Source: a virus. From it: 35,168 bases of DNA. This document shows positions 1-35,168 of this stretch, one piece after another. Each line of letters opens with the position of its first letter. Position 1 is the first letter of the stretch. The position numbers were made by a program, and so were the translations under genes. The notes beneath the pieces were generated by a model. It made no database searches. It was not told the origin of the DNA and saw only the letters and a list, made by a program, of their open reading frames with translations. The stretch covers positions 1 through 35,168 of the IMG/VR virus record IMGVR_UViG_3300037961_000553; one strand, written 5' to 3'.

Positions 1-206
1 CTATGATACATTCTTGTCATTTGTTCCTCCATACACGATATGTGTCATCAGTTAGCTTACGCATAGTAGCAGCAGTATTGCCGTATCTACTGCGAATACA
101 TTGACACATTCTCACTACTTCATCTTTACTAACTTCAACGCAGTCACCAACTTTCATTTTGGCTGCGACTGCTCCAAGATGAGTATGTGAGTGCTTTGGT
201 GGTATT
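1..206. repeat. Left copy of the end redundancy
   Basis: Bases 1-206 match 34963-35168 in direct orientation with five substitutions (at 80, 113, 124, 128 and 163) and no gaps, about 97.6% identity. The overlap shows that the sequence closes on itself with a unit of about 34,962 bp. The genes read continuously across the join: the ORF ending at 17 here is the upstream neighbour of the ORF starting at 34982. The mismatches argue for two strain variants at the two ends of an assembly, since the terminal repeats of one molecule are normally identical. Confidence 0.9.
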
Positions 207-241
207 GGAATACCTTTACGAATCTTAATATTATCAAACAT
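17..241 (-). CDS. Small hypothetical phage protein (74 aa)
   Basis: I do not recognise a function. The protein has a conserved-looking core: a VGDCVEV stretch near residues 31-37, a basic RSRYGN segment near 50-55, and a YRVWR end. It resembles a small family of phage proteins of unknown role that share a VGDxxxV...RYG...RVWR pattern (from memory). The start at 241 has GGAGG a few bases upstream. The TAA of the preceding gene lies directly before the start, and the stop overlaps the downstream start at 34982 across the circular junction in an ATGA arrangement, so it is part of the leftward early operon. The second copy at the right end differs by three synonymous changes and two conservative ones, which supports real coding. 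Confidence 0.8.
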   Translation of the reverse strand: MFDNIKIRKGIPIPPKHSHTHLGAVAAKMKVGDCVEVSKDEVVRMCQCIRSRYGNTAATMRKLTDDTYRVWRNK

Positions 242-460
242 TTAGTCCTCCATAATTTTGTCAGTCAGTGTCTTTGAGGCGAACGCAACGCCAATCCACA
301 GGGGCGCACCAATCACTGAAACCAAAAGGGTCGGGTTGATGCCCATGCCTATCATCATCAACAGGATGGTAAATGACAGTGTTAGGTGAACAGTGACGAA
401 CCACCCAATCCATCTCGTCTTGTTGTTGACGAAGCTGATTTGTCTTAGCTTGTTGATCAT
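242..460 (-). CDS. Small membrane protein, two predicted TM helices (72 aa)
   Basis: Function unknown. After a short basic N-terminus (RQISFVNNKTR) there are two hydrophobic stretches at about residues 17-37 and 43-60, with a charged end (KTLTDKIMED). This suggests a two-pass inner-membrane protein. The start at 460 has a GAGGAG-type ribosome site about seven bases upstream. The stop directly abuts the start of the 74-aa gene at 241, so both are probably translated from one leftward early transcript. A membrane protein in an early region could act on the host envelope or in superinfection exclusion, but that is inference. Confidence 0.75.
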   Translation of the reverse strand: MINKLRQISFVNNKTRWIGWFVTVHLTLSFTILLMMIGMGINPTLLVSVIGAPLWIGVAFASKTLTDKIMED

Positions 461-462
461 GT

Positions 463-624
463 TTACTCCTCATTCTTTTGTACTTCACCCAGACCATGAC
501 ACTCATCGCACTCACCCCATTCTCCTTTGAGGTATCCTCCACGTTCATAGTCAATGACTGGGACTTCATATTCGAGGCGGCCTTCACCGCCACACTTTGA
601 GCATTCTACAAATATGTCAAGCAT
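463..624 (-). CDS. Mini zinc-finger protein with two DnaJ-type CxxCxGxG motifs (53 aa)
   Basis: The ORF runs from ATG at 622-624 to TAA at 463-465. The peptide contains two four-cysteine-type half sites, CSKCGGEG (residues 8-15) and CDECHGLG (39-46), separated by about 23 residues. Both fit CxxCxGxG, the repeat that binds zinc in the DnaJ/Hsp40 cysteine-rich domain. Two repeats could build one zinc site. The start is preceded by AGAGAGGG and overlaps the end of the neighbouring 67-aa gene by 8 bases. The very regular double motif makes chance coding unlikely. The role could be protein or nucleic-acid binding, and neither is shown. Confidence 0.72.
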   Translation of the reverse strand: MLDIFVECSKCGGEGRLEYEVPVIDYERGGYLKGEWGECDECHGLGEVQKNEE

Positions 625-820
625 CGAGTATGCCCTCTCTTATCATGTCTTGAATACGTCTACCAAACCATCCTTGGAGGCGTAGGTACATACCTGAGTC
701 GTATAGGTATTGCCACGCAGCTACAAATTCTTCTTGGCTTTTGGCTTGTTCAACGCCTTCAGCAATAAATACAGCAATGCCGGGCTGATCATTGAAAGAA
801 TATTGGTCTGTAGTCCTCAT
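617..820 (-). CDS. Small hypothetical phage protein, WQYL/LQGWFGR type (67 aa)
   Basis: Function unknown. The pattern AAWQYLYDSG followed by LRLQGWFGR and a short amphipathic end (MIREGILDA) matches, from memory, a small family widespread in phage early regions (W-x-L...LQG-x-x-GR). The first ATG at 826 has a purine run only one base away. The second ATG at 820 sits about seven bases after GGAG, so I chose 820. It overlaps the end of the upstream gene (stop at 789) by 32 bases and the following zinc-finger gene by 8. Confidence 0.75.
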   Translation of the reverse strand: MRTTDQYSFNDQPGIAVFIAEGVEQAKSQEEFVAAWQYLYDSGMYLRLQGWFGRRIQDMIREGILDA

Positions 821-1208
821 AACCATTCTCCATTGATATTTGTCTTTTCTTGACCATCAACATAACCTGTAGGTCATGTGTATCACCAATAAAGTGTATG
901 TCTTTCTCAAGAGTTTTGAAAGACGTTTGAGGCACAGATGACTCACCAGTATCATCAACACCCATGAATAATCCTTTGTTTACAAGGGGTTGAGGATAGT
1001 TACGGTGAATCCAGAAGTACCGCTGCTCTGCATAGAGGCCTTCGTCATCGATGTACACACCATCGCCATTGTCGTAGAGGCGTACAAATGTGAACATTGA
1101 GGCGTCAATGAGGCGTTTGATATGGCTGAAACCGTCTGGGTCTATGTCAGATTTAACCAGTTCAAGCTTTTGGCTTTTGGGATTTACGATAGTGTCCATT
1201 GATTCCAT
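789..1208 (-). CDS. Hypothetical protein, faint DUF3846-like pattern (139 aa)
   Basis: I do not recognise this firmly. The middle of the protein (VYIDDEGLYAE then a WIHRNYP stretch) faintly recalls DUF3846 phage proteins, which carry a DEEGL...PN block, but the match is too weak to name. The open frame extends upstream to 1274. A strong AGGAGG eight bases before the ATG at 1208 (MESMDT) shows that 1208 is the start and that the extra 22 codons are untranslated. A 222-bp structured gap separates it from the upstream ssb gene. It is probably cotranscribed with the small genes downstream. Confidence 0.72.
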   Translation of the reverse strand: MESMDTIVNPKSQKLELVKSDIDPDGFSHIKRLIDASMFTFVRLYDNGDGVYIDDEGLYAEQRYFWIHRNYPQPLVNKGLFMGVDDTGESSVPQTSFKTLEKDIHFIGDTHDLQVMLMVKKRQISMENGYEDYRPIFFQ

Positions 1209-1430
1209 GTGAACCTCCTGTGAATCTTTCACAAAAATAGCCCCACCACTTAACCTAACCTTAGCAGAAGTCAAACGGTCAAGTGATGAGGCTACCTCAC
1301 AGCTCAGTTACTTTGCAGAGCTTTGTGAGCTGTGATGTTTGTGGCTGACACCTGCGATGTAACGGCACAGGACGATACAGCCAGCCACAGTACCCCAATC
1401 TAGGCAGTAGAGGTGTTTACTGTTGGAGAC
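1209..1430. other. Structured intergenic segment with three consecutive inverted repeats
   Basis: There is no credible ORF. Three perfect inverted repeats lie in series: 1297-1306 with 1326-1335 (TCACAGCTCA, 10 bp, 19-nt loop); 1341-1347 with 1382-1388 (GTGGCTG, 7 bp); and 1395-1404 with 1430-1439 (CCAATCTAGG, 10 bp). The last encloses a further 5-bp stem (1405-1409 with 1418-1422) and reaches into the ssb stop codon. There is no T-run after any of them on the minus strand, so they do not look like simple terminators. A structured leader, a processing site or a small RNA is possible. Confidence 0.6.
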
Positions 1431-1841
1431 CTAGATTGGAATGTCGTCAAATGGTATGTCGTTCTTTGGTGCAGAGCCACCCTCAGCCGAAGCCTTCCCC
1501 GCAAGACGGAAGGTGGACCCTGCGCCTGCAAGTTTAACTTTGAATGAACGATGTGTCACGCCATCTTTCTCATACTCCTCAATGATTGGGAAGCCTTGAG
1601 CAAAGACGGTAATGCCCTTCTTCACATACGGCTCAATGACAGATGACACGAGGCCTTTGCCATTGCTACCGTCCCAAGCTTCGAGGCGATACCAGTGGGT
1701 CTTCTCCACCTTCTCACCCTGCTTGTTGGTGTATCCTTCGTTGACAGCAACGGACAGGTTAGCAACCTTTGTGCCGTTGACTTCACGAATCTCTGGGTCT
1801 GCACCCACGTTACCTGATACTGTGATTTGTGCGATGTTCAT
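1431..1841 (-). CDS. ssb: Single-stranded DNA-binding protein
   Basis: This is an OB-fold SSB that coats single-stranded DNA during replication and recombination. The N-terminus (NIAQITVSGNVGADPEIR) and the following strands, KVANLSVAVNEGYT and THWYRLEAWD, are typical of bacterial and phage SSB proteins over about residues 1-105. A short linker rich in Gly, Ala and Ser leads to an acidic tail ending DDIPI. That tail resembles the DDIPF tip through which SSB recruits partner proteins. At 136 aa it is slightly shorter than E. coli SSB. The start has AAGGAG about nine bases upstream. With the annealing protein, exonuclease and RuvC-like resolvase elsewhere in the genome it forms a recombination set. 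A long structured spacer follows its stop. Confidence 0.95.
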   Translation of the reverse strand: MNIAQITVSGNVGADPEIREVNGTKVANLSVAVNEGYTNKQGEKVEKTHWYRLEAWDGSNGKGLVSSVIEPYVKKGITVFAQGFPIIEEYEKDGVTHRSFKVKLAGAGSTFRLAGKASAEGGSAPKNDIPFDDIPI

Positions 1842-2168
1842 GACGAACTTCTCCTTACGTTATGTTACAGTCACTATCGACTGCACCAAAATACCCCATT
1901 GGCTTATAAAAACCAACAGGGTACTTCAGTGTTTACAAATAAGGGCTGGCTCTACCATACCTCCCCTCGGGGAAGACCTTTATTTGCTTTGACCCCAAGA
2001 CACCGCATGATCATAGCGTATTGTATCTTGTGTAGGTCACGACTAATAGCATTTTGCAATCATGCTAAGGCCGTGTTTAATCTTGGTGAGGGTATCACGT
2101 TACCTGACCCTCTGTGGCACTACTGACGACCTTGCTGCAGCTGACGGTGAGTACCTCAATCTCCTATG
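1842..2168. other. Intergenic segment upstream of ssb, no convincing gene
   Basis: The only long plus-strand frame here lacks a ribosome site and family resemblance. On the minus strand a weak promoter-like pair, TTGGTT then TATTTT with 17 bases between, lies near 1886-1914 and could drive ssb. Inverted repeats include 2088-2093 with 2107-2112 (GAGGGT/ACCCTC), 2153-2159 with 2178-2184 (ACCTCAA/TTGAGGT), the second arm running into the next gene's stop, and an A/T-rich pair near 1936-1985. A near-palindrome around TGATCA lies near 2008-2023. It could hold ssb control signals. Confidence 0.4.
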
Positions 2169-2459
2169 TTAGTTTCGTTGAGGTGGGACTTTCACCCACC
2201 CAAACCATAATTTATTCCACTTTGGCTTCTTATAACCTCTGATGCGTTTTGCGGCATATAAGAAAGAGGATATGATGCATCCGCCAATCACTGCCGCCAT
2301 CATGCCTGCAAATGTTCCAGCGAACATAATCACAAGCAAGATAGTTGAAGCTATGTCTATCGGAATGTCAAGCCAAAGAACTTTGTCAAAATCAAACTTG
2401 GCTAAGAGGAATATTATTGCGAACGCCGCAAAAACCCCAGCAATGATGTAGAAGACCAT
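2169..2459 (-). CDS. Membrane protein, two to three TM segments (96 aa)
   Basis: Function unknown. Hydrophobic stretches lie at about residues 2-20 and 33-70 (the second long enough for two passes). They are followed by a very basic cytoplasmic-type tail (AAKRIRGYKKPKWNKL). The start at 2459 has AGGAGA seven bases upstream and lies inside the end of the preceding membrane-protein gene, with a 46-base overlap in another frame. It is the second of two adjacent membrane proteins in the leftward early cluster. Confidence 0.72.
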   Translation of the reverse strand: MVFYIIAGVFAAFAIIFLLAKFDFDKVLWLDIPIDIASTILLVIMFAGTFAGMMAAVIGGCIISSFLYAAKRIRGYKKPKWNKLWFGWVKVPPQRN

Positions 2460-2656
2460 TTGATTCTCCTGATAATTGAACCAAGAACTTGCAATGTATC
2501 AACGACCCAAACATGAGCCATGCCAAAAATTACAAGGCCAAGTATTTTGAGGAAGACAACAATAGCTGCCATAACTCCTGAGTTGAATGCAATGTAGGCA
2601 TAGAAGCCAAATAATAATACAGCAAGTGTGTATCTAAGAAACTTTGAAGCGAACAT
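2414..2656 (-). CDS. Membrane protein with two TM segments (80 aa)
   Basis: Function unknown. There are two hydrophobic helices, at about residues 8-24 and 28-54, and a basic C-terminus (IIRRIKW...LRRSQ). The start at 2656 follows AAGGAGA with good spacing. The last 15 or so codons overlap the start of the next membrane-protein gene in a different frame, so either overlapping coding is real or the true end has shifted. With its neighbour it forms a small-membrane-protein pair in the early region. Confidence 0.68.
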   Translation of the reverse strand: MFASKFLRYTLAVLLFGFYAYIAFNSGVMAAIVVFLKILGLVIFGMAHVWVVDTLQVLGSIIRRIKWSSTSLLGFLRRSQ

Positions 2657-2870
2657 GAGATATTCTCCTTTTACTCATTTGAGGCATTGCTTGGCTTACC
2701 CCCTGTCAACGTGAACGTCTTTTGTGGTTAGCCTCTTTGCTAGGGTGTCGGGAGTGCGTGAACGTCCTGACTTGACTGACGACCCTCGATGGGTCGGAAG
2801 GCAACTGCCGAGCTTTGCGAGCCTGGTCGAACGAAGTGAAAACCAAGCGAGCAAAGCGTTGCCTGAAACA
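2657..2870. other. Structured non-coding segment with nested stems
   Basis: No credible gene. A compact nested fold is visible: AGGCAAC (2799-2805) pairs with GTTGCCT (2858-2864), and inside it GCTTTGC (2812-2818) pairs with GCAAAGC (2851-2857). A separate hairpin CGACCC/GGGTCG lies at 2780-2785 and 2791-2796 with a 5-base loop. The decamer CGTGAACGTC occurs twice in direct orientation, at 2710-2719 and 2757-2766. The segment lies directly beyond the terminator at 2872-2908, so on the minus strand it would be transcribed only by read-through or from an internal start. Confidence 0.6.
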
Positions 2871-2871
2871 G

Positions 2872-2908
2872 AAAAAAGTGGAGACTAGAACGAAACGCTC
2901 TAGCCTCC
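2872..2908 (-). terminator. Intrinsic terminator after the 207-aa gene
   Basis: On the minus strand GGAGGCTAGA (2908-2899) pairs with TCTAGTCTCC (2889-2880), a 10-bp stem with one G-U pair and a 9-base loop. It is followed by AC and a run of six T (2877-2872). It starts 9 bases past the stop codon at 2917. This is a textbook rho-independent terminator and ends, or attenuates, the first part of the leftward early transcript. Confidence 0.88.
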
Positions 2909-2916
2909 GTCTGTTG

Positions 2917-3540
2917 TTAGACTTGCTTGCAGTGCTGATTGAGATATGCTTGCTGCTCTGACTTGGACATCGACAGCCAGCGGTCAGCAGTGACACGCTT
3001 GTTGACTGGACGCCACTGACGAGCTTTCTTCTCTGCCTCAAGTGCCTTGCGTGACTTGTATACGCCCATCGTGTAGCCAGTGCGTCTCTCAATCTCTGGA
3101 CGAACCGAGTTGAGTAGAACGTGGTGCATGTTTCTGATGTAAGCGTACTGATCTCTCAGCTTGTCACGAAGGTCAACAAGTCTGCGATGCTCAAGCACTG
3201 TAATCTCTGGGTCATTGATGACGTGGTCTGCGATGCTGTCGTTGACCTTAGCACCATAGCGTTCTAGTGACTCCAGTTCGTACTCGAGGTTGCGAATGCG
3301 ACTGTCGATTAGCTTGCAGCACAACGTCAAGTCGTTGCCGTCACCATGAAACATGATAGCAGCAGTCTCAAGCTGTGCGTAATGCTGTTGCCATGCTTCA
3401 TCGTATGACTGCTTGGCTTGCTCTGAGAATGTCTCGTGTTGCAACTGTCGTGCAATGTCATCGAGGTATTCTGTCGTGATGTCCTGCAACCGTGGTAGTT
3501 GCTGGTACTGTTCTCTGAGTTGTTCTGATAATGACTGCAT
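2917..3540 (-). CDS. Hypothetical coiled-coil protein (207 aa)
   Basis: I do not recognise a family. The protein is almost entirely charged and helix-favouring, rich in Gln, Glu, Arg and Leu, with no membrane segment. A likely coiled coil covers about residues 75-135 (RNLEYELESLERYG then the RDKLRDQY region). The C-terminus is basic. The start at 3540 has AGAGGAG nine bases upstream. It is the last gene before the terminator at 2872-2908, in the leftward early cluster opening at 4018. The position suggests an early function such as host takeover, but nothing in the sequence proves it. Confidence 0.75.
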   Translation of the reverse strand: MQSLSEQLREQYQQLPRLQDITTEYLDDIARQLQHETFSEQAKQSYDEAWQQHYAQLETAAIMFHGDGNDLTLCCKLIDSRIRNLEYELESLERYGAKVNDSIADHVINDPEITVLEHRRLVDLRDKLRDQYAYIRNMHHVLLNSVRPEIERRTGYTMGVYKSRKALEAEKKARQWRPVNKRVTADRWLSMSKSEQQAYLNQHCKQV

Positions 3541-3541
3541 C

Positions 3542-3769
3542 TTAATTCTCCTCTACGATACGGTTGCCAAGTTCTTCTTTGTATAATGACCAGCACTTAG
3601 GAAGTGTGTTGGTCTGTATGTCATATGCCTCTGCCATATTATCTTCTTGAATGGCTTCGATTTGTCTTTTGGACCAGAATATAATCATCTGTTTCAGTGT
3701 ATATTCTTTGTCCATCATCCACTCTATTGGTTGATATGGATTAAAAGCTTTTGCCAAATGCTCATTCAT
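3542..3769 (-). CDS. Small acidic hypothetical protein (75 aa)
   Basis: Function unknown. This is a soluble helical small protein with several aromatics (Trp at 17, 32 and 60) and an acidic end (NRIVEEN). The start at 3769 follows AAGGAGAAT with good spacing, in the same ribosome-site context used by several genes in this cluster. The gene stops one base before the start region of the 207-aa gene. A strong 11-bp hairpin (3790-3814) lies just upstream of its ribosome site and may affect its expression. Confidence 0.72.
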   Translation of the reverse strand: MNEHLAKAFNPYQPIEWMMDKEYTLKQMIIFWSKRQIEAIQEDNMAEAYDIQTNTLPKCWSLYKEELGNRIVEEN

Positions 3770-3789
3770 TTGATTCTCCTTGGCGTTAT

Positions 3790-3814
3790 GGGGTAGATGA
3801 AAATCACCTACCCC
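3790..3814 (-). other. Compact 11-bp hairpin between early genes
   Basis: On the minus strand a GGGGTAGGTGA arm (3814-3804) pairs along its length with the TCATCTACCCC arm (3800-3790): 11 pairs including one G-U, with a TTT loop. It sits between the stop at 3824 and the ribosome site of the gene starting at 3769. No T-run follows, so it is better read as an RNA processing or stability element, or a translation-modulating hairpin, than as a terminator. Confidence 0.65.
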
Positions 3815-3823
3815 TGAGTTGGC

Positions 3824-4018
3824 TTATTGTAATGTGATGTCGATGAGTGAAGCAAGTTGCTCTGCTCTGTGGTAGTCACCGTTTGATAAAGCATCTTGTA
3901 TCTCACAACGTACCATATGAAAGTCATCGAACTCGTTACCAGAATGGAAAGTATCTGGTACTTCATGATGTGATGTTACTGTTTCTGCAATGATTTCATT
4001 TTCGTCTTTGATAGCCAT
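3824..4018 (-). CDS. First gene of the leftward early cluster, acidic 64-aa protein
   Basis: Function unknown. It is a small acidic protein with several His residues (HH at 17-18, then H25, H34 and H50) and a helical C-terminal half (DYHRAEQLASLIDITLQ). The start at 4018 has AAGGAG nine bases upstream. It is the promoter-proximal gene of the leftward cluster, and the divergent control element at 4069-4118 points toward it. First-expressed phage genes are often small acidic host-takeover proteins. That role is only inferred here. Confidence 0.75.
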   Translation of the reverse strand: MAIKDENEIIAETVTSHHEVPDTFHSGNEFDDFHMVRCEIQDALSNGDYHRAEQLASLIDITLQ

Positions 4019-4068
4019 GTTATTCTCCTTGACGTAAGGCTAACACATACACACGATTGTGCATGATG

Positions 4069-4118
4069 GGTAGAGGGCGACTCACCGAGTTGCGAAATGT
4101 CAAGGATTTGTTTTGTCG
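4069..4118 (-). promoter_or_regulatory. Leftward divergent control element
   Basis: Read on the minus strand from 4118, the element is CGACAAAACAAATCCTTGACAT, followed 24 bases after TTGACA by CTACC (4073-4069). It is the mirror copy of the element at 4186-4235 and faces the early gene at 4018. TTGACA is a perfect -35 hexamer, but no good -10 lies at the usual spacing. It may therefore need an activator or a modified host polymerase. Confidence 0.6.
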
Positions 4119-4172
4119 AGACAGAGACTGTGATCATCAGAACGCAGAGCCGCACTACCGTACGGCGACAGG

Positions 4173-4181
4173 TTATGCACA
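4173..4181 (+). promoter_or_regulatory. DnaA-box-like site
   Basis: TTATGCACA is an exact match to the bacterial DnaA-box consensus TTATNCACA, framed by GGTT and AACC. A second site one base off (TCATGCACA, minus strand, 4066-4058) lies about 110 bp away, outside the left control element. A single nonamer can occur by chance, so the call relies on its central place between the divergent elements. Confidence 0.4.
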
Positions 4182-4185
4182 ACCA

Positions 4186-4235
4186 CGACAAAAGAAATAC
4201 TTGACATAGTGAAGGTCAGACGGAAGAGAGCTACC
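4186..4235 (+). promoter_or_regulatory. Rightward divergent control element
   Basis: CGACAAAAGAAATACTTGACAT begins at 4186, and CTACC follows at 4231-4235, exactly 24 bases after TTGACA. The first 22 bases differ from the leftward copy at only two positions, and the CTACC spacing is the same. It faces the late genes. As with its partner, no -10 hexamer is evident at 16-18 bases. Confidence 0.6.
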
Positions 4236-4347
4236 GCATCTCTTGCGTCCTACCGCAACGGTTCGTGTGGGAGTGAGTCATCATTCCATGATATCATCAC
4301 AACTCGTGTGTGTGTGTTTTATGCTCCGTTTGCGGTGGAACGTCCGT

Positions 4348-4439
4348 CATCATGGGTGCTTAGAGCAATAGTATGGAACGGAGCGGCAGGCAACCTACTG
4401 GATTGCCAGCAGAGTGGAATACTCTTGCTACCCATGATG
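4348..4439. other. Long 92-nt hairpin (structured RNA or cruciform)
   Basis: The outer stem CATCATGGGT (4348-4357) pairs perfectly with ACCCATGATG (4430-4439). After a 6-base left bulge, AGCAATAGTAT (4364-4374) pairs 10 of 11 with ATACTCTTGCT (4419-4429), directly adjoining the outer arm. An apical stem, GC-A-GGCAA (4386-4393) with TTGCC-A-GC (4403-4410), caps it with a 9-base loop. More than 25 pairs in total makes chance unlikely. No T-run follows. Confidence 0.7.
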
Positions 4440-4519
4440 TCGCAACGGCCACTCAGCAAACATCAAAAACATCCATCCATAAAGAAGTGATGCAACGGCG
4501 CAACGTTGCCGCACTCCGA

Positions 4520-4557
4520 GAAGGAGACAATAGAATTACATGCAAGCGTGAGCTTGC
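4520..4557 (+). other. Ribosome site, three-codon ORF and GNRA-loop hairpin
   Basis: AAGGAG at 4521-4526 is followed by ATG-CAA-GCG-TGA at 4540-4551, a three-codon frame. Overlapping it is GCAAGC-GTGA-GCTTGC (4542-4557), a 6-bp stem closed by a GUGA (GNRA-type) tetraloop. It precedes the promoter for the terminase genes. It could be a leader-peptide relic or part of a structured RNA, and I cannot tell which. Confidence 0.4.
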
Positions 4558-4617
4558 TCAATGAATGCGCCACAAAAGAAAAACGGACGGCAAAGCCCCG
4601 ATTTCGTAAAATGTGTC

Positions 4618-4648
4618 TTGACAGCTAGTCGAGATTGATATGTATAAT
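4618..4648 (+). promoter_or_regulatory. Sigma-70-type promoter for the late operon
   Basis: TTGACA (4618-4623) and TATAAT (4643-4648) both match the consensus exactly but are 19 bases apart, two more than optimal. Transcription would begin near 4655 and the first late gene starts at 4680. Non-optimal spacing with perfect hexamers often marks a promoter whose activity depends on a DNA-twisting or activating factor. That is an inference here. Confidence 0.72.
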
Positions 4649-4679
4649 CGTCCGTAGACGCAGTGATTGGCCCTTGAGT

Positions 4680-5114
4680 ATGACCAAAGCAAACATAACA
4701 CAGCAAGAGAAGTACAAAGCAGGGATTGTTCCGATGGAAGACATCGAGAAACATGCTCCTGCTGCACAAGTTGGGAACGAGAAGCTGACGGAAAGCCAAG
4801 CAGAGTTGGTGCATGCTATCTTGCATAACGGTTGCAACGCCAGTGAAGCAGCACAGCAGCTGGGCAGGAACAAAGCTTGGGCATACAATACGCTGAAAAA
4901 ACAGCATGTTATAGAGTATAGACAGCAGTTAGCTATGATGACTTTGGGATGGGACGCCACACAAGCGATGGCAACCATGCGTGAGTTGCTGGGCAGCAAG
5001 TCGCAGTACGTTAGGTTAGAAGCGGCTAAAGACCTGATGGACAGGGCGGGTTTTAGACAGGACGTTGTGCGTACACCGTCCACGGCTGTGCAGATAAACT
5101 TCAATGTTGACTGA
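4680..5114 (+). CDS. Terminase small subunit
   Basis: This protein recognises phage DNA and hands it to the large terminase for packaging. After a variable N-terminus, residues 38-78 form a helix-turn-helix-like block (LTESQAELVHAILHNGCNAS, then EAAQQLGRNKAWAYNTLKK) typical of small terminases. The C-terminal part (VRLEAAKDLMDRAGF) is a hallmark of one common TerS family. The frame is open from 4635, but the promoter TATAAT sits at 4643-4648, inside that extension, so the ATG at 4680 (144 aa) must be used. The ribosome site is weak (TTGAG). Terminase large lies one gene downstream, as in many phages. Confidence 0.88.
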   Translation: MTKANITQQEKYKAGIVPMEDIEKHAPAAQVGNEKLTESQAELVHAILHNGCNASEAAQQLGRNKAWAYNTLKKQHVIEYRQQLAMMTLGWDATQAMATMRELLGSKSQYVRLEAAKDLMDRAGFRQDVVRTPSTAVQINFNVD

Positions 5115-5256
5115 TAGGGGTCCCAAGCGACAAGTCGGTGGTCTACAGAACATGGCCTTAAAAAACTAAGCCGCAATACATAACGGGTGAATTGCACACG
5201 CAATAGACTTCAATAACCTAACAAAGCCAAAATATTTTTTAACATAGGAGGTAATT

Positions 5257-5754
5257 ATGGGAGAACAGTCTAGCACACCAGATGCTCCACCATCCAGAGC
5301 TGCTGCAAAAAAGAAGAGGCAGCGTCAAGACCAAGAGGCCGCAATGCTTCGTTTGGCTGAAGCTGAGGACGACATGGAAAAGGCTAGTGCCACCCAGATA
5401 GATGAAAGCAATGAAGACGCTGTTGCTAATCAAAGGGCTGTTGGTAGAAGAGCAAGTGGTTTTTATGTCAGGTCATCTAGCGGCAACATGGTGAGGTCTG
5501 CTACTTCTGGTAATGTTGTTTTATCAAGAGCTGGACGCCAAGCACAGGAAAACATTCGTGCTGGTTATGATGACAGAGATGCCAGAAATATGGACAAAGA
5601 GTTTCCAATGGATACTGGTGGTGATGATCAGCCAATGCAGATGTCAGGTCAAAGCAAAATTGAGCCTAAGAAAACTGTAAAAGGGCCGAGTGCTGCAACC
5701 AGACGTTTATTGGCTCAAGGACAAATGGCGCAGAAAACACGACAGTTCTATTAA
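5257..5754 (+). CDS. Hypothetical protein between the terminase genes (165 aa)
   Basis: I do not recognise it. It is highly charged and probably largely disordered. A basic run near residues 18-24 (KKKRQRQ) and an acidic helix near 33-55 are followed by a Ser/Gly-rich middle (SGFYVRSSSGNMVRSATSG) and a basic C-terminus. AGGAGG stands eight bases before the ATG. It is cotranscribed with terL, which starts one base after its stop, so translation of terL is probably coupled to it. The position suggests a packaging accessory or virion protein. A 142-bp AT-rich gap separates it from the small terminase. Confidence 0.72.
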   Translation: MGEQSSTPDAPPSRAAAKKKRQRQDQEAAMLRLAEAEDDMEKASATQIDESNEDAVANQRAVGRRASGFYVRSSSGNMVRSATSGNVVLSRAGRQAQENIRAGYDDRDARNMDKEFPMDTGGDDQPMQMSGQSKIEPKKTVKGPSAATRRLLAQGQMAQKTRQFY

Positions 5755-5755
5755 T

Positions 5756-7300
5756 ATGAATCTCGACTATAAACCCCCTGGCCCTATAGCCAAGGCTTTT
5801 ATGAAAGATGAATCGTTTGTCCGTGGAATACGAGGTCCAGTTGGTTCTGGCAAGTCTGTAACGTGTTGCATGGAAATAATGCGGAAGGCTGTCAATCAAG
5901 CCCCTAATTCTGCTGGGGTACGCAGAACACGATGGGCGGTCATTCGTAACACCAATCCCCAACTGAAAACCACGACTATTAAGACGTGGCGGGATTGGTT
6001 CGGGGATGAAGTTGGCAAGTTTGTGTGGTCTCCTCCGTATACACATCTTGTCAACTTCTCTCTTGCCGATAAGACATCTGTTGAATGTGAAGTCATATTT
6101 TTGGCTTTAGACAAGCAAGAGGATGTTAAAAAGCTATTATCTCTTGAATTAACTGGTGTTTGGCTTAACGAAGCAAGAGAGCTTCCCAAGTCTATAGTTG
6201 ATGCTTGCACCATGCGCTGTGGTCGTTTTCCGTCTATGAGAGATGGTGGTCCTAGCTGGTATGGGGTAATTATGGACACAAACTCCCCAGATGAGACGCA
6301 TTGGTGGGGAATTATGGCTGGTGAAGTGCCAGCACCCGAATATATGGCCTCAGAAGAAAAACTTTTGCTTGTAAAGCCCGATGATTGGACATTTTTTGCT
6401 CAAGAAGGGGCTATGAAAGAGAAAAAAGACGAAAATGGTCAGCTTTTAGGCTATGAAAGGAACAAAAAGGCAGAAAATACAGCAAATATACAGTCAGATT
6501 ACTATGAAAAGATAATTTTAGGCAAAACGCCTCAATGGGTTAAGGTTTATGTGCTGAATCAGTACCAAGCCCTTATGGATGGCAAGGCTGTCTACCAATC
6601 CTTTAGAAAGGAGAGTCACGTTGCTACATCGCCAATCGAACCGATTGATGGGATTGAAGTTATTGTCGGCATCGACTTTGGCCGCACGCCATCGGCAATC
6701 TTTACACAACAGCTGCACTCAGGACGCTGGACAGTCTTTCACGAGGTCATCGGGCAAGATATGGGAGCTGGACGGTTCGCAGAAGTTCTCAAACGAGAAA
6801 TCAGCAGAAACAACTGGGAAAAACACACACTGAAGTTTATAGGTGATCCTGCTGGTAATCAGATGGCTCAAACATCAGAGCAGACGCCATTTATGATACT
6901 CAGGGCGGCAGGAATAAATGCCTATCCTGCACCAAGTAATGATGCTGTTATGCGTGTTGAAGCGGTTGAGGGTGTTCTTAATCGTATGACAGATGGCTAC
7001 CCATCAATGAAAATTAGCCCTAGCTGCACAGTTCTGGTTGCTGGCTTTGAGGGTGGCTATCAATATAAGCGCACTTACAATATGGGCAGTGAGAGATATG
7101 ATGAACGGCCTAGCAAGAATCGGTTCTCACATATACATGACGCCTTGCAATATGCGTTATTAGGTGGTGGTGAAGGACGGAGAGTGGTGTACGGTTTAGG
7201 GAAGTCCGCTTCCCATACAACCGTTGAAAGGGTTGGCTCACCCCTGTCCAGACAGAGAAAAGCGAGATTAGCTAGAGGAAGAAGAGTTGCTGGTTTATGA
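5756..7300 (+). CDS. terL: Terminase large subunit (packaging ATPase and nuclease)
   Basis: This is the motor that pumps DNA into the prohead and cuts concatemers. The ATPase half carries a Walker A, GPVGSGKS (residues 27-34), and a Walker B-type strand LTGVWLNEA with the likely catalytic Glu139. The nuclease half has the three expected acidic positions: GIDFGRT (Asp307), FIGDPAG (Asp364) and HIHDALQYALLG (Asp462). At 514 aa it is near the usual size (T7 gp19 is 586). The frame opens at 5690, but that upstream part overlaps the previous gene. The ATG at 5756 follows the TAA by one base and gives the normal N-terminus. There is no separate strong ribosome site, so translational coupling is likely. 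Confidence 0.96.
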   Translation: MNLDYKPPGPIAKAFMKDESFVRGIRGPVGSGKSVTCCMEIMRKAVNQAPNSAGVRRTRWAVIRNTNPQLKTTTIKTWRDWFGDEVGKFVWSPPYTHLVNFSLADKTSVECEVIFLALDKQEDVKKLLSLELTGVWLNEARELPKSIVDACTMRCGRFPSMRDGGPSWYGVIMDTNSPDETHWWGIMAGEVPAPEYMASEEKLLLVKPDDWTFFAQEGAMKEKKDENGQLLGYERNKKAENTANIQSDYYEKIILGKTPQWVKVYVLNQYQALMDGKAVYQSFRKESHVATSPIEPIDGIEVIVGIDFGRTPSAIFTQQLHSGRWTVFHEVIGQDMGAGRFAEVLKREISRNNWEKHTLKFIGDPAGNQMAQTSEQTPFMILRAAGINAYPAPSNDAVMRVEAVEGVLNRMTDGYPSMKISPSCTVLVAGFEGGYQYKRTYNMGSERYDERPSKNRFSHIHDALQYALLGGGEGRRVVYGLGKSASHTTVERVGSPLSRQRKARLARGRRVAGL

Positions 7301-7716
7301 TTGTTTGTTTTTGTGAAAGCCAAAACTATGGCACATGGAGATTGTTTACATTTTGGCGTAAGGGCTTTAACCACTGCTATATAGTAGACTATGACCCCAA
7401 AGCTAAAGTGTGGTTAAAAGCTGAATGTGCTAGTAAAAGCATGGTTTTTAATGCCTACAAAGAAGAAGAGTCAGACCTTCTTGTTGGTTCTTTAATTGAA
7501 TATGCCACTTGTGTTGATGCAACAGGAACTAAGTCTGCTATATATTTTCCACGTTGGCTTTACTGTGTTTCTTTTGTGAAACACTTTCTTGGAATAAATA
7601 AATGGTGGATTATTACACCCTATCAACTCTATTGTGAATTGCGTAGACAAGGACATCAGCACATCTTCGAGAAAGAACAAGGAGACTCAGATGGGTTCAG
7701 TATTCTCAAAACCTAA
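7297..7716 (+). CDS. Possible NlpC/P60-fold cysteine peptidase-like protein (139 aa)
   Basis: It overlaps the terL stop as ATGA. The segment WRKGFNHCYIVDYD (about residues 20-33) and the later CVSFVKHFLGI (89-99) followed by TPYQLYCEL recall the NlpC/P60-like small proteins found beside terminase or portal genes in some podoviruses. In these an early His and a Cys-x-x-x-x-K helix are seen. The Cys/His order differs from classical NlpC/P60 (Cys then His), so catalysis is doubtful. If active it could cut peptidoglycan peptides. There is no signal peptide. The last 26 bases overlap the next gene. Confidence 0.6.
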   Translation: MIVCFCESQNYGTWRLFTFWRKGFNHCYIVDYDPKAKVWLKAECASKSMVFNAYKEEESDLLVGSLIEYATCVDATGTKSAIYFPRWLYCVSFVKHFLGINKWWIITPYQLYCELRRQGHQHIFEKEQGDSDGFSILKT

Positions 7717-7942
7717 AATGCCTCAGAAATCTGAAGAGCAAATTGCTGCTGAAAAAGCTGCTAAAGAGCAAGCTGAAAAAGACAAGCTTGCAGCAGAGCG
7801 TAGAGCTGAAGACCAAGAAAGAAAAAAGCGTAGCAATCTTCTTGGTGCTAGGTCTTTACAGGATGAAGAACTAGAAGGCTTTACAGGATTTAGAAGAAAC
7901 ATGGGAACCACTCCCTCTAAAGGTAAATCAATAAGGTATTAA
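7691..7942 (+). CDS. Small coiled-coil protein before the portal (83 aa)
   Basis: Residues 12-48 are a strongly charged Lys/Glu/Ala helix (EEQIAAEKAAKEQAEKDKLA and onward), almost certainly a coiled coil. A Gly/Arg-containing tail follows (GFTGFRRNMGTTPSKGKSIRY). The frame is open upstream to 7634, but AAGGAGA six bases before the ATG at 7691 fixes the start. The position just before the portal corresponds to T7 gp7.3, a small tail-assembly/host-range protein, but I see no sequence identity to claim homology. It is probably a minor virion or assembly factor. Confidence 0.72.
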   Translation: MGSVFSKPKMPQKSEEQIAAEKAAKEQAEKDKLAAERRAEDQERKKRSNLLGARSLQDEELEGFTGFRRNMGTTPSKGKSIRY

Positions 7943-7943
7943 T

Positions 7944-9515
7944 ATGTACACTGACTCAAGCTTTGCCCCAGCAGTATCTGGCTCTAATGAAGAGCAAGAA
8001 TTAAAAAGGGTCATGGACCGATACAAGAAGGCAAAGTCTCGCTGGATGTCTTGGTCAGATTTATGGGAAGAGATATATGATTACGTTCTTCCTCATCGTG
8101 AGTCTTTCTATCAGGAATCTCAAGCATCTCGTAGAACAGAAAATATCTATGACGAAACTGCTGTTGTGGGTTTGCCTAAGTTTGCTAGTCGTCTACAACT
8201 TGGTTTCTTTCCTCCAAATGGTCGTGCTTTCAGACTACAGCCCGGCCCCGAGTTTCCCAAGGAAATGATGGGTTCTGGCCTACAAGAAGAGTTAGATAAG
8301 ATAACAGATTTGCTGCACGAAGGTTTGCGTAACTCAAACTTCAATGCTGAGATGCACGAAGGATTGCAAGACCTTGGTATAGGCACAATGAACTTATTGT
8401 GTGAAGAAGGTCGTTTTCAAGGTGACTTACACTTCTCATCTGTTCCTCCTACTAATTTGGCTTTGCTTCCAGGCCGCATGGATGGTGTGTCAGACTGGTT
8501 TCGCTGGAATGACTATATGGATATTACTGAGGTTAAACATCGCTATCCAAAAGCTAAATATACTGAAAAAATGGCTAGTGAGCAAAAGCGCAATCCTAAA
8601 CGCAAAACAAAAATTGTTGAAGCAACTGTTTATGATGAACAGGATAAGTTTAAGGATGAGTATACTTACTATCTTATTTCAGAAACAGATAACTGTATTC
8701 TGATTAAAGAAAGGCTCAAGGGTCGTGGTTCTCAACCTTGGATTACAACACGCTGGTCTAAGTCAGGTTTTGAAGTATGGGGGCGTGGTCCTGTGCTGCA
8801 AGCAATGCCAGCGATTAAAACATTAAATTTAACAGTACAGTTGATTCTTGAAAATGCTGAAATGGCTATTGCTGGTTCTTATGTCTACGATGATGATGGC
8901 GTGTTTAACCCTGATAACATTACGATACAGCCCGGCACTTTTATACCTAGAAGCCCTGGCTCTTCCATAGAGAGTTTGCAAAGTGCTGGTCGTTTTGACG
9001 TAGCGCAACTTGTCATCGATGATATGAGACGTAATGTAAGAAAGGCATTATTCATTGATGAACTTGATACTCGCCCGAATGCTCGAACCCCACTATCGGC
9101 CACCGAAGTTTCCGAAAGGCTTGCTGATGTTGCTCGTGATATGGGTGCTGTTGCTGGTCGAATGCAAAAAGAGTTCCTTCAGCCTCTGGTAGAACGCCTG
9201 ATCTATATCTACACAAAGCAGGGACTGTTGGACATCCCGAAGGTGGATGGTCGTGAATTGCGTATCGTGCCAGTTTCTCCCCTGCTCAGAGCGCAAGACC
9301 AACAAGACGTTTCTGACTTTGTAAGATTCCAACAAACTGTTGCATCCACTTTCGGGCCTGAGATTACTCCTGTGCTATATAATCAAGAAATGGTTATACG
9401 CTTCCTAGCACAAAAGTTTGGCATTAAGGAAGAACTTCTAGCGGAACAAAGCCAAGTAAAAGACAATGTACAAATGTTGCAGCAGTTAATGCAGCAGGGA
9501 CAAATGCCGCAATGA
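7944..9515 (+). CDS. Portal protein (head-tail connector, T7 gp8-like)
   Basis: The dodecameric portal sits at one capsid vertex, nucleates head assembly and passes DNA. The N-terminus (RWMSWSDLWEEIYDYVLPHR) and the next block (FASRLQLGFFPPNGRAF) are typical of T7-family connectors. The middle contains WGRGPVLQAMPAIKTLN, a stretch well conserved in the family. The Gln-rich end is also common there. The length, 523 aa, is close to T7 gp8 (536). It begins two bases after the preceding stop, and its own stop overlaps the next gene as ATGA. Confidence 0.95.
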   Translation: MYTDSSFAPAVSGSNEEQELKRVMDRYKKAKSRWMSWSDLWEEIYDYVLPHRESFYQESQASRRTENIYDETAVVGLPKFASRLQLGFFPPNGRAFRLQPGPEFPKEMMGSGLQEELDKITDLLHEGLRNSNFNAEMHEGLQDLGIGTMNLLCEEGRFQGDLHFSSVPPTNLALLPGRMDGVSDWFRWNDYMDITEVKHRYPKAKYTEKMASEQKRNPKRKTKIVEATVYDEQDKFKDEYTYYLISETDNCILIKERLKGRGSQPWITTRWSKSGFEVWGRGPVLQAMPAIKTLNLTVQLILENAEMAIAGSYVYDDDGVFNPDNITIQPGTFIPRSPGSSIESLQSAGRFDVAQLVIDDMRRNVRKALFIDELDTRPNARTPLSATEVSERLADVARDMGAVAGRMQKEFLQPLVERLIYIYTKQGLLDIPKVDGRELRIVPVSPLLRAQDQQDVSDFVRFQQTVASTFGPEITPVLYNQEMVIRFLAQKFGIKEELLAEQSQVKDNVQMLQQLMQQGQMPQ

Positions 9516-9769
9516 AGGAGAAAATAAATGTCTCAATCGATGGTCGTGGGTATCGCAAAGAAGTTGACGAAGACCTTAATAGTAAAGCCTATGGTCTGTT
9601 CGGCAGTGGTATCGGAAAAGATTTTTTACAGTACTTGGAGTCGATCACAACGAATAACATATATCCTGCGGGAACTGGAATCGAAACTCTAGCTCATGCC
9701 GAAGGTGCTAGATGGGTAGTTGCAGTTATGAAAGCTAGGTGTGAGAAGGGCAGAAAGCAGCATGACTAA
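9512..9769 (+). CDS. Small hypothetical protein after the portal (85 aa)
   Basis: Function unknown. The N-terminus is polar, and the C-terminal half has a pattern I associate with short proteins next to portal genes in marine podoviruses: FLQYLESIT, then LAHAEGARWVVAVM, ending in basic residues. It starts at the ATG overlapping the portal stop (ATGA), and its own end overlaps the next micro-gene by eight bases. Tight coupling implies expression with the head genes. Confidence 0.72.
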   Translation: MKEKINVSIDGRGYRKEVDEDLNSKAYGLFGSGIGKDFLQYLESITTNNIYPAGTGIETLAHAEGARWVVAVMKARCEKGRKQHD

Positions 9770-9917
9770 ACAGCTTACAAAAAGACAGAAGGCTACAATG
9801 AAGCGTCACTCTGAGCATCACACCAAAAAGCACATGGATTTTATGACAAAGAAAATGATGGATGGCAGTACATTCACACAGGCACACAAGTTGGCTATGA
9901 AGAAAGTAGGTAAGTAA
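9762..9917 (+). CDS. Micro-gene: basic His/Lys/Met-rich protein (51 aa)
   Basis: The ORF runs from ATG 9762 to TAA 9915-9917, with GAAGGG upstream. The pattern LTKRQKATMKRHSEHHTKKH, then M-rich helix, then FTQAHKLAMKKVGK matches a small basic protein family that I recall from many marine phages (KRHSKHH...HM...FTQAHK-AMKKVGK). Its role is unknown. Net charge is strongly positive with clustered His, which could suit DNA or RNA binding. It overlaps both neighbours, the downstream one as TAATG. Confidence 0.82.
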   Translation: MTKQLTKRQKATMKRHSEHHTKKHMDFMTKKMMDGSTFTQAHKLAMKKVGK

Positions 9918-10057
9918 TGGCTGGTAAACCAACGAATCCAAAGTTATACGCAAAAGCAAAAGCTATAGTAAAGGCAAGAGTAAAGAAATGGCCTAGTGCA
10001 TATGCATCAGGTCAGCTTGTTCAGCAGTATAAGAAAATGGGCGGCAGATACGCATGA
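9917..10057 (+). CDS. Micro-gene: basic protein (46 aa)
   Basis: The ORF runs from ATG 9917 (inside the preceding TAA) to TGA 10055-10057. The sequence NPKLYAKAKAIVKARVKKWP, followed by SAYASGQLVQQYKKMGGRY, fits a recurring phage micro-protein pattern (NP-L-xx-K...PSAY-SG-LV--YK--GGRY). Function unknown. It is positively charged and may bind nucleic acid. The stop overlaps the next start as ATGA, continuing the chain. Confidence 0.82.
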   Translation: MAGKPTNPKLYAKAKAIVKARVKKWPSAYASGQLVQQYKKMGGRYA

Positions 10058-10287
10058 GTTTAACCAAGTGGTTTAATGAAGATTGGCGTGATATATCTAC
10101 CAAGAATAAGGATGGAAGTCATCCAAAGTGTGGTAGAAAAATGGGTGATGGTAGAAAATACCCAAAATGTGTACCAGCATCTAAAGCTGCGTCTATGACT
10201 AAAGCACAGAAGACAGCAGCGGTTAGACGTAAACGTGCTACCAATCCTAGTGGTGGTGGCAAAAAACCTACTTATGCGAGGACGTAG
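10054..10287 (+). CDS. Small basic protein with CGRK/YPKC motif, DUF5872-like (77 aa)
   Basis: WFNEDWRDISTK, then CGRKMGDGRKYPKCVP (residues 26-41), then MTKAQKTAAVRRKR is the signature of a small phage family that I recall as DUF5872. The two cysteines, 13 apart, could form a metal site or a crosslink. The C-terminus is Gly/Lys-rich. It starts in an ATGA overlap and stops directly before the next ATG. The function of the family is not known to me. In this head-gene context it is probably abundant late and may be DNA-associated. Confidence 0.85.
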   Translation: MSLTKWFNEDWRDISTKNKDGSHPKCGRKMGDGRKYPKCVPASKAASMTKAQKTAAVRRKRATNPSGGGKKPTYART

Positions 10288-10557
10288 ATGGCTAAATCAC
10301 CAGCATGGCAACGCAAGGAAGGCAAAGACCCAAAAGGAGGTCTTAATGCTAAAGGCAGAGCAAGCCTTCGTAGGCAGGGGAAGAACATCAAGAGACCTGT
10401 ATCTGCTAAAGAAGCAAAGCGTTCGCCAAAAGCCGCAGCTAGACGAAAGAGTTTTTGTAAGCGTATGATGGGTATGAAAAAGAAGCTTACATCTAAAAAG
10501 ACGGCTAATGACCCTAACAGCCGTATCAACAAAGCACTAAGGAAGTGGGATTGTTAA
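10288..10557 (+). CDS. Small basic protein, DUF6321-like (89 aa)
   Basis: The sequence AWQRKEGKDPKGGLNAKGRA, then KRSPKAAARRKSFCKRMMGM, and a final NKALRKWDC matches a widespread phage micro-protein family that I recall as DUF6321. It is very rich in Lys and Arg. It begins immediately after the previous stop, with an AGGACG-type site, and its TAA overlaps the scaffold start (TAATG). It completes a four-gene chain of basic proteins between portal and scaffold. The role is unknown. Confidence 0.85.
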   Translation: MAKSPAWQRKEGKDPKGGLNAKGRASLRRQGKNIKRPVSAKEAKRSPKAAARRKSFCKRMMGMKKKLTSKKTANDPNSRINKALRKWDC

Positions 10558-11312
10558 TGTCAGAAGAACTACAAGAAAACGCAGAAGTACAAACTGAAGA
10601 GGTTCAGGCTGGAGAGTCGGAGCAACCTCAAGAAGTTACTCAAGAAAGACCAGATTGGCTTCCAGAAAAATTTGAGCGTCCAGAAGAACTAGCGAACAGC
10701 TATCACGAATTAGAACGTGAATTTTACAAACGCAAAGAAGAACTACGCAATCAAATTGTTGGTGAACTCAATGAGGAAGCTACCAGCAGTGCGCCTATTA
10801 GCCCTGCTGATTATGAATTAAATTTTAATGCTCCAGAAGGTGTAGAGTATTCTGTGGCAGATGATGATCCTATGGTAGATTGGTTTCGTGCTACAGCACA
10901 TTCTTATGGTTTATCCCAAGAAGAATTTGATGGGCTTATGAATGAATATATACAAGTAGATGCTACTCGTGGACCTGATTGGAATGTAGAGTCAGAAGCT
11001 CTTGGCGAGTATGCTGACAAGCGTTTAGAAAGAGCAGATTCATGGGCGCATCAAAACCTTAGTGAAGATGCTTATCAGGTATTTGCTAATATTCCAGCTT
11101 CTGCTGGTATGGTTCAACTATTTGAAGAACTGATGGAGCTGAATGGTCAGCCTCAGTTTAACATGACTTCCGACACAGAATTTCAGGAAGTTCTTAGTAA
11201 AGATGATCTAAGAGCAATGCAGAATGACCCGAAATACTGGAAGGAAAAAGACCCTGCATTTATTCAAAAAGTGCGTCAGGGTTTTCATCAGTACAGCAGA
11301 CGCAATGGATAA
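10557..11312 (+). CDS. Capsid scaffolding protein
   Basis: This assembly scaffold shapes the prohead and leaves before or during packaging. It is acidic overall, with a low-complexity Glu/Gln N-terminus (residues 1-30), then RPDWLPEKFERPEELANSYHELE, a motif typical of podovirus scaffolds. A helical middle and a basic helix-turn-helix end (KVRQGFHQYSRRNG), which usually contacts the coat, follow. The ATG at 10557 overlaps the previous TAA, and the four extra upstream codons of the open frame are not needed. At 251 aa it is shorter than T7 gp9 (307). It directly precedes the major capsid gene. Confidence 0.9.
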   Translation: MSEELQENAEVQTEEVQAGESEQPQEVTQERPDWLPEKFERPEELANSYHELEREFYKRKEELRNQIVGELNEEATSSAPISPADYELNFNAPEGVEYSVADDDPMVDWFRATAHSYGLSQEEFDGLMNEYIQVDATRGPDWNVESEALGEYADKRLERADSWAHQNLSEDAYQVFANIPASAGMVQLFEELMELNGQPQFNMTSDTEFQEVLSKDDLRAMQNDPKYWKEKDPAFIQKVRQGFHQYSRRNG

Positions 11313-11449
11313 TGTGAATTTTCTAAAGCGTTTAGTTGTGAAAATGTAATGTTACTAGAAGGCCCAAAGGCAATGGATAATCTTCGGACCCTGCGTTGAT
11401 GGATAACCAGATAGAACAAATGTAGTGTAACTTGTAAAAGGAGGGTGTT

Positions 11450-12289
11450 ATGGCAACACCAACTATTTCTACCTCCTTTATCGAGGAGTTTGAATCTGGC
11501 GTCCACATGGCGTATCAGCGCATGGGGTCAAAGCTTCGTAATACTGTTCGCACAGTGAACGGTGTTAAGAACAAAACCACGTTTCAAAAAATCGGTAAGG
11601 GTTTTGCAACGTCCAAGGCGAGACATGGTAATGTCGCTCCTATGAACATTGCACACACAAATGTTTCTGTAACCGTTGAGGATTTTTTCGCAGGTGAATG
11701 GATAGATGATTTAGATCAGCTACGCATTAACCATGACGAAATGCTTGTTGCTCAACAATCAGGTGCTTATGCACTTGGTCGTAAGACAGATGAGTTAATC
11801 CTAGACGCTATGGACGCAACAACTTCAACACATAATGAAACATCTAATGGTATTACATTGGCTTGGGCTTTCGGTCTTATGGAGCTTTTTGGCAATAACA
11901 GTGTTCCTGATGATGGTCAGCGTTATGTTGTTGTCGGCTGGGAACAGTGGTCACAGCTACTAGACATTGATGAGTTCTCAAGAACAAACTATGTCGGTGA
12001 AGCTGAACTGCCATTCAAAAATGCCATGACAGCCAAAAACTGGCTTGGCTTTATGTGGATGCCGTTCTCAGGTCTTAATGGCACAAATGGATCAGGTGCT
12101 GCTGGTACAACACATAAAAAGTGTTTTGCTTACCATGCTGGTGCTGTTGGTCATGCTATTGGTGCAGACGTAAGTTCTAATATGCAATATCACAACGATA
12201 AGGACTCATACTTTGTATTAAACAAAATGCAAATGAATGCGACCTTAATCGATGCTGAAGGTTGTTTTGAACTTGAGCTGAAGAATTAG
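11450..12289 (+). CDS. Major capsid protein
   Basis: This is the coat protein of the icosahedral head. Order (portal, scaffold, coat, then tail tube) and sequence both fit. The N-terminus has FIEEFESGVHMAYQRMGSKL and then VNGVKNKTTFQKIGKG, as in T7-like coats. The middle has FAGEWIDDLDQLRINHDEML and an A-domain-like RYVVVGWEQWSQLLDIDEFS. The length, 279 aa, is short compared with T7 gp10A (345), close to a minimal HK97-like fold. A very strong AGGAGGG ribosome site lies eight bases upstream, expected for the most abundant virion protein. The 137-bp gap before it holds no ORF or promoter I can defend. Confidence 0.93.
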   Translation: MATPTISTSFIEEFESGVHMAYQRMGSKLRNTVRTVNGVKNKTTFQKIGKGFATSKARHGNVAPMNIAHTNVSVTVEDFFAGEWIDDLDQLRINHDEMLVAQQSGAYALGRKTDELILDAMDATTSTHNETSNGITLAWAFGLMELFGNNSVPDDGQRYVVVGWEQWSQLLDIDEFSRTNYVGEAELPFKNAMTAKNWLGFMWMPFSGLNGTNGSGAAGTTHKKCFAYHAGAVGHAIGADVSSNMQYHNDKDSYFVLNKMQMNATLIDAEGCFELELKN

Positions 12290-12298
12290 GAGAGAATC

Positions 12299-12559
12299 AT
12301 GGCATTCGCAAAAGCAAATCTTTCTCTTGTCAATTACAGCGGTAACGGCTTTCATATCTGGCATTATGTCTCAACAGCAGACAACAGTGATGCTATTGAT
12401 ACTGCTGGTTACTTCAATGATGCCTCATCAGAGATGAACGTAGGAGATGTTATCTTCGTAAATTCATCAAATGGTTTTGGTATAGCAATGGTAATTGAAA
12501 ATGCCAGCGGAACTGTTGATACAGGCAATATTACCAGCTTGGCAACAGATGCCCGATAA
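12299..12559 (+). CDS. Small beta-rich protein after the capsid, decoration-like (86 aa)
   Basis: The pattern FHIWHYVSTADNSDAIDTAG, then YFNDASSEMNVGDVIFVNSS, recurs in short phage proteins and domains next to head or fibre genes (D-x-V-T-x-GYFN...-GD-I). It looks all-beta, without membrane or charged stretches. Coming straight after the coat, it is a candidate head decoration or head-fibre protein. That is inference from position. Its ribosome site is AGGAGAG, and its TAA overlaps the next ATG. Confidence 0.75.
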   Translation: MAFAKANLSLVNYSGNGFHIWHYVSTADNSDAIDTAGYFNDASSEMNVGDVIFVNSSNGFGIAMVIENASGTVDTGNITSLATDAR

Positions 12560-12687
12560 TGGCTAAGAAACCTACAAAGAAGGAGGCAGTGAAAGCTGCC
12601 CCTTCACCCAAGCTAAAAACGAAAATGGTCAAAGGCCATAAAGTAACTTTTGGCAAGGGCGTTACTCTTGGAAAGGGTGTAACATGA
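12559..12687 (+). CDS. Micro-gene: Lys-rich protein (42 aa)
   Basis: The ORF runs from ATG 12559 (in TAATG with the previous stop) to TGA 12685-12687. The protein is Lys/Ala/Pro-rich at the start, then VKGHKVTFGKGVTLGKGVT, with a repeated GKGVT unit at the end. Function unknown. Both ends overlap neighbours, and the internal repeat plus coupling support coding. It opens the second chain of basic micro-genes. Confidence 0.68.
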   Translation: MAKKPTKKEAVKAAPSPKLKTKMVKGHKVTFGKGVTLGKGVT

Positions 12688-12815
12688 AAACTATGGGTAA
12701 AAATGGCGGTAATGGTTTAAGTAAAAAACAAAAAACCCTCCCACCAGCACTTCAAAAGAAAATCCTAGCTTCTAAGAAAGGAAAGAAAAATGAAGACAAA
12801 GAAAAAGGGGCGTAA
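12684..12815 (+). CDS. Micro-gene: Lys-rich protein (43 aa)
   Basis: The ORF runs from the ATG at 12684, overlapping the previous TGA (ATGA), to TAA 12813-12815. A Gly/Asn-rich start is followed by LSKKQKTLPPALQKKILASK, then KKGKKNEDKEKGA. The LPPALQKKI stretch looks like a real folded helix. Short phage proteins with LSKKQK...PPALQ-AI patterns are familiar, but I cannot name the family. It overlaps the next 14-codon frame by 26 bases. Confidence 0.7.
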   Translation: MKTMGKNGGNGLSKKQKTLPPALQKKILASKKGKKNEDKEKGA

Positions 12816-12834
12816 GGGCGGTAGAGGTTACTAA
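12790..12834 (+). CDS. Candidate 14-codon basic peptide gene
   Basis: ATG 12790-12792 to TAA 12832-12834 encodes MKTKKKGRKGGRGY. AAAGGAAAG stands upstream with usable spacing, and the TAA overlaps the ATG of the tail-tube gene exactly (TAATG), as in the other micro-genes here. The peptide is almost only Lys, Arg and Gly with a terminal Tyr. It may be a real peptide or simply a re-initiation device that feeds ribosomes to the tail-tube gene. Confidence 0.5.
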   Translation: MKTKKKGRKGGRGY

Positions 12835-13454
12835 TGCCAACAACTCCATCTACAGATATTGAGGTTGCACAAAAGGCTATGGTCATGATCGGGCTAGAGC
12901 CTTTGACTTCATTCACAGATAATACTGATGAAGCACTTGTTGCTAATACAATATTTGAGGATGTTGTTAGTGATTGTCTTGGTCAGCACACATGGAATTT
13001 CGCAACAGGTCAAAAGACATTATCTAGGCTTTCAGATGTTCCTGTAGACAGATGGGATGCTGCGTATGCATTACCTACTAATCCTGAAGTTATACAGGTT
13101 CAAACTGTGACCATTGATGATGTTCCTCAGTCTTATGATATTTACGAAAGGTATGTTTATATCAATGCAGAGGAAGATGATGATGTTGTTCTAAACTATG
13201 TGTTTAGACCAGAAACTCAGTATTGGCCTCCTACATTTACTATGTGGGTCATATTTAGATTGGCTTCTGTTTTTGCCTTGTCTGTTACTCGCAAAGCAGA
13301 TATTGCTCAGTCTTATACACAACTCGCAGAAGGCCAGTTTAGAAGAGCCAAAGCCAGGGATTCACAACAGGTAACTAATCAAAATCTAAGATTAAGCAGA
13401 TACCATCGTGCCAGACTTGGTAACGGTATTTATCAAAACATAGAAGGCACATAA
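12834..13454 (+). CDS. Tail tubular protein A (T7 gp11-like, gatekeeper)
   Basis: This forms the ring under the portal. The opening IEVAQKAMVMIGLEPLTSFT, the block DCLGQHTWNFATGQKTLSRL, and ALPTNPEVIQVQTV are all typical of T7 gp11-type proteins. At 206 aa it is near T7 gp11 (196). It starts in the TAATG shared with the 14-codon frame and is followed four bases later by tail tube B, its structural partner in the nozzle. Confidence 0.93.
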   Translation: MPTTPSTDIEVAQKAMVMIGLEPLTSFTDNTDEALVANTIFEDVVSDCLGQHTWNFATGQKTLSRLSDVPVDRWDAAYALPTNPEVIQVQTVTIDDVPQSYDIYERYVYINAEEDDDVVLNYVFRPETQYWPPTFTMWVIFRLASVFALSVTRKADIAQSYTQLAEGQFRRAKARDSQQVTNQNLRLSRYHRARLGNGIYQNIEGT

Positions 13455-13457
13455 TGA

Positions 13458-15386
13458 ATGGCACTGCTTCGTCAGTTCTACACCAACTTTACGTCAGGAG
13501 AGTTAACGCCCTTACTGTCTTCAAGGGTTGACTCTAATGCTTATAAAAACGGCACTAAGAAGCTCCGTAACTTTCGTATGCTATCTCAGGGTGGTATAAG
13601 GCGTAGAGGTGGTTTTCGTTTTCTCCAAACACTGACTAACACAACTTATCAGTCTGAAGCTTATATCTTCGATGAGGATGAAGCTTATATACTGCTTTTC
13701 TCAAATACAAAACTAGAAGTAATAGATGTTACTGCACCAACAGTAATCACTCAGACAATAACAGGATGTCCTTGGACAACCGCTATGATTGGTGAGTTAA
13801 GAGTATCTCAGTCTGGTGACACAATGATTGTTGTGCATAAAGATATGGCTATGCAAAAGCTTACTCGTACAGCAGTAGATACTTTTGCCAGAACTGATTA
13901 TGCTTTTGATGTTTCTGATAATAAAACATTACAGCCATTCTTTAGGTTTTCTGCTCCATCAATCACCATAACCCCTGCTGCAACAACTACTGCTTCGCAA
14001 AACTTTCAAGCGAGTGCAAGTTTATTTAGCAGCAATATGGTTGGTGAAAAGATAGAGTTTACAGATTCTGCTGGAACTATTGTTCAGATATCAATTACTG
14101 GCTTCACAGACGCTCAGAATGTTACTGGAACGCTGAGTGCTGCAATAGCCAACACAAATGCAAGAGATACATTTAGAGAGCAAGTTTTTTCTACAAGAAA
14201 AGGTTTTGCTCGTTCTGTTACATTTCATGATCAAAGATTAATATTCGGTGGGTCAAGAGATTTACCTAATCATTTATTTATGTCTAAAGCTGGAGAGTTT
14301 TTTAATTTTGATATTGGTACTGGACTAGATGATGAATCTATACAAGTGCAGATAGCTGAAAATCAAATATCAGAAATCAAATCTTTGGCTTCATTTAGAC
14401 ATCTGGTTATATTTACATCAGAGCAAGAATTATATGTTCCAACTTCAGAAAACAGACCACTTACTCCAGCTACTATATCAGTTAAAAAACAAACTTCTTA
14501 CGGCAGCGGAGAGGTTGTTGCTGCTGATTTTGACGGTGCTTTGGTTTTTCTTACTAAGTCTAAAGGAGCAGTTAGAGAATTTGTATACTCTGATGTAAGC
14601 CAAGCATATAACGCTGATGCCCTTACTTTACTGTCACCGCACATAATAGGTGTGCCATCTCAGATGGTTTCTCAGCGTGAAGCACAGGACCAAGTAGAAG
14701 CATATCTTTATCTTGTTAATAGCGATGGCAAAATGCCTGTGTTTATGTCAATTCGCAAAGAACAGCTACAAGGTTGGTGTGAGTGGTCAACACAAGGCAG
14801 TTTTAAGAACTTGGTTAATGTAAACCGACAGGTTTATTCTATTGTTGAGAGAACTATTAATAGCTCAACAGTTACAACCTTAGAGCTTTTGGATAATACA
14901 TATCACACTGATTCTGCATCCAAACAAACTGGCTCAGCAACAAAGAACTGGACAGTTGCTCATTTGCCTAACACTGAAGTTGTTGTTAAGTCTGGAAACT
15001 ATTCTATGGGTACTTATACAACAAATGGAAGTGGTGAGCTTACACTTACAGATGCTGTTACAAGCGTTGAAATAGGTCTTAATTTTACACCAGAGCTTAC
15101 AACACTTCCTCCTGAGTTTCAGTTAAATGACGGCATATCAGTTGGACAGAAACGTAGGGTTGTTCGTGCTGTCCTTGACTTAAACGAAACACTTGATGTT
15201 AAAACAAAAGGCACAAGCATTCTCATAAGAAGAGTAACAGATGATTTCTCTCTTGAGCCAACTCCACTTACTGAGCGTAAGGAAGTGTATTTACTGGGTT
15301 GGGGTAAAGAAGGTACAGTAACAATAACACAAGACCAGCCATTGCCGCTAACAATCAATGGCTTATTGCTAGAGGTAGAAGTCTAA
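13458..15386 (+). CDS. Tail tubular protein B (T7 gp12-like nozzle)
   Basis: This forms the tail nozzle beneath protein A. The N-terminus has FYTNFTSGELTPLLSSRVD, then YKNGTKKLRNFRMLSQGGI, the strongest signature of this family. Further blocks are DQRLIFGGSRDLPNHLFMSK and SFRHLVIFTSEQELYV, as in gp12 propeller proteins. At 642 aa it is shorter than T7 gp12 (794), as in many marine relatives. The stop overlaps the start of the gp14-like gene (TAATG). Confidence 0.94.
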   Translation: MALLRQFYTNFTSGELTPLLSSRVDSNAYKNGTKKLRNFRMLSQGGIRRRGGFRFLQTLTNTTYQSEAYIFDEDEAYILLFSNTKLEVIDVTAPTVITQTITGCPWTTAMIGELRVSQSGDTMIVVHKDMAMQKLTRTAVDTFARTDYAFDVSDNKTLQPFFRFSAPSITITPAATTTASQNFQASASLFSSNMVGEKIEFTDSAGTIVQISITGFTDAQNVTGTLSAAIANTNARDTFREQVFSTRKGFARSVTFHDQRLIFGGSRDLPNHLFMSKAGEFFNFDIGTGLDDESIQVQIAENQISEIKSLASFRHLVIFTSEQELYVPTSENRPLTPATISVKKQTSYGSGEVVAADFDGALVFLTKSKGAVREFVYSDVSQAYNADALTLLSPHIIGVPSQMVSQREAQDQVEAYLYLVNSDGKMPVFMSIRKEQLQGWCEWSTQGSFKNLVNVNRQVYSIVERTINSSTVTTLELLDNTYHTDSASKQTGSATKNWTVAHLPNTEVVVKSGNYSMGTYTTNGSGELTLTDAVTSVEIGLNFTPELTTLPPEFQLNDGISVGQKRRVVRAVLDLNETLDVKTKGTSILIRRVTDDFSLEPTPLTERKEVYLLGWGKEGTVTITQDQPLPLTINGLLLEVEV

Positions 15387-15820
15387 TGGGCGTAGCAATG
15401 CAAGTAGCAGCTGTAGGGCTTACGATAGCTGGTGCGTCACAAGCTAAAGCTGCTTATAAAATGGAAGAGGAAGCTTATAAGGAAAAAGCTGATCTTGCAA
15501 AATTACAAGCAGACCAAGATGAAGTAGCTAGGAATAATCAATTAAGATATCAACTTGCGGCACTTGGAACTTCTTCTGCTGGTCGAGGAATTGCAAGTGG
15601 GCCTACAAGTGCGAGTACGTCTGCTTTAGCAAACAGAGAGAAAGACATAGCAAAAAGAGATATATCTAATATAAAGCTCATGGGAATGACACAAAGAAGA
15701 GCTTATCAAATAAGTGCTGCTGGCTCAAAAGCTGCTGGTAAGGCCGCTTACTTGGGCGGTTTAGCGCAAGCTGGTGGTATGGCTTATTCCATAGGGCAAG
15801 GTGTAGGTAAGGGTCAGTAA
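15386..15820 (+). CDS. Internal virion protein (T7 gp14-like)
   Basis: The predicted core protein is ejected first into the cell envelope. It has a hydrophobic, Ala-rich start (VAAVGLTIAGASQAKAAYK), a charged central helix, and a Gly/Ala-rich C-terminus (AGSKAAGKAAYLGGLAQAGG) that could insert in membranes. This matches the gp14 plan. The length of 144 aa is shorter than T7 gp14 (196). Its place between tail tube B and two very large proteins supports the call. Confidence 0.85.
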   Translation: MGVAMQVAAVGLTIAGASQAKAAYKMEEEAYKEKADLAKLQADQDEVARNNQLRYQLAALGTSSAGRGIASGPTSASTSALANREKDIAKRDISNIKLMGMTQRRAYQISAAGSKAAGKAAYLGGLAQAGGMAYSIGQGVGKGQ

Positions 15821-15821
15821 T

Positions 15822-18800
15822 ATGTCTTTTAAACCAACTCAAGGTCGTGGTTTTCGGTTACAGCTTGGTCCTAATGCCAACTTGTCTGGATTTAAACAGG
15901 CTGCAAATCAGTTGACTCAGTTGGGTCAGCTTGCTTTTAACATTGGATTAGATGATAGAAAACGTCAGTACAATGATGCTATTTTGCAAGCAGAAATAGA
16001 TGGTAAAACTGCTGGTGTTAAATATGAAACTAATGAAAATGGTGAACGTGTTTTAGTTCCTCTTACTAATTTAGACTATAGCAAAGCCGCAGATTTATTT
16101 TCTGAAAGTGAGCGTAAAGATGTTCTTAAAGCTTTTAGAGAAGCTGCTGTTGGAACTTATGTTACTGCTAAAAAGTTAGATATTGAATCACAGGCAGAAA
16201 AAGCACTTATAGACTCTCCAAATGACCCAGACCCAATCAGAGGTGTAAAAGCTGGTGTATTTGAAAGTTTAAATGGTCTTGACGATGAAATTCGTGTTGC
16301 ATTGTCTCCTATTGTTGACAACTATTTTACTAGAGCAGAAAACAGAGCTTTTGCACAACAACAGCAAAATGCAAAAGATTACGCTATAGATGTTAATAAA
16401 AAGTCATTTAATAGTTTAAATGCAGAGTTAAGCGTTCTTCTTAATAAAGCTGACTTATCAGATGATGGTATCAATGAGAGAATAGAAGAGATTCTTCAAG
16501 AACAAGACCAAGTTATTAAACGCTTAGGTCTTAATGGTATGTCTGAGCAAGAGCTTGAATCACTTCAAGATAGCAGAGATACATATCTTTTTTTAGAAGC
16601 TTCTAATTCACACATTGAAAGACACTATGCCATAAATGGTGATTATTCAAAATCATTAGAAGAGGTTGATAGATACAGAAAAAATCTATTAGCCGCAGGA
16701 AATGTTGATGTAGAAACCATAACTGCAAGCATGGAGTCCAGGCTAAAAACATTACACGGAATTCAGCAAAATGCAGATAAAGAAGAGTCCGCTAGACAAA
16801 CCAAAATTTACGAACAAGGATTATTAGATTTAATTCTTCGTAAGCCAATAACTATTAAAGATATTCAAAATATGGATATTGATGATGGTCAAAAATACAA
16901 TCTTCTTACTGCATTAAATAGCATTCAAAATACAGACCAAAATGCAAGAGAAGCATTGGCTAAAGAAAGCAAAAATCTTTATAAACAAAACTTTAATAGG
17001 CTTATGATTCCATTTAAGGATGAATTTGGAGATGCAGCAGCTCGCCAAAGAAACGGTCCTTTAATAGAGCAGATGTATATTGATGGGAAAATAGACCCTA
17101 CTCAGTATAGCAGTTATATTGCTGAGCGTAATACTATATTTAAAAGGAAAGTTAAAGCAGCAGCTCAAATTGGAAGAGCAGAGATAGAATCTCAAATGTC
17201 TGCTAGTTCTGGTTATGCTATTCGTCCACAAGCATTTGTTGATGCCACTGCTGACCTTATGGAAAAAGGAATTGTAGGTGATTTAGAAGGTCAGATAAGT
17301 ATATCTGCTTGGCAAAAGAAGATAGAAACTTACAGAAAATCTTACAAAACTCATCATGAAAAAATAAAAAAAGAAGCTTCTGCGGTAAGTCGTGTTAGAA
17401 ATTCAGATAATCCTAGTCAGTCGGATTTTGAAGTTGTAGCCAAACTTGCTCCTCAGTTACAAGCAGATGACCTTGGTCAGACACTTAATCATCAAGACTC
17501 CTCAATAAGAGAAAGTAATATTCAACAAGCTGTTGAGTTTACTCTTAGTTATAATGCTCTGCATCCTGAAGTTGCTGATCAACTTAAAGGTTTAAACGGA
17601 ATACAGGATGAAGAAACATTTAACAACAAAATGCAGACTTTTAATTTAATTGTGGATTCTATAGCGCAAAATGATGAATTAGGTATTGGCTATATGAACG
17701 CAATGAAGATTATGAAAGACCAAGGTATTGATGTTACTTCTTTTGAAGTGGCAAGAATGTTTGGTTTTAGAAAGTGGAATGAAGCACAATCAACTTCTGT
17801 TACTGTAAATCCAGACAGAATACTTACTGGTTTATCTTCTCAGTATCGGGATTTAGAATCAGCTATTAAAGACAACTGGTCTGATTCAACCCAAGGAAGT
17901 GGCTGGGGTGATTTTATACTTAATTCTTTTGTTCCATTTTACGATACATCTGATGTTGAAGTATTGAAAATGATAGATGACATCAAATCAAATGTTCCTG
18001 ATGAACTTTTTATCAATGGCGATGTAGGTGATGCATATATTGGTGATGAGCGTTTACTTCGTGCAATCACCCTTGGGGTTCAACAACAGTTTGCTAGTAA
18101 AGCAATCCCAGTAAATGACGAAGGTTTAAAAATAGCTATAAGGGGTGCGTTGTACAATATTGCAGATACGGTAGGCATTACTGTTGATTCTGAAGGAACT
18201 CCTAATTGGACTGTAAATTCTTGGTACACGGAAGCTGCAAAAAGCATTGGTGATGCTAAAGATATTATTCCAGAAGACTTATATAGCGATGATGTTGGCC
18301 CTGTTGCTGGTGCGGTGTTCTCAGACATTAAAGCCAAGTTTATGGCTAGTAATATTCAAAATGATAAAGCAAGAGAGCTTTTAGATGATGACGGAGTTAT
18401 TTACTTAGCTCCCAATCCTACTGTTGGAAAAGCACAAACATATAGGGTAATGGTTCGTGATCCAGATGACCCTTACATAGTAGAAACATTATTTCCTAGT
18501 TACAGGTATGAGTACCATAGCAGTTTACAAAGTCCTGCATTTCTTGCTGCAAATAAAAGAGTTAAGAATGGGGCAATTAGGAATTTTATTAGTAACTTTC
18601 CTATTGTTGGTAACTACTTCAATGCAAAATTTATTAAATCAGAGATGCTTAACCTTACAGAAGATTTGAACAGTAAAGCATTTTCTGAAAAATTTGCAGT
18701 TTTTGTTACTGAAATCGCTCAAACATTTGACCCATCTATTGAAGTCCCAGATGTAGAAGAGGCTGGATTTATTATTGATGCAGCAGATGTTGCTGTTTTG

Positions 18801-18869
18801 CGAGATTTTCTTGAAGGTAATTTTAACAATGAAGAATATCTAGAGAGGTTGGAAAAGCTTTATGAGTGA
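15822..18869 (+). CDS. Large internal virion protein (T7 gp15-like)
   Basis: The predicted internal core protein would help form the DNA-ejection channel in the periplasm. Similarity is mainly positional, as it lies between gp14- and gp16-like genes. It is very long (1015 aa against 747 in T7 gp15) and mostly helical and charged, typical of the gp15 class. No enzymatic motif is seen. The N-terminus, RGFRLQLGPNANLSGFKQ, is a type I have seen in marine relatives. Its end overlaps the next gene by eight bases. Confidence 0.82.
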   Translation: MSFKPTQGRGFRLQLGPNANLSGFKQAANQLTQLGQLAFNIGLDDRKRQYNDAILQAEIDGKTAGVKYETNENGERVLVPLTNLDYSKAADLFSESERKDVLKAFREAAVGTYVTAKKLDIESQAEKALIDSPNDPDPIRGVKAGVFESLNGLDDEIRVALSPIVDNYFTRAENRAFAQQQQNAKDYAIDVNKKSFNSLNAELSVLLNKADLSDDGINERIEEILQEQDQVIKRLGLNGMSEQELESLQDSRDTYLFLEASNSHIERHYAINGDYSKSLEEVDRYRKNLLAAGNVDVETITASMESRLKTLHGIQQNADKEESARQTKIYEQGLLDLILRKPITIKDIQNMDIDDGQKYNLLTALNSIQNTDQNAREALAKESKNLYKQNFNRLMIPFKDEFGDAAARQRNGPLIEQMYIDGKIDPTQYSSYIAERNTIFKRKVKAAAQIGRAEIESQMSASSGYAIRPQAFVDATADLMEKGIVGDLEGQISISAWQKKIETYRKSYKTHHEKIKKEASAVSRVRNSDNPSQSDFEVVAKLAPQLQADDLGQTLNHQDSSIRESNIQQAVEFTLSYNALHPEVADQLKGLNGIQDEETFNNKMQTFNLIVDSIAQNDELGIGYMNAMKIMKDQGIDVTSFEVARMFGFRKWNEAQSTSVTVNPDRILTGLSSQYRDLESAIKDNWSDSTQGSGWGDFILNSFVPFYDTSDVEVLKMIDDIKSNVPDELFINGDVGDAYIGDERLLRAITLGVQQQFASKAIPVNDEGLKIAIRGALYNIADTVGITVDSEGTPNWTVNSWYTEAAKSIGDAKDIIPEDLYSDDVGPVAGAVFSDIKAKFMASNIQNDKARELLDDDGVIYLAPNPTVGKAQTYRVMVRDPDDPYIVETLFPSYRYEYHSSLQSPAFLAANKRVKNGAIRNFISNFPIVGNYFNAKFIKSEMLNLTEDLNSKAFSEKFAVFVTEIAQTFDPSIEVPDVEEAGFIIDAADVAVLRDFLEGNFNNEEYLERLEKLYE

Positions 18870-21800
18870 ATGGATTGATGACTATATGAAGATACTTGCC
18901 AAGCACGAGGGAACTCGTCCAGCTAAGGCAACAGAGGGTGGTGGTTATACAAGAGGTTATGGAATAACCAGTCTTGCTGACAATTTTGTAAGCACTCTTT
19001 TGAGAAATAAGGGTCTTAATGCAAGTGAAATGGAAGATAAAGAACTTGCTAGAGAATATGTTATTTGGAATGCAGAACAAATAAGTAAGCAGTTTGATAA
19101 CTATGATGAGTGGCCTGATAGCGTAAAGATGGCTGCTGTAGACCTTGCATATAATGGTGGTAACATCACTCGATTTAAAGGATTTACTACTGCTTTGAAA
19201 GAAGGTCGTTATCAAGACGCTTTGAGTGAAACATTAGATGTAGTTGCTGCTAATGATCCAGAAACAGGTAAACGTGGTGCTTTGCGTGGTCTTGGAAACA
19301 GGCGTTTTGATATATATAACTATGTTGCAAGAGAGTTGGATTTTCCAGAAATAACTGACCTGAAGGTAGTTGAAAGAGGTACAGGAAGTCTGTTTTCCTA
19401 TACAACCGCTGATGGGTCTACAATAGATAAAGCTATTGGCTCACCTATTCACTCTGCTTCGGGTTCTTATGACCCACCCTTAAAAAAAAAGATTAGACCT
19501 GTAGTTGAAGAGGGGCCTCTTACAAAAGATTTAAGTAATCAAGAGCTTGTTGAATTGGCTCAACAAAAAATTACTGAATCAAGAAATTTAAAAGAAGACC
19601 CCCCTCAGACCATTACAGCTACAAAAATTGAAACAGATGAGCCAGAACAAGAAGCAGAAGTTGATGAGCCTGTCTCTGTAAAACCTGTTCAACCAGTTAC
19701 CTTACCAGAATTTGAATTTGACAATATGTATGTTCAACGAATGGCATCTGTTCCAGAGCCAAAGCCGTTAAATTTAAATTTACAAAAACAGCCAGACCTT
19801 AGAAAAAGATTACAACAAATTATTGAAGAAGATTATGAAAACAATGGGCAATTTGCTCAGTTTATTAAAAGAGAAGAAAATGGTTTAGCCGCACCATTTT
19901 TATTTACAGATGATTTTAGCACAATAGCAAGAGCTGCGTTCAATCAGGTAAACCCAATCAAAGCTGGCATGGACTGGTATAATGATAAGCTTTTTATGAT
20001 TGATGATGACCCAGATTATGATTTTATAAAAGACGAACAACTTAAGCCATATCAAAATTCACTGTGGAGGTTTTACGATAGTAAAAGTTCTGAAGAAACA
20101 GCAAAAAGAATTAAGCGACTTAAGCAAGAACAAGAAGACCAATCTATATTGTCGTCTAGCAGTGGGTCAGAATTAACTTTTGGTGCTGCGTTGCTGACTC
20201 CCTCTACGTTACTTCCTATTGCTCCTTTAAAAGTTTTAAAATCAAAAAGCATGCTTGATAGAGCTTTATATGGTGGTTTGTTCACAGGCGGTGCTGTGGG
20301 TGTAGAACAGGCTATACTATCTTCACAAAGAGAACTACGTTCTCCTTCAGATGTTATAAAAGCTATTGGAATATCTGCCGCTATTGGAAGTACTGTAACC
20401 GCTACTTTTGGAAGAACTATAGCTAAAGGTAAAATAACACGCCAACAACAAAGAAATAGACAAAAAAGAAGAACAAAAGACCCGATGTATAAAGCTGCTG
20501 GTGCAAGTGTAAATCCAGAAATCCTGCGTAAACAAGCTTATGAAACTATTGAACAAGACTCACTAAAAGAAACTGGTGTTGGAATAGAAAAATTAGGATG
20601 GAATCCAGTAATACGTTTACTGCAAAGTCCGAATCCTATTGTAAGGGGTGTTGTAGCAGAACTTGTTGACCTTGGCGGTATGATGCAGAAAAAAGTTGAT
20701 GATGGTGTAGCGATGTCTACTAGCGTTGAGAAAAACTTTTCTGCTTTGTATACTGGCAGACTTCTAGAATCTATTCGTGCATTAGACGAACAGTATCTTG
20801 CTTATAGAGGTGTTGTTGCAAAAGATGGAGATGTTGCTAGGTCATTCCAAATAATGCACATACAAGCTAAAGATAAATTTAAAAGAACTCTCAATTCTTT
20901 AACAGAATATGAGTTTAGAGTTCGTGTTGCTAAAGCAATGCGTAGGGGAGATGAAGACAGTGTTATTGATGCTGCAACCCCTTACGTTAATCAGGCTGCT
21001 CAAAAGAGTCGTATGCAATTCAATTTTATTAAAAATCAAGCACAAGAAGTAAAATTATTTGAAGAACAGATTGTTCGGTCTTTGCGTTCAGCCAGAGCAT
21101 CCGATGCCCCACCAGCAAGAATAGCTGAGTTAGAACAGAGATTGGAGCGTGTAAGAGCAGAGGGAGTATTCTTAAATTCTGCTGCTTCTTATGTGCCAAG
21201 AGTATATCGTGTAGATAAGATTATGGCAGATGAGATTAGGTTTCGAGATATTATAAGAAACTATGCGTCTACAAGACTTGGCTTAGCTGGTAATGATTTA
21301 GAAAAATATGTCGATGATGTTTTTGATGGTGTAACCAAACAAAAACCTTATCACGCTATAGATGAGGCTGATGACCTCGAAGATGTTGTAACTGCTGCTG
21401 GCTTAAGATCAAGAGAGATTGATATAGATGATATTCTTATAGAAGACTTTCTTGAAAATGACATAGAAGTTTTACTGCGTCACCATACAACCAGAATGGG
21501 TATGGATATCGAGCTTACAAAAGCCTTTGGGTCTGTTGATATGAAAAATGTCATTGACCAAGTTAAATCAGAATATAGCAGACTCATATCAGAAACATCA
21601 GATGTAGCCAAAAAAGCACAGTTAAATAAAAACCTGCTTGCAGACTTGCGAGATATAAGGGGTTTGCGTGATAGAGTGCGTGGCACTTATGGAGCATCAA
21701 AAGACCCACATGCTGTATCCAGTAGATTTGTTAGAACAATGAAGTCATTTAATGTCATTGTTGGTATGGGTGGTGCTACAATATCTTCTATACCTGATTT

Positions 21801-22890
21801 AGCCAGAACAGCAATGGTCGAAGGTTTTAAGGCTAGTTACGATAAAGGACTTGCTAAAGCATTTAGCCAACAATCTGCACAATTAAGAAAGATGACTAAA
21901 AAAGAACTTAGGTCATCTGGCGTTGCTGCTGATGCAATTTTAGGTTTGCGTTCAAGCGCAATGGCAGACCTTGGAGACATATTTGGAAATAGATTTGCTA
22001 TTGAAAGATTTATGAACCAAAGCGTTGGCGTAATGTTTTTTATGAATGGTCTAAATATATGGAATCAGACTCTTAAAGAGTTTGCTGGCACTGTTACAAT
22101 GCTTCGTATGACTGAGGATATTATGAAGCCTTGGAATAATTTAGCAAAAGCGCAAAAAGAAAAATTTCTAAAAGTAGGCATAGATGGAAATATGCATACC
22201 AGAATGCAAAGTCTTATAAGAACTCATGGTGAGCAAGTAGACGGTGAATGGATGCCTAATACTTCTTTATGGGGAGATCAAACAGCAAGACTGGTATTTA
22301 GACAAGCTCTTAATAAATCTGTAGATAGAGTTATTATAACACCTGGGGCTGGTGACAGAGCTTTGTGGACATCTCGTGAGCTTGGTTCGTTGCTTACACA
22401 ATTCAAATCTTTTGGTCAGGGTGCAACTGTAAGAATGCTTACATCGGGTCTACAAGAACGTGATGGAGCATTTTGGCAGGGTGCATTTTTGCTTGTAGGA
22501 CTTGCAGCCTTAGTAAATGAAATTAAAAGATTGCAGTATGGCATTGATAGAGAAGAAACTTTTGATGAAAAACTTATCAATGCTATAGATAGGTCTGGAA
22601 TACTTGGTTACTTTATGGACGTTAATAATGCTATCGAAAAGATTAGTAATAGAGAGATTGGATTAAGACCAGCCATAACTGACCAAAAGCCTTATCCTAT
22701 GCCTATGGGAGCAAAAGCATCAGCAGTTGCTGGTCCAACAGCAGGAAATGTGACTAACCTTGCCGGCATTTTAGGTGATTTAGTTGGCTTTAGAGCTGAC
22801 GCAGATACTCTTAAAAGTGTAAGTTTTTTAGTTCCCTATTCTAATTTACCTTACACTCAACCAGTTTCTAATATGATATTTGATAAGTAA
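18862..22890 (+). CDS. Large internal virion protein with N-terminal GH24-like lysozyme domain (T7 gp16-like)
   Basis: The predicted ejection protein would cut the cell wall during infection. Residues 5-160 resemble a phage lysozyme of the GH24/T4 type: LAKHEGTRP with the likely catalytic Glu16, a YTRGYGIT strand (29-36), a DLAYNGG helix start, and GALRGLGNRRFDIYNY near the end. T7 gp16 instead carries a soluble-transglycosylase (GH23) domain. A Pro/Glu-rich linker (about 190-290) leads to a long helical body. A hydrophobic, Gly-rich stretch near 435-495 may cross the membrane. The total length, 1342 aa, is close to T7 gp16 (1318). Details of the catalytic triad need alignment. Confidence 0.88.
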   Translation: MSEWIDDYMKILAKHEGTRPAKATEGGGYTRGYGITSLADNFVSTLLRNKGLNASEMEDKELAREYVIWNAEQISKQFDNYDEWPDSVKMAAVDLAYNGGNITRFKGFTTALKEGRYQDALSETLDVVAANDPETGKRGALRGLGNRRFDIYNYVARELDFPEITDLKVVERGTGSLFSYTTADGSTIDKAIGSPIHSASGSYDPPLKKKIRPVVEEGPLTKDLSNQELVELAQQKITESRNLKEDPPQTITATKIETDEPEQEAEVDEPVSVKPVQPVTLPEFEFDNMYVQRMASVPEPKPLNLNLQKQPDLRKRLQQIIEEDYENNGQFAQFIKREENGLAAPFLFTDDFSTIARAAFNQVNPIKAGMDWYNDKLFMIDDDPDYDFIKDEQLKPYQNSLWRFYDSKSSEETAKRIKRLKQEQEDQSILSSSSGSELTFGAALLTPSTLLPIAPLKVLKSKSMLDRALYGGLFTGGAVGVEQAILSSQRELRSPSDVIKAIGISAAIGSTVTATFGRTIAKGKITRQQQRNRQKRRTKDPMYKAAGASVNPEILRKQAYETIEQDSLKETGVGIEKLGWNPVIRLLQSPNPIVRGVVAELVDLGGMMQKKVDDGVAMSTSVEKNFSALYTGRLLESIRALDEQYLAYRGVVAKDGDVARSFQIMHIQAKDKFKRTLNSLTEYEFRVRVAKAMRRGDEDSVIDAATPYVNQAAQKSRMQFNFIKNQAQEVKLFEEQIVRSLRSARASDAPPARIAELEQRLERVRAEGVFLNSAASYVPRVYRVDKIMADEIRFRDIIRNYASTRLGLAGNDLEKYVDDVFDGVTKQKPYHAIDEADDLEDVVTAAGLRSREIDIDDILIEDFLENDIEVLLRHHTTRMGMDIELTKAFGSVDMKNVIDQVKSEYSRLISETSDVAKKAQLNKNLLADLRDIRGLRDRVRGTYGASKDPHAVSSRFVRTMKSFNVIVGMGGATISSIPDLARTAMVEGFKASYDKGLAKAFSQQSAQLRKMTKKELRSSGVAADAILGLRSSAMADLGDIFGNRFAIERFMNQSVGVMFFMNGLNIWNQTLKEFAGTVTMLRMTEDIMKPWNNLAKAQKEKFLKVGIDGNMHTRMQSLIRTHGEQVDGEWMPNTSLWGDQTARLVFRQALNKSVDRVIITPGAGDRALWTSRELGSLLTQFKSFGQGATVRMLTSGLQERDGAFWQGAFLLVGLAALVNEIKRLQYGIDREETFDEKLINAIDRSGILGYFMDVNNAIEKISNREIGLRPAITDQKPYPMPMGAKASAVAGPTAGNVTNLAGILGDLVGFRADADTLKSVSFLVPYSNLPYTQPVSNMIFDK

Positions 22891-22932
22891 TGTGAATAGA
22901 CATATCTAGGCTTTGAAAGGATACAATATAGC

Positions 22933-24228
22933 ATGGCTACTATATCGATAGCAGATAATGATGCGAGAAAGCAATATACGCAAGCTGTAGCTGGTACTGA
23001 CACAGCTTCGGGTAGTGAAACTACGCTTACTATAGACTTTCCCTTTTTTAGTTTAGATGACATAAATGTTATTGTTACTAGTACATCGGGTGTGGATACT
23101 ACGCTTAGCCGAGGAACTGGCACAGGAACTTTTGCGGTTACAGGAGTTGCTGTTGATGATGGTTTCTCTGGCGGTGATGTTATTTTTGCTGATACTTATC
23201 CTAGTAATACTAAGTTCACTATATTTCGTGACATTACAGTAGAAAGAACAACAGATTTTCCTACTTCTGGGCCTTTCAATGTATCTGCTTTAAATACTGA
23301 GCTAGACAAGATTTTTGCTATTGAGCAAGAACTTGAAACAAAAGTTGGACGTACTATGAAGCTTGCTGATTCCGATACAGCAGCTTCTCTAACTTTACCT
23401 AACCTTGATACAAGAAAAGGCACTACTTTGGCTTTTAATGCTACAAGTGGATTGCCAGAAGCTGGGCCTAGTATAGCAAGTGTTGGTACTGTTAGCGCAA
23501 ACGTAGCAAACATTAATACAGTAGCTGGGATATCTGCCAATGTCACAACGGTGGCTGGAAATAATTCTAATGTTACTACTGTGGCTGGCATTTCAAGTAA
23601 TATCACCACTGTAGCTGGGATAGCCTCTAATGTAACAACAGTAGCAAATAACATAACAGCTATTGGTGCTGCTGCTGACAATGCAACTAAAGCACAGAAC
23701 TACGCTACAAAAGTAGATGGGCCGATACCTAGCACCTCTGACTTTTCTGCAAAAGCACAGGCTGTTGGTGGTACAGGAGTTACATCTGTAACAGGTTCTG
23801 CAAGAGAGTGGGCAATAGGTGGTGGGTCATCACCAAACGCTACAGCTGCTGTGGATAGTAGTGGTGAGTTTAGCGCAAAGGGCTATGCTGTAGGCTCACT
23901 TAACAGGGGTTCTGCTGGCGCACACTCAGCAAAAGATTGGGCTTCTTATGTAGATGGCAATAATACTGTTGATGGTACATTTTACTCTGCTAAATATTAT
24001 GCAGAATTAGCTGAATCTTATGTTGATACTTTCGATGATAGGTATCTTGGCGCTAAATCATCTGATCCTACTCTTGATAATGACAGTCAGGCATTAACAG
24101 ATGGAGCATTATATTTTGATACATCAAGCAATAAACTTAAGGTTTATGACCTTGGAAACACACAATGGATAGCCATCGAAGCAGGAACAACTGCTGGCTT
24201 TGCTATCGCAATGGCCATAGCTTTATAG
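22933..24228 (+). CDS. Tail fibre protein with T7 gp17-like N-terminus
   Basis: This is the main fibre attached to the tail nozzle. Residues 1-150 are the conserved T7-fibre anchoring domain (QYTQAVAGTDT, then TLTIDFPFFSLDDINVIV, then FTIFRDITVERTTDFPTSGP, then LNTELDKIFAIEQELETK). A shaft of five 10-residue repeats follows (about 190-239), then Ala/Ser/Gly blocks with AREWAIGG and SAKDWASYVDG, typical of these fibres. The C-terminus is short, with no obvious receptor domain. Other adhesins downstream probably supply host recognition. AAAGGA lies 12 bases upstream of the start, a little far. Confidence 0.92.
   Translation: MATISIADNDARKQYTQAVAGTDTASGSETTLTIDFPFFSLDDINVIVTSTSGVDTTLSRGTGTGTFAVTGVAVDDGFSGGDVIFADTYPSNTKFTIFRDITVERTTDFPTSGPFNVSALNTELDKIFAIEQELETKVGRTMKLADSDTAASLTLPNLDTRKGTTLAFNATSGLPEAGPSIASVGTVSANVANINTVAGISANVTTVAGNNSNVTTVAGISSNITTVAGIASNVTTVANNITAIGAAADNATKAQNYATKVDGPIPSTSDFSAKAQAVGGTGVTSVTGSAREWAIGGGSSPNATAAVDSSGEFSAKGYAVGSLNRGSAGAHSAKDWASYVDGNNTVDGTFYSAKYYAELAESYVDTFDDRYLGAKSSDPTLDNDSQALTDGALYFDTSSNKLKVYDLGNTQWIAIEAGTTAGFAIAMAIAL
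23500..23649 (+). repeat. Five 30-bp coding repeats in the tail-fibre shaft
   Basis: Five consecutive units of ten residues with consensus I-S-S-N-V-T-T-V-A-G read in frame at 23500, 23530, 23560, 23590 and 23620. The codons vary more than the residues, so the repeat is old and selected at protein level. Such units usually form a trimeric beta or coiled shaft. Confidence 0.85.
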
Positions 24229-24237
24229 GAGATTGAG

Positions 24238-24903
24238 ATGGCACAAAACTTCCGTAGATACAAACTAACAGGTGTTGGGTCTACCGCACAGGATATACCT
24301 GATGGTTCTGACTTTGACAGTTTTGACACGATTGTTGGCATACACATGGCAAATACAAATGCCAATGCAATAACGGTGGATGCATTTATAACAACTGGAG
24401 CAACTGACAGAGGTGCTGGTGATTATTTCACTTATGCTGTTACAGTAAGCGGTGGTGCTTTCCTTTTGGATGGCGTTACTAAGCCAGCCCTAACATTGTA
24501 TAGAGGTTTTACATATACATTTGACCAGTCTGATGGCACAAACTCAGGGCATCAGATTGCGTTTAAGCAAGGGGCTGCTGGTTCTGCTTATACAACAGGT
24601 GTAACAACTACAGGCACACTAGGTCAGGCTGGGGCAAAGACAACTATAGCTATCACAGATACAACACCAGATGCACTGTATTATTATTGTACTACGCATG
24701 GCAATAGCATGGGCAATGACATTACAATCGACAGCGCACACTATCTTATTAAAGATGCGCCTATTGCTGCTGGCGGTGCGTTACAGTTGCTTGATGGCGG
24801 TGCAAAGTTTGTTGTGCAATCTGGTGACAGGTTGTTTGTTCGCTCATCAACAGCAAGTTCTCTTGATGTTTGGGTTTCTGCTGTGGATGCAATTAGCACA
24901 TAG
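24238..24903 (+). CDS. Tail-region protein with an inserted cupredoxin-like domain (221 aa)
   Basis: The ends (MAQNFRRYKLTGVGSTAQDI and, near 178-198, AAGGALQLLDGGAKFVVQSGD) belong to a short phage protein, usually about 130 aa, found near tail fibres. Between about residues 61 and 166 sits an extra domain (LYRGFTYTFDQSDGTNSGHQ, then YYYCTTHGNSMGN) resembling cupredoxins. All four type-1 copper ligand types are present in order: His105, Cys151, His154 and Met158. This loop is C-x2-H-x3-M (amicyanin has C-x2-H-x2-M, plastocyanin C-x2-H-x4-M). Such domains occur in other marine phage and bacterial proteins, from memory. The ribosome site is AGGAG. Copper binding is not shown; the domain may be purely structural. 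Confidence 0.8.
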   Translation: MAQNFRRYKLTGVGSTAQDIPDGSDFDSFDTIVGIHMANTNANAITVDAFITTGATDRGAGDYFTYAVTVSGGAFLLDGVTKPALTLYRGFTYTFDQSDGTNSGHQIAFKQGAAGSAYTTGVTTTGTLGQAGAKTTIAITDTTPDALYYYCTTHGNSMGNDITIDSAHYLIKDAPIAAGGALQLLDGGAKFVVQSGDRLFVRSSTASSLDVWVSAVDAIST

Positions 24904-24910
24904 GTGACAC

Positions 24911-25708
24911 ATGGGTTATGTAGGTAATCAAACAACAAACAGTTACAGCAGTATGGATAAGCAGACCATCACTGGTAACGGTGGTGCAAGCTATACACTG
25001 ACACATTCTGTAGCCAATGCCCAAGAGATTGAGGTGTTTGTAAACAATGTGCGTCAAGAGCCAGGGGTTGCCTACACAGTGTCAGGCACTGCATTGACTA
25101 TGACAGGCAATGTTGCAAGCACTGATGACTTCTATGTAATCTATCAGGGCAAAGCATTGCAGACGACTGTGCCGCCTGATGATTCTGTTACAACAGCAAG
25201 GCTTGCTGATGATGCTGTGACAAGAGCAAAAATGGCAGATGATTTGTCTGGCACAAACTTAGCCATAGACACTACATCATCGACATTTAAAATGACTGAT
25301 TTATCTAGCAATGCTTTTTATAGAACTGGTACTTGGACAGTAACAGATGTTTCTGGAGACGGGTTATCACTTACTCAATCGGAAACAGCTCGATATGTTA
25401 GAATAGGCGATTTAGTTTATGTTAACTTTTATGTAACCTTTCCAACTTCTGGAGGTACTGGTATAACTACTAAACTAGGAGGTTTGCCATTTCCAGCTGC
25501 AACAGGTTATGGGTATCATTATTTAGCTGGCAGAATACAAGACTACACTGCGGCTGATGTTCGTGTTCAAATACAACATGGTGAATCTTGGGGCGTTCCA
25601 CAACAAAATAACACTGGTATGCTAAACTCTCAATTAGCGGTAAATCTGAGTGGTGTAGGCAGATATGTAATTATGAGCGGTTGTTATATAGCTCAATCAG
25701 GTACATAG
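24911..25708 (+). CDS. Tail fibre / adhesin with modular N-terminus (265 aa)
   Basis: Residues about 15-110 form a module common in marine phage fibres: QTITGNGGASYTLTHSVANA, then IEVFVNNVRQEPGVAYTV, then DSVTTARLADDAVTRAKMAD. This is thought to be an attachment or trimerisation segment. The rest, up to residue 265, is all-beta-looking and Gly/Thr-rich (YVRIGDLVYVNFYVTF), consistent with a receptor-binding tip. It follows the cupredoxin-containing gene by seven bases with an AGGTG site. The 271-aa protein at 27003 uses a related N-terminal plan. Confidence 0.8.
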   Translation: MGYVGNQTTNSYSSMDKQTITGNGGASYTLTHSVANAQEIEVFVNNVRQEPGVAYTVSGTALTMTGNVASTDDFYVIYQGKALQTTVPPDDSVTTARLADDAVTRAKMADDLSGTNLAIDTTSSTFKMTDLSSNAFYRTGTWTVTDVSGDGLSLTQSETARYVRIGDLVYVNFYVTFPTSGGTGITTKLGGLPFPAATGYGYHYLAGRIQDYTAADVRVQIQHGESWGVPQQNNTGMLNSQLAVNLSGVGRYVIMSGCYIAQSGT

Positions 25709-25722
25709 GGTAGGAGCAAGCA

Positions 25723-26829
25723 ATGGCATTATCAACGATACGCTCATCAGGTTTCAGGAATCTGATTATTAATGGTGCTATGCAAGTTTCCCAGAGAGGT
25801 ACTAGCTTTAGCTATGCACATGATGGCACAGCAGCAGCATATAATTTAGATAGATTCAAGTTTACTATGAGAACCTATGCAGATGAATATGATTGCACTG
25901 TTGCTCAAGTGACCGATGCACCTGATGGTTTTTCAAATTCTTTAAAACTGACAACAGGTACTGCTGAAAGTGCTGTTGGTTCAGATGAATATTATGTTCT
26001 TTTTCAAGGAATTGAAGCGCAAAACCTACAGCATTTACAACACGGCACATCAAATGCAAAAAGCATAACTGTATCTTTTTATGTTAAATCTTCAATAACA
26101 GGCACTTTTGGTTTTAGCATATATAAACCAGATAACACCGCACAAGTTATAGCAAAAACTTATACGATAAATAGTGCAAACACTTGGGAAAAAAAGACTA
26201 TCACAATAGAAGGCGATACAGGTCAATCTATTGATAATGATAATAACGGAGGAATGTATGTCTACTGGCTTATAGGGGCTGGTACAGACTTTAACAGTGG
26301 TGCTTCTACAACAACTTGGGCGAATTATGGAAGTGGCACAACATGGTTTCAAGCTAGTGCTACAAATAATGTTGTTACGACAGCAGGGGCAACATTCCAA
26401 TTAACAGGCGTACAGGTTGAAGTAGGTGACGCAACAGACTTTGAGCATAGATCATTTGATGATGAACTAGACAGGTGTAAAAGATATTACCAGAAATCTT
26501 TTGCTTATGAGACTGCACCAGCAAATGACATTCGTGGAAGCAGAGAAGCAGAAATGCCACCTAGCGATAGCGTAAGTTATGCAGGAGCAGTAGTGTTTTT
26601 AGAAAAAACAATGAGAGCTGTCCCTACCTGTGCTGCATACAACCCTCAAGCAGCCCCTGCTAATTCTGGGGCTTATGTTAATGATTTAGTAAATGGCACA
26701 GTAACAACCGAATATTCAGTGTCGTCTATTTATGCAGTATCTTCTAAAATTAGGTTTTATCTTAGTGTTGCCCCAACATTAGGTGGCAACCCATACGGAT
26801 GTAACTGGACAGCACAAGCGGAGTTGTAA
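25723..26829 (+). CDS. Tail fibre / carbohydrate-binding-like protein (368 aa)
   Basis: The opening FRNLIINGAMQVSQRGTSFS, then YNLDRFKF, is a hallmark of a phage and bacterial fibre family (N-x-x-I-N-G-x-M-x-x-x-Q-R-G-T...LDRW). A beta-sandwich of about 200 residues with SITVSFYVKSSITGTFGFSI resembles carbohydrate-binding modules. The stretch FQLTGVQVEVGDATDFEHRS closes the sandwich and CKRYYQKSF follows. It probably binds host surface glycans. The ribosome site is TAGGAG. The last part may vary between strains. Confidence 0.82.
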   Translation: MALSTIRSSGFRNLIINGAMQVSQRGTSFSYAHDGTAAAYNLDRFKFTMRTYADEYDCTVAQVTDAPDGFSNSLKLTTGTAESAVGSDEYYVLFQGIEAQNLQHLQHGTSNAKSITVSFYVKSSITGTFGFSIYKPDNTAQVIAKTYTINSANTWEKKTITIEGDTGQSIDNDNNGGMYVYWLIGAGTDFNSGASTTTWANYGSGTTWFQASATNNVVTTAGATFQLTGVQVEVGDATDFEHRSFDDELDRCKRYYQKSFAYETAPANDIRGSREAEMPPSDSVSYAGAVVFLEKTMRAVPTCAAYNPQAAPANSGAYVNDLVNGTVTTEYSVSSIYAVSSKIRFYLSVAPTLGGNPYGCNWTAQAEL

Positions 26830-27003
26830 ATGGATATTGAATCAGCCCAATATGGTGCAAATCAAGGGGTCAATGTTTGTGTTATTGTTACAAATAGAAA
26901 TGGCGAAAAGCTCTTTGTTCCTTTAGACCCAGACAATACAGACTACGCTGCCATTCTTGAATGGGCAAAAGAAGACGGCAACACAATACAGGATGCAGAC
27001 TAA
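26830..27003 (+). CDS. Small tail-region protein (57 aa)
   Basis: The ORF runs from ATG 26830, directly after the preceding TAA, to TAA 27001-27003, overlapping the next ATG. The pattern LFVPLDPDNTDYAAILEWAK, then EDGNTIQDAD, is that of a short protein seen beside fibre genes in many phages (VP-D--N-DY--YL-W--EGN). It may be an assembly factor or a small fibre component, and its function is not established. Confidence 0.8.
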   Translation: MDIESAQYGANQGVNVCVIVTNRNGEKLFVPLDPDNTDYAAILEWAKEDGNTIQDAD

Positions 27004-27818
27004 TGCCTTACATTGGAACACAGCCCCTGACAGGCCAGTTTAAAAAACTAGACGCAATCTCTGTAGTTAATGGTCAGCCAAATTACACGCTGAACTACAA
27101 CGGTACAGCCTACAAGCCAGCCACAGCTAATGCTTTGTTGGTCAGCGTCAACGGTGTGATACAGGCGGCTGGTGATGCCTACACGATTAGCGGATCAACA
27201 ATCACATTCACTGAGAACTTGGTTACTGGTGATGTGATAGACTTTATTATTGCGCTGGGTGATACAGGCTCTGCTGTGACGCCTGTGGATGGCAGTGTGA
27301 CCACAGCTAAGATTGCTGACGATGCTGTTACATCAGCAAAACTGGCAAGCGGTGCAGCTCAAGCTCCTGTTTCTGTTGCTGTGTTAAGTCATGTTACTGC
27401 TTACGATACTGGTGGGGGTGACTTGACATCAGGTGCTTACAGAACTCGCCCTTTAAATACTGAGGTTGACCCAGATAGCATTGTAACTTTGTCCAGCAAT
27501 CAATTTACATTAGTTGCTGGCACTTACACTATTGATTGGACTTGTGATGCTTACAAAGTAGACCATCACTGGTCACAAATTTATGATATTACTAATAGTG
27601 CAACTTTGATATTAGGAAGCGCATCATACGCTGGTTCTAGTGAGAACATAGGTGATGTAAGTTACGGTCATCATATTTTTACGATTACATCAACAACAAC
27701 TTATGAACTACAGCAGCAATCAACAACTACAAAAAATACCAACGGCATGGGTAATAGAACAAACGTATCAGGGAATAATTCGATTCACGCCTATTTAAAA
27801 ATAACAAAGTTAGCGTAG
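27003..27818 (+). CDS. Tail fibre / adhesin (271 aa)
   Basis: The N-terminus (MPYIGTQPLTGQFKKLDAIS) and next block (LLVSVNGVIQAAGDAYTISG), then GSVTTAKIADDAVTSAKLAS, form a widespread fibre adaptor module. The C-terminal 140 residues are a beta domain with THxW-like pieces (YKVDHHWSQIYDITNSATLI) that suggest a receptor-binding tip of the C1q/TNF-like or trimeric type. That assignment is uncertain. The frame opens upstream to 26961, but the ATG at 27003 in TAATG gives the family N-terminus. No separate ribosome site is obvious, so coupling is likely. Confidence 0.82.
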   Translation: MPYIGTQPLTGQFKKLDAISVVNGQPNYTLNYNGTAYKPATANALLVSVNGVIQAAGDAYTISGSTITFTENLVTGDVIDFIIALGDTGSAVTPVDGSVTTAKIADDAVTSAKLASGAAQAPVSVAVLSHVTAYDTGGGDLTSGAYRTRPLNTEVDPDSIVTLSSNQFTLVAGTYTIDWTCDAYKVDHHWSQIYDITNSATLILGSASYAGSSENIGDVSYGHHIFTITSTTTYELQQQSTTTKNTNGMGNRTNVSGNNSIHAYLKITKLA

Positions 27819-27827
27819 GAGACTGAC

Positions 27828-28349
27828 ATGGCACTGACACGATTAAACAATCAGGCTCTTACCAACATCACATCGGCTGGATTACCTAGCGGCACTGTTA
27901 TAGCTACACAACAAGCCAAAAAAACAGACCATCAAGAGTTTACTTCTACCTCTTTTGCGGATGTAACAGGACTTTCTGTTACAATGACACCTGCTTCTAC
28001 AAACAGTAAATTTTTAGTTACGGCATCTGTATTTGTAGGAACTAGATTTTGGAGCAATGGAGGGCTGTACTTTGGAGTATATGCCAACGCTACTCTAATT
28101 GGAGGAAGTGGGTCTGCTATTTGGGGTGTTGATTATGGCCCAGATGCAGGTAATTCACAGTATGAAACAAGACAGTACAATGCTTCGAGACTATATTCAC
28201 CTAGCACAACCTCTTCAATACTATTTAAAGTCCAGTTAGCAACTGGTGGTGCTTCATATGCTAGTTATATAAATAGAAGTTATAACAATAGTAGCGGTCA
28301 GGGTTCTGATGGTGAGAGTTATTTAACTGTCTTGGAAATAGCTGGGTAG
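27828..28349 (+). CDS. Short tail fibre / receptor-binding protein (173 aa)
   Basis: The protein is a single beta domain: ADVTGLSVTMTPASTNSKFL, then a Gly/Ser/Tyr-rich core, then ESYLTVLEIAG at the end. This C-terminal pattern is common to trimeric fibre tips in marine phages and some bacterial proteins. The very short N-terminus (TRLNNQALTNIT) would bind another fibre part. The ribosome site is AGGAGA. It is the last of the adhesin run before the membrane/lysis genes. Confidence 0.8.
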   Translation: MALTRLNNQALTNITSAGLPSGTVIATQQAKKTDHQEFTSTSFADVTGLSVTMTPASTNSKFLVTASVFVGTRFWSNGGLYFGVYANATLIGGSGSAIWGVDYGPDAGNSQYETRQYNASRLYSPSTTSSILFKVQLATGGASYASYINRSYNNSSGQGSDGESYLTVLEIAG

Positions 28350-28354
28350 CTAAT

Positions 28355-28801
28355 ATGTTAGCAGAGTTAGCGGCTGCTAATGCTGCCTTCGCAATAATAA
28401 AGAAAACCATCCAGAACACAGGTGACTTAACTAGATGCGGTAAAGCAATATCTGATTTGATTATTGCGAAAGAAGAACTTAAACGCAAAGGCAACAAGAA
28501 AAGAAAAGGCAGTATTCGCAAGGGTGACTTAGAAGAATTCATTGCCCTTGAGAAACTAAGGCAGCAAGAGAATGACTTGCGTAGCTGGATGCAGCTTTAC
28601 GGTCGTGCTGGTCTTTACAAAGATTGGCAAGAGTTTCAAGCAAAAGCTCGTAAAGAACGTAGAGTGCAAGAAGAACTTGCTAGGCGTAGACGACAAGAAA
28701 TTATGGATATGCTTGGTATTGGCTTTGTTGTTTTACTAATAGCCAGCATGGTATCTGGTTTAGTGGCTTGGGTGGTATGGTTAAAAGGGGGTTTTAAATG
28801 A
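28355..28801 (+). CDS. Membrane-anchored conserved phage protein (148 aa)
   Basis: The opening LAAANAAFAIIKKTIQNTGD and the middle FIALEKLRQQENDLRSWMQL, then GRAGLYKDWQEFQAKARK, belong to a protein I recall from many marine phages, just after the fibre genes. A basic helix (KERRVQEELARRRRQE) precedes one strong C-terminal TM segment (about residues 119-142). The family's function is not known to me. Placement with three more membrane proteins suggests a lysis or envelope role. Confidence 0.78.
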   Translation: MLAELAAANAAFAIIKKTIQNTGDLTRCGKAISDLIIAKEELKRKGNKKRKGSIRKGDLEEFIALEKLRQQENDLRSWMQLYGRAGLYKDWQEFQAKARKERRVQEELARRRRQEIMDMLGIGFVVLLIASMVSGLVAWVVWLKGGFK

Positions 28802-29004
28802 GTGCAGAAGACGTAGCAAGAAAGCTATTAGAACTAAAGATACTGCCACGTTTTATGATGCTGTGTATGACAGGTGTATATATACGTTGTATTGAGTGGG
28901 CATTGTCACAGCCAGATTTGACAACTCAGCAAGCTAGTTTAATCTCTGTAGTTACAGGAGCTATGACAGGCAGTCTAGCAGTTTGGTTAAACTCAGAGAA
29001 GTAA
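28798..29004 (+). CDS. Small membrane protein, possible holin (68 aa)
   Basis: It starts in an ATGA overlap with the previous gene. There are two hydrophobic segments, at about residues 15-33 (including FMMLCMTGVYIRCIEWAL) and 44-64 (LISVVTGAMTGSLAVWL), both short, with charged ends. This is the usual plan of a class II holin. It could also be a minor membrane accessory for the holin-like protein at 29596. Confidence 0.7.
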   Translation: MSAEDVARKLLELKILPRFMMLCMTGVYIRCIEWALSQPDLTTQQASLISVVTGAMTGSLAVWLNSEK

Positions 29005-29400
29005 ATGCCAGCAAAGCTGAATGAGAATACTGAAGTAGCGTTACCACTACGCAATATCATATCTATGGTTGCAGCTGCTAGTTTGGCTACTTGGGCTTAT
29101 TTTGGTTTGATAGAAAGGTTAAACACATTAGAGACTAACCAGACTATGATGCGTTCTGATTTAGAGCAAAACACAGAGTTTCGTATCAAATGGCCTAGAG
29201 GCGAAATGGGAAGTTTGCCAGCAGACAGTGAACAGTTCATGTTGATAGAACATTTGGCAGTTGAGTTAGAAAAATTACAGAATGAAATAGAAGGTGGCAT
29301 GGCCCCTTATGATCAACAACAAAAACTAACACTAGAATTTTATGAGAAGCGTATTAGTAATCTTGAAGAAAATTTAGAAAAGATGCGGAACGGTGGTTGA
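29005..29400 (+). CDS. Membrane-anchored coiled-coil protein (131 aa)
   Basis: LPLRNIISMVAAASLATWAY (about residues 14-33) is one TM segment. After it come LNTLETNQTMMRSDLEQNTE and FRIKWPRGEMGSLPADSEQF, a motif I have seen in several marine phage proteins in this position. The end is a long charged coiled coil. One N-terminal anchor with a periplasmic coil resembles an inner-membrane spanin, but no separate outer lipoprotein is evident, so that is only a possibility. Confidence 0.75.
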   Translation: MPAKLNENTEVALPLRNIISMVAAASLATWAYFGLIERLNTLETNQTMMRSDLEQNTEFRIKWPRGEMGSLPADSEQFMLIEHLAVELEKLQNEIEGGMAPYDQQQKLTLEFYEKRISNLEENLEKMRNGG

Positions 29401-29599
29401 GCTTACTTTTGTCTTATTATTGGTTATGAATGGTGAGAAGATGGAGTACACACCGTACAGGTCTTTAGCTGAGTGCTTGTCAGTAAGACGTAAGATTAAA
29501 CGTAATGTAGGTCATACCAATAACTTTGACCAGAAATGGTCATGCAAAGAGCATAAAGTTATGGTTCTTAACGGTGAAATCTTGGAGTTTATTGAATGA
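29393..29599 (+). CDS. Small protein with hydrophobic start, GTG initiation (68 aa)
   Basis: It begins with GTG at 29393 inside the previous gene. The first residues (VELTFVLLLVMNG) form a short hydrophobic stretch like a weak signal peptide or anchor, then a polar domain with Cys29 and Cys51. Short phage proteins that start TFVLLLVM-NGE are familiar in this place, but the role is not known to me. The TGA overlaps the next start (ATGA). Confidence 0.68.
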   Translation: MVELTFVLLLVMNGEKMEYTPYRSLAECLSVRRKIKRNVGHTNNFDQKWSCKEHKVMVLNGEILEFIE

Positions 29600-29940
29600 T
29601 ACAACTATTAGGAATAGCTGGTAGTCTTGCTAAAACATTTTTAGAAGGCAAGGTAGAAAAAGAAAAAGCCAAAGCTGAGGTAATGAAGACTGCGGCACAG
29701 CATGATAGTAAGTGGGAACTAATCATGGCTGAGTCTACAAAGGGAAGTTGGAAAGACGAGGCAGTTACGATTGTTGTGCTAGTTCCTGTAATAATGTGTT
29801 TTATTCCTGGCACTGAAGAACTTGTAAAGTCTGGCTTTGACAGGCTCAATGAGCTGCCTGATTGGTATCAGTATCTACTTTACCTTGTTTGCAGTGCTGC
29901 GCTTGGCATTAAAGGTTTGGATAGACTTCTTCGCAAGTGA
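29596..29940 (+). CDS. Holin-like protein, 3TM GTA-type family (114 aa)
   Basis: The predicted holin would open the inner membrane for lysis. The amphipathic start (LLGIAGSLAKTFLEGKVEKE) and long helix lead to GSWKDEAVTIVVLVPVIMCF, a TM segment, then a loop with LPDWYQYLLYLVCSAALG, another TM, and a basic end. This order matches the GTA-type/3TM holin family (W-KDE...P-x-x...DWY). It ends the rightward late block. No separate endolysin gene is evident nearby; the only wall-lytic domains are in the gp16-like protein and possibly the 139-aa protein after terL. Confidence 0.82.
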   Translation: MIQLLGIAGSLAKTFLEGKVEKEKAKAEVMKTAAQHDSKWELIMAESTKGSWKDEAVTIVVLVPVIMCFIPGTEELVKSGFDRLNELPDWYQYLLYLVCSAALGIKGLDRLLRK

Positions 29941-30084
29941 CCTCATCATTAGCGTAGAACGTGTTTGTTTAGTTGCTACGGCTGCTGCTCTGTTAAATAG
30001 TTTCTCACGTTTATCAGCCAGATATTCAGCAAATTCATCTGGGGTCATTGACAAAACAGGATCATTGTCATTAATCTGAGTCAT
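29875..30084 (-). CDS. Small basic hypothetical protein (69 aa)
   Basis: Function unknown. It has a short acidic start (INDNDPVLSMTPDEFAEYLA) and then a basic helical C-terminus. The ATG at 30084 has GAGGG six bases upstream, and the longer frame (to 30135) lacks such a site. It overlaps the holin end by 66 bases tail to tail and the upstream gene by 14. It is the last gene of the second minus cluster. Coding in the overlap is less certain than elsewhere. Confidence 0.6.
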   Translation of the reverse strand: MTQINDNDPVLSMTPDEFAEYLADKREKLFNRAAAVATKQTRSTLMMRSLAKKSIQTFNAKRSTANKVK

Positions 30085-30460
30085 GGCTGCCCTCATCGGC
30101 GGTTGTATGGGAAGAGGAGAAGGGGTGTGCTTCAAACACTTCTTCTCCGCCCCCTGTTAAAATATCTTCTATAATAAAAATAAGCATCTGCATTACAGAG
30201 GACTTGTTCTCTTTATCCCCATATCCCCAAATAAGGAAGTTAGTGTGTCCCCTGTCGTCATTTACAATGGTAACAGATACCTTTACTGCATCTTCAGTTA
30301 CCTGTCTTATGTTGATAAACATCTGACGGTATGAAGTGAATATACCAGCTCCTGTTACCCAGAGGCAGTTGTCTTCAGCTATGCATTGTGGTGAGAATAT
30401 CTGTGCCTTTTTTGCAAGAAGACTTTGCAGACCTCTATCGTGTAGGCATTCATTTGTCAT
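30071..30460 (-). CDS. Hypothetical protein (129 aa)
   Basis: I do not recognise a family. It starts with MTNECLHDRGLQSLLAKK and continues as an alpha/beta-looking domain (VKVSVTIVNDDRGHTNFLIW) to an acidic, Ser/His-rich tail. Start choice is uncertain: ATG 30508 gives 145 aa but a 59-base overlap with the upstream gene. ATG 30460 gives an 11-base overlap. Neither has a clear ribosome site, so coupling is likely. It lies downstream of the recombination genes in the same transcript. Confidence 0.65.
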   Translation of the reverse strand: MTNECLHDRGLQSLLAKKAQIFSPQCIAEDNCLWVTGAGIFTSYRQMFINIRQVTEDAVKVSVTIVNDDRGHTNFLIWGYGDKENKSSVMQMLIFIIEDILTGGGEEVFEAHPFSSSHTTADEGSHDSD

Positions 30461-30686
30461 CTCGGTAACGGACTTTCTGGATTTCTCGTCCCTCTGAGTA
30501 GTTTTCATAAGGCTTCTTTAGATTCTGCCAACCGACACCGTAGTAGCATCGGTCGCAAAAGTTATCCCCTGCGGCTGTTACAGTAAAACTATCTAGCTGA
30601 CAGTTAAACATTTTGCCGCACTCACGGCAACGTGCAAATATATGCTTACGCTGCTTTGAGTTTGTTCTTCGCCTTTTTGAACTCAT
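30450..30686 (-). CDS. Small zinc-ribbon protein (78 aa)
   Basis: A very basic N-terminus (SSKRRRTNSKQRKH) precedes two CxxC half sites: CRECGKMF (residues 20-27) and CDRCYYG (44-50). The spacing suits a zinc ribbon. This type may bind DNA or RNA or act as a small regulator. It overlaps the end of the annealing-protein gene by 41 bases in another frame. The ribosome site (CAGG) is weak, so the start could be internal, but no better one exists before the first Cys pair. Confidence 0.68.
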   Translation of the reverse strand: MSSKRRRTNSKQRKHIFARCRECGKMFNCQLDSFTVTAAGDNFCDRCYYGVGWQNLKKPYENYSEGREIQKVRYRDDK

Positions 30687-31218
30687 CAGTTACCTGACCC
30701 TTTACAACCTTGCCCAGTGTAGAGATAGCTGCTGAATGCTTACGCCATGCTTTGTCAATCTCTTCAACTGACTTAGCTTTGTTGAAGTCTTCGATGATAA
30801 CAGAGCCATCCTCTTCATCCAAGTCCATAGGCAAGTCCTCACCAGCATAGACATTGAGGCCAAGACCGTGGAATGCAATAGCTTTGACCAAGCAACGCTG
30901 TAGAGCTTTGTTGACCTGTGCGCCATCTGGATGTTGAATAGATTTGTTGTGGTTATCCATGACATAGTGAATCTCTGTATGAGTCTGTTCTTCGATAGTG
31001 ACAGACACAGCCACATAGGTATGCCCCTTAGTGTCACGCATAAAGGGTAGTGGATTGTCCTGATTGTCACGGAAGATATGCTTCTCAAACGTAGCACTAG
31101 GATACTTCTCTTTGACGTAAGCCCAAGCCCAAGCCCATGAGAGGTAGTCAAACTTACCTTTCTTTTCTACCTGTGGTGATACATCAAACTTAGATAGTGT
31201 TGACCATACATTACTCAT
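30646..31218 (-). CDS. Single-strand annealing protein, DUF1071/Sak3-like recombinase
   Basis: This anneals complementary single strands in phage recombination, partnered with the exonuclease encoded upstream. The N-terminus has VEKKGKFDYLSWAWAWAYVK, then YPSATFEK, the typical DUF1071 opening. The key C-terminal block VNKALQRCLVKAIAFHGLGL, then YAGEDLP, matches the family. The Lys/Ala-rich tail (FKKAKNKLKAA) is also usual. Two ATGs stand together: the one at 31218 has GGAG at seven bases, the other (31221) at four, so I chose 31218 (190 aa). The start overlaps the exonuclease stop by eight bases. Confidence 0.9.
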   Translation of the reverse strand: MSNVWSTLSKFDVSPQVEKKGKFDYLSWAWAWAYVKEKYPSATFEKHIFRDNQDNPLPFMRDTKGHTYVAVSVTIEEQTHTEIHYVMDNHNKSIQHPDGAQVNKALQRCLVKAIAFHGLGLNVYAGEDLPMDLDEEDGSVIIEDFNKAKSVEEIDKAWRKHSAAISTLGKVVKGQVTDEFKKAKNKLKAA

Positions 31219-32074
31219 CATTCTTCTCCTTTGGTGCAATGTGTGAACATGTTAGTGTGCCAGCACGAGAACGTGTGACACGAATCTTGTGGCCTTTGAG
31301 ATTGCCGCCAATGTCGTAGTCCATACGCCGACATTTCTCAGGCATCTTAGACTTGAATGCATTTTTGGCTTCATCACTTAGCTTGACAGCATCCTTAGCA
31401 TCGATGATGGCCTGAGATACCATACGCATAGTAGAGTCTGTTTCTTCAGACCAATCAGGCAAGTCACGCATATTCATGACGAACATGTCTGAATACTCTA
31501 CAGGAGGCAGTGCAAGTGGAGTTTGTTCAGTACGATACAGGTACATGTTCCAGAATTTTTTGCATTGCTCAACGTAATCATCTTGCCAAGCATGGTCAGC
31601 TTTGATGAGCCGCCATTCTAAACGGCAGCGTACACCGAATAAAGCCACAAGATAGCAGAGGTTGCTGCCAGCCACGAGCATATGATGCTGACATTGTGGC
31701 GCATATAGCTCACATAGTTCGTCCATGTCTTTAAACCCAAAATGAGTTTTAATTTCCACAGGAATAAGAGAGCCAGTAATACAAGCATCAAAGGTAGAAT
31801 GCAGAGGGATAGTGCCAATAAGAGTAGTTTTACCAGCCCCTTCCATGCAGACATTTTGTGCCTCCTGTTCTACCCACTTGTCGATGATGAATGATTCCAT
31901 GTGAGAGCCAGCGTCCATCATAAGCTGAACTTGTTTGCTGGGCTTGAATGTTTCTTCACCACGCTTTTGTGCTGCTAGTGTTTGCCACTGCTCAATATCA
32001 CCAGAGGCGATAACTTTAGCGTCTGATGAGCCGATGTAGGTGGCTCGTTCCTTTAGTTGTGCTTCTGTCAACAT
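31211..32074 (-). CDS. YqaJ-type / lambda-exonuclease-like PD-(D/E)XK nuclease
   Basis: This is the predicted 5'-3' exonuclease that makes single-strand tails for the annealing protein. Motifs in order: YIGSSDAK near residues 13-20, AGSHME with Glu60, STFDACI with Asp96, VEIK with Glu107 and Lys109 (the ExK of the fold), and YAPQCQHHM (124-132), a Tyr/Gln motif of this class. At 287 aa it is a little longer than lambda Exo (226). The start at 32074 follows GAGGAG. Exonuclease and annealing protein overlap by eight bases, the classic two-component arrangement. Confidence 0.9.
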   Translation of the reverse strand: MLTEAQLKERATYIGSSDAKVIASGDIEQWQTLAAQKRGEETFKPSKQVQLMMDAGSHMESFIIDKWVEQEAQNVCMEGAGKTTLIGTIPLHSTFDACITGSLIPVEIKTHFGFKDMDELCELYAPQCQHHMLVAGSNLCYLVALFGVRCRLEWRLIKADHAWQDDYVEQCKKFWNMYLYRTEQTPLALPPVEYSDMFVMNMRDLPDWSEETDSTMRMVSQAIIDAKDAVKLSDEAKNAFKSKMPEKCRRMDYDIGGNLKGHKIRVTRSRAGTLTCSHIAPKEKNDE

Positions 32075-32244
32075 GGTGCTTGCTCCTCACGTTTATCCAT
32101 CTCACGGTTGTAGCATTCGCATTCACCGTTTTTAATTTCATTGTATCCACACTCATGTTCGCAATCTGGTATAGGCATATCTTCCATAATGACATTGCCG
32201 TAAGCTTCTTTACCAGCTTGTTCTTTTGGGTCTTCTTTAGACAT
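32068..32244 (-). CDS. Small Cys-rich acidic protein (58 aa)
   Basis: Function unknown. The N-terminus is charged and polar. The C-terminal half has CEHECGYNEIKNGECECYN, with four Cys in C-x3-C...C-x-C spacing, and a fifth at the last residue, suggesting a metal site. AAGGAGA lies nine bases before ATG 32244, so the longer frame (to 32367), which overlaps the next gene, is rejected. The TGA overlaps the exonuclease start. Confidence 0.7.
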   Translation of the reverse strand: MSKEDPKEQAGKEAYGNVIMEDMPIPDCEHECGYNEIKNGECECYNREMDKREEQAPC

Positions 32245-32254
32245 ATTAGTCTCC

Positions 32255-32461
32255 TTAGTAATCGGCCTGCTTATATAAGTCAGGCCCGCATTCTTCGGCT
32301 TGTTGATCCGCCCATGCATCTTCCATTGCATCACGGAATTTGTAGGGATTGAAGTTTGTGTTGGCATGTCTCCTTACTTTGATGAAGAATAATTCCTTGT
32401 TTTGAACAAGGGGTGATATTTCGGCAGCAAGCCACCGATAGTCTTTTCGGGTAAGTGCCAT
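32255..32461 (-). CDS. Small hypothetical protein (68 aa), first of its cluster
   Basis: I recognise no firm family. It begins with MALTRKDYRWLAAEISPLVQ and has a mixed charged and aromatic middle (FFIKVRRHANTNFNPYKFRD) and an acidic end. The longer frame (to 32488) is rejected because AAGGAGGAG lies about nine bases before the ATG at 32461. It heads the minus cluster that leads to exonuclease and annealing protein, and it shares a 64-bp gap with the divergent regulator gene. Confidence 0.72.
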   Translation of the reverse strand: MALTRKDYRWLAAEISPLVQNKELFFIKVRRHANTNFNPYKFRDAMEDAWADQQAEECGPDLYKQADY

Positions 32462-32472
32462 GTGTCTCCTCC

Positions 32473-32501
32473 TTGCATGACAATTCACATTAACATATTA
32501 T
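32473..32501 (+). promoter_or_regulatory. Promoter for the regulator-resolvase pair
   Basis: TTGCAT (32473-32478) and TATTAT (32496-32501) are 17 bases apart, giving four of six and five of six matches to sigma-70 consensus. They lie 25 bases before the ATG of the Cro-like gene. The 64-bp gap also has to serve the minus gene at 32461, for which I find no clear -35/-10 pair. Confidence 0.6.
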
Positions 32502-32525
32502 TGGCTTGAATAACAGGTGAAGTGA

Positions 32526-32753
32526 ATGAGCGAATCAGAATTTACCTCTGACTTAATCAAGCAGTTTCAGTTGAGGCGTTATCAACTTGGCTTGACCCAG
32601 CCCGATGTTGACCAAAAGATTGGAGTCGCAACGGGACTCTGTGCAAAATGGGAAATGGGTAATAGAAAGCCAACATTGTTTAATGCATACTGCTGGGCAG
32701 AAGCCCTTGGATGCGAGATTAAGCTGGAGGCGAAACATGATATGCGGGATTGA
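32526..32753 (+). CDS. Cro/XRE-type helix-turn-helix regulator (75 aa)
   Basis: This is a DNA-binding regulator. Residues about 14-60 form an XRE/Cro-type five-helix HTH: LRRYQLGLTQPDVDQKIGVA, then KWEMGNRKPTLFNAYCWAEA. The family's Gln of helix 2 (LTQ) and the W-x-x-GxRxP sequence are present. AGGTGAAGTGA precedes the ATG. It is the first gene of a two-gene plus-strand island and overlaps the resolvase start by 17 bases. It may control the divergent early promoters or its own. Confidence 0.85.
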   Translation: MSESEFTSDLIKQFQLRRYQLGLTQPDVDQKIGVATGLCAKWEMGNRKPTLFNAYCWAEALGCEIKLEAKHDMRD

Positions 32754-33219
32754 CCCTGGTCTTACAGGAGGCATAGCGTTTCTACACAACGATGTTGTAT
32801 TGGCGATACGAACACCTGTCATTAAAGTTCAGAAAAAAAATTATCTCAATGTAGGTGAGATTGTGTCATTGCTAATGAAGCATGACCCAGACCACATTTA
32901 TATTGAGAAACAACAAGCAATGCCGAGGCAAGGCGTAGCTAGTACGTTTCGTACTGGTTTTGGCTACGGTATTTACCTTGGCTTGATTATTGCATTAGGC
33001 ATCAAGCATACAGAGGTCACTGCTCGCCAATGGAAGAAAGACCTCTGTGTGCCTGCTGATAAGGATATGGCAAGAGGCATAGCAACAGAACTGTATCCGC
33101 ATGCCTCAAGCCAATGGAAGTTAAAATGTGAAGATGGAGTAGCTGAGTCTACTCTGATTGCTCACTGGGGGGCCAAGTTCCAAACGGATCAAAGCGTCCC
33201 TCAGAAAGAGCTTCGGTAA
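32737..33219 (+). CDS. RuvC-like Holliday junction resolvase
   Basis: This cuts four-way junctions and branched DNA before packaging. The RNase-H-like motifs are visible: GIDPGLTGG with Asp6, IYIEKQQAMP with Glu57, and EDGVAESTLIAHWG with Asp133 and Glu137 (the D-G-x-A-E-A type ending of phage RuvC). At 160 aa it is near E. coli RuvC (173). The frame is open to 32605, but the ATG at 32737, with GGAGG eight bases before it, gives the family N-terminus. It overlaps the regulator gene by 17 bases and the ParB-like gene tail to tail by 71. Confidence 0.9.
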   Translation: MICGIDPGLTGGIAFLHNDVVLAIRTPVIKVQKKNYLNVGEIVSLLMKHDPDHIYIEKQQAMPRQGVASTFRTGFGYGIYLGLIIALGIKHTEVTARQWKKDLCVPADKDMARGIATELYPHASSQWKLKCEDGVAESTLIAHWGAKFQTDQSVPQKELR

Positions 33220-34753
33220 TCTTCTCAACACGAGATGACTTAGTACCGCTTTTGGCGTTACCAAAGAGCCACTCTTCCATCTGGTCTAGCTGGTTGACCT
33301 TCCACTTGTTGACCCACGTTGTGTCTGGTTTGAACCAGTTTTGTAGGTTAAGCTTTTCGTTGAACCCTTCCATTGATTCAGACCTGAAGTCATAGATTGA
33401 TAAACCACGCAGACAACACGCCACAAACAGCTCATCAAGCTCTTTAGCTGGGAGGTTATAACAGTACATAAGTGGAGTAGTGTTGTCACTTTCATAAGCA
33501 GATTCACAAGCTGCGATGTGCCTACCGATAACATCTTCATTAGGTAAACTAGTGTAGCCATTTGGCTCTCCTTCTGCTGGAAAGATTCTTTGTGAGTCAC
33601 AATACACATGACCAATACGATTGACATGATTGTATGTGTAGCCAAGCTTACGATGGCATAGCAAGGATTTGAAAAACTTTACTTTGTCTATCTTGTTTGT
33701 TGACCACATCTCACGAAGTGTTGCATCAGCAAAGTAAGAATAAACCAAATCTTTTTGTGGATTGGAGAATGTAAGAGGCGTAATCTCTTCTTCTGCTTCT
33801 TCCATTTCTTTCTTGGCTTCAGTATCTTCTTTGATGTCCTTGAGTACCATGAGATGTGTATCAAGTGCGTAACGCATAGTGTTGTACGTCACAACCATAA
33901 TCATCTCTGATATGTCATAGTCTTCTTCATTGTAGACAGAGAGGCATCCCCTGAGTTCTGGCATGTCCCAGTGATACTGGTCTTTGGCATAGACAACATC
34001 ATAGTAGCCTTGCTGACGATAATCCTGACATACATTGAAGATATGTTCTTCTTGTAGTTTGTCGAATGCTTCACGATTGGTAATGAACTCTTCATCACCG
34101 AACAAGTCAGCTTCAATACCGAGGCTACTGCGATGTCTTTCAGTATCGAAAAGTGCAGCACTCATAGGAATCTTAGCTGATAGCATAGCTCTTCTGACTG
34201 ATTCTGGATGGAAATGTGTATTGTCTGCCAGAAACTCGTCTTGTTTCTCCTTTGTACCAAGCGTCAGAGCTTGTGCAGCACCCATAGTGAAGTCACCGTT
34301 ACGGAACATAGCCTTGGCGTTATCAGACAGCTCAGAGAGGCTTATACGCTGTTCTACCCACCGTTTGGTTTGACCGAAACGTGCAGCAACAGTATCAAAG
34401 TCTTCTTGACCATCGTTGCACAACGCCATGATGACATCACATTCATCGAGTGGGTGCATGTCTTCACGAATCATATTGGCATGGAGGCCAACTTCTGCAC
34501 TGTCTTCATCTATGACAATACAGTTGATAGGTGTTCCGCCTTTGCCTTTGTAGATAGTCTTGAGAGCATCGAGGCGTCTGTTACCATCGATAACGACATA
34601 GCCCTTGCCGTTGGGAGTTACGACAAGGTTATGCAGCAGACCACAAGACTGTATTGAGGCGCATAAGGCCTTAAACCCAGAGTCACTGGGCTTGACCTTA
34701 CGCACATTATTAGGGGAGTGCTTTAGCTCCTTTAGTTCAATTTGCGTCTGCAT
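33149..34753 (-). CDS. ParB-like DNA-binding protein (534 aa)
   Basis: The predicted DNA-binding protein has the ParB/Srx nucleotide-binding fold. Residues 5-100 show the ParB N-terminal pattern (KHSPNNVRKVKPSDSGFKAL, then VVIDGNRRLDALK, then MIREDMHPLDECDVI), and a KorB-type HTH follows (FDTVAARFGQTKRWVEQRIS, then LSDNAKAMFRNGD). The remaining 330 residues are acidic and unfamiliar. The start at 34753 has ACGGAG upstream and overlaps the preceding gene by 17 bases. With no partner ParA or polymerase seen, a role in replication, transcription or recombination is more likely than plasmid-like partition. Tail-to-tail overlap with the resolvase ends both genes. Confidence 0.85.
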   Translation of the reverse strand: MQTQIELKELKHSPNNVRKVKPSDSGFKALCASIQSCGLLHNLVVTPNGKGYVVIDGNRRLDALKTIYKGKGGTPINCIVIDEDSAEVGLHANMIREDMHPLDECDVIMALCNDGQEDFDTVAARFGQTKRWVEQRISLSELSDNAKAMFRNGDFTMGAAQALTLGTKEKQDEFLADNTHFHPESVRRAMLSAKIPMSAALFDTERHRSSLGIEADLFGDEEFITNREAFDKLQEEHIFNVCQDYRQQGYYDVVYAKDQYHWDMPELRGCLSVYNEEDYDISEMIMVVTYNTMRYALDTHLMVLKDIKEDTEAKKEMEEAEEEITPLTFSNPQKDLVYSYFADATLREMWSTNKIDKVKFFKSLLCHRKLGYTYNHVNRIGHVYCDSQRIFPAEGEPNGYTSLPNEDVIGRHIAACESAYESDNTTPLMYCYNLPAKELDELFVACCLRGLSIYDFRSESMEGFNEKLNLQNWFKPDTTWVNKWKVNQLDQMEEWLFGNAKSGTKSSRVEKITEALSEGRFDPFGTWPPSEQSE

Positions 34754-34982
34754 CTACTTTCTCCGTTTCTTTAGCTACTTGCTCCATTAGAATAGTTTCA
34801 TCTTTGAACTCTATACCACGAAACAATTCAAATTTTTTACCTTCTTGTGGGTAAAGATAAACTGTGTGGTAGTTATTTGATCCTTGCCAAAACTGGATAA
34901 GAATCTGGTCTTGCTCTCCAGCATCCAATGTTACCTTGGTTACTTCCATTGAGACCTGAGACCTATGATACATTCTTGTCAT
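34737..34982 (-). CDS. Small hypothetical protein upstream of the ParB-like gene (81 aa)
   Basis: Function unknown. The N-terminal part looks like a small beta fold (VSMEVTKVTLDAGEQDQILI), the C-terminus acidic (EQVAKETEKVDADAN). GGAGG lies six bases before the ATG at 34982, so the longer frame (from 34994) is not used. The start overlaps the end of the 74-aa gene (stop at 34979, the copy of 17) as ATGA. This proves that the two sides of the circular junction are one operon. Confidence 0.75.
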   Translation of the reverse strand: MTRMYHRSQVSMEVTKVTLDAGEQDQILIQFWQGSNNYHTVYLYPQEGKKFELFRGIEFKDETILMEQVAKETEKVDADAN

Positions 34983-35168
34983 TTGTTCCTCCATACACGA
35001 TATGTGTCATCAGTTAGCTTACGCATAGTAGCAGCAGTATTACCGTATCTACTGCGAATACATTGACACATTCTTACTACTTCATTTTTGCTAACTTCAA
35101 CGCAGTCACCAACTTTCATTTTGGATGCGACTGCTCCAAGATGAGTATGTGAGTGCTTTGGTGGTATT
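34963..35168. repeat. Right copy of the end redundancy
   Basis: This is a direct repeat of 1-206 with five substitutions (35042, 35075, 35086, 35090 and 35125). It carries the same 74-aa gene, in which the changes are three silent and two conservative (Asp to Asn, Ala to Ser). The pattern points to a population variant at the other end of the assembly, not to sequencing noise. Confidence 0.9.
34979..35168 (-). CDS. Second, truncated copy of the 74-aa gene
   Basis: This is the variant copy of the gene at 17-241. The N-terminal 12 codons or so lie beyond the window end. It differs from the first copy by Asp to Asn and Ala to Ser plus three silent changes. Counted once in the circular genome, it is the gene directly upstream of the 81-aa protein. 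Confidence 0.85.
   Translation of the reverse strand, partial: IPPKHSHTHLGAVASKMKVGDCVEVSKNEVVRMCQCIRSRYGNTAATMRKLTDDTYRVWRNK

Follow-up and report, generated by a model that had tools for sequence, protein, structure and literature searches.

An inserted domain in a short tail-region protein

The DNA analyzed here (35,168 nucleotides; hereafter the window) comes from IMG/VR virus record IMGVR_UViG_3300037961_000553 and has a podovirus-type gene order. Genes for the terminase, head–tail adaptor, major head protein, and tail proteins are followed by one for an internal virion protein with an endolysin domain. Next in this order is an ORF for a tail fiber-like protein of 431 aa (positions 22,933–24,228, + strand), which has PHROG tail fiber and tail protein matches, and then the ORF of interest (24,238–24,903, + strand). 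The latter begins with ATG, encodes 221 aa plus a stop codon, has full-length homologues in viral contigs, and is preceded by the sequence AGGAG (24,227–24,231, + strand), a likely ribosome binding site located 6 bases ahead of the ATG. Downstream, on the same strand, are genes for tail fiber-like proteins of 265 aa (24,911–25,708; PHROG 18673 tail fiber protein, E = 8.4e-16), 368 aa (25,723–26,829; PHROG 4492 tail fiber protein, E = 5.8e-50), and 285 aa (26,961–27,818; PHROG 18673 tail fiber protein, E = 3.3e-32). A megablast search found no near relative of the window among phage records.

Dozens of homologues of the 221-residue protein are only 111 aa long. In phmmer searches of fetched loci, these proteins match residues 1–57 and 167–221 of the window protein and have no counterpart to the residues between. 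Alignment places the insertion boundaries between Asp57 and His168, with the join at TD/HYLIK. The window protein thus consists of an N-terminal half (residues 1–57; 24,238–24,408) and a C-terminal half (residues 168–221; 24,739–24,900) that together account for the 111 aa of the uninserted form (57 + 54), and an inserted domain of 110 aa (residues 58–167; 24,409–24,738), all on the + strand. The first-pass annotation had proposed that a domain splits a short conserved phage protein at this site, which is borne out by the uninserted homologues; the extent that it assigned, 24,418–24,735 (residues 61–166), is correctly placed and slightly narrow. The same ORF is found at 99% identity in two other contigs (L002 and L003), and a diverged form of the same arrangement is present in approximately 25 more. 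Because the arrangement is shared in this way, the insertion is not an assembly artifact.

In a tree of the host halves, one branch (SH-aLRT of 95) parts 26 inserted from 49 uninserted proteins, so a single gain or loss of the domain suffices, although the trees rest on approximately 100 columns and their resolution is weak. One uninserted homologue (L056, 125 aa) is longer by 14 residues at the position of the insert (residues about 55–75), which shows that insertions are tolerated in this loop. The host protein is small and β-rich, is encoded in a phage tail fiber gene cluster, and carries the insert in a loop. Homologues of the 111-aa family, which also has BFVD matches, are annotated as virion structural proteins in HTVC035P and HMO-2011. 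Judged from gene order and from the annotation of these homologues, the window protein is probably part of the virion surface.

Predicted fold of the insert

The insert had been described in the first-pass annotation as cupredoxin-like, and structure prediction agrees with this description. Modeled alone with AlphaFold2 without templates, the domain has a pLDDT of 96.8 and a pTM of 0.89; within the model of the full protein, likewise made without templates, its pLDDT is about 82–96. When the full model was compared with the PDB using Foldseek, ranks 1–8 were occupied by rusticyanin. For the domain model, ranks 1–17 are all copper proteins of the cupredoxin fold (probability 0.99–1.00), among them Hyphomicrobium nitrite reductase, rusticyanin, small laccase, amicyanin, plastocyanin, and pseudoazurin. 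The best E value of these matches is 2.9e-4, and their TM-scores over the query are modest, at 0.50–0.60. The match of the modeled insert to cupredoxins is thus clear but distant. In contrast, sequence and profile searches of the PDB returned mainly nanobodies, which share a YYC motif in a β-sandwich, rather than cupredoxins. Homology to Ig domains was rejected as the explanation of these matches, since the structure searches disagree with it and neither the second His nor the Met of the insert has a counterpart in nanobodies.

Similarity to blue copper proteins at the level of sequence is slight. The isolated domain matches the Pfam family Copper-bind (PF00127) at positions 18–98 of 99 with 16.1 bits (E = 0.015), which is below the curated cut-off of 21.2 bits for membership in that family; RCC1 and other sub-threshold Pfam matches were disregarded. 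A profile of the domain aligned to 33 archaeal blue copper domains with an hhalign score of 36.8, compared with at most 18.9 in 60 column shuffles. With the ligand columns masked, the score falls to 16–18, the level of the shuffles. The sequence alone therefore supports the motif, whereas the assignment of the fold comes from structure prediction.

A conserved set of putative copper ligands

Four residues of the insert stand in the order used by type-1 copper sites. As read directly from the codons on the + strand, these are His105 (CAT, 24,550–24,552), Cys151 (TGT, 24,688–24,690), which is the sole Cys of the protein, His154 (CAT, 24,697–24,699), and the putative axial ligand Met158 (ATG, 24,709–24,711). 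Both this order and the ligand loop C-x2-H-x3-M are as first claimed. To determine how well the residues are kept without selecting for the ligands themselves, viral contigs were scanned with patterns taken from the strand that precedes His105. The analysis covered 163 distinct copies that extend over both domain ends; these copies are related, and counts among them are not independent events. The full set is retained in 157 of the 163, with His, Cys, and His accompanied by Met or, in one copy, by Gln, and the type-1 pattern His ... Cys-x(2-4)-His-x(2-4)-Met/Gln is present in order in the window and in the same number of relatives. Two copies with longer loops that the pattern script had misread, C-x2-H-x4-M and C-x4-H-x2-M (L179 and L278), were reassigned by eye. 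The replacement of Met by Gln occurs in L004, an inserted form; stellacyanin likewise has Gln in place of Met.

The frequent loss of Cys or His that would speak against a metal site was not seen among these homologues. Ligands are missing from six of the 163 copies, a number that is an undercount because the profile used for extraction contains the ligand columns. In four of the six, His105, the Cys, and the second His are all gone; the other two, nearly identical to each other, lack the Cys and the second His. No copy has lost just one of the three, and the Cys and the second His always disappear together. The six ligand-less domains are phage copies (L181, L183, L184, the second domain of L185, L295, and L302), and several of them have long branches in the domain tree, a pattern that relaxed constraint would produce. 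In one of the scans with an upstream pattern, His105, Cys151, and the second His are present in every complete copy, and the Met in 58 of 59. As the scan pattern lies upstream of all four residues, their retention is not a product of chance.

The spacing of the ligand loop varies among copies while the ligand residues stay. The commonest loop is C-x2-H-x2-M, which most copies have in common with amicyanin, and the residue that follows the first His is usually Pro. An unusual loop, CAAPHTGM (C-x3-H-x2-M), is found in two inserted forms (L094 and L126) whose close relatives L093 and L132 have C-x2-H-x2-M; the metal loop of these two forms has been altered locally or exchanged. Exactly one Cys is present per domain in 155 of the 163 copies, and a disulfide role for Cys151 was rejected on this ground.

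The pattern of retention bears on whether a metal is bound at all. The domain could be a stable β-sandwich that serves for display only, a metal-free part of the virion in which the His/Cys/His/Met set is a legacy of a cellular blue copper protein or is held by folding constraints. Ligand-less copies in cyanophage structural proteins (L181, L183, L184, and L185) indicate that the fold does not need the ligands, and phages are assembled in the cytoplasm, where there is little access to copper. However, the ligands have been kept across wide divergence and changes of loop length, and where lost they were lost together, while an unused site left to drift would often lose its residues one at a time. 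A metal-free role is for these reasons considered unlikely. A related alternative concerns the identity of the metal: the metal in the site may be zinc, or exclusively Cu(I), and its role structural. Ligand conservation by itself does not name a metal, and cupredoxin sites accept both Zn and Cu(I) in vitro. Nevertheless, the order His-Cys-His-Met/Gln in a cupredoxin fold is the signature of type-1 copper, and zinc sites seldom use Met, which makes a metal other than type-1 copper improbable. Copper binding by the window domain is the probable state of the site, as judged from its residues and predicted fold.

Distribution of the domain in phages and archaea

The inserted domain of the window belongs to a larger family, a widespread structural-protein domain of marine phages. 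A tblastn search with a related copy gave 583 locations spread over 356 phage records, most of them from Synechococcus and Prochlorococcus phages, with pelagiphage and methylophage also represented. Annotations of the proteins concerned include tail fiber, virion structural protein, baseplate wedge tail fiber connector, and hypothetical. The phage relatives are located in fibers, gp7, and gp9, and tandem copies are present in fibers; the cultured Synechococcus phages Bellamy and S-B68 carry intact copies. By sequence and by BFVD structure, the domain in the cyanophage fiber, gp7, and gp9 proteins (within PHROGs 30742, 677, 708, 693, and 6005) is the same as that of the window. The cyanophage copies are terminal, internal, or tandem in large proteins and some have no ligands, whereas the window copy splits a 111-aa protein and has the full set.

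Thirteen relatives were found in cellular genomes. Nearly all come from metagenome-assembled genomes (MAGs) or single cells of marine Euryarchaeota of the Group II type, and one belongs to a MAG labeled Acidiferrobacter. The archaeal copies (L159–L171) share 44–49% identity with the window domain, and all of the ligands are intact wherever the copy is complete. Most of these copies form the C-terminal domain of a protein that begins with a lipobox-like sequence (LSGC, LAGC) and contains long collagen-like G-x-y repeats. Unlike the window protein, a probable virion component, these are cellular rather than virion proteins and are apparently surface-tethered.

Divergence and exchange of the insert

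In several close pairs of inserted proteins, the insert has changed more rapidly than the two host halves. Between the window and L004, the inserts are 79% identical and the host halves 100% and 98%; between L093 and L121, the corresponding values are 68%, 98%, and 100%. Faster divergence of the insert was not seen in the pairs L009/L101 and L007/L084. For three inserted forms (L104, L112, and L115), the domain tree conflicts with the host tree. This conflict, together with the unlike domains carried by the near-identical host halves of L093 and L121, points to domain exchange, and the insert thus seems, from these sequence comparisons, to have been exchanged between phages.

Relation to known copper and iron proteins

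Rusticyanin, amicyanin, plastocyanin, and pseudoazurin resemble the insert in predicted fold and in the way His, Cys, His, and Met are ordered and roughly spaced, with a weak PF00127 match. The insert differs from these blue copper proteins in scoring below the Pfam cut-off, in its location inside phage structural proteins, in the C-x2-H-x3-M loop of the window, and in the Pro that usually follows the first His across copies. Both the cupredoxin fold and its site are known; what is undescribed in the open-licence papers searched is their use as a recurrent domain of the phage tail region. Nothing relevant on cupredoxins or blue copper proteins in phage virions, fibers, or baseplates was found in open-licence PMC papers.

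In the literature found, the metal that has been proposed on phage tails is iron. For tail fibers with HxH motifs (T4 gp37 and alterophage R22Y), iron on the adsorption apparatus was proposed (PMC11705849). The window domain would likewise place a metal site on this apparatus, but the motif and the fold differ from those of the HxH fibers, as probably does the metal. The HxH motif is absent from the window protein, in which His occurs only at positions 36, 105, 154, and 168.

Proposed role of the metal site

Our preferred reading is that the insert is a genuine cupredoxin of the type-1-copper kind, used as an exposed, metal-stabilized module of the adsorption apparatus; we regard this reading, taken as a whole, as having about an even chance of being correct. 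Exposure and a part in adsorption are suggested by the position of the gene among tail fiber genes, the occurrence of relatives in fibers, gp7, and gp9, and the fast divergence of the insert in several close pairs. Since assembly takes place in the metal-poor cytoplasm, copper would be taken up from seawater or from the lysing host. The bound metal would mainly lock the ligand loop and the β-sandwich, giving a rigid exposed module that is active in adsorption. In a domain with one Cys, copper could provide stability where a disulfide cannot, while the remaining surface diversifies. A structural lock of this kind is favored because the structural proteins that carry the domain are unrelated and have no redox partner in common, because there is no disulfide, and because the insert outpaces the divergence of the host protein in several close pairs. 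Counting against it, a few ligand-less copies persist, and the fold can thus be kept without the site.

Two other uses of bound copper were considered. The domain may be redox-active, cycling between Cu(I) and Cu(II) to pass electrons to a surface or periplasmic protein of the host or to quench reactive oxygen at the virion. This proposal fits the ligand set and the nearest folds, which are electron-transfer proteins (rusticyanin, amicyanin, and plastocyanin). It is nonetheless improbable in our view, as the domain is carried by many unrelated structural proteins, a shared redox partner was not seen in the neighborhood, and the tandem copies in fibers better suit a structural role. Alternatively, copper-loaded fiber or baseplate domains might act as a Trojan horse, with docking achieved through recognition by a copper-uptake receptor or a copper-binding surface protein of the host. 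Type-1 copper, being bound tightly and mostly buried, would make poor bait, and the hosts span unrelated bacteria. Even with the gene context, the spread of the family in adsorption proteins, and the analogous iron proposal for HxH tail fibers (PMC11705849) in its favor, we consider docking by this route unlikely.

A family of structural domains in which putative type-1 copper ligands are conserved together is present in hundreds of sequenced marine phages, where the annotations read simply tail, structural, or hypothetical protein, and this result suggests that many ocean virions may carry copper sites. A broader proposal, which we put forward tentatively and consider somewhat less likely than its opposite, is that marine tailed phages carry virion copper by means of a widespread cupredoxin family held in common with marine Group II-type archaea. 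Copper on fibers and baseplates would then influence how virions adsorb, how stable the particles are, or which redox reactions take place at the cell surface, and virions would represent a pool of bound copper in seawater that has gone uncounted. If true, phage adsorption would be linked to trace-metal chemistry. The questions of whether ocean virions hold copper and whether infection depends on it are thereby made testable.

Finally, elsewhere in this podovirus-type genome, a 534-aa ORF on the − strand (33,149–34,753) matches ParB-like partition proteins in PHROGs.
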